Positions 1-64,000 of a stretch of 64,000 nt of DNA are shown here, in pieces (the first letter of the stretch is position 1; the number at the start of each line of letters is the position of its first letter). The position numbers were made by a program, and so were the translations under genes. Origin of the DNA: Aurantimonas endophytica (lineage in GTDB: Bacteria; Pseudomonadota; Alphaproteobacteria; Rhizobiales; Rhizobiaceae); NCBI RefSeq assembly GCF_014196845.1, contig NZ_JACIEM010000001.1:310001-374000 (forward strand). The letters are read 5' to 3'. The notes beneath the pieces were generated by a model, which worked only from the letters and a program-made list of their open reading frames with translations, did no database searches and was not told the DNA's origin.

Positions 1-423
1 CCAATTGGCGTAGCGCAGGATCTCTCGGGCGTTCTCGAGTCGGACGCCCGTGAGTTCAGACGTCGGCACGCAACGGATCGGCGTGCCCCTGGCTGCCGCC
101 ACGGCGATCGCCCAATCCGGCACCCGCTCCCCGTCTTCGATGACGGCGACAAGCTCGACCGCGGTCTCGCGCACCACCTCGAAATCTGGAAGGAACGTGC
201 TGCCGCAATGCGACAGCGGCGCCGGCCCGCACGTCCATGACAGGACGCCCGGATCAACGTCGAGGAGACAACCCGCGTCGCGGACGGACTGTGTCCGGAA
301 GCGTCGCTCACCGATGCATCGAACCGTCTGTGACGGAGCGAAGCGGGGTGACCGACGTTCTTCAGTGGGCGAACTTGGACCCTGCGGGAAAGCTGGGATG
401 TCAGTGGAAGGAAGCTGGTGCAT
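1..423 (-). CDS. Partial unrecognised reading frame running off the left edge
   Basis: On the minus strand one frame stays open from an ATG at 421-423 to the window edge, because an in-frame stop lies just upstream at about 466-468. The last 75 or so codons, from about base 240 to base 1, read like real protein, with acidic and hydrophobic residues alternating (for example DFEVVRETAVELVAVIEDGE and TSELTGVRLENAREILRYAN). The first 60 codons are arginine- and proline-rich and look like non-coding DNA, so the true start is probably inside, perhaps at the GTG codons in the DFEVVRE segment. I do not recognise the family, and the C-terminus is outside the window. Confidence 0.35.
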   Translation of the reverse strand, partial: MHQLPSTDIPAFPQGPSSPTEERRSPRFAPSQTVRCIGERRFRTQSVRDAGCLLDVDPGVLSWTCGPAPLSHCGSTFLPDFEVVRETAVELVAVIEDGERVPDWAIAVAAARGTPIRCVPTSELTGVRLENAREILRYANW

Positions 424-799
424 CGGCACGCCTGTCCATCGCGGACGGGCATGGCCTCGCGTCCGCTAACCTCGTGAAGGTCGGATGGTCAGCGTATCGA
501 TATGAGGAAGGACGAGGAGCGCACAGCCGCGTTGCGCATAACGCGCTTCGGCTGGTGGTCGAGGGGCAGACACATGCTCATATGCGAACAAATACCGAAC
601 CTCTCCTTTCGGCGTCAACCGAAAAATTGCTTGCCCAGCGGGCGGCCGTTCTGGATCCCGTCTCTGACGTCCGTGGTGCCATCGGAGTGACCGGTCTCAA
701 CGATCACCTTTTCGCAACCGGTCATCGGCAAGCTTCCATGTTGCCGCATGGGCCAGGGTGGTGCTACCGAGCGAGTCCTGAATTTCGGGGGAATGCGGC
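424..799. other. Stretch without a convincing gene
   Basis: The open frames here are short, overlap one another on both strands, and have no ribosome binding site or family signature. I see no tRNA, repeat or clear terminator. It may be decayed mobile DNA at the edge of the defence-like island. Confidence 0.4.
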
Positions 800-1192
800 A
801 TGCGCTTCTACGTGGAATCGAAAATCGGGCCGGCACGCCGGGCTAAGCAGCTCAAGAAGACTTTGGAGGCGGTGGGGTACGACATGAAGCTGTCCCAGTG
901 CCAAAGGCTTGTCGCGCAGATGATGGGTTTTCGCGACTGGGGCGAGATGTACCATCATATCGGACTGTCCGAGCCGTCGCTCGGCGATGCCCAAGTCGAT
1001 GAACATGAAAGGGAAAGGCGCCGCAAACAGCACGTTGGGATTCTGCGGGAGGAGGGGATCGAAAAGGAGGATGCCGAAACAGCCGTGGACATCATCGGAC
1101 CGACCGACTACGGCGCGCCACGCGCCGATGACTCAGACGAGGAAAGAGACTTTGTGAAAGAGTGGGGCCTGACGGACTCCTCGCGCAGGTAA
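800..1192 (+). CDS. Glyoxalase-superfamily-related small protein
   Basis: A 130-residue protein. Its N-terminal 40 residues carry the pattern AKQLKKTLEAVGYDMKLSQC, then LVAQMMGFRDWGEM. This helical motif (a short lysine-rich helix, then SxxQ, LVA, and GFRDW) is found at the N-terminus of small plasmid- and island-borne proteins usually labelled glyoxalase superfamily. The rest is acidic and charged (DEHERERRRKQ, EEGIEKEDAETAV) and lacks a glyoxalase metal site, so no enzymatic role can be claimed. The coding frame is supported by its composition and by the motif. It precedes the large helicase gene but is separated from it by about 600 bases of decayed sequence, so co-transcription is unlikely. 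Confidence 0.65.
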   Translation: MRFYVESKIGPARRAKQLKKTLEAVGYDMKLSQCQRLVAQMMGFRDWGEMYHHIGLSEPSLGDAQVDEHERERRRKQHVGILREEGIEKEDAETAVDIIGPTDYGAPRADDSDEERDFVKEWGLTDSSRR

Positions 1193-1200
1193 GTCCTACG

Positions 1201-1412
1201 TTAATGTCCATCCGAACGGCTGTAGCTGCCTAGGACGTGGACGTCGGGCCCATGGTCAGGCAACTGGAGCCAAATCAAGATACGGCGTTCCGGGTCGACA
1301 TGGTAGACGCTATTTGTCCCTTGAGAACCGATATCCGGACAACTCCCTCAAATCTCGCAATTTCCCCGACCACACTCCAAAGGTCCGCGACGCCTTCGTG
1401 AACCGCTGGCAT
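1201..1412 (-). pseudogene. Small minus-strand gene broken by a frameshift
   Basis: From an ATG at 1410-1412 one frame reads MPAVHEGVADLWSVVGEIAR and on to ...VVRISVLKG. Around base 1310-1315 the protein-like reading moves to a second frame, TNSVYHVDPERRILIWLQLP, then DHGPDVHVLGSYSRSDGH, and ends at a stop at 1201-1203. The two halves join naturally if one indel is assumed at the overlap, giving about 70 residues. I do not recognise the family; the size would suit a small island-borne regulator or toxin, but that is a guess. Either it is a decayed gene or the sequence has an indel error. Confidence 0.45.
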
Positions 1413-1433
1413 CGCCACCAGCGCCGGAGCGCC

Positions 1434-1589
1434 CTACAGGTTTATGCTGTCGCCGACAGTGTCATGTGTGGGTTCGAAGAAGGAAGCCGACCCCTCGACA
1501 ACGGCGAGGCCACATTGGACTTGGGTCTGCAAGCGGTGCGGGAGGGCGTGCGAGCTTCTTGAGTCGCACTCTCCCCTATTGCGATGACC
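1434..1589 (-). pseudogene. Possible remnant of a second small minus-strand gene
   Basis: A frame between stops at 1590-1592 and 1434-1436 reads protein-like near its end: QTQVQCGLAVVEGSASFFEP followed by THDTVGDSINL. No start codon is available inside this open stretch, so if it was a gene it has lost its 5' end. It lies directly upstream, in the same direction, of the frameshifted remnant at 1201-1412, and the two may once have been a pair. Family unknown. The bases from 1590 to 1793 show no gene. Confidence 0.25.
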
Positions 1590-1793
1590 TCACCCTCTAC
1601 CCGAAGCGCTCAGACGGGAGGGCGGTGGCTAAGAGCTTTGTCGCGTCCCGTCGGTGTAGCAGACTTGGCGCGTCCCATTCATCCCGTCCGGCACTAGGAA
1701 ACCATGGAGCAGATGTGCCACGTTGGCCGAAGACAGCGTCGAATGTTTCTATGCGATCTAGTCGGTCGGTTTTTATATGCCCAAGGCGATTCA

Positions 1794-4700
1794 ATGTCAG
1801 AAGCCGAAACTGCCTCGATCTACCAAAGCGATCTGCCAATCGAGGCTAAACTAGAGCGCGCCCGGACCGAGCTCCTAGACCTCTCCGCAAGGAACCGCCT
1901 GCTCAACGTTCCCCGCCTCTCGAAGGCGGCACGGACGATCGACATCATCGACGAGCGTTCTGCCGAGATCTACCGCCTCCTCGCGAAGGAAACGAAGGCT
2001 TTCACGTTCACCGCGGGGAGAGCGGACAGGGCGGGCGGCGAGGGCGCCGCAGAGGAGGACGAGGACCTTCCCGCCGTCGATCTCGCGCAGCCCGACGAAG
2101 CGGACGACGAACTCGACGAGCGGGGCAGGGCGAAGCGCCACCTCGACACCAAGCTCCAGACTCGGATGACGCCGAAGGGGCTCCAGAAGCGGCTTCTCGA
2201 CCTATACCACGACGCCCGGACACTGGAGGAGGAGCAGGGCGTCAACGTCCTCTTCCTAGCGCTTGGCATGCTGCGGTGGGTCGATCCAAACAACAAGGAG
2301 AACATCCGCCACGCCCCACTCGTCCTCGTGCCGGTCAAGCTCGAGCGCGGCACGGCCGGCGAGCGTTTTCGCCTCCGGGTCCGTCCCGAGGACCAGACTT
2401 CCAACCTTTCGCTGGAGGCTTACCTCGACCGGGTTCACGCCCTTCGCCTGCCGTCCTTCGAGGGCGGAGACGAGTTCGACCCCGAAGCGTACTTCCGCGA
2501 GGTCGCGGACGCCGTCTCCACGAAGGCCGACTGGTCGGTGCTGCACGACGACATCGTGCTCGGCTTCTTCTCCTTCTCGAAGTTCCTGATGTACCGGGAC
2601 CTCGATCCCGAAAACTGGCCAGCCGACGGGCGCATCACCGACCAAGCAACGATCCGGTCGCTCCTGTCCGACGGCTTCGACGCGGGCGAACCGCTCCTGT
2701 CCGACGACGAGAGGATCGACCGCCACATCGACCCCTCGGACATGCTCCATATCGTCGACAGCGACGGTTCGCAGACGCTCGCGGTCCACGACGTGCGTCG
2801 CGGCAGGGACCTCGTCATCCAGGGACCGCCGGGAACAGGCAAGTCTCAGACGATTGCCAACGTCATCGCGTCCGCCATCGCCGACGGGAAGACGGTCCTG
2901 TTCGTCGCTGAGAAGATGGCGGCCCTCGATGTCGTTAAGCGTCGCCTGGATAACGCCGGGGTCGGCGACGCATGCATTGAGCTTCACAGCAACAAGGCGA
3001 ATAAGCGCGGGTTCCTCGAGGAGCTACGCCGGACGTGGGAGCTTGGCTCTCCGCGCGGTGAATTCCCGTCGAGCCTCACGGGAAAACTGCGTGCGGCTCG
3101 AGACGTCCTGAACCTCCACGCCGAGCGGATGCACGTGCCGCACGAGGCTTCCGGCCTGACGCCCTACCAAGTGTTCGGTGCACTGACGAAACTTCGACAA
3201 GAGGGGCAACGACCCGTCGACCTGGCCCTCGATACCCCGACGCTTTGGTCACCGGACGATCTGACGTCGCGCCGCCGCCTTCTCGTCGAGCTTACCCAGC
3301 GCGTCGACGAGATCGGGCTTCCGAGAAACCATCCGTGGCACGGCGTCGGCCTCGACCTTGTCCTGCCCACGACGCTTGAGCGGTTGCTCCCTCGGATCGA
3401 GTCTCTTCGGTCGGCCATCTCGGATTTGGAGGCCGAGTACGGATCGTTGGCGAAGGCGTTGGAGGTGGAGCCGGAGCCCGTCACGTTCGACGATGCCGCG
3501 ATACTCCGGGAGCGCGCGGACATCCTTGCCCGCGCGCCGGACCTGTCGCCGGAAGCCTTTCGAGCGGACGCGTGGAATGACCGGCGAGAGGCCGTGGCAG
3601 AACTAGTCGGGGCTGGCGCGGACTTTCGTCAGCATGGCGAGTCCTTGGCCGGGTCCGTTCATCCGTCGGCGCTCGGCACGTCGATTGAGGGGCTCGAGGT
3701 TCAACTGGCCTGGCTGCCGCGCGAGTTTCCGGCCGCTGCTTTCGGGCGGGCCGCCGAACTTGCGGAATCGCTCCCGCGCCTTCGCGCCGAGGCAGACCGC
3801 CTCGCCACTGAACTCGGCGTGCCGGGCCCCGTCGACACGTTCGCCGCGGTGTCGCGCCTAGTAACGACGGGCGAGCGGGTGGCGGCAGCGCCCGACGCGA
3901 GTCCCGAGGCCTTTGCGGCCACGGTGTGGGATCAGGGCGTGGAGCAGGCCGGGGACCTCGCGGAGGCGGTTGAGACGCTCGAGCGGTCACGTGCGGCCAT
4001 GGGCGACCGAATACTCGACGTCGCCTGGACGACCGAGATCTCGTACGCCCGCCAGGCGTTGGCGACCAACACCGGATTCCTGAAGGCTCTCAACGGCGAT
4101 TACCGGAAAGCGAAGGCGCTGATGCGCTCGATCCTGCGCAACCCGGACATGCCGACGCAGGAGGTCGTCGAACTCCTCGACACGCTGATGAAGGGACAGG
4201 CCGCAGCCAAGCACGTCCAAGGCGACGATGCCTTCGGGCGCTCCGCGTTCGGCGCCGACTGGCGCGGGGAACGCTCCGCATCCGCTCCGCTTCTCGCCCT
4301 GGTAGCATGGATGCGCACGCTGCGCGGTCTTGGCGCCGAGCCGCGCCTCATCGCCGGCAGGCTCGCAGAGCGGCAGGTCGTCGGCGAGCACGCTGCGCTC
4401 GTCCTGCGCCACGTCGATGCTGCCAGGCCTTTGCTTGAAGCCCTATGGTCCGACCTTGGCACGGTGGCCGCCCCCGCGCTCGACAATGCGGTGTCCGCCG
4501 ACCGCGCACAACTTGACATGGTAGAGGCGCGGGCGCGGAACCTTGCATGGGCCGACGGCCTCTGCCGCACCATCATGCGCTCCGTTCCTGACGCACTGTC
4601 CGAGCGCCTCGACGCTGTTGCACGTGTTGCAGCCTGGCAGGCGGCGGCCCAGTCACTCCACGAGCGCACGGCTCTCGGGGCGGAGGCGTTCGGCCTCGTA

Positions 4701-7409
4701 TGGAAGGGTCAGGATTCGAACTGGGACGAGCTTGCCGCGGCCGTTGAATGGATCGGCGCGCATGGCGAGCTTCGGCATCTCGCCGCACGTCTTTCCGACC
4801 GGACTGGGATTGCCGAGCGGGCCGGGCGGGCCGTCGCCGCGTCGGCCAACGCGCAAGACGCGCTGGCCGACGTCGCATCCATCCTCTTGGCAGATCCCCG
4901 AAGCTTGTTCGGCGCCGACGGCTACGGAAATGTGCGGCTCGCGCGGTGCCGGGAACGCATAGAGACTTGGCTAGCCAACTCAGAGCAGCTTTCGAAGTGG
5001 GTCTCTTACCGCGAGCGGGCGGACCGGGCGCGAATGGACGGCCTGTCCGTGTTTGTCGACAATTTGGAAGACGGGCGTCTCGTTACGCCTGCTGCACTCC
5101 CGTCGTTTGAAATGGCGTACCATGAGGCGATCCTGTCCGAGCTGATCCGAGCTGATCCGGAACTCGGACGCTTCGACGGAAACCTACACGGACGGCATGT
5201 GCGCGAGTTCGCCAACCTCGATCTCGAGCGCATCAAGTCGGCGAGCCTCGAGGTCGTCCGTGCCCACCATCGTCGGATCCCGCCTCGCGACGGAGGCGTC
5301 GGCCCGGTGGGGATCCTTCGGGGTGAGATGGCCAAGCGCAGCCGCCACATGCCGATCCGCCAGCTCATGCAGCGGGCGGGACCGGCTGTCCAGGCACTGA
5401 AGCCGGTCATGATGATGAGCCCGCTTTCGGTCGCCCAGTTCCTGACGCCCGGCAAAATGACCTATGACCTCCTCGTCATGGACGAGGCTTCGCAGATCCA
5501 GCCCGTGGACGCGCTCGGCGCCATCGCCCGCGCCCGGCAGGTCGTCGTAGTCGGCGACGAACGCCAGCTCCCGCCAACCAAGTTCTTCTCCAAGATGACC
5601 GGCGGATCAGAGAGCGACGACGAGGAAGAGGGTGCGCAGGTCGCCGACATAGAGAGCATCCTTGGCCTTTTCACCGCCCGGGGTCTGCCGCAGCGCATGC
5701 TGCGCTGGCACTACCGCAGCCGTCACCAGTCGCTGATCGCGGTTTCCAACACGCAATTCTACCAGAACAAGCTCTTCATCGTGCCGAGCCCCTACACGAC
5801 CGAAGCGGGTATGGGCTTGCAGTTTCATCACGTCCCCGACGGCATTTTCGATTCCGGCGGCACGTCCGTAAACGCGGTCGAGGCCCGTACGGTCGCTGAA
5901 GCTGTCATCCGGCATGCGAAGACGCATCCCGAGCAGTCGCTCGGTGTCGCAACCTTCTCCGTATCTCAAAGGCGGGCGATCCAAGATGAGCTCGAATTTC
6001 TTCGACGCCTGAACCCCGACACAGAGGAGTTTTTCCACGCCCATCCATCGGAGCCGTTCTTTGTCAAGAACCTTGAGAACGTGCAGGGAGACGAGCGCGA
6101 CGTCATCATGATCTCGGTTGGCTACGCCAAGAACGCGCAAGGGTACATGGCCATGCGATTTGGTCCCCTCGGCGCACAGGGCGGCGAGCGGCGACTGAAC
6201 GTCCTCATCAGCCGCGCGAAGCGGCGGTGCGAGGTGTACGCGTCGATCACCGACGAGGACATCGACCTCGAGCGTGGTAAGGGCGCCGGTATCCTCGCCT
6301 TCAAGCTCTTCCTTCATTACGCCCGCACGGGGCGGCTTTCGATCGCGCAGGCAAGCGGGCGCGAGATGGACAGCGTTTTCGAGGAGCAGGTGGCATCCGC
6401 GCTTCAGGCGAAGGGCTACCAGGTCCATCCGCAGGTCGGCATTGCTGGGTTCTTCATCGACCTCGCCGTGTCGGACCCCGAGCGCCCGGGACGCTACCTC
6501 ATTGGCATCGAGTGCGATGGCGCGTCCTACCATTCCTCACGCTCCGCCCGCGACCGCGACCGCCTGCGCCAAGCGGTGCTTGAGGACCACGGCTGGATCA
6601 TCCACCGCATCTGGAGCACCGACTGGTTTCAGCGGCCACAGGAGCAACTCGAGCGTACCGTTGCCGCCATCGAGGCGGCAAAGGCGGAGCTCGACGATCG
6701 GATGAAGCGGGGCATTGCCGCCCATCGCGCGGTGCCCATCGAGATTGTCACGGTCGACCGAGGCGAGGTCACCGAGGTCGGGCTCGGAGACGCCGTTCCC
6801 GAAGACGGTACGGCCACGGCCGCTTATATTGAGGCTACCCTGACCCGCCCGGGACTATACGAGCTGCACGAGACGCCGGTCGGTAGGATGGCAGATCTCG
6901 TGGCTCAGGTTGTCCAGGTCGAGTCGCCCGTCCACGTCGACGAGGTCGTCGCCCGCGTCCGCGACGCTTTCGGGCTCCAGCGCGCCGGGGCGCGAATCCA
7001 GGCCGCGGTGGAACAGGGCGTCGAACGGGCGGCGGCCCATCGCGGGATCGTGCGGGAAGGGGGGGTTCTCTCCCTTCCAGACACCGAAGCGACCGTCCGG
7101 GATCGGCGGAATGTGCTGTCGCCTGGTTTGCGGAAACCGGAAACTCTCCCGCCCGCCGAACTGAGTGTCGGTATCTTGCGCATCGTCACCGACAACTTCG
7201 GCGCGACGGACGACGAGGTGGCGGCGACGCTGTCGCGCCAGCTCGGCTTCAAGGCGACCAGCGCCCAGCTACGTGCGGTTATCGGTTCCGCCGTCGAGGT
7301 CTTGCTGAAAAAGGGACGGCTGCAACGTCAAGACCGGATGCTCGTGCCTTCGCCCGCTCTCGCTGGCGATGGCGCGACGCCCCAGGAAACGGCGCAGGTT
7401 TCACTCTAA
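1794..7409 (+). CDS. DUF4011-helicase-Vsr/DUF559-like-DUF3320 giant protein (Hhe-type anti-phage candidate)
   Basis: This 1871-residue multidomain protein starts at the ATG at 1794, behind AAGGCG; an upstream in-frame ATG at 1704 only adds low-quality sequence. Domain order: an N-terminal DUF4011 region (residues about 20-300, with LDLSARNRLLN at the front), superfamily 1 helicase motif I GPPGTGKS at 344-351, a long helical insertion, the Walker B motif DEASQ at about 1230, motif III GDERQLPPT, motif IV region HYRSRH at about 1305, and motifs V/VI ENVQGDERD (about 1427) and NVLISRAKRR (about 1467). A Vsr/DUF559-like endonuclease fold follows at about 1528-1615, with FFIDLAV and GIECDGASYH as the D and ExD-type catalytic strands, and a DUF3320-like tail. 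This layout matches the single-gene fusion called hhe in phage-defence surveys. A nuclease-like gene follows 130 bases downstream. All helicase motifs look intact. Confidence 0.9.
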   Translation: MSEAETASIYQSDLPIEAKLERARTELLDLSARNRLLNVPRLSKAARTIDIIDERSAEIYRLLAKETKAFTFTAGRADRAGGEGAAEEDEDLPAVDLAQPDEADDELDERGRAKRHLDTKLQTRMTPKGLQKRLLDLYHDARTLEEEQGVNVLFLALGMLRWVDPNNKENIRHAPLVLVPVKLERGTAGERFRLRVRPEDQTSNLSLEAYLDRVHALRLPSFEGGDEFDPEAYFREVADAVSTKADWSVLHDDIVLGFFSFSKFLMYRDLDPENWPADGRITDQATIRSLLSDGFDAGEPLLSDDERIDRHIDPSDMLHIVDSDGSQTLAVHDVRRGRDLVIQGPPGTGKSQTIANVIASAIADGKTVLFVAEKMAALDVVKRRLDNAGVGDACIELHSNKANKRGFLEELRRTWELGSPRGEFPSSLTGKLRAARDVLNLHAERMHVPHEASGLTPYQVFGALTKLRQEGQRPVDLALDTPTLWSPDDLTSRRRLLVELTQRVDEIGLPRNHPWHGVGLDLVLPTTLERLLPRIESLRSAISDLEAEYGSLAKALEVEPEPVTFDDAAILRERADILARAPDLSPEAFRADAWNDRREAVAELVGAGADFRQHGESLAGSVHPSALGTSIEGLEVQLAWLPREFPAAAFGRAAELAESLPRLRAEADRLATELGVPGPVDTFAAVSRLVTTGERVAAAPDASPEAFAATVWDQGVEQAGDLAEAVETLERSRAAMGDRILDVAWTTEISYARQALATNTGFLKALNGDYRKAKALMRSILRNPDMPTQEVVELLDTLMKGQAAAKHVQGDDAFGRSAFGADWRGERSASAPLLALVAWMRTLRGLGAEPRLIAGRLAERQVVGEHAALVLRHVDAARPLLEALWSDLGTVAAPALDNAVSADRAQLDMVEARARNLAWADGLCRTIMRSVPDALSERLDAVARVAAWQAAAQSLHERTALGAEAFGLVWKGQDSNWDELAAAVEWIGAHGELRHLAARLSDRTGIAERAGRAVAASANAQDALADVASILLADPRSLFGADGYGNVRLARCRERIETWLANSEQLSKWVSYRERADRARMDGLSVFVDNLEDGRLVTPAALPSFEMAYHEAILSELIRADPELGRFDGNLHGRHVREFANLDLERIKSASLEVVRAHHRRIPPRDGGVGPVGILRGEMAKRSRHMPIRQLMQRAGPAVQALKPVMMMSPLSVAQFLTPGKMTYDLLVMDEASQIQPVDALGAIARARQVVVVGDERQLPPTKFFSKMTGGSESDDEEEGAQVADIESILGLFTARGLPQRMLRWHYRSRHQSLIAVSNTQFYQNKLFIVPSPYTTEAGMGLQFHHVPDGIFDSGGTSVNAVEARTVAEAVIRHAKTHPEQSLGVATFSVSQRRAIQDELEFLRRLNPDTEEFFHAHPSEPFFVKNLENVQGDERDVIMISVGYAKNAQGYMAMRFGPLGAQGGERRLNVLISRAKRRCEVYASITDEDIDLERGKGAGILAFKLFLHYARTGRLSIAQASGREMDSVFEEQVASALQAKGYQVHPQVGIAGFFIDLAVSDPERPGRYLIGIECDGASYHSSRSARDRDRLRQAVLEDHGWIIHRIWSTDWFQRPQEQLERTVAAIEAAKAELDDRMKRGIAAHRAVPIEIVTVDRGEVTEVGLGDAVPEDGTATAAYIEATLTRPGLYELHETPVGRMADLVAQVVQVESPVHVDEVVARVRDAFGLQRAGARIQAAVEQGVERAAAHRGIVREGGVLSLPDTEATVRDRRNVLSPGLRKPETLPPAELSVGILRIVTDNFGATDDEVAATLSRQLGFKATSAQLRAVIGSAVEVLLKKGRLQRQDRMLVPSPALAGDGATPQETAQVSL

Positions 7410-7538
7410 GCACGGACACCGAAGCACGCTATGGCGCGCTTCGGTCGAGTGCAGGAGCAAGCATACCCGGTCTTCCGATATGCGTCGCCCGTGTGTGTTC
7501 TTGCGCGATCCGTCGTCCTCCTGAATCGAGTGCCGTTC

Positions 7539-8597
7539 ATGTCACGCCAGCACAGTGCTCCCATCCTAATCGCGGGATCATCCGCGGTTGCGCTCAAACC
7601 CCTGAGCTTCGGAAGCGGTGCGGGGGCAGTCAGTGAGGCGGACATCCAAAGCCTCGTTCATGATTTCCCGGGATCGCTTCCCGTTGCAGAGATCGACCCG
7701 ATGTTCGCGGGCGCGGTCTCCATTTGCCGAGAGTTGGTGACTCCTGCGGGCGCGATCGACAACTTGTTGGTTACCCCGTCCGGGTTGCCGATCCTCGTCG
7801 AGTGCAAACTCTGGCGAAATCCGGAAGGACGTCGCGAGGTCGTCGGACAGATCCTTGACTATGCCAAGGAGCTCAGCCGCTGGACGTCTGCCGATCTCCA
7901 GCGTGAGGTAGGGCGTCGGCTTGGTAGACAGGGCAACGCTGTTCTCGACCTCGTGCGGTCGGCGGACGCGTCCGTCGACGAGATTGAGTTCAACGACGCC
8001 CTTTCCCTAAACCTACGCCGCGGGCGGTTCCTCCTTCTAATCGTCGGTGATGGGATCCGCGAGGGCGTCGAGGCCATTGCCGAATACCTGCAACGCCACG
8101 CGGGTCTCCATTTCTCACTCGGTCTCGTGGAGATGCCCGTCTATGTAATGCCGAACGGCGACAAGTTGGTCGTTCCGCGCGTGCTCGTCCGGACGGCGAT
8201 TGTGACGCGCAATGTCGTTGCGGTACCCGACGGTCACGTCGTACAGGACGACGCCTCGGACGGGGAAAGCCACGAGGTCGATCCCGACCGCCAAGCCCTC
8301 GGTGATATCCAGCAGGCGTTTTGGAAGGAGTTCCTCGCCGTCCTTCGAATTCGTGATCCAGAACAGCCGATCCCACGTGCCCCGAGGCAGGGATACCTGA
8401 ATGTCATGATGCCCGCGCCCGGTGGAAGCAGTTGGCTGACCGTCTACCGTGACATGCGGAAGAACGAGGTCGGGCTGTTCCTGTCAGCGACCCGCAACAG
8501 CGCTGGGGAATACGCTTCCGACAGATTGGTCGAGGATTTCGCTGCCGTGGGTCCGCAACTCGGTGGAGCGGCCGAAGTGACCAAGGATACGTACTGA
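7539..8597 (+). pseudogene. PD-(D/E)XK nuclease-like protein, C-terminus cut off by IS insertion
   Basis: The reading frame is open from an ATG at 7431, but the conserved-looking part begins near the ATG at 7539, giving 352 residues. A restriction-like core is visible with D74 in IDNLLVTP, the ECK triplet E88-K90 in LPILVECKLW, and Q104 in VVGQILDYAKEL, the usual D...ExK...Q arrangement of NucS/DUF91-like and related nucleases. A later segment (FWKEFLAVLR..., about residues 272-330) resembles the domains that follow such nucleases in DUF4268-type proteins. The stop TGA at 8595-8597 is itself the first three bases of the insertion sequence, so the native C-terminus is lost. The truncated protein keeps its catalytic core and could still be made. 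It lies just behind the giant helicase gene, which suggests a shared defence role. Confidence 0.7.
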
Positions 8598-8612
8598 CGT
8601 TGCCCCTAATTT

Positions 8613-9542
8613 TTATCCAGTCGTGAGTTCGCTCCCGGCGGTTTTGCTGAGTTCGTTTGCGGGTTGAGCGACGGGCGTAGGCGCGGAGCCATTGCTGAGG
8701 CGCAGCGTCGGCGCCCGTTGCGGATGGAAGGTGGCGGCGAAGGCGGACGGGGTGCTCCAGCCGAGTGCGGAATGGGGACGGGTCGTGTTGTAGTCGGCCT
8801 GCCATCGGGCCAGCATCGCTCGCGCATGGTGCAGGGACGAGAACAGCGTCTCGTTCAGAAGCTCGTCGCGAAGACGGCCGTTGAAGCTTTCGATGAAGGC
8901 GTTCTGCGTCGGCTTGCCCGGGGCGATGTAGTGCCACTCGATATGCGTCTTGTCGGCCCAGGCGAGGATGGCATTGCTGGTGAACTCGCTGCCGTTGTCC
9001 GAGACGATCATTGTCGGCTTGCCATGGCGGGCGATCAGCCGCTCCAGTTCGCGTGCGACGCGAGTTCCGGAGAGCGAGGTGTCGGCAATGAGCGCCAGGT
9101 TCTGGCGGGAGCAGTCGTCGACGACCGCCAGGATCCGAAAGCGGCGACCATCGGTAAACTGGTCGGAAACGAAGTCTAGCGACCAGCGCTCGCCCGGCGC
9201 CAGAGGCAGCCGGATCGGCGCCCTGGTTCCGATCGCCCGCTTGCGACCGCCGCGGCGGCGCACCGCCAATCGCTCCTCGCGGTAGAGACGGAAGAGCTTC
9301 TTGTGGTTGACCGCGTGTCCCTCCCGCTTCAGCAGGACATGCAGGCGCCGGTATCCAAAACGCCGACGCTCCCGGGCAAGGGCGACCATGCGCTCGCGCA
9401 GGGCCTCGTCCTGTGGTCGGATGGAGCGATAGCGGACCGTCATGCGGCAGCAGCCGATGGTTTTACACGCCCGCCGTTCGCTCATCTCGTGGCGCTCCAT
9501 GAGATGGGCGACGGCACTCCGCCTGGCCGCGGGCGTCACCAC
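8613..9542 (-). CDS. IS3-family transposase OrfB (DDE integrase)
   Basis: This 309-residue protein has an HTH_21-like N-terminus ([20 protein letters not shown]) and an rve-type DDE core. The three acidic residues are visible in [20 protein letters not shown] and [14 protein letters not shown], and the typical [15 protein letters not shown] block follows near the C-terminus. It starts at a GTG at 9540-9542 and overlaps the end of OrfA by 7 bases in the -1 frame. That is the arrangement used for programmed frameshifting to make the OrfAB transposase. No internal damage is seen, so the element could be active. Confidence 0.92.
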
Positions 9543-9802
9543 TTCTTTCCCAGAAGATCCTTCAGGGCGACATTGTCTAACATCGCGTCCGCCAGCATCC
9601 GCTTCAGCTTGGCGTTCTCATCCCCAAGCGCTCGCAGGCGCCGCGCCTCGCTGACGTCCATCCCGCCGAACTTGGCTTTCCATTTGTAGACGCTCGCATC
9701 GCTGACCCTATGCTTGCGGCATAGCTCGGCGACCGGCACTCCCGCCTCGTGCTCCTTCAGGATGCCGATGATCTGTTCTTCCGAAAAACGACTGCGCTTC
9801 AT
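9536..9802 (-). CDS. IS3-family transposase OrfA
   Basis: OrfA is 88 residues and starts at the ATG at 9800-9802, preceded by AGAGGA at 8-base spacing; the longer frame from 9838 would begin inside the terminal repeat region. [20 protein letters not shown] and the following [20 protein letters not shown] form the HTH_Tnp_1 helix-turn-helix. A leucine-rich coiled coil follows ([19 protein letters not shown]), which normally mediates dimerisation. Its end overlaps the start of OrfB. Together they form the transposase of the element at 8595-9866. Confidence 0.92.
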
Positions 9803-9866
9803 GTCCTGGTCCTCTCGATGGGCCAGAACGAACTTCAAACTGGATTAGGCAGAGGGGGCAACGTCA

Positions 9867-10543
9867 TAGGCTCCGCGACGCCTCAGGAAATCTATCTTTG
9901 GGCCTTCAAGGTCCATATTGGCCTGATACACCGGAACGCGTCTCTGAAGGTCGACATCCGCTCACCGTCCTCCCCGTTCTTCTGGGAAATCGGCGACTTC
10001 GGTTCGGAGATCTGGCTGTTCCGACGCCTGTACCAAGTTTGGTCCATGGGAGGGACGATTTGCCCGGATCCGTTCGGTACGGTGCTGCGCTCGAGGGCGC
10101 TCACGAGAGCGCCTTCTTTCGACTTCGTACACAACCTGCAATCGGGAACGTTGTTCTTTCAGCTAGGGGAGGAAGTGGTTTTCGTCGCCCTCTACGACAA
10201 GGGAGCGCTAGCGTCGTCCAATGTCGCCGAGCAGCTCGAGTACCACCGGGACTTTCTGTCGACCGCCCCGTCCCAAGACGGGGACGACCTTGGATGGGCG
10301 GCGCAGCGTGTATGGGCGTGCGAGACTGCATACTTTCTATACCGTGCGCGGACGGGGTTCAGCTACGTCAGCAGCGAAGAAAGCTTCACTGCTGTCCCGG
10401 ATCTGTTCAGGCCGGCCCCCCGGTCGAGCGATGCGGAGGAGTACGCCCGCTTCTGCCTATCCTTCGGCCTGAAGCTGGAGACATTCGGTGGCGAGGCGGG
10501 CCACCACTACTCGAACTCACTCCGGAAGACATCAGCCGTTTAA
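9867..10543 (+). pseudogene. Unidentified gene, 5' end removed by the insertion sequence
   Basis: The frame can be extended leftwards to 9749, but those bases belong to the insertion sequence. The native part begins right at its right end and gives about 225 residues to the stop at 10541-10543. It reads as real protein, for example EIYLWAFKVHIGLIHRNASL, FFWEIGDFGSEIWLFRRLYQ and FDFVHNLQSGTLFFQLGEEV. This resembles the C-terminal half of some proteins that carry an HNH-type nuclease at their N-terminus, but I cannot confirm that, and the front part is missing. The sequence does not continue the nuclease-like gene on the other side of the insertion, so material between them was probably deleted. 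Confidence 0.55.
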
Positions 10544-10579
10544 GGGATGGCGGCAGCGCGACTTAGCCGATCACCCTAG

Positions 10580-10797
10580 GTGCCGGATGGCAGACCGACT
10601 ACAACACCACCCGTCCCCATTCCGCACTCGGCTGGAGCACCCCGTCCGCCTACGCCGCCAGCTTCCATCCGCAACGGGCGCCGACGCTGTGCCTCGGCAA
10701 GGGCTCCGCGCCGACGCCCGTCGCTCAACCCGCCAAAGAACTCAGCAAAACTGCCGGAAGTGAACTCACGACTGGATAAATCTTCGGGACAACGTCA
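10580..10797 (+). mobile_element. 3' remnant of a second IS3-family element
   Basis: In the plus direction these bases translate to [20 protein letters not shown], then [13 protein letters not shown], and finish AGSELTTG-stop. This closely matches the last 63 residues of OrfB at 8613-9542 with a few substitutions. It is followed by an end repeat, GGGACAACGTCA, finishing at 10797. Everything upstream in this copy is missing. It is a related but not identical element, inverted relative to the complete copy, so the two OrfB ends face outwards around the fragment at 9867-10543. Confidence 0.85.
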
Positions 10798-10828
10798 CCC
10801 TCGGTAGACGTAGACGAAGTCCAAAGAT

Positions 10829-13705
10829 TCATGCAACGGGGATCCCGCTCACCCGGTACTTTCGCGCGCGCAGGTCGAAGGCGTCCGCGCCTCCCTCCAT
10901 CACACGCGTAATCTCATCTCTAACCTTCGGCGTCTCGATCGCCCCATCGACACCAATCCTAACTCGCGGCGCATCCTCCCGAGGGCGGTCCTCGGCTACG
11001 GACGCGACCATCATGACGATCTTGTCCGCATCCCCGTTCACAACGAGGTTCGGATTGTGGGTCGCAAATATGAGCTGTCGTCGGGACTTCGATGTCCTTA
11101 TCAGTCGAACGATGTCCATTACCACGCGGTTGTCGAGATCGTCCTCCGGCTGGTCGATAATGAGGGAACCCGCCTCTTGGTTGAGAAGGAGCCTCAAAAG
11201 CGCCGATGCTTGCTGACCTGCCGAAGCCTGTTCGAAGGGTATATCCGTTCCCTCGCTGACGTAGGTTAGGATGATCCTGTCCTGGGGTGTCGACGAAAGA
11301 AGAAGTCCTATGCTCTGATCCGTGAGGTTCGCGTAGACCTTAGTGGCTTGCTGGGCGGTTAGCGTCGACGTGCGGTCGCCTCCAACGGCTTCTCGGATAG
11401 CCTCGATAACTTCCGGTCCTGGCTCAGCCGGGCTTCCCGCTTTGACCTTCGAACGATAGATGTCGATCCACTTTTCAGTGAATTCCGCCCAGTCACCTTC
11501 AGTTCGTTCGTTGTGAATCTGGGCTACTCTCTCGGAGCAGAATTGTTCGGCGTCACGAAGCCGACTTCCTTCGAACAATGACATCAACGAGGTGACGCGA
11601 TCGCTCGGTTTGCGATCGCGCTTAACCCGTGCCTTCAACATTCCGCCGGACTTGTCGCGAACCTCGTCCGCGGTCCGCGCAAGGAGCTGCTGACGCTCGT
11701 CCAGCAATTCCAATAGTCTGTTTCTCGACAGCGCCAGCCGCTCGACGGCCGGCCTCGTCTTCTGCTCGTTGTCAGAAGCCCGTCCGCCGCTCGCCTCAGC
11801 ATCCTTAAGCTGAGCTGCAAGCCGTTCGCTTTCGGCGATGAGGGACCCGTGTTCGATCTGCCGCTGCTTGGACTCGTCGTAGCGCGCTTTGAACTCCGCT
11901 TCCCGTTGCTCATAGGCGAGCGAGACGCTCTGACGAACCTTGAGGAGGTCGTCCAGCGCGCCCAAGGCGCTTCGCGCGGCCTCGGCTATCTTCGACTTCG
12001 CTCCAATGACCGAGCCGCGTAAAGCCTCCAGCTCGTCGAACTCAAATGCGTCCGCGTATCGCGACGAATCGACATGAAGAACCAAAGAGAGCGTCTCCTC
12101 GACCGTCTTCCTGTCTTCGGCAACGGAACGACCGATCTCTTCCAGAAAATTTCGGGCGCGACCATAACGTGGGGCGGCCGCCAGCACGTCGATATCGCCT
12201 TGTTGAACTCCGCCGTCTTGCAGTTTTATCCGCGATACTTCTAAGCGGCGCTTGATGTCCTCGACGACGCTTCTCGCTTGGGCTAGTTCGAGTTCGGCCT
12301 GCCAGTGGCCCGCAACCCCCTGGAGGTCGGTCGTGAGAACTCTCTTCGCGTTGACGATTTCCCTTTCGATGCGACGCCTGTCCTCAATCACTTCGGCGGC
12401 GGCGATGCCCGTGATGTTGTCCGCAGCAGACTGCGGATCGAGCATCGTCGTCGAAAGTTCCTTTTGGTGAAACGCACGGGCGGGAAAGTGAAGTTGAGCC
12501 GCCGCGACGGTGATGCGGTCCTCGGTGCCGTCGGCATAGGTGACCTGGATCTCTTCCGGCCGCTCGCCCTTTCGACACCAAGTCTCCGTCACGCCTCCAC
12601 GTTCCAGCACCACTCGGACCCAGCCGTGCACCAGCGTGTCCTCAATGAGCTTCGCCTCTCGATCCCGCCTCTTCTTGGTGTTTGAGTCGGCACTGGAGAT
12701 GTCGCCTTCCGACTTTCCAAGGCCAAAGCGGAGGTACTCGAGCATTGAGCTCTTGCCTGAGCCTCTTCCGCCGATGAGGGCCGTGAAGCCGTCGTTGAAA
12801 GTGAGGCGTACTGGAGCGGAGCCGGTGAGCGTCGACTGGACCTCCATCTCGACAACTCGGTCGGTCGGGACCTGCGGAGCCGAGTGAGTGATCCGGGCCT
12901 CGTCCGCGAGGAACGCTTGCCTGAAGCCCTCGAGAGAGTTCTCGCCAAGCTTTATCCAGCACTCGTGATGGCCGAGTCGGTCCCAAGTTGCGCGTTTGTT
13001 GTCACCGGTCGCCAGAATGGCTCGGCGACGGTTCCCCCAATCAACGAGTCGGCCTTCGATCTTGTCGACGGTGACGCTGTCCAACTCGGAACGTGGGCAT
13101 TCGATATAGATGCCGTCGACAGGTATGTCTTTCGCTCGCGCGCTGAAGCCCTCTCGGTTCAGAGATTTGTGTGCGTCCGGCCGACTGAAGTGCGGCAGAA
13201 GAAGGGTCGCCGAATTCAAGATCGGCTCGTTCGCGATCTTCTCGATGAGGTCCTGCAACGTCAGGCCGCAGTCGTTCGCCCGCGGTCCCTTTGCCGCATG
13301 GTCATCATGACGAGCGATCCCGGGAAGGTGATGGAGCATCCGGTCCCACACGTCTTTCGAGGATGTCGGCTCGAATAGAACCAGGCATTGGACGCTATCC
13401 TGGCACGTAACCTCTACACCGGGTAGGACGATCAACGAATCCCGCGCATCGAGTGCTGCTGCCGCCGAGACAACATGTGGCACCATGGCCATGTCGTGAT
13501 GGTCGGTCAGCGCCACCAAAGCGAGGCCTTTTCCCCGCGCGGCGCTGACGAAGTCCGTTGCCCAGTTGCGCCGTGCCTCTTCAAGCTCCGGAGTTCCTCC
13601 GGGGAGGTCTGGCGATCCGGACCAGCCATAGTCGCGTGGTGAATGGCACTGAACGTCGATCCTCATCCAAACCGCGCCAGGATGGCATCCAACGGTCTCA
13701 GTCAT
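10829..13705 (-). CDS. PHP-domain/SMC-like ATPase (Ppl/TrlF-type, anti-phage candidate)
   Basis: A 958-residue protein. The start ATG at 13703-13705 is fixed by an AGGAGG at 7-base spacing. An N-terminal PHP phosphoesterase domain is shown by IDVQCHSP (D17, H21), ALTDHHD (D68-H70), LPGVEV (E98), LPHFS (H172) and ATGDNKR (D235). The canonical first HxH pair appears as QxH, which I believe is common in this subfamily. An ATPase of SMC/RecF type follows: Walker A GGRGSGKSS at 312-320, a long coiled-coil-rich middle (about 430-700), a signature-like ASAGQQASALL, Walker B SLIIDQPEDDLD and a switch histidine in FATHNPNL. This architecture matches ppl, a single-gene phage-defence system, and proteins labelled TrlF family. 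It is transcribed towards the IS remnant and ends 32 bases from it. Confidence 0.85.
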   Translation of the reverse strand: MTETVGCHPGAVWMRIDVQCHSPRDYGWSGSPDLPGGTPELEEARRNWATDFVSAARGKGLALVALTDHHDMAMVPHVVSAAAALDARDSLIVLPGVEVTCQDSVQCLVLFEPTSSKDVWDRMLHHLPGIARHDDHAAKGPRANDCGLTLQDLIEKIANEPILNSATLLLPHFSRPDAHKSLNREGFSARAKDIPVDGIYIECPRSELDSVTVDKIEGRLVDWGNRRRAILATGDNKRATWDRLGHHECWIKLGENSLEGFRQAFLADEARITHSAPQVPTDRVVEMEVQSTLTGSAPVRLTFNDGFTALIGGRGSGKSSMLEYLRFGLGKSEGDISSADSNTKKRRDREAKLIEDTLVHGWVRVVLERGGVTETWCRKGERPEEIQVTYADGTEDRITVAAAQLHFPARAFHQKELSTTMLDPQSAADNITGIAAAEVIEDRRRIEREIVNAKRVLTTDLQGVAGHWQAELELAQARSVVEDIKRRLEVSRIKLQDGGVQQGDIDVLAAAPRYGRARNFLEEIGRSVAEDRKTVEETLSLVLHVDSSRYADAFEFDELEALRGSVIGAKSKIAEAARSALGALDDLLKVRQSVSLAYEQREAEFKARYDESKQRQIEHGSLIAESERLAAQLKDAEASGGRASDNEQKTRPAVERLALSRNRLLELLDERQQLLARTADEVRDKSGGMLKARVKRDRKPSDRVTSLMSLFEGSRLRDAEQFCSERVAQIHNERTEGDWAEFTEKWIDIYRSKVKAGSPAEPGPEVIEAIREAVGGDRTSTLTAQQATKVYANLTDQSIGLLLSSTPQDRIILTYVSEGTDIPFEQASAGQQASALLRLLLNQEAGSLIIDQPEDDLDNRVVMDIVRLIRTSKSRRQLIFATHNPNLVVNGDADKIVMMVASVAEDRPREDAPRVRIGVDGAIETPKVRDEITRVMEGGADAFDLRARKYRVSGIPVA

Positions 13706-13771
13706 CAGTGATCCTCCTGCATCGCATCATCTGACCGCACCTGCTTCGCCCGACGGCGCCAACCCTCAATG

Positions 13772-13808
13772 AAAAGGCCCGGGCAGATCGTAGCCCGCCC
13801 AGGCCTTT
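13772..13808 (-). terminator. Probable intrinsic terminator of nrdJ
   Basis: On the minus strand the sequence AAAGGCCTGGGCGGGC, a 7-base loop, then GCCCGGGCCTTTTC forms a GC-rich hairpin ending in a short T run. It lies about 185 bases beyond the nrdJ stop and before the PHP-ATPase start, so it would also insulate the latter. The stem is imperfect near its base of the loop. Confidence 0.5.
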
Positions 13809-13992
13809 GGTCGTCGTCACTGGAGGTAGTCAGATCCTCCGAAATCCTGTCTGGAGGCCGCTTTCAAGACCGACCAGAACTGCGACACACCTATCGTGCC
13901 ACGATGGTGTCATTTCAGTGCCCTGAGGCAAACCAGCGTGCCGCTGAGATCAACGCAACACTCGGTATTTTCAGGCTTCTGCTTTTAGCGCC

Positions 13993-16900
13993 TTAGCTAC
14001 AGCCGCTCGTCGAGCCGCACGTATCGCACTTCAGGCAGGTGCCGTTGCGCACCATGGTGAAGTTGCCGCATTCCGAGCAGCTTTCGCCGGTGTAGCCCTT
14101 CATCATCGCGATGGTCCGGCGTTCGGCGCTGGAGACGTTGGGCGCGGTGCCCTGCGCGACGTTGGCCGTGTCGCGGTCGCTGGCCGGGAAGGCCAGCGGC
14201 TGGTCGAACAGGCCCTGCGCCGGGGTCACGTCGGCGATCGGCGCCGGCTCGTCGATCGGCGCCTGCTCGTACTCGCGCTTGAACGCCGTGGCGCCTGCGG
14301 TGACGGCAGCCACCGGGGCGCGGGCAGTGGTCGCCGCCGGGGCGCGGACGGTGCCGGCGGTTGTCGCCGGGCGGCCGGCCGTGTTGGCGGCGGTGACCAC
14401 GCTCTTCACGCTCGCCACCGGTGCTGCGCCGCCGGCCGAGCCCTGCGGCTCGCTCGAGGACACCAGCCGGAAGCGCGACGTCTGGCCGCGCACCATGCCG
14501 TGCGACACCGGCATCGGCGCCGGCTTGTCGCCATCGACGCCGCGGCCGATGGTCGAGGCACCGAAATCCTCCGGCTGCACGTGAGCGAGATCGTGCCGGT
14601 CGAGATAGGATACTGCCAGCTCGCGGAAGATGTAGTCGAGGATCGACGTGGCGTTCTTGATCGCCTCGTTGCCCTGGACCATGCCGGCCGGCTCGAAGCG
14701 CGTGAAGGTGAAGGCCTCGACATATTCGTCCAGCGGCACGCCGAACTGCAGGCCGAGCGAGATGGCGATGGCGAAATTGTTCATCATCGCGCGGAAGGCG
14801 GCGCCTTCCTTGTGCATGTCGATGAAGATCTCGCCGAGCCGTCCGTCGTCGAACTCGCCGGTGCGCAGATACACCTTGTGGCCGCCGACAATGGCCTTCT
14901 GGGTATAGCCCTTGCGCCGGTTCGGCAGCTTCTCGCGGTCACGGACCACCTTCTCGACGATGCGCTCGACGATGCGCTCGGCCACCTGCGCGGCCTGGGC
15001 AACGGGCGGCGCGGCGATGAGAGCGGCGGTCGCCATCTCGACGACGTCCTCGTCCTCGTCATCCTCGTCGGCGATCAGCGAGGCGTTGAGCGGCTGCGAC
15101 AGCTTCGAGCCGTCACGGTAGAGCGCGTTGGCTTTCAGCGCCAGCTTCCACGACAGCATGTAGGCGGCGTTGCAGTCCTCGACCGTCGCGTCGTTCGGCA
15201 TGTTGATGGTCTTGGAGATCGCCCCCGAGATGAACGGCTGCGCCGCCGCCATCATGCGGATGTGGCTGTCCACCGAGAGGTAGCGCTTGCCGATCCGGCC
15301 GCACGGATTGGCGCAGTCGAACACCGCCAGGTGCTCGTCCTTGAGGAAGGGCGCGCCTTCGAGCGTCATCGCGCCGCAGACATGGATGTTGGCGGCGTCG
15401 ATGTCCTTGCGGCTGAAGCCGAGCGCCGGCAGCATCTCGAAGGAGAAGTCGTTCAGCTCGGCATCGGTGAAGCCCAGCACGTCGCGGCAGAATTCCTCGC
15501 CGAGCGTGAACTTGTTGAAGACGAACTTGATGTCGAAGGCGGCGCCCAGCGCTGCGTTCAGGCTCTCGATCTGCGCGTCGCCGAAGCCCTTGGCCCGCAG
15601 CGAGGACGGATTGACCGCCGGCGCCTGGTTGAGATTGCCGTGGCCGACCGCATAGGCCTCGATCTCGGCGATCTGGCTTTCCGAATAGCCGAGCGTGCGC
15701 AGCGCGTCGGGCACCGCCCGGTTGATGATCTTGAAGTAGCCGCCGCCGGCGAGCTTCTTGAACTTCACCAGGGCGAAGTCGGGCTCGATGCCGGTCGTGT
15801 CGCAATCCATGACCAGGCCGATCGTGCCGGTGGGCGCGATGACCGAGACCTGGGCGTTGCGGAAGCCGTTCTTCGAGCCGAGCTCGACGGCTTCCGTCCA
15901 GGCTGCCTTGGCGCGGCCGGACAGCCGCTTGTCCTTCACCGATGCGTGGTCGAGCGGCACAGGATCGACCGCCAGGCCCTCATAGCCATTGGCGATGCCG
16001 TGCGCGGCGCGGGCATGGTTGCGCATGACGCGCAGCATCGGCTCGGCGTTGCGCTCGTAGTCCGGGAAGGCGCCGAGCTCGCCGGCCATCTCGGCCGAGG
16101 TGCGGTAGGCAACGCCCGTCATCAGCGCCGAGATGGCGCCGCAGATGCCGCGGCCCTCATTCGAGTCGTAAGGGATGCCGGCGGTCATCAGCAGGCCGCC
16201 GATATTGGCGAAGCCGAGGCCGAGCGTGCGGTAGTCGTAGGAGCGCTGGGCGATTTCCTTGGACGGGAACTGCGCCATCAAGACCGAGATCTCGAGGACG
16301 ATCGTCCACAGTCGCACGGCATGCTCGAAGGCCGGCGCATCGAAGCGGCGCAGGCCATCGGCGGTCTTCTCCTCCTGGAACTGGATGAGGTTCAGCGAGG
16401 CGAGATTGCACGCCGTGTCGTCGAGGAACATGTATTCCGAGCACGGGTTCGACGCGCGGATGCGGCCAGCCGTCGGGCAGGTGTGCCAGTCGTTCATCGT
16501 CGTGTTGAAGTGCAGGCCGGGATCGGCCGAGGCCCAGGCGGCGTAGCCGATCTGCTCCCACAGCTCGCGGGCTTTCAGCGTCTTCGCCACCTTGCCGTCG
16601 GTGCGCCGGATCAGGTTCCAGTCGCCGTCCTGCTCGACCGCCCGCAGGAAGTCGTCGGTCAGGGAGACCGAGTTGTTGGAGTTCTGACCGGAGACGGTGA
16701 GATAGGCTTCCGAGTCCCAGTCGGTGTCGTAGACCGGGAATTCGAGGTCGGTGTAGCCCTGGCGTGCGAACTGGATGATGCGCTTGATGTAGTTTTCCGG
16801 CACCTGGGCGCGCTTGGCGTCCTTGACGGCGCGCTTCAGCGCCGGGTTCTTCATCGGGTCGTGGCAGTCGCCGTCCGGGCCTTCGCAATTGACGCAGGCC

Positions 16901-17874
16901 GACAGGATCGCCTTGAGGTGCTTCGACACGGTCTTCGAGCCGGTGACGAGGGCTGCGACCTTCTCTTCCTCGCGGACCTTCCAGTTGATGTAGGTCTCGA
17001 TGTCGGGGTGATCGATGTCGACGACGACCATTTTGGCGGCCCGGCGCGTCGTGCCGCCGGACTTGATGGCACCGGCCGCGCGGTCACCGATCTTCAGGAA
17101 GCTCATCAGGCCGGACGACTTGCCGCCGCCCGCCAGCTTCTCGCCTTCACCGCGCAGATGCGAGAAGTTCGAGCCGGTGCCCGAGCCGTACTTGAACAGG
17201 CGCGCCTCGCGCACCCACAGATCCATGATGCCGCCCTCGTTGACGAGGTCGTCGGCCACCGACTGGATGAAGCAGGCGTGCGGCTGCGGGTGCTCGTAGG
17301 AGGTCGCCGAGCGGGTGAGTTCGCCAGTGCGGTAGTCGACGTAGAAATGGCCCTGGCTCGGACCGTCGATTCCGTAGGCCCAGTGCAGGCCAGTGTTGAA
17401 CCACTGCGGCGAGTTCGGCGCGACCTTCTGAGTCGCCAGCATGAAGGCGAGCTCGTCCATGAAGGCGCGGGCATCGTCCTCGGAGACGAAATAGCCGCCC
17501 TTCCAGCCCCAATAGGTCCAGGTACCGGCGAGGCGATCGAAGACCTGCCGTGCGTCCATCTCGGAGCCGTAGCGCTGGTCCTCGGGCAGCGCCGCGAGCG
17601 CTGCCTCGTCGGCGACCGACCGCCACAGGAAGGAGGGAACGTCGTTCTCCTCGACCTTCTTCAGCTTCGCCGGAACACCCGCCTTGCGGAAATATTTCTG
17701 CGCCAGGATGTCGGATGCCACCTGGCTGAACTGCGCCGGCACGTCGATGTCGGCGAGCCGGAACACCACCGAGCCGTCCGGATTGCGGATCTCGCTCGTG
17801 GCCTTCCGGAAGGCGACCGACTCATAGGCACTTTCGCCGGCCTTGGTGTAGCGGCGCTCGATCTTCATTCCCAT
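13993..17874 (-). CDS. nrdJ: Vitamin B12-dependent (class II) ribonucleoside-diphosphate reductase
   Basis: About 1293 residues, reducing ribonucleotides to deoxyribonucleotides with adenosylcobalamin as radical source. Family signatures include [13 protein letters not shown], the substrate-site block [20 protein letters not shown], and [21 protein letters not shown] proline/alanine-rich linker precedes a C-terminal zinc-ribbon (CSECGNF and CLKCDTCGS) that ends in Cys-Ser. The length fits the large alphaproteobacterial NrdJ type. Start choice: ATG at 17872-17874 ([10 protein letters not shown]) has AGGA ten bases upstream; the internal ATG at 17866-17868, giving MKIERRYT, is the form often annotated and cannot be excluded. 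An NrdR-box-like palindrome lies about 130 bases upstream. A long open frame on the opposite strand is a codon-bias shadow. Confidence 0.97.
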
Positions 17875-18003
17875 GACGGTCCCATCCTCGTATCGCAAAT
17901 TTGTTGCCGCGAAGGGTCGCCAAACCGGCGAAGTTTCCCCCTCCAGCCGGTCCGGCCCCTGAAATCGTCAGAATCACGCATCTTGTATGACGGCGGCCCA
18001 ACG

Positions 18004-18020
18004 ACACTAGATATAGTGCA
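18004..18020 (-). promoter_or_regulatory. NrdR-box-like operator upstream of nrdJ
   Basis: The plus strand reads ACACTAGATATAGTGCA, a near-palindrome that matches the NrdR consensus (ACACnATATATnGTGT type). NrdR is the ATP/dATP-sensing repressor of ribonucleotide reductase genes and usually binds two boxes about 31-32 bases apart. A weaker candidate second box, around TCACGCATCTTGTATGA at 17973-17989, sits at the expected spacing. The site lies about 130-145 bases upstream of the nrdJ start, within the expected promoter region. Confidence 0.65.
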
Positions 18021-18336
18021 TTCAGGGTGCTTAAGCGAACCTTAATTCGGAACGGGCCCAGGTTTTCCCCGCTATTCCCGGACCGCCGTCAGGGATCGGC
18101 AAGCCACGCGCCAGCACTCCGCCAGCCGGCCAAAACACGCCTAGCCCGAGGCTATGGCGAGTCCGGTCAGACGGTCAAATGACGATTGGGGAAGAGCCGA
18201 ATTTGAGGTGATCCGGTCGGGCGACCGGAGGAAAACGAGGATAACTTGGCGCGTCCTCGCAGGTCGCCATCGCTATCGCGGAATACCGCGTGGCCATCGG
18301 CGAGAATCGGCCTGACCGGGGCCGAATCGGGACGGT
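18021..18336. other. Intergenic region upstream of nrdJ, no gene seen
   Basis: This stretch lies between the putative nrdJ promoter and the end of gpt. The only open frame (minus, 18167-18406) overlaps the end of gpt in another frame and has no coding character. No cobalamin-riboswitch consensus is evident here or nearer to nrdJ. Confidence 0.4.
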
Positions 18337-18834
18337 TCAGCCCGCCGTGCCCTTGCTGATCGGCGCTTGGAAGGTCAGGCCGAGATCCCAGGGGAAGAAG
18401 ATCCACGTGTCCTGGCTGACCTCGGTGATGAAGGTGTCGACGAGCGGCCGGCCCTTCGGCTTGGCGTAGACGGTGGCGAAATGCGCCTTCGGCAGCATCG
18501 CCCTGACCAGGCCGGCGGTCTTGCCGGTGTCGGTCAGGTCGTCGATGATCAGGATGCCTTCACCGTCATCCTCGAGCAGGAAGGGGGCGACTTCCTTCAG
18601 GACCTTCAGCTCTCCCTGCTCGGTATACTCGTGATAGGAGGCAATGCAGACGGTTTCGATCAGCCTTGTGCCGATCTCGCGGGCGATGATCGCCGCCGGC
18701 ACCAGACCGCCGCGCGTGATGCAGACGATCGCCTTCCAGTCGCTGCGCAGGCCCGCCAGCCGCCAGGCGAGCGCCCTCGCGTCGCGGTGGAACTGGTCCC
18801 AGGAAACCGGGAAGGATTTTTCGACCGTGGACAT
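18337..18834 (-). CDS. gpt: Xanthine phosphoribosyltransferase
   Basis: A 165-residue type I phosphoribosyltransferase that converts xanthine (and guanine) with PRPP to the nucleotide for purine salvage in the cytoplasm. The N-terminus [17 protein letters not shown] is typical of Gpt. The substrate loop shows as [12 protein letters not shown], and the PRPP-binding motif as [15 protein letters not shown]. The C-terminal WIFFPWDLG is also diagnostic. The start is the ATG at 18832-18834, with only a weak upstream purine stretch. The gene is divergent from the LssY_C gene at 18921. Confidence 0.95.
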
Positions 18835-18920
18835 GACGCGCTTTCGGACTGCGGGAAAGAGCGGTTTCGATAGGCCGAATCGTCGTCCCGGCGCAAGGTG
18901 ACCCAGGTGGCCCGAGATCG

Positions 18921-19757
18921 ATGCAGGACAGGCAAGTGACCAGGAGACGCGGCCCCCGGCACCGGCTTCGCCGCATTCTGCTCGCCATGCTCGGCCTGGC
19001 GGCCGTCTGGGCCTTTGCCGCCTATGTGCTGCTTCCGCTCGCCTGGGCGCGCCACGACAGGCAGCCGGGACTGGCGGAAAAGGAGATGGTCACGCGCACC
19101 GGCGACGGCATTGCCGGCGATCCGCTCAATGTCGGATTGGTCGGCACGCGACGCGACGTGGTGCTCGCCATGCATGCCGCCGGCTGGTTCGCCGCCGACC
19201 CGATTACCCTGCGCAGCAGTATCGACATCGTCGGCAGCGTCATCCTCGATCGTCCCTATCCCCAGGCGCCGGTCAGCCCGCTCTTCCTGGAAGGCCGCCG
19301 CGAGGACCTCGCCTTCGAGCTGCCTGTGGGCAGAAGCGCTGACCGGCGGCTGCATGTGCGGCTGTGGCAGGTGCTGCGGAAGGCGGAGGAGGGGCGGCCG
19401 CTATGGCTGGGTGCGGTGACCTACGATGCCGGTGTCGGCATCAGTCACTATACCGGTCAGGTGACCCATCGGATCGGCCCCGACGTCGACAAGGCCCGCG
19501 ACGATTTCGCCGCGGATCTGGCTGCCGCCGGCATGGTGGCGGTGACTTACGAACTGCCCGGCGTCGGCCCGACCCTGTTCGGGCGCAACGGCGAGGGGGA
19601 CCCGTACCATACCGACGGCGACATCAGGGTCTCTGTGCTCGTCCCGGACGGCGAGCGACGCACCGCGCCGCCCGAGGAACTGGCGAACCCGCCGCTGATC
19701 GATCTGCGCAGCGCGATATGGCGCACCGTCAACGACGCCCTCGCGCCGGACCCTTAG
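18921..19757 (+). CDS. LssY C-terminal domain protein, membrane-anchored
   Basis: A 278-residue protein with an arginine-rich N-terminus, one hydrophobic segment (about residues 19-42, [20 protein letters not shown]) acting as signal anchor, and a long extracytoplasmic domain. The block [20 protein letters not shown] followed by GWFAADP and [15 protein letters not shown] is the LssY_C signature, also found at the end of some PAP2/DedA proteins. The domain's biochemical function is unknown. It converges on the CinA-like gene, whose stop is 10 bases beyond its own end. Confidence 0.85.
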
Positions 19758-19767
19758 GCCCTGTGGC

Positions 19768-20523
19768 TCAGCCCGGCGTGGCGGTCGTGGCGCCGCTGGC
19801 CTTGCCGGCGAGCATGGCGGACACCGCAGCCGCGGCGGCATCGAGGGCGGCTCGATCCCGAGATCGCAGGACGATCTCGGTGGAGAAGCGCTCGCCGTCG
19901 AAGCGGGGATACGATCCTATGGCGACGCCGGGATGCAGCTTTGACAAGGCCCGCAGCGGATCGCCGATATCGCCCTCGCCATAAGGGCAGGCGACGGCGA
20001 CGCTCTCGATCGCCTTGCCGGCCGGCAGGCTCTCCACGACATTGCCGAGCATCGCCTGGAAGACGTTCGGTACGCCGGCCATGACGAAGACGTTGTCGAC
20101 CCGGAACCCCGGCGCGACGGACACCGGATTGTCGATCAGGCTCGCACCCTCGGGCGTCCGTGCCATGCGCCGCCTGGCATCGGTGAATTCCAGCCCGCGC
20201 GCCGTATAATGAGCTGAAAGCCGGGCCATCGCCTCGGGATGCTCGTCGATCGGCACACCGAAGGCAGCCGCCACCGCGTCGGCTGTGATGTCGTCATGCG
20301 TCGGGCCGATGCCGCCGGAGGTGAAGACGTAGTCGTACTGCCGGCGCAGCGTATTGAGCGTGTCGGAAATGAGATGCGGCTCGTCGCCGACGATCCGCAC
20401 TTCCTTCAGGTCGATGCCGGCAACGGTCATCATTTCGGCGAGATAGCCGATATTGCGATCCTTCGTCCTGCCGGAAAGAAGTTCATCGCCAATGGCGAGC
20501 ATGGCGGCGGTGGCAGGGATCAT
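19768..20523 (-). CDS. CinA-like molybdopterin-binding domain protein
   Basis: A 251-residue protein of the MoCF/CinA N-terminal family. It begins AAMLAIGDELLSGRTKDRNI and carries the nucleotide/molybdopterin-binding motif TSGGIGPTHDDIT. It contains only the MoCF domain and lacks the C-terminal nicotinamide-mononucleotide deamidase domain of full-length CinA, so it is the short competence/damage-inducible protein A type. The start is placed at the ATG at 20521-20523, where CGGAG is six bases upstream; an upstream in-frame ATG at 20691 adds 56 residues that do not look conserved. The exact substrate is not known. Confidence 0.88.
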   Translation of the reverse strand: MIPATAAMLAIGDELLSGRTKDRNIGYLAEMMTVAGIDLKEVRIVGDEPHLISDTLNTLRRQYDYVFTSGGIGPTHDDITADAVAAAFGVPIDEHPEAMARLSAHYTARGLEFTDARRRMARTPEGASLIDNPVSVAPGFRVDNVFVMAGVPNVFQAMLGNVVESLPAGKAIESVAVACPYGEGDIGDPLRALSKLHPGVAIGSYPRFDGERFSTEIVLRSRDRAALDAAAAAVSAMLAGKASGATTATPG

Positions 20524-20747
20524 TCTGAACTCCGGGGCGACTGTTAGACCATAAGAAGGTCCAGGAGACGCCGAAAGCAAGGTGGCAGAAACGATGATCG
20601 GTGCCATGCGGCCCGCGATATCGTTTCGCCGAAGGTGACGGTTCGTCACCGAAGGGCGCCGGACAATTCCACGGCGAAGTGCGATATGCATTCCGTGGCC
20701 GCCGGACGGTTGGTTGAATGAATTCTCAAGACAAGGAATAGCGCTTC

Positions 20748-21347
20748 ATGGCGAAGGTTCTCGTTCTCTATTATTCGAGCTACGGACATATCGAGGCAAT
20801 GGCGAAAGCCGTGGCCGAGGGCGCCGAGAGCGGCGGCGCGAACGTCGACATCAAGCGGGTCCCGGAGACGGCGCCGCAGGAGGTCATCGAGGCGGCGCAC
20901 TTCAAGACCGACCACCCCTATCCGGTCTGCGATCCGATGGAACTGCCGAACTACGACGCGATCATCATCGGCGTGCCCACCCGCTACGGCAATATGGCCT
21001 CGCAGATGCAGGCCTTCTGGGACCGGACCGGCCCGCTCTGGGCGACGGGCGCACTGATCGGCAAGGTGGGCGGCGCCTTTGCCTCGTCGGCGACCCAGCA
21101 TGGCGGCAACGAGGCGACGCTCTTGTCGGCGCACAAGACCCTGCTGCATCACGGGCTGGTCGTGGTCGGACTGCCCTATTCCTTTGCCGGGCAGATGAAC
21201 ATGGACGAGATCGTCGGCGGATCGCCCTATGGCGCGACGACCATGGCCAAGGGCGACGGCTCGCGGATGCCAAGCACGATCGAACTCGACGGCGCACGCT
21301 TCCAGGGCAAGCACATCGCCGAGATTGCTGCCAAGCTCACCGCCTGA
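20748..21347 (+). CDS. wrbA: NAD(P)H:quinone oxidoreductase WrbA
   Basis: A 199-residue flavodoxin-like FMN enzyme that reduces quinones by two electrons and so limits oxidative damage. The FMN phosphate loop is [13 protein letters not shown] at the N-terminus. [16 protein letters not shown], the cofactor-binding PTRYG segment, and [12 protein letters not shown] are WrbA signatures. The length matches the family (about 200). AAGGA lies 11-12 bases before the ATG. It stands divergent from the CinA-like gene with about 220 bases between, which must hold both promoters. Confidence 0.97.
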
Positions 21348-21462
21348 GGCGGAAAACTCGGCATACGCCGAGAGCAGTCTTGTTCCATAGCCTCGAAGAC
21401 GTGGGCGGCCCGCAGGGGCCGCTTACGTTGCACGGGTGAGCCAGACCCCGACCGGAAGCGCC

Positions 21463-21666
21463 TCACACCGGCAGCGGTTCACGCTGCAGCGGACTGGCGA
21501 TGTCATCCTCGAAATCCAACGCGTTGCGCAGCCGCTCGAGGGCAAAATTCTGCTTCCGAAGCCGCGCGAGCAGGTCGGTGCCGCCGATCTCCGGCATCTC
21601 CGTATTGGGCAGGTCCTCGATCGGGTGAGGTCCGTCGTGACGGCTGAAACTGCCTGCCATTTCCAT
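21463..21666 (-). CDS. Small hypothetical protein
   Basis: A 67-residue soluble, acidic protein of unknown function. Its central part GTDLLARLRKQNFALERLRN and the tail FEDDIASPLQREPLPV have the composition of a real alphaproteobacterial protein. GGGGG lies directly before the first ATG at 21664-21666; an alternative ATG two codons in (MAGSF) would have better spacing. The longer open frame to 21716 adds only arginine-rich sequence. It sits between wrbA and the leucine tRNA, convergent with wrbA. Confidence 0.55.
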   Translation of the reverse strand: MEMAGSFSRHDGPHPIEDLPNTEMPEIGGTDLLARLRKQNFALERLRNALDFEDDIASPLQREPLPV

Positions 21667-21812
21667 GCCCCCTGTCTCGGCCGTGCCGGCTTCTTGACTG
21701 ACCTGACCCTACGCATTTTCGCCGTAATTCGCTATCGGAATCTTCGCGTCCTGTTGCCGCAAGCCCACAGAACTTGACAGCAACCTTCGGCTCGGATGAC
21801 TTGCCGCGGTGC

Positions 21813-21898
21813 GCGGGCGTGGCGAAATGGTAGACGCAAGGGACTTAAAATCCCTCGGGCTTCGTCCCGTGCGGGTTCGAGTCCCGCCGCCCGCACCA
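21813..21898 (+). tRNA. tRNA-Leu (TAA anticodon)
   Basis: The 86-base sequence folds as a class II tRNA. The acceptor arms GCGGGCG and CGCCCGC pair, the D arm is TGGCGAAATGGTAGACGC, the anticodon stem-loop GGGACTTAAAATCCC carries TAA, a long variable arm follows, then a GGTTCGAGTCC T-arm and an encoded ACCA tail. The long variable arm and anticodon give leucine. Confidence 0.97.
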
Positions 21899-21984
21899 GC
21901 CAGGGCCCGATTTGCAAGACTTCGGCTCAATCTGCTCAGTGACGGCATCGCTGACGGCGTGGTAACGCCAAGAGGAACACAACC

Positions 21985-23841
21985 TTGGCGCGCGATCACG
22001 AAAGTTTGTTGAGATTGGCGGGCGCGGACGGAGGCGAAACAGTGGCTGATCCTTTTCCACCCTTCGAGGCAGTGGCATCGGTCCTTGTGGACGTCGCCAT
22101 GGGCCGTCGTCCTGCTGACCTCGTCGTCCGCAACGCACGCTGGGTGAACGTTCATTCCGGCGAGATCATCCCCGGTACGGACATCGCCGTGGCGGCCGGC
22201 CGCTTCGCCTATTGCGGCCCTGACGCCTCGCACACGATCGGCGAGGCGACGACGGTCGTCGACGCGGCGGGACGTTACGTCGTGCCCGGGCTCTGCGACG
22301 CGCACATGCACGTCGAGAGTAGCATGGTCACCGTCACCGAGTTCTGCCGGGCGGTCATCCCGCATGGCACCACCTCGATGTTCATCGACCCGCACGAGAT
22401 CGCCAACGTCCTCGGTCTGCCCGGCGTCCGGCTGATGCATGACGAGGCGCTGGCGCAGCCTGTCAATGTGTGGGTGCAGATGCCGTCCTGCGTGCCGTCG
22501 GCGCCGGGGCTGGAGGAGGGCGGAGCCGTGCTCGGCCCGGAGGACGTCGCCGAGGCGATGGGCTGGCCGGGGATCATCGGGCTCGGCGAGGTGATGAACT
22601 TCCCGGGCGTCGCCGCCAACGATCCGACCATGGTCGGCGAGATCGCCGCGACACGGCGCGCCGGCCGCACCGTCGGCGGCCACTACGCCTCGCCCGATCT
22701 CGGCCGCGCCTTTCACGGCTATGTCGCCGGCGGGCCCGAGGACGATCACGAAGGCACCCGCATGGAGGATGCGGTGGCGCGCGTGCGCCAGGGCATGAAG
22801 GCGATGCTGCGGCTGGGCTCGGCCTGGTACGACGTCGCAACCCAGGTTCGCGCCATCACTGAGCTCTGCCTCGACTCGCGCCATTTCATCCTGTGTACCG
22901 ACGACTGCCACTCCGGCACGCTGGTGCGCGACGGCCATATGGACCGGGCCGTGCGCCACGCGATCGGCCGGGGGCTGAAGCCGATCACCGCGATCCAGAT
23001 GGCGACGATCAATACCGCCGAGCATTTCAAGCTTGAGCGCGAGATCGGGTCTGTGACGCCGGGCCGCCGCGCCGACTTCCTGATCGTCTCCGACCTGGCC
23101 GAGTTGAAGATCGACACGGTCTACGGCCGGGGCATCCGCCTGGCATCGGCGGGACGGCTCGAAGCCGACATGCCGTCCTACGCCTATCCCGCCAGCGCCA
23201 CCGACACCGTGCGGCTCGGGCGAGCCCTCGTTGCAGACGATTTCCGGGTGAAAGCCCCGGCGGGGGCTGGCGCGACCGTCCCGGCGCGGGTCATCGGCGT
23301 GGTCGAGAATCAGGCACCGACGCGTGCGCTGACGGCGCATGTCCCGGTGGAGGACGGGGTGGCCCTGGCCGATCCCGCCGCCGACATCTGCCGCATCGCC
23401 TTGGTCGAGCGGCATCGCGGTTCGGGGGACGTGGTCAACGGCTTCGTCTCCGGCTTCGGCTATCGCGGAAGCTGCGCCATGGCCTCGACCGTGGCGCACG
23501 ACTGCCACCACATGATCGTCGTCGGCACATCGGACGAGGACATGGCGCTGGCCGCGAACCGGCTGGGCGAGGTCGGCGGCGGGGTGGTGTTCTTCGCCGA
23601 CGGCGAGGAAAGGGCACTGATCGAGATGCCGATCGCGGGCCTGATGTCGAACGAGCGCGCCGAGATCGTCGCGGCCAAGGCCGACAGGCTGATCGCCGCC
23701 ATGAAGGAGGCCGGCTGCACGCTGAACAACGCCTATATGCAGCACTCGCTGCTGGCGCTGGCGGTCATTCCGAGCCTTCGGATCTCCGACAAGGGCATCG
23801 TCGACGTGGACCGGTTCGAGCTCGTCGATCTCTTCGTCTGA
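21985..23841 (+). CDS. ade: Adenine deaminase
   Basis: A 618-residue amidohydrolase-superfamily enzyme that deaminates adenine to hypoxanthine in purine salvage. The metal-binding DAHMHVESS and PHEIANVLG segments are visible, as are the GLGEVMN, CTDDCHSGTL and HDCHHMIVVG motifs typical of Ade/AdeC. The C-terminal adenine-deaminase domain ends in NNAYMQHSLLALAVIPSLRI. The chosen start is TTG at 21985 because AGAGGA lies eight bases upstream; a GTG at 22042 is the next option. It lies directly downstream of tRNA-Leu. With gpt it forms the purine-salvage content of the window, though the two are not co-transcribed. Confidence 0.95.
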   Translation: MARDHESLLRLAGADGGETVADPFPPFEAVASVLVDVAMGRRPADLVVRNARWVNVHSGEIIPGTDIAVAAGRFAYCGPDASHTIGEATTVVDAAGRYVVPGLCDAHMHVESSMVTVTEFCRAVIPHGTTSMFIDPHEIANVLGLPGVRLMHDEALAQPVNVWVQMPSCVPSAPGLEEGGAVLGPEDVAEAMGWPGIIGLGEVMNFPGVAANDPTMVGEIAATRRAGRTVGGHYASPDLGRAFHGYVAGGPEDDHEGTRMEDAVARVRQGMKAMLRLGSAWYDVATQVRAITELCLDSRHFILCTDDCHSGTLVRDGHMDRAVRHAIGRGLKPITAIQMATINTAEHFKLEREIGSVTPGRRADFLIVSDLAELKIDTVYGRGIRLASAGRLEADMPSYAYPASATDTVRLGRALVADDFRVKAPAGAGATVPARVIGVVENQAPTRALTAHVPVEDGVALADPAADICRIALVERHRGSGDVVNGFVSGFGYRGSCAMASTVAHDCHHMIVVGTSDEDMALAANRLGEVGGGVVFFADGEERALIEMPIAGLMSNERAEIVAAKADRLIAAMKEAGCTLNNAYMQHSLLALAVIPSLRISDKGIVDVDRFELVDLFV

Positions 23842-23931
23842 CCTCTCAATAGGTCGCGACTTTACAAAATGCCGGCAATGGCCGATGGCTGCCGGTGAAC
23901 GATGGTCAACTGCTAGAGAAGGGGGCGTGCG

Positions 23932-24027
23932 ATGGCTATGACGACATCGATCGGTGGAGTTGCCGCCTCGATTATCGGCGCCGGCGCGTGTGCCGCGTTC
24001 GCTGCCTCGCAGCGCTCCGTCGGTTAG
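23932..24027 (+). CDS. Possible 31-residue hydrophobic small protein
   Basis: An ATG at 23932 preceded by AGAAGGGGG at suitable spacing opens a 31-codon frame. It reads MAMTTSIGGVAASIIGAGAC and continues AAFAASQRSVG. The glycine/alanine-rich hydrophobic stretch would span a membrane once or act as a signal-like peptide. There is no homologue I can name. The strong ribosome binding site is the main support. Confidence 0.4.
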   Translation: MAMTTSIGGVAASIIGAGACAAFAASQRSVG

Positions 24028-24141
24028 CGCGTCCGGCCCGCGGCGTCCCGAAAGGGCCGCCGCTCCTTGTCGCCGTTTCGCCGGCATTGAGTTTTTAGGC
24101 AGCCGCGTCGCGGTCCGCCACCGTTGTCAAAGTATCAGTCC

Positions 24142-25395
24142 ATGTCCCAGTCCGAATTCCGCAGCCGCGTCGCCACCGCGGAACAGGCCCTTCGCGCGCT
24201 GTTTCCGCCGACGCCCCTGCAGCTCAACGAGCATCTGTCGGCCCGTTACGGTGCCCGCATCTATCTCAAGCGGGAGGACCTGACGCCGGTCCGCTCCTAC
24301 AAGATCCGCGGCGCCTTCAACTTCATGCGCAAGCGCATCGACGAGGGCACCGCCACCGGCCGTTTCTGCTGTGCCTCGGCCGGCAACCACGCCCAGGGCT
24401 TTGCCTTCGCCTGCCGCCATTTCGGCCTGAACGGTCGGATCTTCATGCCGGTGACGACGCCGCAGCAGAAGATCGACAAGACCCGGGTGTTCGGCGGCGA
24501 CGCCGTCGAGATCGAACTCGTCGGCGACTTCTTCGACGATTGCTATGCCGCGGCGAGGGCCTATTCGGCCGAGACCGGGGCTGCCATGGTGCCACCTTTC
24601 GACCATGAGGACATCGTCGAGGGCCAGGCCAGCGTCGGCCTCGAGATGGTCGCGCAGCTGGACGGCGAGATCGCCGACATGCTGGTGCTGCCGGTCGGGG
24701 GCGGCGGGCTGGCATCGGGACTGGTGCGCTATTTCCAGGGCGAGATCCGGCCGCAATTCCGCTTCGTCGAGCCGCTGGGCGCGCCCAGCCTGCGCAGCAG
24801 CCTGGTCAGCGGGGAACGCGTGCGGCTGCCGCAGCTCGATGGCTTCGTCGACGGTGCCGCCGTCGCGGAAATCGGCGCGCTGCCTTATACGACGCTCTCG
24901 GGCTTCAAGCCCGACGACGTATTGCTCTCGCCGGAAGGCCGGCTCTGCCAGACGATGCTGGAGATGCTGAATGTCGAGGGAATCGTGCTGGAGCCCGCCG
25001 GGGCGCTGGCGATCGACGCGCTGCGGGATCTCGGCGGGACCGTGCGCGGCAAGACGGTCGTCCTGGTCGTCTCCGGTGGCAATTTCGATTTCGAACGCCT
25101 GCCCGACGTCAAGGAACGGGCGCTGCGCTACGAGGGGCTGAAGAAGTACTTCATCCTGCGGCTTGCCCAGCGCCCCGGCGCGCTGAAGGACTTTCTCGAT
25201 TATCTCGGACCCGACGACGACATCGCCCGCTTCGAATATCTGAAGAAGTCTGCCCGCGATTTCGCATCCATCCTGATCGGCATCGAGACCAAGGACGCGG
25301 CCAACTTCCCGAGCCTGCTGGCGCGGTTCGACGCAGGCGGTGTCAGCTATCAGGACATCACCGACAACCAGATCCTGGCGGATCTCCTGATCTGA
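24142..25395 (+). CDS. ilvA: Threonine ammonia-lyase, short form
   Basis: A 417-residue PLP enzyme that converts threonine to 2-oxobutanoate, the first step of isoleucine synthesis. The cofactor lysine is K54 in SYKIRGAFN. SAGNHAQGFA is the substrate-binding loop, and VLPVGGGGLASG is the phosphate-binding glycine loop. A single regulatory ACT-like domain follows (LAQRPGALKDFLDYLGPDDD onwards), as in the short IlvA type. The start is placed at the ATG at 24142; a TTG at 24124 is possible. Neither has a clear ribosome binding site. Confidence 0.93.
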   Translation: MSQSEFRSRVATAEQALRALFPPTPLQLNEHLSARYGARIYLKREDLTPVRSYKIRGAFNFMRKRIDEGTATGRFCCASAGNHAQGFAFACRHFGLNGRIFMPVTTPQQKIDKTRVFGGDAVEIELVGDFFDDCYAAARAYSAETGAAMVPPFDHEDIVEGQASVGLEMVAQLDGEIADMLVLPVGGGGLASGLVRYFQGEIRPQFRFVEPLGAPSLRSSLVSGERVRLPQLDGFVDGAAVAEIGALPYTTLSGFKPDDVLLSPEGRLCQTMLEMLNVEGIVLEPAGALAIDALRDLGGTVRGKTVVLVVSGGNFDFERLPDVKERALRYEGLKKYFILRLAQRPGALKDFLDYLGPDDDIARFEYLKKSARDFASILIGIETKDAANFPSLLARFDAGGVSYQDITDNQILADLLI

Positions 25396-25455
25396 CGGGG
25401 CGAGACGGATGACCATCGAGCAAGCCGGGCGGCAGCGGGGGCGGGCGGTGCGGCC

Positions 25456-26631
25456 GTGAGCGCCATCGTCGTTCTCGCCGTCACCTACGTGCTGTCGCAG
25501 TTCTTCCGGTCGTTTCTTGCCGTGCTCGCGCCCGTGCTGACTACCGATCTCGGGGTTGGCGAGGCGGCATTGGCGACGGCGTCGGGCGTATGGTTCATCG
25601 CCTTTGCCCTGATGCAGTTTCCGGTCGGCTGGTCGCTCGATCGCTACGGGCCGCGGCGCACGACGTCGCTGTTGCTGCTCGCGGCCGTGGCTGGTGCCCT
25701 GCTGTTCGCGCTGGCAGAGGGACCCGCGGCCATCATCGCGGCCATGGCGTTGATCGGCATCGGCTGCTCGGCTGTGCTGATGGCGGCGTTCTACCTTCTG
25801 GCGCGGCAATTTCCGCCGCAGCGCTTCGCCATGTTCGCCTCCTGGATAGTGGCATCAGGCCTGTCGGGTGGCGTCCTCGGATCCGCGCCGCTGGCCCTCG
25901 CCACCGAGGCATTCGGCTGGCGCGTCGTGATGGCCGGGCTTGCCGGCGTCACGCTGGTCGCGGCGCTGGCCGTCGCGGCCCTGGTCCGCGATCCGCCGGC
26001 AGCCAGCGCCCCGCAGGGGAGCGGTTCCCTTTTTACACTCCTCAAGATGCGTCAGCTCTGGCCGCTGATGGCCATCGCCTTCGTCGCCTACGCGCCTGCC
26101 GCCAATCTACGGGGCCTATGGGCCGGCCCGTTCCTGGCGGACGTCCACGGCTACGACATCGAGGCCATCGGCCGGGCGACCCTGGTGATGGCGATCGCCC
26201 TGATCCTCGGCACGATCATCTACGGACCGCTCGACGTGCTGTTCAATACGCGCAAACGGGTGCCGTTCGTCGGCGTGACCGTGACCGGCCTCTGCCTTGC
26301 TTTGCTGGCCGCGACCAGCGGCGGCTCCGCAACGATCGCCGTCGTGCTGATGACCGCGGTGACGTTCTTCGGGGCCGGCTACGCGCTGATCATGGCGCAT
26401 GCAAGGGCGATGGTGCCGGCCCATCTCATCGGGCGCGGCGTCACGTTGATGAACTTCTTCTCGATCGGCGGCGCCGGGGTCATCCAGTTCCTGTCCGGCA
26501 CCGTCTTTGCGACCGCCGCAGGCCGGACGTCGCCGGAGAGCGCCTACGCCGTCCTGTTCGGCTTCTATGCGCTGCTGCTCGCCGCCGGCTTGACGGCGTA
26601 CTCGTTCAGCCGCGACATGCGGACGCGCTAG
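25456..26631 (+). CDS. MFS transporter
   Basis: A 391-residue integral membrane protein with about twelve hydrophobic segments, of the major facilitator superfamily. The cytoplasmic loop between helices 2 and 3 appears as PVGWSLDRYGPRRT, the usual MFS loop motif in variant form. The substrate is unknown; the sequence resembles the NNP/OFA-like group of carboxylate and small-molecule exporters only loosely. It starts at a GTG at 25456, 60 bases after ilvA, and may be co-transcribed with it. Confidence 0.88.
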   Translation: MSAIVVLAVTYVLSQFFRSFLAVLAPVLTTDLGVGEAALATASGVWFIAFALMQFPVGWSLDRYGPRRTTSLLLLAAVAGALLFALAEGPAAIIAAMALIGIGCSAVLMAAFYLLARQFPPQRFAMFASWIVASGLSGGVLGSAPLALATEAFGWRVVMAGLAGVTLVAALAVAALVRDPPAASAPQGSGSLFTLLKMRQLWPLMAIAFVAYAPAANLRGLWAGPFLADVHGYDIEAIGRATLVMAIALILGTIIYGPLDVLFNTRKRVPFVGVTVTGLCLALLAATSGGSATIAVVLMTAVTFFGAGYALIMAHARAMVPAHLIGRGVTLMNFFSIGGAGVIQFLSGTVFATAAGRTSPESAYAVLFGFYALLLAAGLTAYSFSRDMRTR

Positions 26632-26637
26632 GTCGGT

Positions 26638-27618
26638 TCAACCGGCCGGCAGGGCCTTGATCCACGCGGTGATCCGCGCCGCGACGTCCGCCGTCGTCTG
26701 CGGCGAGAGGATGTCGCCGGCGAGCACGTGATTGGCCGGGTCGCCGCTGCCCCTGATCTCCACCGCCTCCGCCGGCCCAGCCCATTCCGCGACGACCACC
26801 TCGGTAGCGGCAGGGTCGACGATCGCATCGCTCCTCGAATAGAGCACCAGCAGCGGCGTCAGCACGGCCTGGAGGTCGGCGGAGCGCGCGGCGCGGACCA
26901 GCGCACCCATCGGAGCAAGCGCACCGATCGGATAGCGTGTCGTCCAGTTCTCGGCCTGCGCCGGACTGGCCGGCTCGAAGCCGTAGGTGTCGCTGCCGAA
27001 CAGCGGCAGGATCTCTCGGACGAAGGGCAGGTCCAGCGCAAACGACCAGCGGTCGAGCAGACCGAAGTTCGGCGAGATCAGCACCAGGCCGGTTACGTCC
27101 TGCATGAAGCCGCCTTTGGCCGCACCGGTGGCGGCGAGCGTCGCGCCGGTGGACGTCGCGATGACGATGACGCGGTTGCCGATGGTGCGGCCGACGGCGA
27201 CTGCCTCGGCGAGGTCGTTGATCCAGTCGTTGACGCTGGCCTGTTCCATGGCGGCGCCGTCGCGGCCGTGGCCGGCAAGGCGCGTGTAGAAAAGGTTGGC
27301 GCCGAGCGCCTGCGCCACCTCGTCGGCAAGGGGGCGCGTCTCGCCTTTTGCCGCCGAGAAGCCGTGGACATAGACGATCGCCAAGGGCGTGCGGGCCCGC
27401 GACGCCGGAAACGCCCAGACGATCTCCTTCTGCGCGTTCGGCCGCAGATTCGGCACGTCCGCCTCGGTGCGGGCGAGATAGGCTTCGGGATCGCTGCCGA
27501 TGACGGAAGGATCGAATGTCACGGTGAGGTCCGCGGGCTCGCGCGGCCCGGCAAACCAGACGGCCGCGATGGCGAGCGCGAGGAGAAAGACGAAGGCGAG
27601 GACGAGGCGAAGGATCAC
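26638..27618 (-). CDS. Membrane-anchored alpha/beta hydrolase
   Basis: A 326-residue protein with an N-terminal signal anchor (LRLVLAFVFLLALAIAAVWF) and a periplasmic alpha/beta-hydrolase domain. The oxyanion strand is YVHGFSAAKGE, the nucleophile elbow is IATSTGATLA (a GxSxG-like variant with A first), the acid lies in YSRSDAIVD and the histidine in DPANHVLAGD. It is probably an esterase or lipase-like enzyme with unknown substrate. The gene converges with the MFS transporter (stops 6 bases apart). Confidence 0.85.
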   Translation of the reverse strand: MILRLVLAFVFLLALAIAAVWFAGPREPADLTVTFDPSVIGSDPEAYLARTEADVPNLRPNAQKEIVWAFPASRARTPLAIVYVHGFSAAKGETRPLADEVAQALGANLFYTRLAGHGRDGAAMEQASVNDWINDLAEAVAVGRTIGNRVIVIATSTGATLAATGAAKGGFMQDVTGLVLISPNFGLLDRWSFALDLPFVREILPLFGSDTYGFEPASPAQAENWTTRYPIGALAPMGALVRAARSADLQAVLTPLLVLYSRSDAIVDPAATEVVVAEWAGPAEAVEIRGSGDPANHVLAGDILSPQTTADVAARITAWIKALPAG

Positions 27619-27713
27619 GGGTTACCGTCCGGTTGGCGCGGAAGGCCGAAGCTCTATCGCGTCTCGCGCCTCGGCGAAACCGCCGCCGCGACGAACGGCG
27701 TCAACGTCCCCGC

Positions 27714-28652
27714 TCAGCCTTTGGCTGCGACGGTGCGACGGATGAGGTCGGCGACCATCAGGTCGAGATGGGCGCCGCCGCCATTCTTGAATACGGTGAT
27801 CGCCTCAGGACCGGTGCGGCCGACGGCCCCCGACACGAGCTCGGCCAGGTCGCCGCGAATGTCGCTGGCGTCTATCACGCCCTGCTGCAGGGGAATCTCG
27901 ATCTCGCCAATATGGCCGATCGTGGTGCGGCGGGAGTCGACGAACAGTTCGCCGCGTGCCAGCACCGCGTCGTCCGCCTCGCGCATGTCCGGCCGATAGG
28001 CGCCGATCAGGTCGACATGCGTTCCTGGGCGGAGCCAATCGCCCTGCAGGAACGGCGCTACAGCCATTGTCGCGGTCGAGACGATGTCCGACTCGGCGAC
28101 GGTGGCGGCAAGGTCGGTGACGGCACGGACCGCGATGCCCTGCGCCTGCCATTCGGCGGCAAGCTGCGCCGCCTTTTCCGGCGTCCGGTTCCAGATGCGG
28201 ATTTCCTCGAGCCCCGGAAATACTTCCCGGTAGGCCTCGACCAGCGACCGCGCCAGCGTGCCGGCGCCGCAGATCAGCAGCTTGCGGGAATCCGGCCGGG
28301 CCAGCAGACGTGCGCCGAGGACGGAATCACCGGCGGTCTTCCACTTGGTGACGAGGATGCCGTCGACCAGCGCCACCGGCGCCCCGCTCGCCTCGTCGAA
28401 CACCAGCACGCTGCCTTGCACCGTCGGCAGCGGGGGATCCCTGCGGGGGTTATCCGGATAGACGGTGACCGATTTCAGCGCGATGCCGAGGCCGGAAACC
28501 CAGGCTGCCCGGTTCAAGAGGCTCCTGCCATCGCTCGACAGCAGCATGTCGCCGATCTCCGGCGCCGGCAGGCGGTGGCCCGCCTCAATCGCGTCGGCGA
28601 CCATGGTCCATGTCAACAGCCTGTCGGCGTCGGGGAAGGAGATAAACCTCAT
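27714..28652 (-). CDS. Ornithine cyclodeaminase/mu-crystallin family protein
   Basis: A 312-residue NAD(P)-dependent enzyme. The substrate-side loop VSGLGIALKSVTVYPDNPRR contains the conserved lysine, and TKWKTAGDSVLGARLLARPD is typical of the family. The Rossmann loop is LLICGAGTLARSLVEAY. C-terminal conservation shows in TVFKNGGGAHLDLMVADL. Members act as ornithine cyclodeaminases, pyrroline-2-carboxylate reductases or alanine dehydrogenases, and the sequence alone does not decide which. Its ATG overlaps the stop of the GNAT gene (ATGA), so the two are translationally coupled at the end of the cysK group. Confidence 0.9.
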   Translation of the reverse strand: MRFISFPDADRLLTWTMVADAIEAGHRLPAPEIGDMLLSSDGRSLLNRAAWVSGLGIALKSVTVYPDNPRRDPPLPTVQGSVLVFDEASGAPVALVDGILVTKWKTAGDSVLGARLLARPDSRKLLICGAGTLARSLVEAYREVFPGLEEIRIWNRTPEKAAQLAAEWQAQGIAVRAVTDLAATVAESDIVSTATMAVAPFLQGDWLRPGTHVDLIGAYRPDMREADDAVLARGELFVDSRRTTIGHIGEIEIPLQQGVIDASDIRGDLAELVSGAVGRTGPEAITVFKNGGGAHLDLMVADLIRRTVAAKG

Positions 28653-29194
28653 GTCGCGGTCGCGCGGGCCGGCCTCGTCTCGATGGCGGGCGTCTGGACC
28701 CGCCGAGTCGCATAGGGCTTGAAGCCGTGCTTCAGATAGAGCGGCAGCGCCGCCGGATGGTCGAGCGTGTTGGTCTCGATCGAGACGCAGCTTATCCCGT
28801 CGGAGAAACCCGCCTGGATCGCCTGCGACAGCAGGAAACCCGCGACCCCGCGCCCACGGAATTCCGGCATGACGCCAAGATGCACGATGCGCGACTCGCC
28901 GATCGCCGGCCGCGTCTCGATTTCGAACCAGCCGACGCTCGCCGATCCGCTCGATGCGACGAACAGGCGGATGGCCCGACTGTGGATCTCGCGGCGCAGA
29001 TCATCGTCGGGCAGGAGCCGTGAGGTCCAGTGATGCGCCTCGCCGACGGCCCGGTAGAGCGCGCGGTAGCGCTCCAGCGGCATCCGCGGCTCTTCCTGCA
29101 CGACGATCGGCTCGGGGAAGACCGGCGCCGGGGTCATGTCTTCGGGCCGGCTGCTCATCTGCAGGCTGGTGACGGTGGTGGTGAGGAGCGCCAT
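28649..29194 (-). CDS. GNAT-family N-acetyltransferase
   Basis: A 181-residue acetyltransferase. The acetyl-CoA-binding motif A is VHLGVMPEFRGRGVAGFLLS, and the later CVSIETNTLDHPAALPLYLK with HGFKP is the typical motif B. The start is placed at the ATG at 29192-29194, five bases beyond the stop of sseA; the longer frame extends into that gene. Its acceptor substrate is unknown. It shares an ATGA overlap with the ornithine-cyclodeaminase-like gene. Confidence 0.88.
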   Translation of the reverse strand: MALLTTTVTSLQMSSRPEDMTPAPVFPEPIVVQEEPRMPLERYRALYRAVGEAHHWTSRLLPDDDLRREIHSRAIRLFVASSGSASVGWFEIETRPAIGESRIVHLGVMPEFRGRGVAGFLLSQAIQAGFSDGISCVSIETNTLDHPAALPLYLKHGFKPYATRRVQTPAIETRPARATAT

Positions 29195-29198
29195 CGAT

Positions 29199-30044
29199 TC
29201 AGCGCCCGGTCTCGACCGGCGTGTCGGCGGCCGAGCCCCATTCGGTCCACGAGCCGTCATAGAGCTTGACGTCGGCGTTGCCGAGGCTGGCGAGCGCCAG
29301 GTTCAGCACCGCGGCTGTGACGCCGGAGCCGCAGCTGGTGACCACCGGCGCGTCCGGATCGACGCCGGCCGCGGCGAAAGTGTCGCGCAGCGCTTCCGGC
29401 GACTTCAGCCTGCCGCCCTCGGTGACGAGGCCGATCGGCACGCTGGCTGCGCCCGGCATGTGGCCGGCGCGGACGCCGGCGCGGGGCTCGGGTGCCTCGC
29501 CGGCGAAGCGGTCGGCGGGACGGGCGTCGGCGATCTGCCGCCCGCCGTTCGAGACCCAGGTCTGCATCTCGTCCAGCGAGGCGACGGCGTCGCGGTCGAG
29601 CCGCGCATTGAACTGGGCCGGAGCGGGCGAGGGAACCTCGGTCTCGACCGGCAGCCCGGCAGCCTGCCAGGCCGGAAATCCGCCGTCGAGAAGGCGCACG
29701 TCCTTCGCGCCGAATACCCGGAACAGCCACCAGACGCGCGGCGCCGAGAACAGGCCCATGCCGTCATAGACGACGATCGTGTCGGTGTCGGAAATGCCCA
29801 TCCGCCCGGCGGCATCGGCGAACACCGTCTCCGTCGGCAGCGCGTGCGGCTGGCTGGAGGCGGGATCCACCACCGCATCCTGGTCGAAGAACACGGCGCC
29901 CGGAATGTGCGCCGCATCGTACTCGGCGCGGGCGAAGCGGTTCTGCGCCGGCAGGTACCACGAGGCGTCGACCACGGCGATGCCGGGCCGGCCGAGGGTC
30001 TCGGCGAGCCGTTCGGGGCTTATCAGGAAGGGATTCTGCGTCAT
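29199..30044 (-). CDS. sseA: 3-mercaptopyruvate sulfurtransferase
   Basis: A 281-residue protein with two rhodanese domains. The catalytic cysteine is C238 in TSCGSGVTA, the CGSGVTA loop that marks mercaptopyruvate sulfurtransferases rather than thiosulfate rhodaneses. The N-terminal non-catalytic domain contains VVDASWYLP and YDAAHIPGAVFFDQD. It transfers sulfur from 3-mercaptopyruvate to thiol or cyanide acceptors. It lies downstream of cysK and alaX in the same direction, which fits a role in cysteine/sulfur metabolism, after a gap of 118 bases. Confidence 0.95.
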   Translation of the reverse strand: MTQNPFLISPERLAETLGRPGIAVVDASWYLPAQNRFARAEYDAAHIPGAVFFDQDAVVDPASSQPHALPTETVFADAAGRMGISDTDTIVVYDGMGLFSAPRVWWLFRVFGAKDVRLLDGGFPAWQAAGLPVETEVPSPAPAQFNARLDRDAVASLDEMQTWVSNGGRQIADARPADRFAGEAPEPRAGVRAGHMPGAASVPIGLVTEGGRLKSPEALRDTFAAAGVDPDAPVVTSCGSGVTAAVLNLALASLGNADVKLYDGSWTEWGSAADTPVETGR

Positions 30045-30162
30045 GGCGATGGTCTCGTGTCGGGTGCGCGGCGGCGTCGGCTACAGCCGGCGCAGCACGT
30101 CAGCATAGTCCCGTCCGGGGCGGGAGCGGAAGGCAAGGCGGGCATATCGTTCTGGCGAAATC

Positions 30163-30909
30163 TCAAGCCGGGAGCGGGCCGAAGCGGATCCGGAAGCGGC
30201 GGTTGATCTTGCCCTTCTTCTCGATCTTGCCGATGTGGATCTCGCCGACTTCGCCGGTCTCCTGCACATGCGTGCCGCCGCAGGGCTGCGTGTCGACCGC
30301 GCCGTCCACGCCGATGCAGACCAGCCGGATCCGCCCGGTGCCGCGCGGCGGGCGGACGTTGGCCGACTTCACCAGGCCGGGATTGGCGTCGAGTTCGGCA
30401 TCGGTGATCCAGCGCGTGAAGATCGGGTGGTTCTCGGCCACCAGCTGCATCATCTTGGCGGTGACCTCGGCCTTGTCGGCGGAGGCGTCCGGGATGTCGA
30501 AATCGACGCGGCTCTCCTCCTCGCCGACGGCGGCGCCGGTGATCGGGAACGGGCAGACGACGCTGAGGAGGTGACAGGCCGTGTGCATCCGCATCAGCCT
30601 GTAGCGGCGCTGCCAGTCGACATGCAGCACCAGCGTCGAACCCGACTCCGGCAGGACGGCGCCGGCTTCCGTCAGCATCAACACCGTCGCCTTGTCCGGC
30701 GCATAGACCGTGTCGACGACCTTGATCTGGCGCCCGTCCTCGGTCTCGACGAAGCCGCTGTCGCCCGGCTGGCCGCCGCCGGCCGCGAAGAAATTGGTGC
30801 GGGGGAAGACCAGTCCCACAAGGCCGCCATCAGTTGCCGGCTCGATCCGCTCGAGCCGGGCCTCCATCGTCGAGAGGTAGGAATCCTCCTGGTAGACGCG
30901 CTCGGTCAC
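30163..30909 (-). CDS. Alanyl-tRNA editing protein AlaX
   Basis: A 248-residue free-standing editing domain that hydrolyses mischarged Ser- or Gly-tRNA(Ala). The zinc ligands are seen as H109 and H113 in RMHTACHLL, and as the CGGTHV motif near residue 215 with the cysteine and histidine. FAAGGGQPGDSGFV is also conserved in AlaX and AlaRS editing domains. It starts at a GTG at 30907-30909 that overlaps the cysK stop as GTGA, so it is translationally coupled to cysK. A much longer frame to 32148 simply runs through cysK in the wrong frame. Confidence 0.93.
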   Translation of the reverse strand: MTERVYQEDSYLSTMEARLERIEPATDGGLVGLVFPRTNFFAAGGGQPGDSGFVETEDGRQIKVVDTVYAPDKATVLMLTEAGAVLPESGSTLVLHVDWQRRYRLMRMHTACHLLSVVCPFPITGAAVGEEESRVDFDIPDASADKAEVTAKMMQLVAENHPIFTRWITDAELDANPGLVKSANVRPPRGTGRIRLVCIGVDGAVDTQPCGGTHVQETGEVGEIHIGKIEKKGKINRRFRIRFGPLPA

Positions 30910-31949
30910 GACACGCTCTCGAAGGGAATGTCGAACTCGGCGGGCTTTGCCTCGATCCAGCCCGGCGTCGGCAGACCCTTTTCCTTCAGGAAGGCCGGGT
31001 TGAACAACTTGGACTGGTAGCGGTTGCCGTAGTCGCAGAGCACCGTCACGATCGTGTGGCCGGGGCCCATCTCCCGGGCCATGCGGATCGCGCCGGCAAT
31101 GTTGATGCCGGACGAACCGCCGAGGCAGAGGCCTTCTTCGTGGACCAGCGCGAAGACGATGCGCAGCGCGTCCTCGTCCGGGATCTGGTAGGCGAAATCC
31201 GGTTTGAAACCCTCGAGATTGGCGGTGATCCGGCCCTGGCCGATACCCTCGGTGATCGACGAGCCTTCCGCCTTCAGCTCGCCATGGGCGTAGTAATTGT
31301 AGAGTGAGGCGCCCATCGGGTCGGCGATGCCGATCTTGATGCGGCCGGAGCGGCGCTTCAGGCCGATCGCCGTGCCGGCGAGCGTGCCGCCGGTGCCGAC
31401 GGCGCAGATGAAGCCGTCGACCTCGCCGGCGGTCTGATGCCAGATCTCCTCGGCGGTGGTCACGACATGCGCGTCGCGATTGGCGACGTTGTCGAACTGG
31501 TTCGCCCAGATGGCGCCCTGCGGATGGGTGCGGGCCAGCTGCTCGGCGAGCCGCCCCGACAGCTTCACGTAGTTGTTGGGGTTCCTGTAGGGGACCGCCG
31601 GGACCTCGATCAGCTCGGCGCCCATCAGCCGCAGCGCGTCCTTCTTTTCCTCGCTCTGGGTTTCCGGAATGACGATGACGGTGCGGTAGCCGAGCGCATT
31701 GGCGACCAGCGCCAGGCCGATGCCAGTGTTGCCCGCCGTGCCTTCCACGATGATCGCGCCCGGGTCGAGCAGGCCCTTGTCCTCGGCGTCGCGGATGATC
31801 GCGAGCCCGGCGCGGTCCTTCACCGACTGGCCGGGATTGAGGAACTCTGCCTTGCCGTAGATCTCGCAGCCGGTCTCCTCCGACGCGCGCTGGAGACGGA
31901 TCAGCGGCGTGTTGCCGATGGCATCGAGGACGGAATTGTATCGGGGCAT
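30906..31949 (-). CDS. cysK: Cysteine synthase A
   Basis: A 347-residue PLP enzyme making cysteine from O-acetylserine and sulfide. It opens with IGNTPLIRLQ. The cofactor lysine is K44 in NPGQSVKDRAG, the asparagine loop is EGTAGNTGIGLALV, and the phosphate loop is VGTGGTLAGTAIGL. It is somewhat longer than the usual 310-330 residues because of a C-terminal extension (KLFNPAFLKEKGLPTPGWIE), which is common in alphaproteobacteria. It is first in the group cysK-alaX-sseA-GNAT-OCD. Confidence 0.95.
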   Translation of the reverse strand: MPRYNSVLDAIGNTPLIRLQRASEETGCEIYGKAEFLNPGQSVKDRAGLAIIRDAEDKGLLDPGAIIVEGTAGNTGIGLALVANALGYRTVIVIPETQSEEKKDALRLMGAELIEVPAVPYRNPNNYVKLSGRLAEQLARTHPQGAIWANQFDNVANRDAHVVTTAEEIWHQTAGEVDGFICAVGTGGTLAGTAIGLKRRSGRIKIGIADPMGASLYNYYAHGELKAEGSSITEGIGQGRITANLEGFKPDFAYQIPDEDALRIVFALVHEEGLCLGGSSGINIAGAIRMAREMGPGHTIVTVLCDYGNRYQSKLFNPAFLKEKGLPTPGWIEAKPAEFDIPFESVS

Positions 31950-32259
31950 GGGGGACTCGGAGATCGTGGGGCAAGGAACGCTGCCGCGAACCTATGGTCG
32001 GGCGCGAGGCGAGGCAAGCCGACGAACCATCGACAGCACGTCCCGGGTGCAGATGGCGGTCGTCATGACGGTGTGTCTGCGGCCGCAGCGCAGCCTGTCG
32101 CCCCGGCGGTGTCCCTCCCAGGACTTTCCGTCTGAAGGAAGATTTCATCGTACGTTCGTAACAAAAATCATCCGACAGTCTTTAATATGCCCTTGCGTCA
32201 TGGTAGGTAGTCTTCGCCTTCTGGTATCTGTCAATGCTGCTTATGAAAGAGGATTTCCA
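31950..32259. other. Divergent promoter region
   Basis: These 310 bases separate the start of cysK (minus) from the hypothetical gene at 32260 (plus). It must contain promoters for both. The right half (about 32150-32230) is AT-richer than the surroundings, with TTTAATATGCCC and nearby AAAAAT stretches. I cannot assign a specific operator. Confidence 0.4.
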
Positions 32260-32739
32260 ATGGGAAGGATCATGGGAGAGGATGATGTCTACATCAACAA
32301 CCTCTTCGAATTACTGAATATTCGCTTTGCACCGGCGCAGAGCGGGGCGCCCGAGGAATACGGCGGGATCGAGGAAATGGTCGCGCTGCAACAGGAATTC
32401 GCGATCTTCCAGAAGGGCCGCAGCTTCCAGAAAAGCGCCGCCATCATGAATCTCGGGGGCTTCTGGAACGCCCGGTCGAAGAACCGCTGGTACCAGATGC
32501 TGGCGGATCTCAATTCCTACGAGTCCAATATCGAGGGAATGAACGGCGACGAGGCGATCGTATCCTCGCTGATCGAAAATCTCGCTTCCGCAAAACCGCT
32601 ACCGGTCTATTTCAAGGCCCACGATTCCCGCGTCGAGGGACAGAAGCGGGTCCTGATCGAGAAAGGCCCGGTGAAGGGGTTCTTCATCGAGGCCGACTAC
32701 CTCATCATCTCGCTGCCCATGAAGCCGCGAACCGCCTAG
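32260..32739 (+). CDS. Hypothetical protein, 159 residues
   Basis: A soluble, mixed alpha/beta-looking protein I do not recognise. It begins MGRIMGEDDVYINNLFELLN and contains FWNARSKNRWYQMLADLNSY. The start at 32260 has AGAGGA at seven-base spacing; the open frame continues further upstream but without coding character. Ten bases later a GTG opens the methyltransferase gene, so the two probably form an operon. Confidence 0.7.
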   Translation: MGRIMGEDDVYINNLFELLNIRFAPAQSGAPEEYGGIEEMVALQQEFAIFQKGRSFQKSAAIMNLGGFWNARSKNRWYQMLADLNSYESNIEGMNGDEAIVSSLIENLASAKPLPVYFKAHDSRVEGQKRVLIEKGPVKGFFIEADYLIISLPMKPRTA

Positions 32740-32748
32740 GTCGGTCGG

Positions 32749-33462
32749 GTGGACGTCACCGCTATCGAACCCGGTGGCAGGAAAGGCCTGCCACCGCACA
32801 CCGGACCGGGCGCCGAACGCGAAGACGCGTTCGCCGATCTTCGCGAGACGGTGGACGCCTATTATTCCCGCCGGCTCGCGCGCTTCGGTCCCACCCCGCT
32901 CGGGGTCGACTGGAGCTGCGTGCCGACGCAGGAAATGCGGTTCGTGCAGCTACTCAAGCTGTGCGACTTCTCGACCTCTCGGAAGCTCGTCCTCAATGAC
33001 CTTGGCTGCGGTTATGGGGCGCTACTGGCCTATCTCGGCTGGCGCCATCCCGGCGTCGCGCTCGATTATCTCGGCGTCGACCTGTCGGCGGCGATGATCG
33101 CGCAGGCGAAACGCCTGTGGCGCGGCCAGGCGGGGATCGCCTTCGCAACCGGCAGCGAGTGCCCGCGCGTCGCGGACTATTCGGTCGCCAGCGGCATCTT
33201 CAACGTCGCGCTGGATGCGCCGCGAGAACGCTGGGAGGCCTATGTGGGCTCCGTCCTCAGCCATCTGCGGGCGACCAGCCGGATCGGCTTCGCGGTCAAT
33301 TTCGTCGCGGCTGAGCCGTCGACGGGATCGCTGAAGCCGGGCCTTTATCGAACGTGCCCCGATCGATGGATATCCTACTGCGAGTCCGAATTAGGGGCCG
33401 GCCGCGTTGAACTGGTAACGGCGTACGGAATGCGCGAATTCACTCTACTTGTGTCCGTATAG
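32749..33462 (+). CDS. SAM-dependent class I methyltransferase
   Basis: A 237-residue protein with the SAM-binding glycine motif LNDLGCGYGALLAYLG (motif I), acidic motif II LDYLGVDLS, and downstream FNVALDAP. The acceptor is unknown. The start is a GTG at 32749-32751. Its last 18 bases overlap the end of the minus-strand adenylate cyclase gene, an unusual convergent overlap. It is likely co-transcribed with the hypothetical gene upstream. Confidence 0.85.
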   Translation: MDVTAIEPGGRKGLPPHTGPGAEREDAFADLRETVDAYYSRRLARFGPTPLGVDWSCVPTQEMRFVQLLKLCDFSTSRKLVLNDLGCGYGALLAYLGWRHPGVALDYLGVDLSAAMIAQAKRLWRGQAGIAFATGSECPRVADYSVASGIFNVALDAPRERWEAYVGSVLSHLRATSRIGFAVNFVAAEPSTGSLKPGLYRTCPDRWISYCESELGAGRVELVTAYGMREFTLLVSV

Positions 33463-36400
33463 CGGCACGTCCCGACTTCTGGCGATCTGCTCCAATGCCA
33501 GTCCCAGTCCCGGCTCGAAGCAATGGGCACCGGTCTGCTGGATCATGTCATCGACTTGACCGATAAGAGTTTCAGCTTCCCAGAGCTCCGCCGGATTCCC
33601 GAGCGTCAGCAGGGCAATCGCCTTGACCAGCGTGGCACGAACCTCGGGCATGCGCGCTGTCAGGTCTCTGGCAGCAGCGATCGCCCGATCTGCGGCAGCA
33701 ATGGCCTCGATTTCGTGGCCGGCCTGCAGGTGACATTCTGCGTAAGCGGCCAAGGCGTCGGCCTTGAAATCCCGCGCCGCCTTGAGCGACCCCATCAAAT
33801 CGAGCGCTCTCTCAAGTTCCTGGAGGGCTGTCGCGTGATAGCCCGCAATCGCCGCTGCAAGACCGCTGCAGTAATGGCGAAAGACCAACAGATACGGACT
33901 GCCATGCCGCTCTGCGAGCGCGGCGACGGAAGCGGCGTGTTCGGCCGCCAGCGACGCGTCATGCTGAAACCAGGCAAGATCGATCATGCCGAGATGCGAG
34001 ATGAACAGCACGGTCGGATCGACGAGGGCCGGCTCGAGGGAGAGCATCTGGTCGAAGCAGGCGCGTGCCTCGTCCGGGCGGCCGAGATGGACGAGGATGC
34101 GGCCCCTGAGGCTGAGCACCCAGTGCTCGACATTGTAGCCGAGGAACTGGTGGTCGAAGGGCTCGATGGCCGGGATCCGCTCGAGCGCGGCGTCGTTGGC
34201 CGCCAGCGCCTTGGTGAACAGGCCCGCCCATCCATAGGCCTGGCTGAGCGAGGCGTTGAGCGTCGCTTCACGGCCGCGGTCGCCGGTCGGCTCCACCAGG
34301 GCCAGCGCCCGCTCGATCTGCGCGGCGTAGTCGTCGGCCGGGCCGCCGCTGGCCCCGGCGAGCCGTGCCTCGACGAAGAGCAGTAGCGCGACCATCGCGT
34401 CGTCGGTCTCGCGGGCGATCTGCAGCGCCTCGGCCAGATAGGGCCGCGCTTCCTCGACGGTCACCCCCTCGCGCCAGCCGAGCCAGGCGATCTGGGCGCT
34501 CGCCATGATGCGCAGCTGGTCGACCTCGGGGCAGCGGAGTTCGCCGAGCAGCATCGTGCGGACCTTGCGCCAGCGCTTGATTGCCTCACCGGTACTGGTC
34601 GCGCCGACCCAGCGCGCTGCCCTTGCGCCGAACACCGCGGCAGGGAGGGTGTGGCCCGCCGCTTCGTGATGAAAGGCGATCAGGGCCGCGTCCTCGTCCA
34701 GCCGGCTTGCGGAGTAGCGCTCCAGCGCCTCCGCCACCGCGGCGTGCAGCACGGCGCGGCGCGCCTTGAGCTGCGTCCGGTAAGCGACCTCCTGGATCAG
34801 CGGATGGCGAAAGGCATAGCAGCGGCCGCCGGCGCCCTGTTGCGGCTCGATCATCTCCGCCTCGCTCAGCCGATCGAGCGCCGCATGGACCTCCTCAGGC
34901 GGCACCTCGGCGACGCTCTCCATCACGTTGAGCGGAAACTGCTTGCCGATCGTCGCGCCGATCTGCAGCACGGCGCGCTCGACCGGATCGAGCCGGTCGA
35001 TGCGGGCCCCGATGACGTCCTGGACGGTCGAGGGCAGGGCGTTGTCGTTGGCCGGCGAGCCGAGCGTGTAACTTCCCGGCGCACCGAGCAGCGTGCCGTT
35101 CTCCGACAGCGAGCGCACCAGTTCTTCCATGAAGAAGACGTTGCCACCGCTGCGTTCGGCGACGCGGCGGTGGATGTCCTTGAGTTCCGGCCGCGTGCCG
35201 ACCAGCGTGTCGAGGATCGCGTCGGTCTCGGTGTTGCTGAGTTCGGCCAGGAACATCGAGCGATAGTGCGGCGTGCGCATGAACGGCGCGCGATAGCCGG
35301 GCCGGTAGTTGAAGATCAGCATGGTTCGCGTGTCTTCGACCGCCTCGACCAGCGTGGCGAGGAACTCGCCGCTCGCGGCGTCAGCCCAGTGGAGGTCCTC
35401 GACGATGATCACCGAGGGCTGGCGGCCGATCTGCCTGACCAGATCGCGCAGAATGTCCAACAGGCGCGCCTGCCGTGCCTTAGGGCTCGGCAGGGAGCGC
35501 TGTGGCTCGTCGGCGAGGCCGAGGAACTCGGACAGTAACGCCCGGTCGGCCTCGAACGTCGCGCCGATCTCCGTGAGCCGCTCGGCAATGCGGTCCCGCG
35601 TCAAGGCGGCATCGTCGGACGAGGAGACCTGCAGGATCATCCGCAGGAAATCCAGCGCCAGCTGCAGCGGCGTCGCGTGGCCATAGGGTTGCGCGCGAGC
35701 CTCGTAGACGGGCAGGCCGCGTTCGCGGCACCATTCTGCGAATTCGTAGCAGAGGCGGCTCTTGCCGCTGCCCGGCGCGCCCTCGATGCCGGTGATCCGC
35801 GTCTCGCCGCTTTCGATGGCGCAAAGCGTTTCGCGTAAAGCGGCGATCTCGGCCGTCCTGCCGCAGAAGGTGGTGAGCGTGGCGCCGCGGAACTCGCGGC
35901 TGGCGGGACCGCGCCGACGCGCCAGCAACTGGAACACCGAGACCGGTTCGGGAATGCCTTCCAGCCTTCGGGCGCCGAGCGAGCCTGTGACGAAGCTCGA
36001 GCGGATGAGGCGAAAGCTTTGTTCGGAAATGCAGATTCCGCCGGCATCGGCCAATGCCTGAAGCCGGCTGGCGAGGTGGATGGCGACGCCATGCGCATCC
36101 CGCCGGCCCTGCGGATCGGCGCCCGGCGGGCCGAAGACCACTTCGCCGGTATGCAGCCCGACGCGGATCTTCAGCCCGTCCTCGCGCTGGGCAAAGGCCT
36201 GCTGCAGCGCGAGCGCCGCCTCGCAGGCGAGGAAGGCGTGCCCCTCCTGGGCGCGGGGCGCACCGAACAGCGCGAAGATGCCGTCGCCCATCGTCTGGAC
36301 GACCGTCCCGTCGAAGCGCGTCACCGCGTCGCACATCGCCGCGATCGCCGGTCTGAGCCGATCCATCGCCTGCTCCGGGTCGAGCCGGGCCAGCAGCCGG

Positions 36401-36642
36401 GTCGAACTGACGATGTCGGCGAAGAGGATGGTGGCCTGCTTGAACTCGCCCCCCGCGGCCAGCTGCACGGCGGCAGCCTGCGGTCGCCCGGAAAGCCGCG
36501 TCCCGCACGCGCTGCAGAAGGTCGCCGCCGGCGGGCTCTCCGCCGCACAGCTCGGACACGAGACGACGAGAGGCTCGCCACAGTCTTCACAGTGGGTGCG
36601 GCCGGCCAGGTTCTCGGTGCTACAGCTGGAGCAGCGCATCAT
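33445..36642 (-). CDS. Adenylate/guanylate cyclase-AAA ATPase-TPR protein
   Basis: A 1065-residue multidomain signalling protein. It starts with a double zinc ribbon (CSSC...CEDC, residues 4-21; CPSC...CSAC, 29-46). A class III cyclase domain follows at about 68-245, with the two metal-binding aspartates D76 in FADIVSS and D120 in TMGDGIFALFG. Then comes a large AAA/STAND-type ATPase with Walker A EGAPGSGKSRLCYEFAEW near residue 290 and Walker B VIIVEDLHWADA near 410. The C-terminal half is helical TPR-like repeats. Proteins with this plan are common in Hyphomicrobiales and link protein-protein sensing to cAMP production. It overlaps the methyltransferase gene end by 18 bases. Confidence 0.93.
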   Translation of the reverse strand: MMRCSSCSTENLAGRTHCEDCGEPLVVSCPSCAAESPPAATFCSACGTRLSGRPQAAAVQLAAGGEFKQATILFADIVSSTRLLARLDPEQAMDRLRPAIAAMCDAVTRFDGTVVQTMGDGIFALFGAPRAQEGHAFLACEAALALQQAFAQREDGLKIRVGLHTGEVVFGPPGADPQGRRDAHGVAIHLASRLQALADAGGICISEQSFRLIRSSFVTGSLGARRLEGIPEPVSVFQLLARRRGPASREFRGATLTTFCGRTAEIAALRETLCAIESGETRITGIEGAPGSGKSRLCYEFAEWCRERGLPVYEARAQPYGHATPLQLALDFLRMILQVSSSDDAALTRDRIAERLTEIGATFEADRALLSEFLGLADEPQRSLPSPKARQARLLDILRDLVRQIGRQPSVIIVEDLHWADAASGEFLATLVEAVEDTRTMLIFNYRPGYRAPFMRTPHYRSMFLAELSNTETDAILDTLVGTRPELKDIHRRVAERSGGNVFFMEELVRSLSENGTLLGAPGSYTLGSPANDNALPSTVQDVIGARIDRLDPVERAVLQIGATIGKQFPLNVMESVAEVPPEEVHAALDRLSEAEMIEPQQGAGGRCYAFRHPLIQEVAYRTQLKARRAVLHAAVAEALERYSASRLDEDAALIAFHHEAAGHTLPAAVFGARAARWVGATSTGEAIKRWRKVRTMLLGELRCPEVDQLRIMASAQIAWLGWREGVTVEEARPYLAEALQIARETDDAMVALLLFVEARLAGASGGPADDYAAQIERALALVEPTGDRGREATLNASLSQAYGWAGLFTKALAANDAALERIPAIEPFDHQFLGYNVEHWVLSLRGRILVHLGRPDEARACFDQMLSLEPALVDPTVLFISHLGMIDLAWFQHDASLAAEHAASVAALAERHGSPYLLVFRHYCSGLAAAIAGYHATALQELERALDLMGSLKAARDFKADALAAYAECHLQAGHEIEAIAAADRAIAAARDLTARMPEVRATLVKAIALLTLGNPAELWEAETLIGQVDDMIQQTGAHCFEPGLGLALEQIARSRDVPLYGHK

Positions 36643-36785
36643 TTCTTGCTGCGTGACGAAACGTAACCCCGGGCAAATGACGCTTTTGACCCGGGCCTGT
36701 CAACGTCGCAGCTCACACCGCAGCGCTCTCTCCTGGCACCTTAAGAACCACAGGTTGAGCGTGAGGCGCGGTTCTGCGCCGGGAA

Positions 36786-36974
36786 CTATTCCCGGTAGTG
36801 GGCTTCCGAGAGGATCCGCCGCAGCTCGACCACTGCCGCGAGCCGTCCCTTGTGAAACTCGCTGCCCGGCGCCGTATGCGACTCTGCCTCGATACGCTGT
36901 TCGAGCGAATCCAGCACATGGGCGATATGGTCGCCGGAATAGCTGTCGAAGAGGCGCGGTTTGACCATGTCCAT
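36786..36974 (-). CDS. Small hypothetical protein (62 residues)
   Basis: A short helical protein that reads MDMVKPRLFDSYSGDHIAHV and then LDSLEQRIEAES. The composition and the long helix pattern near the C-terminus (KGRLAAVVELRRILSEAHY) support coding. The start is the ATG at 36972-36974. I do not know its function. It lies downstream of another small gene (37060-37332) on the same strand, 85 bases away. Confidence 0.6.
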   Translation of the reverse strand: MDMVKPRLFDSYSGDHIAHVLDSLEQRIEAESHTAPGSEFHKGRLAAVVELRRILSEAHYRE

Positions 36975-37059
36975 CGCGATCGATTGTACTTTCTGACGGT
37001 CCCCGCTGCCGTCGCGGCCGCCGAAACCGGCATCACGTGATCGGCCGCGATCGGCCTTT

Positions 37060-37332
37060 CTACTTGGCGCCGGCGACCGCGTCCTGCCCCTGCCGGTAAG
37101 GCGCGAATGGCTCGCTCTTGAAGATCTCCTCGATCTCCGACAGCGTGAAGGACGCATCGTCCGTATCGATCGACAGGCTGTAGCGCGGCGTCTCGTCGCC
37201 TTGCATCACGTGGCAGATCGCGTCGGCCAGCGTGTCGAAACGCTGATGCGCCAGGCCACCCTTCGGCAGGACGCGCCGGGCGGATCGCGCCCAGAAGATG
37301 TCGGCGGGGAGGGTGAAGTCGATGTCGTCCAT
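37060..37332 (-). CDS. Small hypothetical protein of rhizobial type
   Basis: A 90-residue protein that begins MDDIDFTLPADIFWARSARR and contains the helix HQRFDTLADAICHVMQ. Similar short proteins that pair an N-terminal tryptophan-containing strand with a FDTxAEAI helix are frequent in Hyphomicrobiales and have no known function. The start at 37330-37332 is preferred over the upstream ATG at 37389, which adds arginine-rich sequence. Confidence 0.65.
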   Translation of the reverse strand: MDDIDFTLPADIFWARSARRVLPKGGLAHQRFDTLADAICHVMQGDETPRYSLSIDTDDASFTLSEIEEIFKSEPFAPYRQGQDAVAGAK

Positions 37333-37502
37333 TCGGGCATCCTGCTGTTGGCGACACGCTCGACTCACCTGAGCGACGCGCCGGATCATTCCTTATGTAG
37401 GGGACCCGTGCCGCATTGTCGCGTTCGCCCGCAAGCGGAGCTTCGAACTCGCCGGTAACAGACTCGCCTCGGGGGCCCATCGGCCGGCTCTGCCCAAATA
37501 GC

Positions 37503-38963
37503 TCAGCCGCGAACCGACCGATACGCGGCGAGCGCGCGGTCGCGCGCCTTTCCGTGGTCGACGACGGGCAGGGGATAGGTTTCTCCGAGGACCACGCCCG
37601 CCTCCTCCAGCTTGCCGGCGGCCGCCGTCCAGGGCGCGTGGATGGCGCTCGCCGGCAGGTCTTTCAGTTCCGGGACATATTGGCGGATATAGTCGCCCGC
37701 CGGGTCGAACTTCTCGCTCTGGGTGACCGGATTGAAGATCCGGAAGAACGGTTGCGCATCGGCGCCGGAGCCTGCGATCCACTGCCATTGCGCGCTGTTG
37801 GACGCGACGTCGCCGTCGACCAGCGTATCCCAGAACCATGCCTCGCCCGCGCGCCAGTCGATCAGCAGGTCCTTGGTCAGGAACGAGCCGACGATCATCC
37901 GCACGCGATTGTGCATCCAGCCGGTCTGCCAGAGCTGCCGCATGCCGGCATCGACGATCGGATAGCCGGTCTGGCCCTTCTGCCAGGCCCGCAGCACCCC
38001 ACTGTCGGTCTCCCAGGGAAAACGGTCGAAGCGGGCGTTGAAGTTCCGGCTGCCGAGTGGCCCGAAATGATAGAGCAGATGGTAGCTGAAATCCCGCCAG
38101 ACGAGTTCCTTGCGGAAGGTGCGCAGCGCCTCCGGCCGGACCGTCTCGTCCTCGGCAGCGCGGACGGTCGCCGTATGCCAGAGCCGGTAGGGGGAGATCT
38201 CGCCCCAGCGCAGATGCGGCGACATGCGAGACGTGGAGTCGATCGCCATCCGGTCACGCCCGTCGTCATAGGTCCCGAGCCGCTCGTCGCAGAACGCCGC
38301 GAAGCGGCGGTGAGCCGCGACCTCGCCGATGTCCCAGAACGACGCCAGCCCTGCGGACCAGTCGGGCTTCGTCGGCCGCAGCCCCCAGCTGTCGAGCGTG
38401 TCGGAGCGGGGCGGTTTCGCCGCCGGGCGCAGGCTCCGGGGTACATCGATCGGGTCGCGCGGCTCGGCCTCCGACACGTTCTTCCAGAACGGCGTGTAGA
38501 CCTTGTAGTAGCCGCCGGTCTTGGTCGCGACGCGCTCCGGCTTGTGGAGAATGTTGGCGGTGAAGCCCCTGACCGCTACGTTGTCTCCCAGGGCATCGGC
38601 CACGGCCTGATCGGCTGCGCGCCCGGCCTGGTCGTAGCGGCGGTTGAACAGGAGAGCGCCGGCGCCGACCGAGTTGACGACATCCGGAACCTCGACCGCT
38701 GCCTTGCCGCGACGAAGCACGAGATCCGCGCCGATTTTCTGCAGCGATCGTGCAAATGCCGCCAGCGAATGATGCAGCCACCAGCGGTGCGCGCCGCCGA
38801 TCGGGCGCAGGCCGGGCGATTCTTCGTCGAGGACGTAGAGCGGTACGACCGGCCGACCCGAGTTCGCGGCTTCCGCCAGCGCTGGATTGTCGTCGAGCCG
38901 CAGATCGTCCCGCAGCCATACGACGATGGGGCGTTGGTCGTCCGTCTGTCGGTGTTCAGTCAT
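37503..38963 (-). CDS. phrB: Deoxyribodipyrimidine photolyase
   Basis: A 486-residue flavoprotein of the photolyase/cryptochrome family, probably a class I CPD photolyase that repairs UV-induced pyrimidine dimers using blue light. The N-terminal antenna domain starts [20 protein letters not shown]. The FAD domain shows [14 protein letters not shown] and [32 protein letters not shown] with RVRM, and [12 protein letters not shown]. The start is at 38961-38963, with AGAGGGA six bases upstream. The frame stays open to 39152, but that part translates the antisense of tRNA-Asn. Confidence 0.95.
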
Positions 38964-39091
38964 GCCGGTCCCTCTCGTCGCCGCCTTAGCTGTGGCAGGC
39001 GCTCGGCGGGGCGAGGCGGGTGCGACAAAGCGTTGCCGGGGGCCGGCGGCATCGCAGCTTGCCTGTTCGATCAGGTGATGAAGTTGGACGG

Positions 39092-39166
39092 TGGCTCCCC
39101 GGGCCGGATTCGAACCAGCGACCGATCGATTAACAGTCGAGTGCTCTACCACTGAGCTACCGGGGA
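39092..39166 (-). tRNA. tRNA-Asn (GTT anticodon)
   Basis: On the minus strand the 75 bases fold as a tRNA: acceptor TCCCCGG pairing with CCGGGGA, D arm TAGCTCAGTGGTAGAGCA, anticodon stem-loop with CTGTTAA (GTT), T arm GGTCGCTGGTTCGAATCC, and encoded GCCA end at 39092. The GTT anticodon decodes asparagine. Confidence 0.96.
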
Positions 39167-39339
39167 ATACGCATGTCTCAGCGTTGGCGAGCCTATAGCA
39201 AAGCTACACCCGGCTTGCCAAGCCGCACCGGGCAAAAAACCGGCCATGGGTGCGGCGTCGGATGTTTTGTCCTGACGCTTGCAGACACCATGTGAGTGCT
39301 TCTGACAATTTGAAGGACGGGCAGCGCCCGGCGCAACGC

Positions 39340-39678
39340 ATGTCTGATCGCGAGGAAGAGCCGACGGTCGCCGGCAACGGGCCGCAGAGTATCCGGCTGT
39401 TCGGCAGAAACTTCACGTTGCCGGCAAATCGCGCGACTCGCGTCAGTCTGGGCGTGGTCCTGATTGTCGGCGGTGTTTTCGGATTCCTGCCGATTCTGGG
39501 CTTCTGGATGATCCCGCTCGGCCTCATCATCCTGTCGGTGGATTTCGCCGCGGTGCGACGCGCAAGGCGCCGCACGGCAGTAAAGTGGGGCCGATGGCGT
39601 GCTAACGGCAGAACGAAGGACGGCGATCCGGTGGCCGGCACCGACAAGACGTCGACGGGCGAGCCCCCGAGGGGCTGA
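39340..39678 (+). CDS. Small membrane protein with two-segment hairpin
   Basis: A 112-residue protein. After a polar N-terminus, residues about 35-68 contain two closely spaced hydrophobic segments (RVSLGVVLIVGGVFGFLPIL and GFWMIPLGLIILSVDF), followed by an arginine-rich stop-transfer region and a charged tail. It resembles short PGPGW-type or rhizobial inner-membrane proteins of unknown function. The start is placed at the ATG at 39340 because the upstream part of the open frame (from 39250) has no protein character. No clear ribosome binding site is seen. Confidence 0.65.
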   Translation: MSDREEEPTVAGNGPQSIRLFGRNFTLPANRATRVSLGVVLIVGGVFGFLPILGFWMIPLGLIILSVDFAAVRRARRRTAVKWGRWRANGRTKDGDPVAGTDKTSTGEPPRG

Positions 39679-39686
39679 TCAACCAG

Positions 39687-39941
39687 TCATCGCAGCCGGG
39701 TTGGCCGCCATATGACGATACCCGGCCTACGGTCGCGCTCGATCTCCTCGGCGTTCACCTCGCAGTCGCGTAGCCGGCACTCGCGGCATCGAAACGGCAG
39801 GCGGTCGAGGGGGAGGCAGGGATCCGTGACGCTAGCGAGGTCGCTTGCCAAGAAAGAGGCGGCGTGCCCGCACCCCCGACACCGCGCCGTCACCAGCATT
39901 TCCGCCTGGGCGGCTTCGCCCACAGTTCGTTTCGCCACCAT
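39687..39941 (-). CDS. Small zinc-ribbon-like protein
   Basis: An 84-residue protein with two cysteine pairs, TARCRGCGHAASF and FRCRECRLRDC, separated by about 30 residues, which suggests a zinc ribbon. The N-terminus reads MVAKRTVGEAAQAEMLVTAR. Short proteins of this form occur in rhizobia and have no assigned role. The start is placed at the ATG at 39939-39941; the longer frame to 40121 overlaps the secreted-protein gene in another frame. It converges with the membrane-protein gene ending at 39678. Confidence 0.65.
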   Translation of the reverse strand: MVAKRTVGEAAQAEMLVTARCRGCGHAASFLASDLASVTDPCLPLDRLPFRCRECRLRDCEVNAEEIERDRRPGIVIWRPTRLR

Positions 39942-40036
39942 CCCTGCGAATTGGAACAAACAACGAACATCGTCAAGCCGAAATAGGCGCTCCGGCCTTG
40001 GTCCCCGAAGCGCCTGTACCGCCCGGGCGGCGTGCT

Positions 40037-40318
40037 TCAGCGAGCGATCTTGTGGTTCGCGTGCTTCCCGGACGGCGTCGAGGCGCCGGCGGTGTCGAGC
40101 GGTGGCCGGCTCTTTTTCCACACTGGGGCCTTTGCCTTCGGCTGCGACTGGTAGGGCAGCGGCTGGATCTGCGGGCGGTCTTTCGTCGCGACGTTTCGGT
40201 CTGTGCTGTAGAAATTGCCGAAGATCCCGTCGCCGGTCGAGGCGAACTGGGCCGCGGCCGGAGTCGCGGCGGCAATCGAAAGGGCGAGACCGGTTGCGAG
40301 GAGTGGAAGCGTCTTCAT
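40037..40318 (-). CDS. Small secreted protein
   Basis: A 93-residue protein with a clear signal peptide (MKTLPLLATGLALSIAAATP, cleavage likely after AAA) and a polar, lysine/proline-rich mature part, GDGIFGNFYSTDRNVATKDR onwards. AAGGGA lies seven bases before the ATG at 40316-40318, which fixes the start; the upstream ATG at 40339 is not used. It is probably periplasmic and its function is unknown. Confidence 0.7.
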   Translation of the reverse strand: MKTLPLLATGLALSIAAATPAAAQFASTGDGIFGNFYSTDRNVATKDRPQIQPLPYQSQPKAKAPVWKKSRPPLDTAGASTPSGKHANHKIAR

Positions 40319-40462
40319 ACTATCATCCCTTCGTTTCACACTGGCGATCGGTTGCTGCGTCCCGCTGAACGATCATGTGCGGTGCACCACAGGTAATGGA
40401 GCTCGAATCTTCCAGGTAGCCATGGCTTGCGGGACTTGCCGTTCCACTGGCAGAACGATGCC

Positions 40463-41389
40463 ATGACCAGTCTCGACGATCTGTTCTACTTCGAAGCCGT
40501 CGTGCGGCACGGCGGATTTGCAGCCGCAAGTCGCGCGTTGCGCATCCCGAAATCCAAGCTCAGTCGGCGGGTGGCGGGACTGGAGCAACGGCTCGACGTC
40601 CGCCTCCTCGAACGCTCGGCGCGGCGCCTGGACATGACGGCAGTCGGCGAGGCGTTCTATGCCCATTGCCGCGCGGCGCTGAATGAGGTGGAGGCTGCCG
40701 AAGAGGTGGCCCAAGCCCTCCACGCCGAACCGCGGGGCCTTGTGCGCGTCGGCTGCCCACCGGGTTTCGGCGAGGAAATTCTCACCGGAGTGATGCCGGC
40801 GTTCTTTGCAGCTTTTCCGAAAGTCCGGATGCAGCTACTCGTCTCGATGGAACAAGTCGATCTCCTTGCCGAGCGCGTGGACGTAGTGATCCGGGCAAAT
40901 CCCGGTCTGGATCAAAGCCGCGACCTGATCGCGCGGAGGCTGGGGCCTGTCGGCATGGTGCTGGTAGCCAGCCCGGCGTTTCTTGCCGCCCATCCGCCGG
41001 TAACGGCGCCGGCGGACCTCGCAGCGCTGCCCACCATCACCTACCCGAAGGCCGCCGATCAGGATATCTGGGAACTCTATGATCAGCAGGGCGCGCCGAC
41101 GCGGGTTCGCCACGAGCCCCGGATCATCTGCAACGAATTCGCGGTCATGCGGGAGGCGGCGATCCAGGGGCTTGGCGTCGCCATGCTACCCGAAGCGCTT
41201 TCTTTCGACGCCTTTGTCGCCGGCGGGCTCAGACGGGTGCTGCCGGACTTTCATGCCGGCGACACGACGATGCACCTGCTCTTCACCTCGCGTCGCGGCA
41301 TGCTTCCCGCCGTCAAAGCGCTCGTCGACCACCTGATCGCCACGCTGCCGGAAGCGATGCGTCTGAGGCGGGCGAGTCTGGCGTCCTGA
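40463..41389 (+). CDS. LysR-family transcriptional regulator
   Basis: A 308-residue LTTR. The winged helix-turn-helix is LDDLFYFEAVVRHGGFAAAS with RALRIPKSKLSRRVAGLEQR, and the effector domain follows (LVRVGCPPGFGEEILTGVMP). It most resembles the AaeR/PA-type LTTRs that control efflux or aromatic-compound responses, but the target is unknown. The nearest divergent gene (secreted protein at 40037-40318) is a possible target, as LTTRs often regulate divergent neighbours. The start is at the ATG at 40463; a further in-frame ATG at 40427 exists. Confidence 0.92.
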   Translation: MTSLDDLFYFEAVVRHGGFAAASRALRIPKSKLSRRVAGLEQRLDVRLLERSARRLDMTAVGEAFYAHCRAALNEVEAAEEVAQALHAEPRGLVRVGCPPGFGEEILTGVMPAFFAAFPKVRMQLLVSMEQVDLLAERVDVVIRANPGLDQSRDLIARRLGPVGMVLVASPAFLAAHPPVTAPADLAALPTITYPKAADQDIWELYDQQGAPTRVRHEPRIICNEFAVMREAAIQGLGVAMLPEALSFDAFVAGGLRRVLPDFHAGDTTMHLLFTSRRGMLPAVKALVDHLIATLPEAMRLRRASLAS

Positions 41390-41482
41390 TCGGCTTGAGC
41401 CCTCTCGCCGGCGGACAGTGATGCGAAGTCAGTCCCTATAGGCGCGGCGCTGTACCTGCGGCGCAGCGACTACCGACGTGCG
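41390..41482. other. Short intergenic stretch
   Basis: Downstream of the LysR gene and convergent with the 45-residue gene. No feature could be recognised. Confidence 0.3.
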
Positions 41483-41620
41483 TCAGTGGTCAAAGCTGTC
41501 GTACCAGCCATCATCGTTGGCAGATGACTTCGACCGGCTCTCGAACGGGTCATGGCGGTCCTCGGGGCGCAAGGGCGGCTTCTTGCGCGGCGCTTCGATC
41601 TTGGAATTATCGGTCTGCAT
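41483..41620 (-). CDS. 45-residue hypothetical protein
   Basis: A short minus-strand frame from ATG at 41618-41620 reads MQTDNSKIEAPRKKPPLRPE, DRHDPFESRSKSSANDDGW and YDSFDH before a stop at 41483-41485. The polar, proline/charge-balanced composition and the absence of the arginine-rich shadow pattern argue for coding, although the ribosome binding site is weak. The overlapping plus-strand frames look like shadows. Function unknown. Bases 41621-41863 upstream carry no other recognisable gene. Confidence 0.5.
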   Translation of the reverse strand: MQTDNSKIEAPRKKPPLRPEDRHDPFESRSKSSANDDGWYDSFDH

Positions 41621-41863
41621 GGGCGTGGCCCGCTCGTGTTGGTTATCTCTCGTTCCTCTCCTCTACGCCTGTCGGCCGCCCGAATGGTGTTAGCTCCGTC
41701 ACACATCAGCCGAATGCCGCACAAACTCCGGTTTTTAGGGGACAAACTTCGTGAATGCTGTTTACGCAGCGTGACATCAGCCACCAACAGGCACAGCGGC
41801 ACCTGCAGCATCAACGCCAGGCGACGACCGGCGCGGGCACCAAGCCGACGGGCCCGGAAGCTG

Positions 41864-42373
41864 CTAGCCGAAGAGCCACGTTCCGAGAAGGCGGTGGAAG
41901 GGGAAGGTGAAGAAGCCGGCGATCAGCAGGGCCCCGACGACCATCGCCCGGGCCGCGCGCTGGTGGCGCTCGATCTGTCCCTTGCGAGCGGCGATCGCGA
42001 TCAACGGTACCTGGATCATCACCCAGATCGATAGAATGTGGAGGACGCTGTAGCCGCCATCGTCAGCACCGACGATGAATAGCGTGATCAGCGCCGTGCC
42101 GAACATCAGCGCCACCCAGACGCGGCCGATAGCCTTGTGCGTGGGGCCGCCTTTCGGGCGCCAGAGCTGGATGACGGTCAGGATCAGCGCCAAAACGATC
42201 GTCAGGAGATGCGCCCAGACCAGCGAGGGCGCTTCGCTCCAATGCGGGCGGCCGCGGCCGATCGCGACGAGAACGACGCACAAGAGGCCGAGCGCGGTCA
42301 GCGACAGGCCGCGATCGAACGCGCTGGCACGCGCCGTTCCATGAACATGCATTTCCGGCGCAGTCGCGCTCAT
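41864..42373 (-). CDS. DUF2306 family membrane protein
   Basis: A 169-residue integral membrane protein with four hydrophobic segments. Diagnostic features are VIQLWRPKGGPTHKAIGRVW, GGYSVLHILSIWVMIQVPLI and HQRAARAMVVGALLIAGFFT ending in FHRLLGTWLFG. This is the DUF2306 pattern, a predicted membrane protein family of unknown function. The start is the first ATG at 42371-42373, with no strong ribosome binding site. Confidence 0.85.
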   Translation of the reverse strand: MSATAPEMHVHGTARASAFDRGLSLTALGLLCVVLVAIGRGRPHWSEAPSLVWAHLLTIVLALILTVIQLWRPKGGPTHKAIGRVWVALMFGTALITLFIVGADDGGYSVLHILSIWVMIQVPLIAIAARKGQIERHQRAARAMVVGALLIAGFFTFPFHRLLGTWLFG

Positions 42374-42801
42374 CGCCAGCCCCCGTCAGGTCACGATGCT
42401 GATGGAAATTCACGCTTCGTCGCTAGCATGGATCTGTCGGCGAGCGGAAGTCGCCCAGCGCCCTTGCGCCATCCCTGCGCCAGTTGAAGCACGCTGGTGA
42501 GCGACGTCACGCCGTCGACACGCCCTGCCCAAGGAGCGGCGAGCATGTGGAAGTAGTGATGTCCGGTGCATTAACCCGTTGCACGATGTCTTGTGAAATT
42601 CTTTGTCGAATGTAGTCATATCGCTGGCTTGCAAGCTGAAGGTCGCGGCGAGAGGGCAGTGGAATGACGGCAGGGCCGAGATCAACGCGCCGCAAGCCCT
42701 TCAGCGAGCTCGGCCTGTATCCAGGCGACCGGTCATCTCAGCTTGCCTATTGAACCGAGCATCTCCCGCTTGTTGCGGCGCTATAGGCCGCTGGAGGATC
42801 G
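42374..42801. other. Intergenic region with no clear gene
   Basis: The region lies between the DUF2306 gene (minus) and the cytochrome gene (plus), so it should hold both promoters. A 29-codon frame at 42664-42753 (MTAGPRSTRRKPFSELGLYP...) and a 62-codon minus-strand frame at 42507-42695 are open, but I cannot support either as a gene. Confidence 0.35.
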
Positions 42802-43509
42802 ATGACGTCGATGGAAAATGTCGTGCGGAGACGCCGGTCAGTCACGTTCATGCCTGCTTCTTCCGTCTTGGCGACGTTGCTTCTGCTGCTCGTGCCCAAA
42901 GTGATGGCCCAGCCGGTTGAGGGGCCCTGCACGATCGCGGCAAGGGATCTCGCCGTGCCGGACTGTTCGCGCTGCCACGGAGAAGGAGGGGTCGGGCGGG
43001 CCACCGACGGTTATCCGCGGCTAGCGGGCTTGAGCGCGGCGTATCTGGAAAGGCAGTTGCGACTTTTCCGCGATGGGGAGCGACAAAACAGCGAGATGGG
43101 GGAGGTCGCGCGGCAGTTGACGGACGACGCCGGCCGAGCGCTTGCGGCGTGTTATGCCGGTCTCGCCACGCCCAAGCCGGACGACTACGAAATGTTCGAG
43201 GCCTCGTTTCTCGCGACCGGCGAGCATCTCGCTTCCGTAGGTCGCTGGGCCGACAACCTTCCTGCCTGCAACCAGTGTCACGGGCCACAAGGCGTCGGTG
43301 TCGGTGAGGTGTTCCCACGACTGGCCGGCCAGCGCTTCGAGTACATCGAGAACCAATTGAGAGCGTGGCGAGAAGGCCATCGGTCGGGGGATCCGCTGAG
43401 CCTCATGGGCACCGTCGCGGTCAGGTTGGAGGAAGCCGATATACGAGCGGTCGCTGCGTATTATGCAAGCTTGCCCGTTCGAAACGTCGAGCAGGACGCG
43501 CAGCGATGA
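42802..43509 (+). CDS. Dihaem cytochrome c, TsdB-like
   Basis: A 235-residue exported dihaem cytochrome with a signal peptide (residues about 16-36, ASSVLATLLLLLVPKVMAQP). Two haem c sites are seen as CSRCH and CNQCH, each followed by a c4-like fold (GYPRLAGLSAAYLERQLRLF and VFPRLAGQRFEYIENQLRAW). It resembles cytochrome c4 and the TsdB partner that accepts electrons from thiosulfate dehydrogenase. The stop overlaps the start of the next cytochrome gene (ATGA). The pair is probably an operon. Confidence 0.88.
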   Translation: MTSMENVVRRRRSVTFMPASSVLATLLLLLVPKVMAQPVEGPCTIAARDLAVPDCSRCHGEGGVGRATDGYPRLAGLSAAYLERQLRLFRDGERQNSEMGEVARQLTDDAGRALAACYAGLATPKPDDYEMFEASFLATGEHLASVGRWADNLPACNQCHGPQGVGVGEVFPRLAGQRFEYIENQLRAWREGHRSGDPLSLMGTVAVRLEEADIRAVAAYYASLPVRNVEQDAQR

Positions 43510-44315
43510 GGACCCGGGTCGGCGCCGCCGTCTTGTTTGTCGCTCTGGCGGCGGTCGTTGCCGTTCTCGCCGGCCGCTCCTGGCTACACCCCGATAACGG
43601 TTCTATGGCGGATGGCGATGCCCTGGTCAGCCACGGACGCGACATCTTCCGTCAGACGAAACGGTACGCGGCCGCGTATGTGGGAAACGATCTCTCATGC
43701 TCGAATTGCCACATCGATGCAGGCCGGCATGCCGGCGCCGCGCCCATTTCAGCCGCTTATCCCCATTTCCCGGCCTACAGCGCCCGGGACAAGCGCGACA
43801 TCACCTTCGGCGAGCGTCTGCAGGAGTGCTTCGAGTTCAGTCTGAACGGCGTGGCTCCGCCAGCGGATGGCGATGTCGTGACGGCACTGACAGCCTATGC
43901 GCGTCGGCTTTCGGAGAACGCGGTCCGAGAGGCCGTCGTCCTGACGCGCGGCTTTCCCGAATTGGATGCGGCCCCGCTTCCGCCGAGCCCGGCCCGGGGC
44001 GCGGTGGTCTACGCGAACCGCTGCTCGATCTGCCACGGAGCGGATGGCGGCGGACAGGGCGCGGAAGGCACGGTGGTCTTCCCGCCGTTGTGGGGCGAGA
44101 AATCCTATAACGCGGGGGCAGGCATGGCGCGGACTGGCACCGCCGCAGCCTTCGTCGCAGCGAACATGCCGCTTGGACAGGGTGGCACGCTTCCCCCGCA
44201 GGACGCATGGGATGTCGGTGCGTTCATCAACAGCCAGACCCGACCCCCCGCACCCCAGGAGCGCACGCAGAGGATGTTGGCGCAGGAGCCGACATCCTCC
44301 TCACACGGCCGGTAA
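43506..44315 (+). CDS. Dihaem cytochrome c, thiosulfate dehydrogenase TsdA-like
   Basis: A 269-residue protein with a signal-anchor N-terminus and two haem sites: C65-C68-H69 in DLSCSNCHIDAG, and C173-C176-H177 in NRCSICHGADGG. Features shared with TsdA are NDLSCSNCHIDAG, the PISAAYPHFPAYSARD block and FGERLQECFEFSLNG. C108 in that last motif corresponds to the cysteine that ligates haem 1 in Allochromatium TsdA. TsdA oxidises two thiosulfates to tetrathionate. It starts inside the stop of the upstream TsdB-like gene (ATGA), so a coupled TsdBA-type unit is likely. Confidence in the dihaem structure is high, in the exact substrate moderate. Confidence 0.82.
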   Translation: MRTRVGAAVLFVALAAVVAVLAGRSWLHPDNGSMADGDALVSHGRDIFRQTKRYAAAYVGNDLSCSNCHIDAGRHAGAAPISAAYPHFPAYSARDKRDITFGERLQECFEFSLNGVAPPADGDVVTALTAYARRLSENAVREAVVLTRGFPELDAAPLPPSPARGAVVYANRCSICHGADGGGQGAEGTVVFPPLWGEKSYNAGAGMARTGTAAAFVAANMPLGQGGTLPPQDAWDVGAFINSQTRPPAPQERTQRMLAQEPTSSSHGR

Positions 44316-44883
44316 CCGCTAGCCCTGCTTGGAGAGGTTCGCTTGCTGCAACTATGAGCCCCCATCCGCAGGGATCAAAGCGCACACACGATCCGACTTG
44401 CATGGAGGGGTGACCTGGACGACCCAAGATATGGAAGTCGCAGGGAGATAATGGAGGGTGATGCGGCACCGGCTCGCGGAGCCCGTGATTGCCGCCGAGA
44501 CGGTCGTGTTGGCCACGATGTTCGTTGATTACCCGGTGGCGGCCTCGCAGGTGCTGTTGTGACGCCGCTCGCCATCTTCCCGCTCTCGCGCTTCGCTTCC
44601 CTGGGGTTGCCAACGCGACACCTCCGAGACGATCCAGGACGAGGCTCGGAGCGCGGCCAAGTGGCAGCGATTGCTCAGCCATGGAGGGAGCGACTTGTTC
44701 ACGCTCGCCTGCCCATTGGGGACGTCCACAACCAGGTGGAGCGGCTTGCCCAAGCAGTTGGCCTCGAGCTGGCCGCGCGCTCGTGGCGGCGCGTGTCGCC
44801 AAGCCTTGCCATCATGTCGGGCGCGGTCGGGCGATCCTCTGTCGAGTAGGGGCCATACGCGCGCTATGGTCGCGTTGTCCTAC
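44316..44883. other. 568-base stretch without a recognisable gene
   Basis: Several overlapping open frames run both ways (for instance plus 44559-44849 and minus 44529-44753), but none has a ribosome binding site together with protein-like composition, and none resembles a known family. It may contain decayed sequence. No terminator with a T run was found. Confidence 0.35.
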
Positions 44884-45888
44884 CTATCGCTGCGTGGGAA
44901 GCTCGACGGTCTGGCCCACAACATCGATCGCCACCTTGCCTCGAAGCCCACGGGAGCTTCCGGCTTCGAGTAATTCATGCGCTTCGCCGACGCGGGCCAA
45001 AGGCAGCACCGCACCGATCACCGGCTTGATCAGGCCGCGTTCGACGAGGGTGGTCAGCGCGTCGAGCTTGCCGCGGTTCTGCCGGGTGAACACGAAATGG
45101 TAGGCGGCATTCCTGCCCCACGCCTCGATCAAGTTTTGTGGCTGTGCGATGTCGACGATGCTGACCACCCGTCCGGCATCTGCAAGCGCGATTGGGCTTT
45201 TCGCCAAGGTGTCGCCGCCGATCGTGTCGAATACGACGTTCACCCCGTGCCCATGCGTCAGGTCCCCCACGGCCGAGACGTAGTCATCTAAGGTGTGGTC
45301 GATGACCTCGTCTGCTCCGAGCGAACGGACGAAGTCGTGGTTGCCGGAGCGCGCCGTCGTGATGACCCGTGCACCCATCGCCTTGGCAAGCTGGATCGCC
45401 ACCGTGCCCACACCGCCGGCGCCACCGTGGATCAGGATCGTTTCATGGACGGCTAGCTGGGCGCGGGTCACCAGCGCCTCCCAGATCGTACCCCCGACCA
45501 GCGTCAGGCTGGCGGCCTCCAGATGGCTGATATTGCGCGGCTTGCGAGCGACCAGATCGACATCGGCAACGTGCTGCTCCGCATATGAGCCGGGGCCGCC
45601 GAAGATTTTGGGCGTGTAGTAGACGTCGTCGCCTATCTCGAACTCACTCACGTCCGCTCCCTTCTCTTCCACGACTCCGGAAACGTCGTGGCCGATGATG
45701 GCGGGGAGCGGCACGTAATCGACATAGTCGCCACGGCGGATCTGATAGTCTAGGGGATTGATGGCGGTGGCGTGGACGCGCACCCGGACCTGTCGCGGTC
45801 CGACAGCCGGTACGGAAACATCGCGCAGCACGAACGCATCGTAGCCACCGAATTTTTCCAGGACGACTGCCTTCATGGTATCGGCCAT
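44884..45888 (-). CDS. Zinc-independent medium-chain dehydrogenase/quinone oxidoreductase
   Basis: A 334-residue MDR-superfamily protein. [20 protein letters not shown] lies in the catalytic domain, and [20 protein letters not shown] is the Rossmann NADP-binding glycine motif (AxxGxxG form). It lacks the structural zinc cysteines, so it belongs to the QOR/zeta-crystallin group acting on quinones or enones. It belongs with the redox-related group that follows. The start ATG is at 45886-45888; a second ATG lies four codons in. Confidence 0.9.
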
Positions 45889-45996
45889 GATCTCACCTCA
45901 TCAAATCCAACTAGTGGCAGGCTCCTTGGGACCAGCCAAACAATCATTGCCGGGATCTCCTTGCGGCGATCTTCCCGAGAGCCACGGGGCGGCCGA

Positions 45997-47268
45997 TCAG
46001 CTAGCGCCGCCACCCTCCTGTCGCTGGCGCACCACGTCCTGCCATTCCGGATGCCGTCCGATCTGGGCCTTGGCGAAGGGGCAAAGCGGCATGATGGCGA
46101 TCCCTTCGCGGCGGGCGTCCTCGATCGCCTGGCGCACCAGTCGCTCGCCGATCTTGCGGCCCCGCAAGGCCGCGGGCACTTCCGTGTGGTCGATGATGAT
46201 CAGGCCTTCGCCGGCGCGGCTGTAGGTCATCTCGGCCTCCACGCCGTCGGCGACGAGGCGGTAGCGTCCCTTCGACGCGCCATCCTCCCGCTCGACCGTC
46301 TCGTCGCCGCTCGAGGCCGCGGGCATGACCGTCCCGGCGTCTGGCCGGCGGATCTGCCGCGGCGCTCCCTGCGCGCATTCGAGGAGGTCGCGGTCCCATC
46401 CGCCTAAGTCGGCGGCGGCCTCGTAGGTTGAGACGAGGAACGCCATCAGCGCCTCGTCGGGATCGGCCGCCGTCCGGACGGCGTCGTAGGGCAGCATGAA
46501 CTCCGACAAGCCTTCATGCCAGAATGCCGCATCGGGCTGGACCGCCGCCGCCCGGTAGCCGGCCGGGGCCGGATAGGCGTAGGCGTAGAAGGCGGGATAG
46601 TCGATGCCGTTGCCACCCGGCCAGAAACCCGCCGAGGACACCTCGCGGTCATAGGCCTCCTGCGCCACGTCGTCGGGCAGGGCGGGGATGCCCGCCGGAT
46701 GGAGCGGCGCGCGCCGGCCCGAGAACCGGGTCACGGCGAGGTCGAGCGCGCCCCAGAACAGGTGGACGGGGCTGGACTTGCCAAGGAACGACGTGCGGAA
46801 CCGGTTGAACACCCTGTCGACCGCCACCAGGGCCTGATGGTAGCGCTGCACGGCTTCGCGGTCGTAGGGCCGGTCGCGCTCATCCTCGGCGAAGGCAACC
46901 GGGTAGGGCACCTCGTTCGGCGAGCCGTGGAAAGTTGGCGTGCCGCCAAGCTCGGTGATCAGGCTGACGAACCTGGCGTGGAACGCCGCGACGGTCATCG
47001 GCTCGAGGTCGAACGATGCCCGCTGGCCGTTGCCGCAGGTGCCCACCACCCTGTGATCGCGCAGGTCGAACAGGATTTCGATGCCCGGGCCATCGGGAAT
47101 GGGCGAGGATGCCAGTCCGCGCGGCGTCACGTAGAAGGTCGCGTTCCACGAATGGTTGAGCCATGGCGTGTGGGCGAGCCGATACTTGCCGGCGATCTGG
47201 AGGTAGAGATGCAGCGCTGAACACGTCTCGCGCCAGCTGAGGTAATCGAGGTCGGGCCACTTGGTCAT
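45997..47268 (-). CDS. DUF5996-GNAT fusion protein
   Basis: A 423-residue fusion. Residues about 1-310 form a DUF5996 domain (WPDLDYLSWRETCSALHLYL, TPRGLASSPIPDGPG, DYPAFYAYAYPAPAGYR). Residues about 335-415 form a short YjdJ-type N-acetyltransferase with EVPAALRGRKIGERLVRQAI as the acetyl-CoA loop and PLCPFAKAQIGRHPEWQDVV after it. DUF5996 is normally a free-standing protein of unknown function, so the fusion is informative. Position next to the pirin gene (24 bases) suggests an operon pirin-DUF5996-GNAT. Confidence 0.88.
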   Translation of the reverse strand: MTKWPDLDYLSWRETCSALHLYLQIAGKYRLAHTPWLNHSWNATFYVTPRGLASSPIPDGPGIEILFDLRDHRVVGTCGNGQRASFDLEPMTVAAFHARFVSLITELGGTPTFHGSPNEVPYPVAFAEDERDRPYDREAVQRYHQALVAVDRVFNRFRTSFLGKSSPVHLFWGALDLAVTRFSGRRAPLHPAGIPALPDDVAQEAYDREVSSAGFWPGGNGIDYPAFYAYAYPAPAGYRAAAVQPDAAFWHEGLSEFMLPYDAVRTAADPDEALMAFLVSTYEAAADLGGWDRDLLECAQGAPRQIRRPDAGTVMPAASSGDETVEREDGASKGRYRLVADGVEAEMTYSRAGEGLIIIDHTEVPAALRGRKIGERLVRQAIEDARREGIAIMPLCPFAKAQIGRHPEWQDVVRQRQEGGGAS

Positions 47269-47292
47269 GTCGGTTCTCCAGGCTCGTTCCGG

Positions 47293-48228
47293 TCAATCGG
47301 GAAGGGGAATGTGCTCGTTGCGGTCGTCGACGGGCAGATCGAAGCGTCCCTTGCCCCAGTTGGCGGCGCGCCATTCGGCCTTGGCGAGCTCGATGCGCTC
47401 CTGCGACGAGGCGACGAAGTTCCACCAGATGAATCGCGGTCCGTCGAAGGTCGCACCGCCGAGGATCATCATCCGGGCGCCCCGGTCGCCGGCGGCCACC
47501 GTGATGCGATCGCCGGGCCGGAACACCATCATCTGTCCGGCCTCGAATTCCTGTCCGGCGACCGAGATCGAGCCTTCGACGATGTAGATGCCGCGGTCCT
47601 CGTGGTTGTCCGGCATCGGCAGCCGGCTTCCCGGTTCGAGTCTGACGTCGGCGTAGAACGTCTCGGAGAGCATCGTTGCAGGCGCGACCTCCCCGAAGGC
47701 GTTCCCGAGAATGAGGCGAACCGAGACGCCGCGGTCTTCGATGACCGGCAGCGTCTCCTTGCCGTGATGCTCGAAGCTCGGCGCGACATCCTCGTGGCTT
47801 TCCGGCAGGGCCAGCCAGGTCTGGATGCCGAAGAGGCTGTTCGGACCGGTCCGCGCCGTCGCAGAAGTGCGCTCCGAATGGGTGACACCGCGACCGGCGA
47901 CCATCCAGTTCAGGGCGCCGGGGCTGATGATCTGGTCGGCGCCGGTGCTGTCGCGGTGATGGAAGTCGCCCTTGAACAGGTAGGTGACCGTGCCGAGGCC
48001 GATATGCGGATGCGGTCGGACGTCGACGCCCTGTCCGGTCAGCAGCTCGGCCGGTCCGGCCTGGTCGAAGAAGATGAACGGCCCGACCATCTGGCGCTTC
48101 GGCGCCGGCAAGGCACGCCGGACCTCGAACCCGCCGAGGTCGCGGGAGCGCGGGACGATGAGGGTCTCGATCGCGTCGACCCCGACCTCGTCGGGGCAGC
48201 CAGGTTCGATGGCAGGGTTCCAGCTCAT
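47293..48228 (-). CDS. Pirin family protein
   Basis: A 311-residue bicupin of the pirin family. The metal-binding N-terminal cupin shows VDVRPHPHIGLGTVTYLFKG and the HRDSTGADQIISPGALNWMV, GRGVTHSER motif; the C-terminal pirin_C domain follows. Bacterial pirins act as quercetinases or as regulators of pyruvate metabolism; which applies here is unknown. The start is set at the ATG at 48226-48228, which has AAAGGA eight bases upstream; the ATG at 48237 directly abuts AAAGG and is less likely. Confidence 0.93.
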   Translation of the reverse strand: MSWNPAIEPGCPDEVGVDAIETLIVPRSRDLGGFEVRRALPAPKRQMVGPFIFFDQAGPAELLTGQGVDVRPHPHIGLGTVTYLFKGDFHHRDSTGADQIISPGALNWMVAGRGVTHSERTSATARTGPNSLFGIQTWLALPESHEDVAPSFEHHGKETLPVIEDRGVSVRLILGNAFGEVAPATMLSETFYADVRLEPGSRLPMPDNHEDRGIYIVEGSISVAGQEFEAGQMMVFRPGDRITVAAGDRGARMMILGGATFDGPRFIWWNFVASSQERIELAKAEWRAANWGKGRFDLPVDDRNEHIPLPD

Positions 48229-48606
48229 GCGCGTCATCCTTTCTTGTGGGATCGCCTGATCCCACCGAAGGCTCGTGCTAATCGGCAGCCGACCCCGCAG
48301 CTAGACCCACGATCCGCCAAGCTGTGTCGCAGAAAGCGGAACACCGGGATGGCGGCGCGACTGTCCATGGCTAGCGCCCGACAGCCGCGAGGCGCCGGTT
48401 GTCCCCGGGCACTCGATCAGCAGTTCGGTCGGCGATTATCGTCGCAGCTTTTCCAGGAAACCGAACGAATTCAAGTCTTCGCGGAGCGACGAGCCCGATT
48501 GGGAGCAAGAACGGCACCAGGGGGCAGGACCTGCACCGCAGCGCCTGGGAGCATCCGGTAGTTTCAAGCAGCCGACGAGCGCTTTCCCCGATATCTGGAG
48601 ACCGGA
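48229..48606. other. Divergent intergenic region
   Basis: It separates the pirin gene (minus) from the isochorismatase-like gene (plus) and should contain their promoters. The open frames are short and arginine-rich. I see no other structure in it. Confidence 0.35.
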
Positions 48607-49260
48607 ATGACTTTTCGTAATGGACTTGCCTCGCTTCTTCGCCCCGAGGATTCCGTACTGGTCCTGATAGACCATCAGCCATACCAGCTGGCGAACCTGA
48701 ACAGCCACGACCCGCATATGGTGGTCAACAACTCGGCCGCGCTGGCGAAGGCCGCGAAGGTCTTCGGCGTGCCCACCATCCTGACCAGCGTCGTCGCGGA
48801 TCGCGGCGGTCACATCTTTCCGCAGATCACCGAATTATTTCCCGCCCAGGAGATCATAGACCGGACGCTGATCAACACCTGGGAGGATCCCAAGGTGGTC
48901 GACGTGGTCAAGGCGACCGGCCGCAAACAACTGGTCCTGGCCGGCCTGTGGACCGAGGTCTGCGTCGCGATGCCGGCGATCCAGGCGGCCGGCGAGGGCT
49001 GGGACGTGACCGTCGTCACCGATGCATCCGGCGCCGTTTCGACGGAGGCGCATGAAGTCGCCATCCATCGCATGATCGCGGCCGGCGTGAACATAATCAC
49101 CTGGATGGCGCTGGCGGCGGAATGGCAGCGCGACTGGGCGCGGGCCAAGACCGCCGGGCCGCTGAACGAGGTGATGATCCAGCATGCCGCCGGCAGCGGC
49201 ATCGCCTATCTGTGGGAGCAGCAACTGCTCAACACGAAGGTGCCAAGCCCGGCGGGCTGA
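48607..49260 (+). CDS. Isochorismatase-like cysteine hydrolase
   Basis: A 217-residue isochorismatase-superfamily hydrolase of the YcaC type. The catalytic aspartate is D22 in VLIDHQPYQ and the nucleophile C119 in GLWTEVCVAMPA. NTWEDPKVVDVVKATGRKQL is typical of this subgroup. The substrate is unknown. GGAGACCGGA precedes the ATG. It is divergent from pirin and is related by sequence to the second copy at 61790-62443. Confidence 0.92.
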   Translation: MTFRNGLASLLRPEDSVLVLIDHQPYQLANLNSHDPHMVVNNSAALAKAAKVFGVPTILTSVVADRGGHIFPQITELFPAQEIIDRTLINTWEDPKVVDVVKATGRKQLVLAGLWTEVCVAMPAIQAAGEGWDVTVVTDASGAVSTEAHEVAIHRMIAAGVNIITWMALAAEWQRDWARAKTAGPLNEVMIQHAAGSGIAYLWEQQLLNTKVPSPAG

Positions 49261-49344
49261 TTTGGGCAGGGTGGCGAGTCGGCGTGGAACGGTCCAGGCC
49301 CCGTACTCCAAGGCGCCGACCGGAGCTACTCAAAGGAGGCACGG

Positions 49345-49695
49345 ATGGATTTCGAGAAGCTCATGCAGGCCAATCTTGATCTGGTGTTCGGCGAACGCGA
49401 CCCCACACGGCGCATCTCGGCGATCCGGAACATCTACCATGAGAATGCGGAGCTTCACGAACCCGAGCGTTCGGCGCGGGGGCACGAAGCGATCTCACAG
49501 GCCGTGTCGGACCTTCTGCGGCATCTGCCGCCGGACTTCGTGTTCACCGCGTTGAGGCCGGCATCCGGCCACCACGGCGTCGGCCGCCTGCAGTGGCGGG
49601 CCGGCCCGGCTGGAGGTCCGATTGCGGTCACGGGTACGGACGTCGCGCATGTCGAAGGCGGGCTCATCCGAACCCTGCACGTCTTCCTCGACTAA
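49345..49695 (+). CDS. NTF2/SnoaL-like small protein
   Basis: A 116-residue protein with the cone-shaped NTF2-like pattern: an N-terminal helix and then RNIYHENAELHEPERSARGH, GRLQWRAGPAGG and VEGGLIRTLHVFLD. Such proteins are isomerases, cyclases or binding proteins; the catalytic residues here are not diagnostic. AAAGGAGG before the ATG is a very strong ribosome binding site. It is 85 bases downstream of the isochorismatase-like gene and likely in the same operon. Confidence 0.85.
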   Translation: MDFEKLMQANLDLVFGERDPTRRISAIRNIYHENAELHEPERSARGHEAISQAVSDLLRHLPPDFVFTALRPASGHHGVGRLQWRAGPAGGPIAVTGTDVAHVEGGLIRTLHVFLD

Positions 49696-49933
49696 CCGGA
49701 TGCGTGAAAGCAGATGAAGCGCTGAGTGGCGCTCGCGCTGTTCGCCATGTGGCCGGCCGCTGGACCTTTGCGTCCGTAGGCGGCGTCTCCGTTTTGCCGG
49801 TTCCGCGGTTCCACGCGTCGAGGTCGACCGGCACGGAAGGGCCGCCTCGTCGCATCCTCCCGAACGAGCCAGACCCGCGCATGAGATACCGGGCTGGTCT
49901 TCCCTGACCGCCACGTCGAAGGAGACGCTGAAA

Positions 49934-50218
49934 ATGACCAAGCATTGCCTGCCTGTCGGACTGGAGATCGACGTCTCCTATCCGAACTTCCATGTCAGCC
50001 TGAGCCTGCTTTCGGCGTCGCTATTGCAGTTCGAGATCAAGGAAGGCCCATTCGCCCGGACCGAGATCGTCGTTATCGAGGTGCTTCCGCTCGGGAACGG
50101 CGTGTTCATCATGAGTTGGCGGGAAAAGGACGGCGCGACGGTCACCAACGTCCAGGACTATGACCGCGGCCTCGTCTATTCGTTCGCGACGCTGCCGATG
50201 GACAGTTCCTGCGAATGA
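49934..50218 (+). CDS. MoaF-like domain protein
   Basis: A 94-residue beta-rich protein. LLQFEIKEGPFARTEIVVIE, NGVFIMSWREKDGATVTNVQ and DYDRGLVYSFATLPM match the MoaF/MoaF-related domain, a lipocalin-like fold. It overlaps the next gene by four bases (ATGA). AAGGAGACGCTGAAA precedes the ATG. Its biological role is unknown. Confidence 0.78.
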   Translation: MTKHCLPVGLEIDVSYPNFHVSLSLLSASLLQFEIKEGPFARTEIVVIEVLPLGNGVFIMSWREKDGATVTNVQDYDRGLVYSFATLPMDSSCE

Positions 50219-50673
50219 CCGGGAAGATGGTGGTCACACGGCCCGAACGTCTCAGCTTCGACGATCGGCCGCGGCGCAACAAGGCACTCGTCCTCGAGGC
50301 GATGACCTCGCTTTTCCAGCGTCACGACGCTTCGGCCGTGGAACGGCTCTACGCCCGGGACTACATCCAGCACAACCCGAATATTCCCCAAGGTCGGGAC
50401 GCGTTGCAGGCGATCGTCGCCGGCCTGCCGGAACACGTCTTCTACGAGCCGGGACTGATCGTCGCCGGCGACGACCTCGTCGCCATCCACGGCCGGATTC
50501 GCGGCTGGGCGGACGAACCCCAGATCGTCGTCGACATCTTCCGGATCGAGGACGGCAGGCTGGCCGAGCACTGGGACGTCCTGCAGAACGAGGTCTCGGT
50601 CACGGTCCATGGTGGCGTCCCGATGTTCGAACCCTCAGAAGGGGGGCGTCGCGACGGGCCGGAGCCGGCGTAG
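50215..50673 (+). CDS. SnoaL-like/NTF2 family protein
   Basis: A 152-residue protein of the SnoaL-like aldol-cyclase group. ERLYARDYIQHNPNIPQGRD and the later FRIEDGRLAEHWDVLQNEV (the conserved His-Trp-Asp) match predicted SnoaL-like aldol condensation-catalysing enzymes. Its ATG overlaps the MoaF-like stop, so the two are coupled. Bases 50674-50956 downstream hold no recognisable gene. Confidence 0.87.
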   Translation: MTGKMVVTRPERLSFDDRPRRNKALVLEAMTSLFQRHDASAVERLYARDYIQHNPNIPQGRDALQAIVAGLPEHVFYEPGLIVAGDDLVAIHGRIRGWADEPQIVVDIFRIEDGRLAEHWDVLQNEVSVTVHGGVPMFEPSEGGRRDGPEPA

Positions 50674-50956
50674 TCGCGAGCCACGCTGTCCATCACCGGC
50701 TCCTGGGCCGATGCGTCCAGCGCCTCGCAGAGGTGGTCCCGCCTAGCGAGATGGTTTGGCGGCCTCGCTCAGGTGGATCGGTTTCGTTTCTACGCCGCCA
50801 GTTGCACCATTGCCTCGGGCTCGGGACCGGCCTTCCTGTCGGATTGCAACGAGGCCGCCCCCCCCCGGGGGCTACGCCCGAATCGAGGCCGACGGCCGGC
50901 GTGGTTCGTCATGGACATGCTCGGAGCCGGAATCCTAAGGTCACAGGAGACAATCC

Positions 50957-51928
50957 ATGCGGGCTGTCATCGTTTCGAAAGCGGGAGCTGGGTCTCGGCT
51001 CGTTCTAGCCGAGCGGCCCGCGCCGGAAGCAGACGCGAATGAGGCGCTCGTAAGGGTCCGAGCGATCTCTCTGAACAACGGCGAGGTTCGCGGTGCGCTG
51101 AACGGGGCAGCGGATGGGGACCGACCTGGCTGGGATCTGGCAGGGGTCATAGAGGCGGCGCCCGAAGATTCGGTCTTCCGAGCTGGTGACCGGGTGGTGG
51201 GACTAGTCTGGAGCGGGGCATGGGCCGAGCGCGTCGCCGTGCCGCTTGATCGGTTGGCGAAGATCCCCGACGAGGTTTCGTTCGCAGCGGCCGCCACGCT
51301 GCCCGTCGCCGGACTGACAGCGGCCATCGCCCTCCGGAAGAAGCCTATCGGTCCGGGAAGTCGGGTTCTCGTAACTGCGGCGACGGGCGGTGTCGGCGTC
51401 TACGCGATCCAGCTCGCGGCCGCGACGGGCGCCCACGTGACCGCGTTCACGCGCGACGTCTCCCAAACAGATTTCCTGAGGGGACTCGGGGCTAGCGCGG
51501 TCGCGGTCGGCGTGGAAGCGGCTCAGGCTGCCGAACCCTTCGATCTGATCCTTGAGGGCGTTGCAGGTGCCTTGCTTGGCGAGGCGCTGATGTGGCTGGC
51601 ACCGCGTGGCGTATGCGTCCTCTTCGGCGACGCCTCCGAGGACAAGCTGACGACGTTCGACGCTAGCCGCTTCCGCCTCGGGTCGGGCGGTGCGTTTGGA
51701 GGAACGGTGCTCTACGGCTTTTTCCTGATCGAGGAACTGACCCGGAGCGACAGGCTGGCGAGCGCATCGGACCTGCTGGCCGATCTGGCCGGGCGGCTGG
51801 CAAGCGGAAGCTTACGTCCAGTGATCGGGTGGACTGGCCCATGGCATGACGTCGACACGACGGCCAAGGCATTGCTGCGTCGAGAGTTCGTCGGCAAGGC
51901 GGTTCTTCTCCTCGACGATCAGAGTTAG
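50957..51928 (+). CDS. Zinc-independent medium-chain dehydrogenase
   Basis: A 323-residue MDR-superfamily protein distinct from the one at 44884. RPGWDLAGVIEAAPEDSVFR forms the catalytic-domain strand, and VLVTAATGGVGVYAIQLAAA is the NADP-binding motif. It lacks zinc ligands. An AGGAGA precedes the ATG at 50957. It continues the run of redox genes. Substrate unknown. Confidence 0.9.
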   Translation: MRAVIVSKAGAGSRLVLAERPAPEADANEALVRVRAISLNNGEVRGALNGAADGDRPGWDLAGVIEAAPEDSVFRAGDRVVGLVWSGAWAERVAVPLDRLAKIPDEVSFAAAATLPVAGLTAAIALRKKPIGPGSRVLVTAATGGVGVYAIQLAAATGAHVTAFTRDVSQTDFLRGLGASAVAVGVEAAQAAEPFDLILEGVAGALLGEALMWLAPRGVCVLFGDASEDKLTTFDASRFRLGSGGAFGGTVLYGFFLIEELTRSDRLASASDLLADLAGRLASGSLRPVIGWTGPWHDVDTTAKALLRREFVGKAVLLLDDQS

Positions 51929-52409
51929 ACAGCTGGCCCATGGCCGCATGGCCGCGAAGCCCGAGCGTCGTTGTGATGCCAAGAGCATCAGGGCTTGCAG
52001 GTCCACGGTGCCTGCTTCCCAGCGGATCAACATCGGCAACGACAGCCCGAACGCGTTCAACCGCTTTCGAACGTTCGCTTTTGAAATGACGGTCGACTGG
52101 ACCGGGTCGTGAGCTGCCGTCCGTTGGAGGTGGCTTGGCTACCTGATACCGAAAAATCCACCCTGCTACCCTGTCTCGGAACCGGGGCCACCGCACGCCC
52201 TCCGTCCCGCGCTGCTCCCCGCCCCAACCGCACCTGCTTCGAACGCAAAGCGTCGGCCGTCCTCTTGTGCCGCGATTGAACGCAAGATTGGCACCCCCGC
52301 GGCAATGTCTGCGCCGCAGCTCGCAAAAGCCTTCCCTAAGGTGGCCTCCCGACGCCGGCTCTTACGGGGCGCGCACGGCGCACGCGAACGACGGCGAGTG
52401 AGGTGCAGG
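51929..52409. other. Intergenic region upstream of the acoX-gcvP operon
   Basis: About 480 bases with several shadow-like frames on both strands and no family signature. It should contain the promoter of the AcoX-like/GcvPA/GcvPB operon. I could not identify an operator. Confidence 0.35.
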
Positions 52410-53567
52410 GTGGTCGATACCGATCGTACAAGCGTTCAAAGCCGGAGAGCGCCCCTGTTGGGGTTCATCGTCAACCCCGTCGCGGGAATGGGCGGGAGCG
52501 TCGGCCTGAAGGGTACGGATGGGGAGGCGATCGTCCACGAGGCCATGCGTCGCGGTGCCCGTCCCACAGCAGGGGAAAGAGCCACCAAGGCGATCGTCCG
52601 GTTGAAGGCATCGTTGCCGCAAGTGAACGTCCTGACCGTCGCCGGGCCGATGGGTGAGCAGGTCGCGCGCGAGGCAGGGACGGAACCCCGCGTGCTGGAT
52701 CTTTCGCACACGGGATCGCCCACTAGCGCCGATACGCGCATGGCCGCCAAATCCATGGCGGACCGGGGCGTCGACCTGATCCTCTTTGCGGGCGGCGACG
52801 GCACCGCACGCGATATACTCGGCGCGAGTGGCCGACAGGTACCGATGTTGGGGGTGCCTGCAGGCGTGAAGATGCATTCGGCCGTCTTCGGCACGACGCC
52901 CGCCAGCGCCGGTCACGTCGCCGCGCTGTTCCTGTCTGGCAGCCTGCGCGCGCAGTTGCGCGATGCCGAAATAATGGACCTGGACGAGGATGCGGTCCGT
53001 ACCGGCACGGTCTCGGCGCAGCTTTATGGTTATGCGCGCAGCCCGTTCGAACGCCGCCTTGTACAGAATGCCAAGGCGGGCTCGGTCCCAGGTGAAAACG
53101 AGACACTCGACGCGGTGGCCCGGCAAGTGGCCGAGGGCATGCGGGACGGCAGGATCTACATATTGGGGCCGGGAACGACCACCCGCCGCGTGGCAGGCGC
53201 CCTTGGCATCCCGTCAACGCTATTGGGTGTCGATGCGGTCCTGGACCGCAAGGCCATTGGCCTCGATCTCAATGAGCAAGAGCTTCTGCGCATCATCGAG
53301 GGGCGTCGAGCCGAGATCCTCGTCAGCGTGCTCGGCGGGCAGGGGAGCCTGTTCGGGCGCGGCAACCAGCAGATCAGCGCTGCGGTAATCCGCCGGGTGG
53401 GACGCGACAATATCACGGTGATTTCGACTATTGAGAAGCTGATCGCTTTGCCCGCCGGCGCCCTGCAGGTCGACACCGGCGACCCCGAAGTCGACGCCAT
53501 GCTGACGGGACATATCCCCGTCATCACCGGTCCTCACCGCACCGTGTTGGTCAAGGTTCGGGCCTAA
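52410..53567 (+). CDS. AcoX-like ATP-NAD kinase family protein
   Basis: A 385-residue protein of the COG3199/AcoX group (predicted ATP- or polyphosphate-dependent NAD kinases). PLLGFIVNPVAGMGGSVGLK opens the protein, and LILFAGGDGTARDI is the kinase GGDGT motif. MLGVPAGVKMHSAVFGTTPA, GPGTTTRRVAGALG and LVSVLGGQGSLFGRGNQQIS are AcoX-type blocks. The first is near the N-terminus, so the start is placed at the GTG at 52410, with AGGTG a few bases upstream; the frame is open back to 52305. AcoX is known from acetoin catabolic clusters, where its role is unclear. Here it precedes GcvPA and GcvPB by 28 bases. Confidence 0.88.
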   Translation: MVDTDRTSVQSRRAPLLGFIVNPVAGMGGSVGLKGTDGEAIVHEAMRRGARPTAGERATKAIVRLKASLPQVNVLTVAGPMGEQVAREAGTEPRVLDLSHTGSPTSADTRMAAKSMADRGVDLILFAGGDGTARDILGASGRQVPMLGVPAGVKMHSAVFGTTPASAGHVAALFLSGSLRAQLRDAEIMDLDEDAVRTGTVSAQLYGYARSPFERRLVQNAKAGSVPGENETLDAVARQVAEGMRDGRIYILGPGTTTRRVAGALGIPSTLLGVDAVLDRKAIGLDLNEQELLRIIEGRRAEILVSVLGGQGSLFGRGNQQISAAVIRRVGRDNITVISTIEKLIALPAGALQVDTGDPEVDAMLTGHIPVITGPHRTVLVKVRA

Positions 53568-53595
53568 TAAAATCCCTCACCAAGGAGTATTCCCG

Positions 53596-54999
53596 ATGAG
53601 AGACGTCTTAGCACATCCCTACATGGCTAATTCGGTGCCGGCAATTCAGCGAGAGATGCTGGATTCGATCGGCGTCAAGACGATCGAGGACCTGTTCGTT
53701 CAGATCCCCAAGGACCACCGCATAAGCCGCCCGCTCGACCTTCCTCCCGCCTTGAGCGAGCGAGAACTACGGCGCCATCTCATCGAGACTCTCTCGAAGA
53801 ACAGGACCACGGAGGATAATCTAAGCTTCCTTGGCGCCGGCATCTGGCAACATCATGTTCCGGCGGCGGTCGACGAGATCGTCCGACGCAACGAATGGCT
53901 TACCTCCATCTATGGCGAGCCCAGTTCCGACCATGGCCTCTACCAGGCCTGGTTCGAGTTCTGCAGCCAACTTGGCGAGTTGCTGGACCTCGATCTGGTC
54001 GGCATGCCCGTGCGTAGCTGGGGCACCGCCGCAGGCCACGCCCTTCGAATGGCGGCCCGGCTGACCGGACGCAACGAGGTGGCGATCGTTCGCGCAATCG
54101 ATCCGGAGCGGCTTTCGATCATCCGCAACTATTGCGAGCCGCCGGAGATGGCGAACCACATCGCCATCCGCCTCGTAAACTACGATCCAGCGACTGGGCT
54201 GATCGATCTCGGGGATCTGCGGGTCGCGGTCGGCGAGCAGACAGCAGCCGTCTATTTCGAAGTGCCGTGTTACCTTGGCGTGATCGACCATCAGGCTGCG
54301 GAGATCGCCGCCATCGCCCGCGCGGCCGGCGCCGAGACCATCGTGGGCGTCGACCCGATCTCACTGGGCGTGCTGTCCGCGCCGTCCGCCTACGGCGCCG
54401 ACATTGTCGTCGGCACCATTCAGCCCCTGGGCGTCCACCTCCATGCCGGCGGCGGGGTCGGCGGTTTCATCGCGACGCGCGACGAACCTCGCTACGCCGG
54501 GGAGTATCCGACGCTGTGCATCAGTATCGCCGAGACCATCAAGCCAGGCGAGTTTGGGTTCGGGCGCGCCATGCTCCACCAGTCTTCCTACGACCAACGC
54601 GAAAAAGGCAAGGACTGGATCGGTCACTCCGTCTACCTGTGGTCGGTCGCTGCGACAGCCTACATGGCGATGATGGGGCCGCAGGGCTTCGCCGAGGTAG
54701 GTGAAATCATTCTACAGCGCGCTCACCATGCCGCGCACCGCCTTGGCGAGCTCGAGGGCGTCAGGATCAGCTTCCCCTCGGGCTTTTTCAAGGAGTTCGT
54801 CGTCAACTTCGACGAAGCCGGAAAGAGCGTCTCCGAGATCAATGACGCCCTGCGCGCCGAGGGCATATTCGGCGGCCACGACCTCTCCCTCGACTTCCCC
54901 GAACTCGGCCAGAGCGCTCTCTACTGCGTGACCGAGATCCATACCCATTCCGATATCGAGCGCCTGGCTGGCGCCCTTCAGAAGGTGATCTCGCTATGA
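53596..54999 (+). CDS. Glycine dehydrogenase subunit 1-like protein (GcvPA homologue, divergent)
   Basis: A 467-residue fold-type I PLP-superfamily protein that aligns with GcvPA throughout. LSFLGAGIWQHHVPAAVDEI and DPISLGVLSAPSAYGADIVV are shared family blocks. However, usual P-protein blocks are changed: the expected YTPYQPEISQG region reads GEPSSDHGLYQAWFEFCSQL, the expected NASLYDGA-type segment reads VGMPVRSWGTAAG, and QPLG is followed by VHLHAGGGVGGFIA. It is therefore probably a paralogue of GcvPA, not the standard subunit. AAGGAG precedes the ATG. The stop overlaps the start of the next gene (ATGA). Confidence 0.85.
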   Translation: MRDVLAHPYMANSVPAIQREMLDSIGVKTIEDLFVQIPKDHRISRPLDLPPALSERELRRHLIETLSKNRTTEDNLSFLGAGIWQHHVPAAVDEIVRRNEWLTSIYGEPSSDHGLYQAWFEFCSQLGELLDLDLVGMPVRSWGTAAGHALRMAARLTGRNEVAIVRAIDPERLSIIRNYCEPPEMANHIAIRLVNYDPATGLIDLGDLRVAVGEQTAAVYFEVPCYLGVIDHQAAEIAAIARAAGAETIVGVDPISLGVLSAPSAYGADIVVGTIQPLGVHLHAGGGVGGFIATRDEPRYAGEYPTLCISIAETIKPGEFGFGRAMLHQSSYDQREKGKDWIGHSVYLWSVAATAYMAMMGPQGFAEVGEIILQRAHHAAHRLGELEGVRISFPSGFFKEFVVNFDEAGKSVSEINDALRAEGIFGGHDLSLDFPELGQSALYCVTEIHTHSDIERLAGALQKVISL

Positions 55000-56594
55000 A
55001 CCTCGAACTTAAGCAGTATCAGGCCCCCGTCTGGAACGAGCCGGTCATCATGGAGATGGGATATCCCGGTCGCCGCGGCGTGCTCTTTCCGCCCGCGGAA
55101 CCCGAGATCCGGCGGCGTGTCGGCGACGTGTCGGACTTGATCCCGTCCGGCATGCGCAGGCAGCACAAACCGGCCTTGCCCGAAATGTCGGAGCCCGAAG
55201 TTCTCTACCATTATCTGCGTCTCTCTCAGCAGACACTGGGCATGATGGGCATTAGCCTCTTCGGCACCTGCACCATGAAGTACAACCCCCAGATTAACGA
55301 GCAGATGGCCTGGCGTCCCGAGATCACGGAACTCCACCCCCTGCAGCATGAAGACACGATGCAGGGCGCACTTGAGATCGTGCACAACATGGATCTGATG
55401 CTACGCGAACTGTCGGGGATGGACCAGTTCGTGTTCCAGGCGGGGGGCGGGTCCGAGGCGGCCTATTTGAACTGCGCGGTGACACGCGCCTATCACGCGT
55501 CAAGGGGCGAGCTGGAACAGCGCGACGAAGTCATCGTGACGATCCAGACCCACCCCTGCAATCCGGCCACCGCCGCGGCGGCCGGTTTCAAGGTCATTAC
55601 CCTGATGCTCGACGAGAACGGCTACCCGTCGCTCGACGCGCTGAAGGCGGTGGTGTCCAACCGCACCGCCGCAATCATGGTCAACAACCCCGATGACATG
55701 GGCGTCTACAATCCCGACATGAAGGAATGGGTGCGCATCGTTCACGAAGCGGGCGGTCTGGCCTTCTACGACGCCGCGAACTTCAACGGCACCATGTCGA
55801 AACTCCGAGCTCGCGAGCTCGGATTTGACGCTTGCATGTTCATGCTGCACAAAACCTTCGGCGCGCCGAAGACCGGTGTCGGCGGACCGGCGACCGGCGC
55901 CTATGGGTGCTCGGCTGAACTCGCGCCCTTCCTTCCATCCCCTCTAGTGGTGCGTGATGGAGACCGCTATCGCCTCGACGCTGACCGACCGCAGAGCGTC
56001 GGCAAGATCCGGGAATTCCTGGGCAACGTTCAGGTGGTCCTGAAGGCCTACGCGTGGACCCGCTCTATGGGCGCCGACGGTGTTTCCCAGGCCTCCGACA
56101 TTTCGGTCATGTCCAACAACTACATGGAGAAGGGGCTGCTCGCGATCAGGGGCGTGACCCGCTCCCATCCTGAGCAGACGACCCCCAGAATGGAGATGAC
56201 GCGTTACTCGTTCCAGACGATGAAGGAGGAGACGGGCGTCGACATCCACGACGTTCAGAACCGGATGACAGACTTTGGGATTGATCCGTTGTGGGCAAGC
56301 CACGAACCTTGGCTCCTGCCCGAACCCTTCACGCCCGAAGCCGGCGAGATGTACGGCAAGGAGGCGCTGGACCAATGGATCGCTGTGCTTAGCCGCATCT
56401 CCGACGAGGCCTACAGCAATCCGGAGCTCGTCAAGACTTCGCCCCATAACCAGGCAATCCACCGTCTGAAGCTAGGCATGATCGACGATCCTTCCAAACG
56501 AGCCATGACGTGGCGCGCGTTCCAAAAGAAGCGGGTGCAGGCGGAAGGCATCGAACAAAGCCGAAGGACCGAACCTTCTCGTCGCAGCGCTTGA
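54996..56594 (+). CDS. Glycine dehydrogenase subunit 2-like protein (GcvPB homologue, divergent)
   Basis: A 532-residue PLP enzyme homologous to GcvPB. LFGTCTMKYNPQINEQMAWR, LHPLQHEDTMQGALEIVHNM and FQAGGGSEAAY are present. The PLP lysine is K286 in MLHKTFGAPKTGVGGPATGA; the canonical GGGGPG is replaced here. The protein is about the length of the family plus a short basic tail (EQSRRTEPSRRSA). In the normal system the two subunits form the P-protein that decarboxylates glycine with lipoyl-GcvH. No gcvH, gcvT or lpd lies in this window. The substitutions suggest a related but different amine or amino-acid substrate. Confidence 0.85.
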   Translation: MNLELKQYQAPVWNEPVIMEMGYPGRRGVLFPPAEPEIRRRVGDVSDLIPSGMRRQHKPALPEMSEPEVLYHYLRLSQQTLGMMGISLFGTCTMKYNPQINEQMAWRPEITELHPLQHEDTMQGALEIVHNMDLMLRELSGMDQFVFQAGGGSEAAYLNCAVTRAYHASRGELEQRDEVIVTIQTHPCNPATAAAAGFKVITLMLDENGYPSLDALKAVVSNRTAAIMVNNPDDMGVYNPDMKEWVRIVHEAGGLAFYDAANFNGTMSKLRARELGFDACMFMLHKTFGAPKTGVGGPATGAYGCSAELAPFLPSPLVVRDGDRYRLDADRPQSVGKIREFLGNVQVVLKAYAWTRSMGADGVSQASDISVMSNNYMEKGLLAIRGVTRSHPEQTTPRMEMTRYSFQTMKEETGVDIHDVQNRMTDFGIDPLWASHEPWLLPEPFTPEAGEMYGKEALDQWIAVLSRISDEAYSNPELVKTSPHNQAIHRLKLGMIDDPSKRAMTWRAFQKKRVQAEGIEQSRRTEPSRRSA

Positions 56595-56840
56595 GAGGAA
56601 GGCGCGGAACGCATCTTCAGCGTGGCGGGAGCGAGGAGCAGCTTCGACCTCCTGGAGTTGCTGCGGATTCCAGCGTCGAACTGATGCTGACCCGTCATGA
56701 GCAGGCCGCCTTCATGGCGGCCTCGCATGGGCGGCTGGTGGGCGAGCCCGGCGGCTGCCTTTCGTCGCTTGGCCCCGCCGCGATCAACCTTTCGCTGGGG
56801 GCTATGCGCACCGGCGCACGCACCGGCGGGGATGCCGGGC
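56595..56840 (+). pseudogene. Acetolactate-synthase-like (TPP enzyme) N-terminal fragment, frameshifted
   Basis: Directly after gcvPB one frame reads EEGAERIFSVAGARSSFDLL and then ELLRIPASN before a stop. A second frame then continues SSVELMLTRHEQAAFMAASH, GRLVGEPGGCLSSLGPAAIN. Put together, this matches the start of acetolactate synthase/IlvB-type TPP enzymes (RVFGxPG..LDLL.AL...VLTRHEQAAAFMA..YGRLTG.PGVCL.TLGPGATN), including the catalytic glutamate in the RHEQ block. The rest of the enzyme is missing. It is a decayed fragment. Confidence 0.65.
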
Positions 56841-56844
56841 GTGA

Positions 56845-57284
56845 TCAGAATTGTGGGTCCACCGCGTCGAGCGGCGCGCAGACGCCGAAATCCTGATGAA
56901 CCGCTGGAAAGCTCGATCCGGCGTTCGGGGATGAAGTCGGGAACGCCGCTCGCCGCGGCGGCGATGTTGGCGTAAAGCCGGGCCTTCTGTCCTTCGTCGA
57001 ACGGCAGGAACCGCCCTTGGCTGGCTGAAATCGACGCTCTCCTCGTGATCGAACCGGGCAGCCGGACCTTCGATGCGCAGCGGTGGCTCACGGAAAAGCG
57101 GTCAGCCACCGGGCCGCCGAAGCTGTTCGGCTCGTAACAGGCATCGACATCGGGCGGTTGCCGAAGAAGCGCATGGCGCCGTCCTTGATAGTGATGGAGC
57201 TGCAGGCGCCGCGCGGCGATCCATGCTGCGAGGATGCCGATCTGCGCTTCGATGGCGGATATCCGATCGGCAGAAGGAAGCCCG
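56845..57284 (-). pseudogene. Catalase C-terminal fragment, frameshifted
   Basis: On the minus strand, frames shifted relative to one another read SSITIKDGAMRFFGNRP, then DVDACYEPNSFGGPVADRFS, then FLPFDEGQKARLYANIAAAA with SGVPDFIPERRIE, and finally a short piece ending at a stop at 56845-56847. These match in order the catalase blocks DGAMR, NYEPNSFGGPV, the RLxxNIA helix and the I.RRI segment. At least two frameshifts break it, and the haem-binding N-terminal core is absent. It ends next to the TetR gene. The long minus frame 56411-57316 includes part of it by chance. Confidence 0.7.
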
Positions 57285-57896
57285 TCAGCAGGCCTTGATT
57301 GCGGCTTCGATCGCAATTGCCTGCCTGTCGATCTCAGCCATCGTCGGGTTCTTCGAATGCACGATCATCCGCATGTAGAGAGAAGATATCAGGAGATCGA
57401 GCGCAAGCTCCCTGTCGAGCGCAGGTCGCAGCTCATCGCGGGCAACGGCGCGATCGAGCATCTGTTTTCCAAACTCCCGACGTGCGGCGGTCAGGCTGTC
57501 CAGCATCTCCGACACTTCGGGTGTCCTCATGCGCTCGGCAACGACATCCGGAATAATCTTGCGGATCAACGGATGCCGGAACGCCACCCGCGTCGCACGA
57601 AGATAAGCGCTGATATCGGCACCTAGCGAGCCGTGGTCACTAAAGTCAGACAGGTTGATTCCGACGCTTTGTACCGCGTCGCGGACAAACTCCCGTTTTG
57701 ACGGCCATCGGCGGTAGATGGCCGCCTTGCCGGCGCCCGCCCGTGCCGCCACGCGCTCCAGGCTCAGCGCCGCGTAGCCCGACTGTGCCCACTCTTCGAA
57801 CAACGCCCTGAACAGGGCCGTCGTCAGCTCGGGCCGGATGACCGCCGCCCCACTCGGCTTCCGCTTTTTTTCACGGTCGATACTCTTGCGTTCCAT
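57285..57896 (-). CDS. TetR-family transcriptional regulator
   Basis: A 203-residue repressor. The N-terminal helix-turn-helix is FRALFEEWAQSGYAALSLER with VAARAGAGKAAIYRRWPSKR, and a helical ligand domain follows. The start at 57894-57896 has GGAGGG eight bases upstream; an ATG five codons further upstream is also possible. A 24-base palindrome just upstream (57915-57938) is its likely operator, so it may repress itself and possibly the divergent AraC-type gene. The signal ligand is unknown. Confidence 0.92.
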   Translation of the reverse strand: MERKSIDREKKRKPSGAAVIRPELTTALFRALFEEWAQSGYAALSLERVAARAGAGKAAIYRRWPSKREFVRDAVQSVGINLSDFSDHGSLGADISAYLRATRVAFRHPLIRKIIPDVVAERMRTPEVSEMLDSLTAARREFGKQMLDRAVARDELRPALDRELALDLLISSLYMRMIVHSKNPTMAEIDRQAIAIEAAIKAC

Positions 57897-57914
57897 CCAG
57901 ATGCCCTCCATTAT

Positions 57915-57938
57915 GGTCGAGACGGTACCGTTTCGACC
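57915..57938. promoter_or_regulatory. Palindromic operator, probably bound by the TetR regulator
   Basis: The half-site GGTCGA-ACGGT is repeated in inverted orientation around a GTAC centre, giving a 24-base near-perfect palindrome (one mismatch pair at the sixth/seventh base). It sits 19 bases upstream of the TetR start codon, between that gene and the divergent AraC gene, as expected for an autoregulated TetR. Confidence 0.6.
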
Positions 57939-58150
57939 GTCACCTTGAAAGGGACTGGAACGTCGCTCCACCGGTATTTTTGGATGGTAGCGGCTGGCGG
58001 GAGACGAGGGTCGCCTCGGTGCCCTTCGCGCGCAACCTGGATGCAAATGCCTGCTTTATCCAATCGAGCGCGCGCCGAGCGATCTGCGGCGATCGAAGCG
58101 TGCGACCGGCACGGATTAGGGGGCTACACGAGAAGCGTAGGAGACACAGG

Positions 58151-59062
58151 ATGACGGTGCCGGCCTATCCCTCTTTTACCCAGTGGCACAGCAACGGCCG
58201 ACATGCGCCCTACTTGCGCTCGCTGAAATCCGCAGGCGGAATTCTCGACCTTCTCAAGGTCCAGCGCCCAGCCGGAGACATGTCCCGCCCGGCCCTGCCG
58301 GACATCGTCCTGATGGAGGACATGCTTGGGTGCCGGCGTGTCAGGGGAGACCTGGGGGGAGGGCGCTTCGATGTGGCCACCGGAAAAGGCGCCCTCGCCG
58401 TCGCTGCGCCGAATTTCGCGACGACGGTGATCAACGAAGAAAGCCATCTGCTTCGCAGCCTGGCGTTTCCTCTGGCGCACTGGCAGGACGTGCTCGACGA
58501 GGCGGCCGACGGCCGGTTCTCGTTCGAAACCTCCTGCATCTACGGCCGTGTGTTCGTCTCGTCGACGATCCGCTCGGCGTTCCGCAACCTGTGGGCTATC
58601 TGTGAGGACGAGGGAGCGCCCTCGCGTCTGCTGGCGCGGGCCGCAGGCTGCGAGATTCTGGCCGAACTCTCGCGGTTGGGCGGAGCGGCGTTCCGGCCAG
58701 TCAGCGGCGGCCTTGCCCCGTGGGCAGAGAGGCGCTGCATGGAGCTCATGCGGGCGCGACTTTCGGAAGACATCAGCCTCGACGAGCTGGCCGCCGAGGC
58801 GCGACTGTCTCCATTCCATTTCGCGCGCATGTTCAAGCAGAGTGTCGGCGTGCCGCCAAGGCTTTATCTGACACAACTGAGACTGGAGAAGGCCTGCGAA
58901 CTCCTGGAGACGACGGACCTTCCGGTCACGGAGATCGCGCAGGAGGTGGGATATTCATCGAACCAGGTCCTCGCCCGGGTGTTCGGCAAGCATCGACGCA
59001 TGAGCCCGACCGACTATCGCCGGGCGGCCCGCGGCCCGGTACCTTCCTTCGCGCGGCAATGA
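58151..59062 (+). CDS. AraC-family transcriptional regulator
   Basis: A 303-residue protein with the AraC DNA-binding region at the C-terminus: SLDELAAEARLSPFHFARMF is the first helix-turn-helix and PVTEIAQEVGYSSNQVLARV with FGKHRRMSPTDYRR the second. The N-terminal part resembles the AraC-type ligand-binding domain seen in oxidative/xenobiotic-responsive members, but no ligand can be named. The start at 58151 has AGGAGA six bases upstream. It is divergent from TetR and 271 bases before the histidine kinase gene. Confidence 0.9.
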   Translation: MTVPAYPSFTQWHSNGRHAPYLRSLKSAGGILDLLKVQRPAGDMSRPALPDIVLMEDMLGCRRVRGDLGGGRFDVATGKGALAVAAPNFATTVINEESHLLRSLAFPLAHWQDVLDEAADGRFSFETSCIYGRVFVSSTIRSAFRNLWAICEDEGAPSRLLARAAGCEILAELSRLGGAAFRPVSGGLAPWAERRCMELMRARLSEDISLDELAAEARLSPFHFARMFKQSVGVPPRLYLTQLRLEKACELLETTDLPVTEIAQEVGYSSNQVLARVFGKHRRMSPTDYRRAARGPVPSFARQ

Positions 59063-59333
59063 CTTCTGGTGGCGGCGCCGTGCGGTCCGCAGATGGCCGA
59101 TCAGGTCCGCGCGTCAATTGCGACAGCCAGGCGGGCCAGCATCCCCGCGTCAACCTCTTCGAGGTCGCATATCGCAGCTGATCACGGGGGCACCGTTCCG
59201 GATCAATGCCTGCGGTGGCCAGTTCACTAGACAGCACGGAATTTCGCGAGCATGGCTGGCGGAAAGGCGGTTAGAACTCGGTCTTCTTGCGTTGCGTGCC
59301 GCTGCTTTGCGTGACGACAGTATGAGGCGAGTG

Positions 59334-60923
59334 ATGTCGCTGCGATCCGAGCAACGCCTGGTATCGACGTCCCTGCCCACCCACGGGCAGTTGACCCTGA
59401 TGTTCGCGATCGTCGTCGTGCTGATCGTCGTGCTTGGCGCCACCGCGCCGCTGGCAAGTCATCCGACATCCGGCACGGAAGGCTTTCTGTCTGCCTATGC
59501 GGGAGCCGTCTGCGTGATCGAGATCACGACGGCGATACTCCTGCTCGCGACCTTCCGCGTGCAGCGTTCGATAGGCTTGCTTTTCCTCAGCTTCGGATAC
59601 CTCCTTTCCGGAGCCCTCCTGCCGCCGTGGGCCCTTACCTTTCCCGGCATCTTCGACGTGGTTGGCTCCAACGAGAACCTTCAGGCTACGGCATGGATCG
59701 CGGCGATCCGGCGTATCGGATTCGCCCTGGCCGTTCTGGGTTTCGCTGTCGGCAATCCCGAGCGGAAGGCCGCCTCTCCACGCCGTTGGATGGCCTGGAG
59801 CCTCGCGGCCGTGACCGCCTGCCTCGCGGCCAGCCTCTGGATCGCGTTGCACAAAGCCGACGGACTGCCATCCCTGATGGCCGACGAACGGGTTCCCGCC
59901 GGGGGATGGGATTACGTGCCGCCGACGACGATCGCTCTCTATGTCCTGGGCATCCTCCTGCTGCTTCGCCGTCGGCACTCGGCACTCGATATCTGGATGG
60001 CGGTGGTCCTGTTCTCGTTGCTGGGGGAGATTCTCCTGCTGTCCTATTGGGCGGAGGGCGTCCGACTGAGCGTCGGCTGGTGGTCCGGGCGGATCATCGG
60101 CCTGGTCGCGGCGGCGATCATCCTCGTGGTGCTGCTGGCAGAGACCGCCGGGAACTACGTTCGCCTGGCGGAAGCGGCGGCTCTCGATCTGCGCTCCCGG
60201 CGCAATCGGATGACTGCGATGGAAGCGCTTTCGGCCTCGATCGCCCACGAGATAAACCAGCCTCTATCCAGCATCGTGACGAACGCGGATGCGGGGCTTC
60301 GATGGCTGAAGCGCGAGAACCCGGACATGGCGCAGGCGGCGGCGGCCTTGTCGCGTATCGTCGAGGACGGGCATCGGGCCGGCAAGGTCGTCTCCGGCAT
60401 CCGGACGATGTTCCTGAAAGGAGTGCAGGAACGAGCCGCGGTCGACGTGCGGCGCGTGATCGACGACGCGGTTTCGCACTGCCAGTCGGAGTCCGTCCGC
60501 CCGATCGACATCAGGCGTGTCTATCCGGCGGAGGGCATCGAGGTGAACTGCAACGCCCTGCAAATCCTTCAGGTCTGCATCAACCTCATCGAGAACGCCG
60601 CCGATGGGAGCAACGGCGCGCGCGAGGCCGACAGGTGCCTGACGATATCCGTGCGACGCCGCGAGCCGGGCGAGGTTGAGATCGCTTTCGCCGACAACGG
60701 CCCGGGCGTTCCGGCCGCCCTCTCAGACAGGGTGTTCGAGCCGTTTTTCTCCACCAAGACGGACGGCATGGGCATGGGGCTGATGTTCTGCCGAAGCGTC
60801 GCCGAGGCCCATGGTGGAAGACTATGGCTCTCGTCGAACCAGCCCCGGGGGGCCATCTTCCATCTGACGCTTCCCGCCCCCAACTCCGCCACCGCGGTCT
60901 CCGGGAGACAGGCCGATGACTGA
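59334..60923 (+). CDS. Membrane sensor histidine kinase (MASE4-like)
   Basis: A 529-residue hybrid of a membrane sensor and a histidine kinase. The first 270 residues contain about eight hydrophobic segments resembling the MASE4 sensor. The phosphoacceptor histidine is H305 in SIAHEINQPLSSIVTNADAG. ATP-binding boxes are N (QVCINLIENAADGS), G1 (FADNGPGVPAALSDRVFEPF) and G2 (TDGMGMGLMFCRSVAEAHGG). It is of the FixL/NtrB-like HisKA class. The start is the ATG at 59334, with GAGGCGAG upstream. It overlaps the response regulator gene by eight bases. Confidence 0.92.
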   Translation: MSLRSEQRLVSTSLPTHGQLTLMFAIVVVLIVVLGATAPLASHPTSGTEGFLSAYAGAVCVIEITTAILLLATFRVQRSIGLLFLSFGYLLSGALLPPWALTFPGIFDVVGSNENLQATAWIAAIRRIGFALAVLGFAVGNPERKAASPRRWMAWSLAAVTACLAASLWIALHKADGLPSLMADERVPAGGWDYVPPTTIALYVLGILLLLRRRHSALDIWMAVVLFSLLGEILLLSYWAEGVRLSVGWWSGRIIGLVAAAIILVVLLAETAGNYVRLAEAAALDLRSRRNRMTAMEALSASIAHEINQPLSSIVTNADAGLRWLKRENPDMAQAAAALSRIVEDGHRAGKVVSGIRTMFLKGVQERAAVDVRRVIDDAVSHCQSESVRPIDIRRVYPAEGIEVNCNALQILQVCINLIENAADGSNGAREADRCLTISVRRREPGEVEIAFADNGPGVPAALSDRVFEPFFSTKTDGMGMGLMFCRSVAEAHGGRLWLSSNQPRGAIFHLTLPAPNSATAVSGRQADD

Positions 60924-61527
60924 CGACGCGACGATCTACGTGGTCGACGACGATGCCGGTATCCGTTCTTCGCTGGAAAGCCTGCTGACCTCGGTGGGTT
61001 ACAGCGTCCGTAGCTTCGAGTCTGTGGAGGCGTTCTCGCGGGCTCCCGTCGACGCCTCGGCCGCCTGCCTGATCCTTGACGTCCGGCTGAAGGGGCGGAG
61101 CGGACTGGAGCTTCAGCGGGAACTGGTGCGCAGCGCGCCGGACGTGCCGATCATCTTCATCACGGGACATGGTGACGTGCCGATGTCCGTCGCAGCCATG
61201 AAAGCCGGCGCGATGGAATTCCTGACCAAGCCGTTTCGGGAACAGGACATCCTTGATGCCGTCAATGCCGGTCTCGAGCGGTCGAGGGAACGCCGCGACC
61301 AGGAGCAGGCCTCGGCGGCATTCCGGGAACGCCTTGGCACCCTCAGCCCCCGGGAGCGGGAAGTCATGGAACTCCTGGCGACGGGACTGATGAACAAGCA
61401 GGTCGCCCATCAGCTCGGGCTCAGCGAGGTGACGGTCAAGGTTCATCGAGCGCAGGTCATGCAGAAGCTGCAAGCTCGTAGCTTTGCGGATCTTGTGCGG
61501 CTGGCGGATCGCGCCGCCGATCTCTGA
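60916..61527 (+). CDS. FixJ-family response regulator
   Basis: A 203-residue two-domain regulator. The receiver domain has acidic pocket D11-D13, phosphoacceptor D55 in CLILDVRLKG and K107 in FLTKPF. The LuxR-type DNA-binding domain contains LSPREREVMELLATGLMNKQ and GLSEVTVKVHRAQVM. It is of the FixJ/NarL class and is the cognate partner of the upstream histidine kinase, whose stop codon it overlaps. Downstream redox genes may be its targets, but this is not shown. Confidence 0.93.
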   Translation: MTDDATIYVVDDDAGIRSSLESLLTSVGYSVRSFESVEAFSRAPVDASAACLILDVRLKGRSGLELQRELVRSAPDVPIIFITGHGDVPMSVAAMKAGAMEFLTKPFREQDILDAVNAGLERSRERRDQEQASAAFRERLGTLSPREREVMELLATGLMNKQVAHQLGLSEVTVKVHRAQVMQKLQARSFADLVRLADRAADL

Positions 61528-61789
61528 TCCGCGCGGAGACAACGTCCAACCGCGGAACGACCGGCCGGGTTACCGGAAGGTACAATTCGGCGATCCGAAC
61601 GAACAATAGCGGCGGACCGGAAGCGGCCGCTAAAGTCTTGGCATTCGACGGGACCGCAAGCGCGACGTTGAAGCCGGTTGGACGAGCACGAGCCGTCCGC
61701 AGGCAAGCATGTTCGATCAAACCAATCCGCCCTGGCGCGGCTGCTGGGCCACGTCCACGCGAGCTGCCGCAAGGGCGCAAGGAGGGAAG

Positions 61790-62443
61790 ATGGCGACCGC
61801 GACCGCGACCCCGAGCAAGACGCTTCTGGACCCGACCAACCATACGCTGATCATGATCGACTTCCAGTCGCAGATGGCTTTCGCGACCAAGTCGATCGAC
61901 GCGGTTCTGCTGCGCAACAACGCCGCGCTGGTCGCGCATGGCGCATCCGGGTTCAAGGTTCCGACCATCCTCACCACGGTCGCGGAAAAGAGCTTTTCCG
62001 GGCCGATGTTCTCGGAAATCGTCGACGCCTATCCCGGTCAGGCGATGCTCGATCGCACGTCGATGAACACATGGGAGGATGCTCCCGTGATCGCCAGGGT
62101 CAACGAGATCGGGCGTGGCCGGATTGTTCTCGCCGGGCTTTGGACCGGGGTGTGCATCGTCGGCCCCGCGCTTTCCGCCCTCGATCAGGGCTTCGAGGTC
62201 TACTTCATCTCCGACGCCTGCGGTGACGTCTCCAGCGAGGCCCATGAACGCGCCGTGACGCGCATGGTCGAAGCCGGAGCCGTCCCCATGACCTCTCTCC
62301 AGTATCTGCTGGAGCTCCAGCGCGACTGGGCAAGATCGGAAACCTACGACCTCACCACCGGCATCGCGAAGAAGTTTGGCGGCTCCTACGGCCTCGGCAT
62401 CATCTACGCCAAGACGATGTTCGGCGCCTCCGAAGGCCACTGA
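61790..62443 (+). CDS. Isochorismatase-like cysteine hydrolase, second copy
   Basis: A 217-residue YcaC-type hydrolase. D24 lies in IMIDFQSQM and the nucleophile C122 in [12 protein letters not shown]. It shares with the copy at 48607-49260 the [15 protein letters not shown] and AGLWTxVC blocks and a C-terminal [10 protein letters not shown] segment, so the two are paralogues. The start is the ATG at 61790, with a strong AAGGAGGG. It is followed 12 bases later by the alpha/beta hydrolase, probably in one operon. Substrate unknown. Confidence 0.92.
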
Positions 62444-62454
62444 GGGAGCCCGAC

Positions 62455-63441
62455 ATGGCAACCCGGGAAGGAGAGCACGACCGCCTGATCCTGCCCACCC
62501 GCAGGACGGTCATGGAGCTCGGCGCGGCGGCGCTTGCCGCCTCCCTGGCCCTTCCGAGGCTGGCCGGAGCCACAGAAACAGTGACCGCAGAAGGAGCCAT
62601 GACCATGGCCTATGTCACCACCTCGGACGGTGTGGAAATCTTCTACAAGGACTGGGGTCCAAAGGATGCCCAGCCGATCGTCTTCCATCACGGGTGGCCG
62701 CTCTCGAGCGACGACTGGGATGCGCAGATGCTGTTCTTTCTGAGCAACGGCTACCGCGTCGTCGCCCACGATCGCCGCGGTCACGGACGCTCCGCGCAGG
62801 TCAGCGATGGCCACGACATGGACCACTATGCCGCGGACGCCTTTGCGGTCGCAGAGCATCTCGACCTGCGGAACGCCGTCCACATCGGTCATTCGACCGG
62901 AGGCGGGGAGGTGGCACGTTATGTCGCCAGGCACGGACAGCCGAGCGGCCGCGTCGCCAAGGCGGTGCTGTTGAGTGCGGTGCCGCCGCTGATGCTGAAG
63001 ACCGAGGCGAACCCCGAGGGGCTTCCCATCGAGGTGTTCAACGGGTTTCGGGAGGGAACCGCGAACAACCGGGCTCAGATCTTCCTCGATGTCGCCGCCG
63101 GCCCCTTCTACGGCTTCAACCGGGAGGGCGCCGAGGTCTCCCAGGGCGTGGTGCAGAATTGGTGGCGGCAGGGGATGATGGGCAGCGCCAAGGCCCATTA
63201 TGACGGCATCAAAGCCTTCTCCGAAACCGACCAGACGGAGGACCTCAGGGCGATCGATGTCCCGACGCTGGTCATGCACGGTGACGACGACCAGATCGTT
63301 CCGATCGCGGATGCGGCCCTGAAGTCAATCAAGCTTCTCAAGAACGGCACCCTCAAGGTCTACGCCGGCTATCCGCACGGCATGCTCACCACTCACGCTC
63401 AGGTGCTCAACCCGGACCTGTTGGCGTTCGTGAAGGGCTAA
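62455..63441 (+). CDS. Alpha/beta hydrolase with Tat-like signal (non-haem chloroperoxidase type)
   Basis: A 328-residue exported hydrolase. The N-terminus has [20 protein letters not shown], a twin-arginine-like signal ending near AGATE. The mature part is like co-factor-free haloperoxidase/esterases: [32 protein letters not shown], nucleophile loop [13 protein letters not shown], acid in [11 protein letters not shown] and histidine in [10 protein letters not shown]. The physiological substrate is not evident. It lies in the group isochorismatase-hydrolase-XapX. Confidence 0.92.
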
Positions 63442-63538
63442 GTCCTCACAGAGGCGTTCCACGGCGTTCCGCGGCGGTGTCGGCGGAGCGGCCACGGCGA
63501 TTTCACAAAGACGACGTCGAAGCCACGGGACCCCGGAC

Positions 63539-63811
63539 ATGAAGCTGTACCTCGCATCGCTGGGCGCAGGAGTCCTCGTCGGCGTCGTCTACAGCCTCCT
63601 CGCCGTACGGTCTCCCGCGCCGCCGGTGGTGGCGCTGATCGGACTGCTCGGCATCCTACTCGGCGAGCAGATCGTGCCGGTCGCGCGGCAGATGATCGTC
63701 GGATGCGGATTTCGCCAAGCGGTCGATCAGGCTGGCTGCCGCGGCCACGTGTTCGGCGAACTTCCCGGCACGGCCATCAAGCAGGAATCCCAAATCCCGA
63801 ACGCAGAATGA
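63539..63811 (+). CDS. XapX domain protein
   Basis: A 90-residue small membrane protein. LYLASLGAGVLVGVVYSLLA and ALIGLLGILLGEQIVPVARQ are the two segments of the XapX domain, a family of unknown function often found next to xanthine- or redox-related genes. The C-terminal tail is longer than usual and polar. It lies 97 bases after the hydrolase and 10 bases before the next gene, suggesting one operon. Confidence 0.85.
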   Translation: MKLYLASLGAGVLVGVVYSLLAVRSPAPPVVALIGLLGILLGEQIVPVARQMIVGCGFRQAVDQAGCRGHVFGELPGTAIKQESQIPNAE

Positions 63812-63821
63812 GGGTGCTCAA

Positions 63822-64000
63822 ATGACCACGCGTCGCGACGTCATGATCGGTATGGCCGCGGCGGCGGCAGGGCCCCTCACTGCCCTAACAGCAGGAGCGC
63901 AGGGCATGGACCAGTATGCGGATCTTGTGCTTCGCGGCGGCAAGGTCACGACACTTGACCGCTCGAATCCCCAAGCCAGCGCGATCGCGATACGAGAGGG
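63822..64000 (+). CDS. Amidohydrolase with Tat signal (5' part only)
   Basis: The first 59 codons are in the window. TTRRDVMIGMAAAAAGPLTA is a twin-arginine signal. The mature part begins DQYADLVLRGGKVTTLDRSN and continues PQASAIAIREG, the opening of amidohydrolase-family proteins of the YtcJ type. GAGGG lies about ten bases before the ATG at 63822. The catalytic metal-binding region is outside the window, so its substrate cannot be named. Confidence 0.85.
   Translation, partial: MTTRRDVMIGMAAAAAGPLTALTAGAQGMDQYADLVLRGGKVTTLDRSNPQASAIAIRE

Follow-up and report, generated by a model that had tools for sequence, protein, structure and literature searches.

Within 12 kb of the Aurantimonas endophytica genome lie a gene for a large helicase, a nuclease-like gene directly behind it, an insertion sequence (IS) and a gene for a PHP-SMC ATPase. 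The question is whether these are parts of an undescribed multi-gene defence system or separate systems that have come to lie side by side. The stretch of DNA analysed, here called the window, comprises 64,000 nucleotides (contig NZ_JACIEM010000001.1, positions 310,001 to 374,000), and positions below refer to it. An earlier note, made from the letters alone, had left both answers open and had named the two large proteins Hhe and Ppl, which are previously described systems. The four elements that it listed are real and are found by open reading frame, Pfam and NCBIfam analysis. The best explanation, to which we give a probability of about 0.87, is that a strain-variable chromosomal region with unrelated defence-type genes ends here, next to nrdJ: an intact single-gene ProA, a nuclease gene cut by the IS, and a separate TrlF. 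Thus it is read as a patchwork of separate parts and not as a new multi-gene system, because an intact catalogued helicase adjoins an IS-cut nuclease and a separate ATPase.

The ProA-type helicase

The helicase open reading frame (1794-7409, plus strand) encodes 1871 aa; an alternative in-frame ATG at 1704 gives 1901 aa. The protein displays a DUF4011 domain at residues 26-211 (1869-2426; Pfam PF13195, 3.2e-41), the two SF1 helicase halves as Pfam AAA_11 and AAA_12, a REase_MTES_1575 nuclease domain at residues 1529-1626 (6378-6671; PF18741, 2.2e-38) and a DUF3320 domain at residues 1690-1736 (6861-7001; PF11784, 1.6e-16). The DUF4011, helicase and DUF3320 assignments made earlier from the sequence therefore stand, but the nuclease is of the MTES_1575 type, and DUF559 matches only below the Pfam cut-off. 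Walker A (GPPGTGKS, residues 344-351, 2823-2846) and Walker B, or motif II (DEASQ, residues 1230-1234, 5481-5495), are each kept in 97% or more of the 61 full-length sequences, that of the window among them. The nuclease domain retains D1556 and GIECDG at 1571-1576, and its motifs are conserved across these sequences to the same degree.

The score with the NCBIfam ProA model NF058533 is 1625.1 bits, above the curated cut-off of 1500, and all four ProA parts are found in one chain. With the Hhe model NF042953 it is 1052.8 bits, under the cut-off of 2000. Among PADLOC profiles, PDC-S37 (1887 bits) is far above Hhe (756 bits). As a specificity control, NF058533 was searched against 14 well-known genomes: none has a protein over the cut-off, and seven match below it. 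Two ProA relatives (L145 and L088) score 1640 and 1624 bits with the ProA model and 1063 and 1042 bits with the Hhe model.

In a tree of the 61 full-length sequences (that of the window and those of 60 of the 71 loci; the other 11 were left out as short or unplaced), the window helicase groups with Aurantimonadaceae with a support of 100 by a quick method, and its nearest named helicases are from the same family. The dN/dS values against five Aurantimonadaceae homologues are 0.084-0.113, and the ProA gene is under purifying selection. The protein is thus a member of a single-gene family and the only system in the stretch that is clearly both intact and conserved. Its occurrence is patchy: seven congeners were searched and all lack a match, and a pattern scan of 600 candidate stretches in IMG/VR confirmed no ProA relatives.

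The PDB matches of the helicase are SMUBP-2, Upf1 and DNA2, and these suggest a motor of the DNA or RNA helicase type, which we take to be of class SF1B. The anti-phage role of ProA is taken from the NCBIfam label. From that label and the domain anatomy we infer an attack on phage DNA intermediates. The Upf1/SMUBP-2-like motor would engage phage DNA, probably at ends, flaps or replication intermediates, DUF4011 may serve as a sensor or regulatory domain, and the C-terminal PD-(D/E)XK-type (MTES_1575) domain of the protein itself would cut the engaged DNA, if ProA acts in phage defence in this host. As to related genes elsewhere, PMC10250203 names a DUF4011 gene as bordering a defence hotspot of P. 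aeruginosa on the right, and PMC9391042 names an hhe deletion strain.

The truncated nuclease, the IS3 element and trlF

The longest open reading frame behind the helicase starts at 7431, but translation probably begins at the ATG at 7539, which leaves 129 nt between the helicase stop and the nuclease gene (7539-8597, plus strand). Pfam and NCBIfam searches of the frame 7431-8597 gave no hit. However, the alignment of homologues shows a core D-x13-E-x-K...Q (D74...E88-C-K90, 7758-7808), in which D74, E88, K90 and Q104 are invariant in 11 of 11 sequences. When the family profile was compared with the PDB, the endonuclease NucS (E 0.0087) alone matched at E 1 or lower. A structure model, for which three sequences were used, is of low quality at residue 218 and beyond; over core residues 31-170 the block pLDDT is 75-92, except 62 for residues 91-100. 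With this model the top Foldseek structures are NucS/EndoMS (2vld, 5gke; probability 0.99-1.00, E of about 0.01, TM 0.2-0.34), with nothing under E 0.001. Because of the invariant core, the NucS profile match and the fold ranking, the gene is read as a predicted NucS/EndoMS-like PD-(D/E)XK nuclease, in agreement with the PD-(D/E)XK label that it first received.

Members of this family have been found on plasmids, within other islands of the defence type and close to genes for phage packaging. IMG/VR holds two relatives (2 of 46 candidates), and the Bosea homologue used as query had no match in the phages collection. Three relatives (L156, L157 and L160) have a prophage-like setting, near a ParB_N-DNA methylase, a DUF5681 protein and a terminase-like protein; these neighbours were named directly at L156, and by similarity to L156 at the other two.

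The IS adjoining the nuclease (8595-9866, minus strand) is an IS3-family element with inverted ends TGACGTTGCCCC. OrfB (8613-9542) scores 240.8 bits with NCBIfam NF033516 (cut-off 160) and OrfA (9536-9838) 45.3 bits; over its full length the element shares 78% nt identity with an IS3 of an Aminobacter plasmid. Thus an IS does lie between the nuclease and the PHP-SMC gene, as first described. Important is the overlap between the two features, as the IS end begins with the three bases TGA that serve as the stop codon of the nuclease. The window copy keeps 352 of about 410 residues. A copy in a congener (G007), 96% identical in nt and 98% in aa, extends 58 residues past the window stop, and two plasmid relatives, from Rhizobium and Bosea, also extend past the truncation point. 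Sequence right of the IS was considered as the continuation of the gene and rejected; a search of the window with the congener tail gave nothing significant (best E 1.4). By these comparisons the window nuclease is truncated by the IS3 element, with its last ~58 residues removed. The loss need not abolish activity, since the predicted catalytic core remains. The dN/dS between the G007 and window copies is 0.059, and the nuclease was therefore under selection until recently. The open reading frame seen in the original description was correct, but the IS-supplied stop, the start at 7539 and the inverted IS fragment described below had been missed.

Right of the element, 9867-10543 (plus strand) holds what is left of a plasmid-type gene whose 5' part the IS has probably removed. 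Over 98% of its length it is 68% identical in nt to the gene of a 324-aa hypothetical protein on an A. tumefaciens F2 plasmid; the match covers the 3' two thirds of that gene, which has transposase genes nearby. No known family was found for the remnant in Pfam. Between it and trlF sits an inverted 216-bp fragment of the same IS, 92% identical (10582-10797). No target-site duplication of the IS3 element is evident by eye. From the end sequences, IS-mediated rearrangement is the best reading of both the missing duplication and the inverted fragment, and because this fragment adjoins trlF, such a rearrangement probably placed trlF here. In the order of events that we infer, the IS3 insertion would have removed the end of the free-standing nuclease and trlF would have been brought near by the rearrangement.

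The PHP-SMC gene (10829-13705, minus strand) is intact and encodes a TrlF-family PHP-SMC/ABC ATPase of 958 aa. It scores 453.1 bits with the TrlF model NF045780 (cut-off 350), covering profile positions 2-944 of 944, and 169.6 bits with the Ppl model NF042955, which has a cut-off of 1000. Pfam PHP reaches 20.6 bits, below its cut-off of 26.4. The ABC-type ATPase motifs GGRGSGKS, ASAGQQAS and LIIDQPEDDLDN are retained. One of seven congeners (G005) has a distant full-length TrlF, 30% identical. TrlF is thus a separate PHP-SMC ATPase gene that was probably brought near by IS-mediated rearrangement.

Linkage in other genomes and the variable region beside nrdJ

Nucleotide homology with congeners ends at the 3' end of nrdJ (13993-17898, minus strand; Pfam), at 13984 in G003, 13991 in G002, 13995 in G007 and 13999 in G005, which places the right-hand boundary of the variable region at 13984-13999. 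Sequence that in the close relative G003 lies 1.9 kb past nrdJ recurs 88.6 kb away in the own genome, in matching orientation, so that a region of 88.6 kb (G000:C1:235342-323984) stands against 1.9 kb. From this edge and these lengths, the helicase-to-trlF stretch is at the nrdJ-side end of the variable region. The region also carries an IS110 transposase, a sodium/hydrogen exchanger and a GGDEF protein. A 130-aa open reading frame at 800-1192 matches Pfam Glyoxalase_8 below threshold (20.8 bits, cut-off 23.7).

In G007 the nuclease is about 39 kb from nrdJ on one contig, which suggests that the two genomes share a variable site near nrdJ. The G007 gene (L163:12365-13838) is itself broken at its 5' end, beside an ISL3 transposase end. 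Only 388 bp of contig precede the nuclease match, and they hold this transposase end; because the contig stops there, helicase-nuclease synteny cannot be read in G007.

The nuclease was found at none of 71 named and none of 20 class-level ProA-type loci (0 of 91 in all), and no complete TrlF lies beside ProA at any of these 91 loci. The class sample comprises 385 genomes for the helicase and 385 for the nuclease, taken as the same draw since the handles agree. In this sample, among the matches listed, both genes share a contig in just two genomes, the own one and G286, and in G286 the nuclease is on the strand opposite to the helicase and its catalytic core is absent in the alignment. Among the same matches, 15 of 17 nuclease carriers have no ProA on that contig.

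The neighbours of ProA differ between loci. They were clustered at 67 loci (L115, L116, L130 and L133 of the 71 are unplaced), and the flank count was repeated on all 71. An SbcC-like ATPase gene follows the helicase on the same strand at 12 of the 67 placed loci, in Microvirga and Mesorhizobium only (L084, L085, L087, L088, L089, L091, L095, L119, L122, L123, L124 and L143), and an SbcD-like metallophosphoesterase gene accompanies it in 11 of the 12; both families were named by Pfam in L088 only. Six of the 12 helicases are identical. Genomes of the order often carry SbcC-like genes (51 of 199). The SbcD/SbcC-like pairs of the two genera are only 28% and 34% identical, and this low identity suggests that they were recruited separately twice. 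In two Aureimonas, a 586-aa open reading frame begins 4 bp behind the ProA helicase (L081:13606-15366 and L145:15728-17488); Pfam names the L081 protein a GHKL-type ATPase, and that of L145 is alike by eye. A reading drawn from the NucS-like nuclease of the window, the SbcD/SbcC-like pairs and the Aureimonas GHKL ATPase is that ProA-type helicases form a common core that gains varied accessory nucleases and ATPases, so that "single-gene" ProA would often sit in modular operons; we consider this unlikely.

The absence of linkage bears on two further explanations. ProA and the nuclease gene could together make up a two-gene system not yet described, with the helicase loading the NucS-like protein as a second effector. 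The two genes are on the same strand and 129 nt apart, the nuclease core is intact, and two plasmid members of the nuclease family lie in defence-type islands. However, the lack of the nuclease at all 91 related helicase loci, the many carriers without ProA on the same contig among the matches listed, the truncation by the IS and the nuclease domain that ProA already has make a two-gene system most improbable. That the three genes and the IS moved together as one mobile defence cassette would agree with the absence of all parts from G003 between conserved flanks, but is very unlikely given that none of the 91 ProA-type loci has the nuclease or a complete TrlF, that the missing target-site duplication and the inverted second fragment point to rearrangement, and that the sequence lying between the two IS copies seems to come from a plasmid.

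The naming of the helicase as Hhe and the ATPase as Ppl has long likenesses in its favour. Hhe combines DUF4011, an SF1 helicase and a Vsr-like nuclease in one chain, as the window helicase does, Ppl combines PHP with an SMC-like ATPase, as the window TrlF does, and the partial matches are strong (1053 and 170 bits). Both scores are nevertheless under the model cut-offs, those of the sister models ProA and TrlF are exceeded, and PADLOC places PDC-S37 far over Hhe; that both names apply is the least probable of these readings. The earlier note had held that its proposal would fail if the helicase had no Hhe match and no recurrent linkage to the nuclease. An Hhe match does exist, below cut-off, and recurrent linkage is absent; the note's island of separate systems is borne out and its multi-gene system is not. 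Thus the preferred reading remains the end of a strain-variable region with unrelated defence-type genes.

Comparison with known systems

Two assignments easily made from architecture are corrected here, Hhe to ProA and Ppl to TrlF. The locus illustrates how an insertion sequence can make a false operon, in which the apparent partner takes its stop codon from the IS end, and it marks the 3' side of nrdJ in the genus as a variable site with defence-type genes. It is otherwise ordinary, and adds one more member to the known ProA family.

The window helicase has the same full architecture as ProA (NF058533) / PDC-S37, with 1871 aa against 1903 model positions and a score over the cut-off. It is about 85-87% identical to Aurantimonadaceae ProA homologues, and there is nothing unusual in its domain order. 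The match to Hhe is long but partial, and by the cut-off Hhe is a sister family. The window nuclease and NucS/EndoMS are alike in nuclease-domain fold and motif, with weak Foldseek E and TM values. The PADLOC candidate PDC-S11 matches the nuclease and three relatives at E 3.7e-5 to 4e-8, too weakly for the gene to be filed there. TrlF-labelled proteins on Bradyrhizobium and Paracoccus plasmids are 43-44% identical to the window TrlF, and Ppl falls short of its cut-off of 1000 by a wide gap. The first PHP motif is usually HxH, whereas in the window TrlF, and likewise in its aligned relatives, it is QxH.
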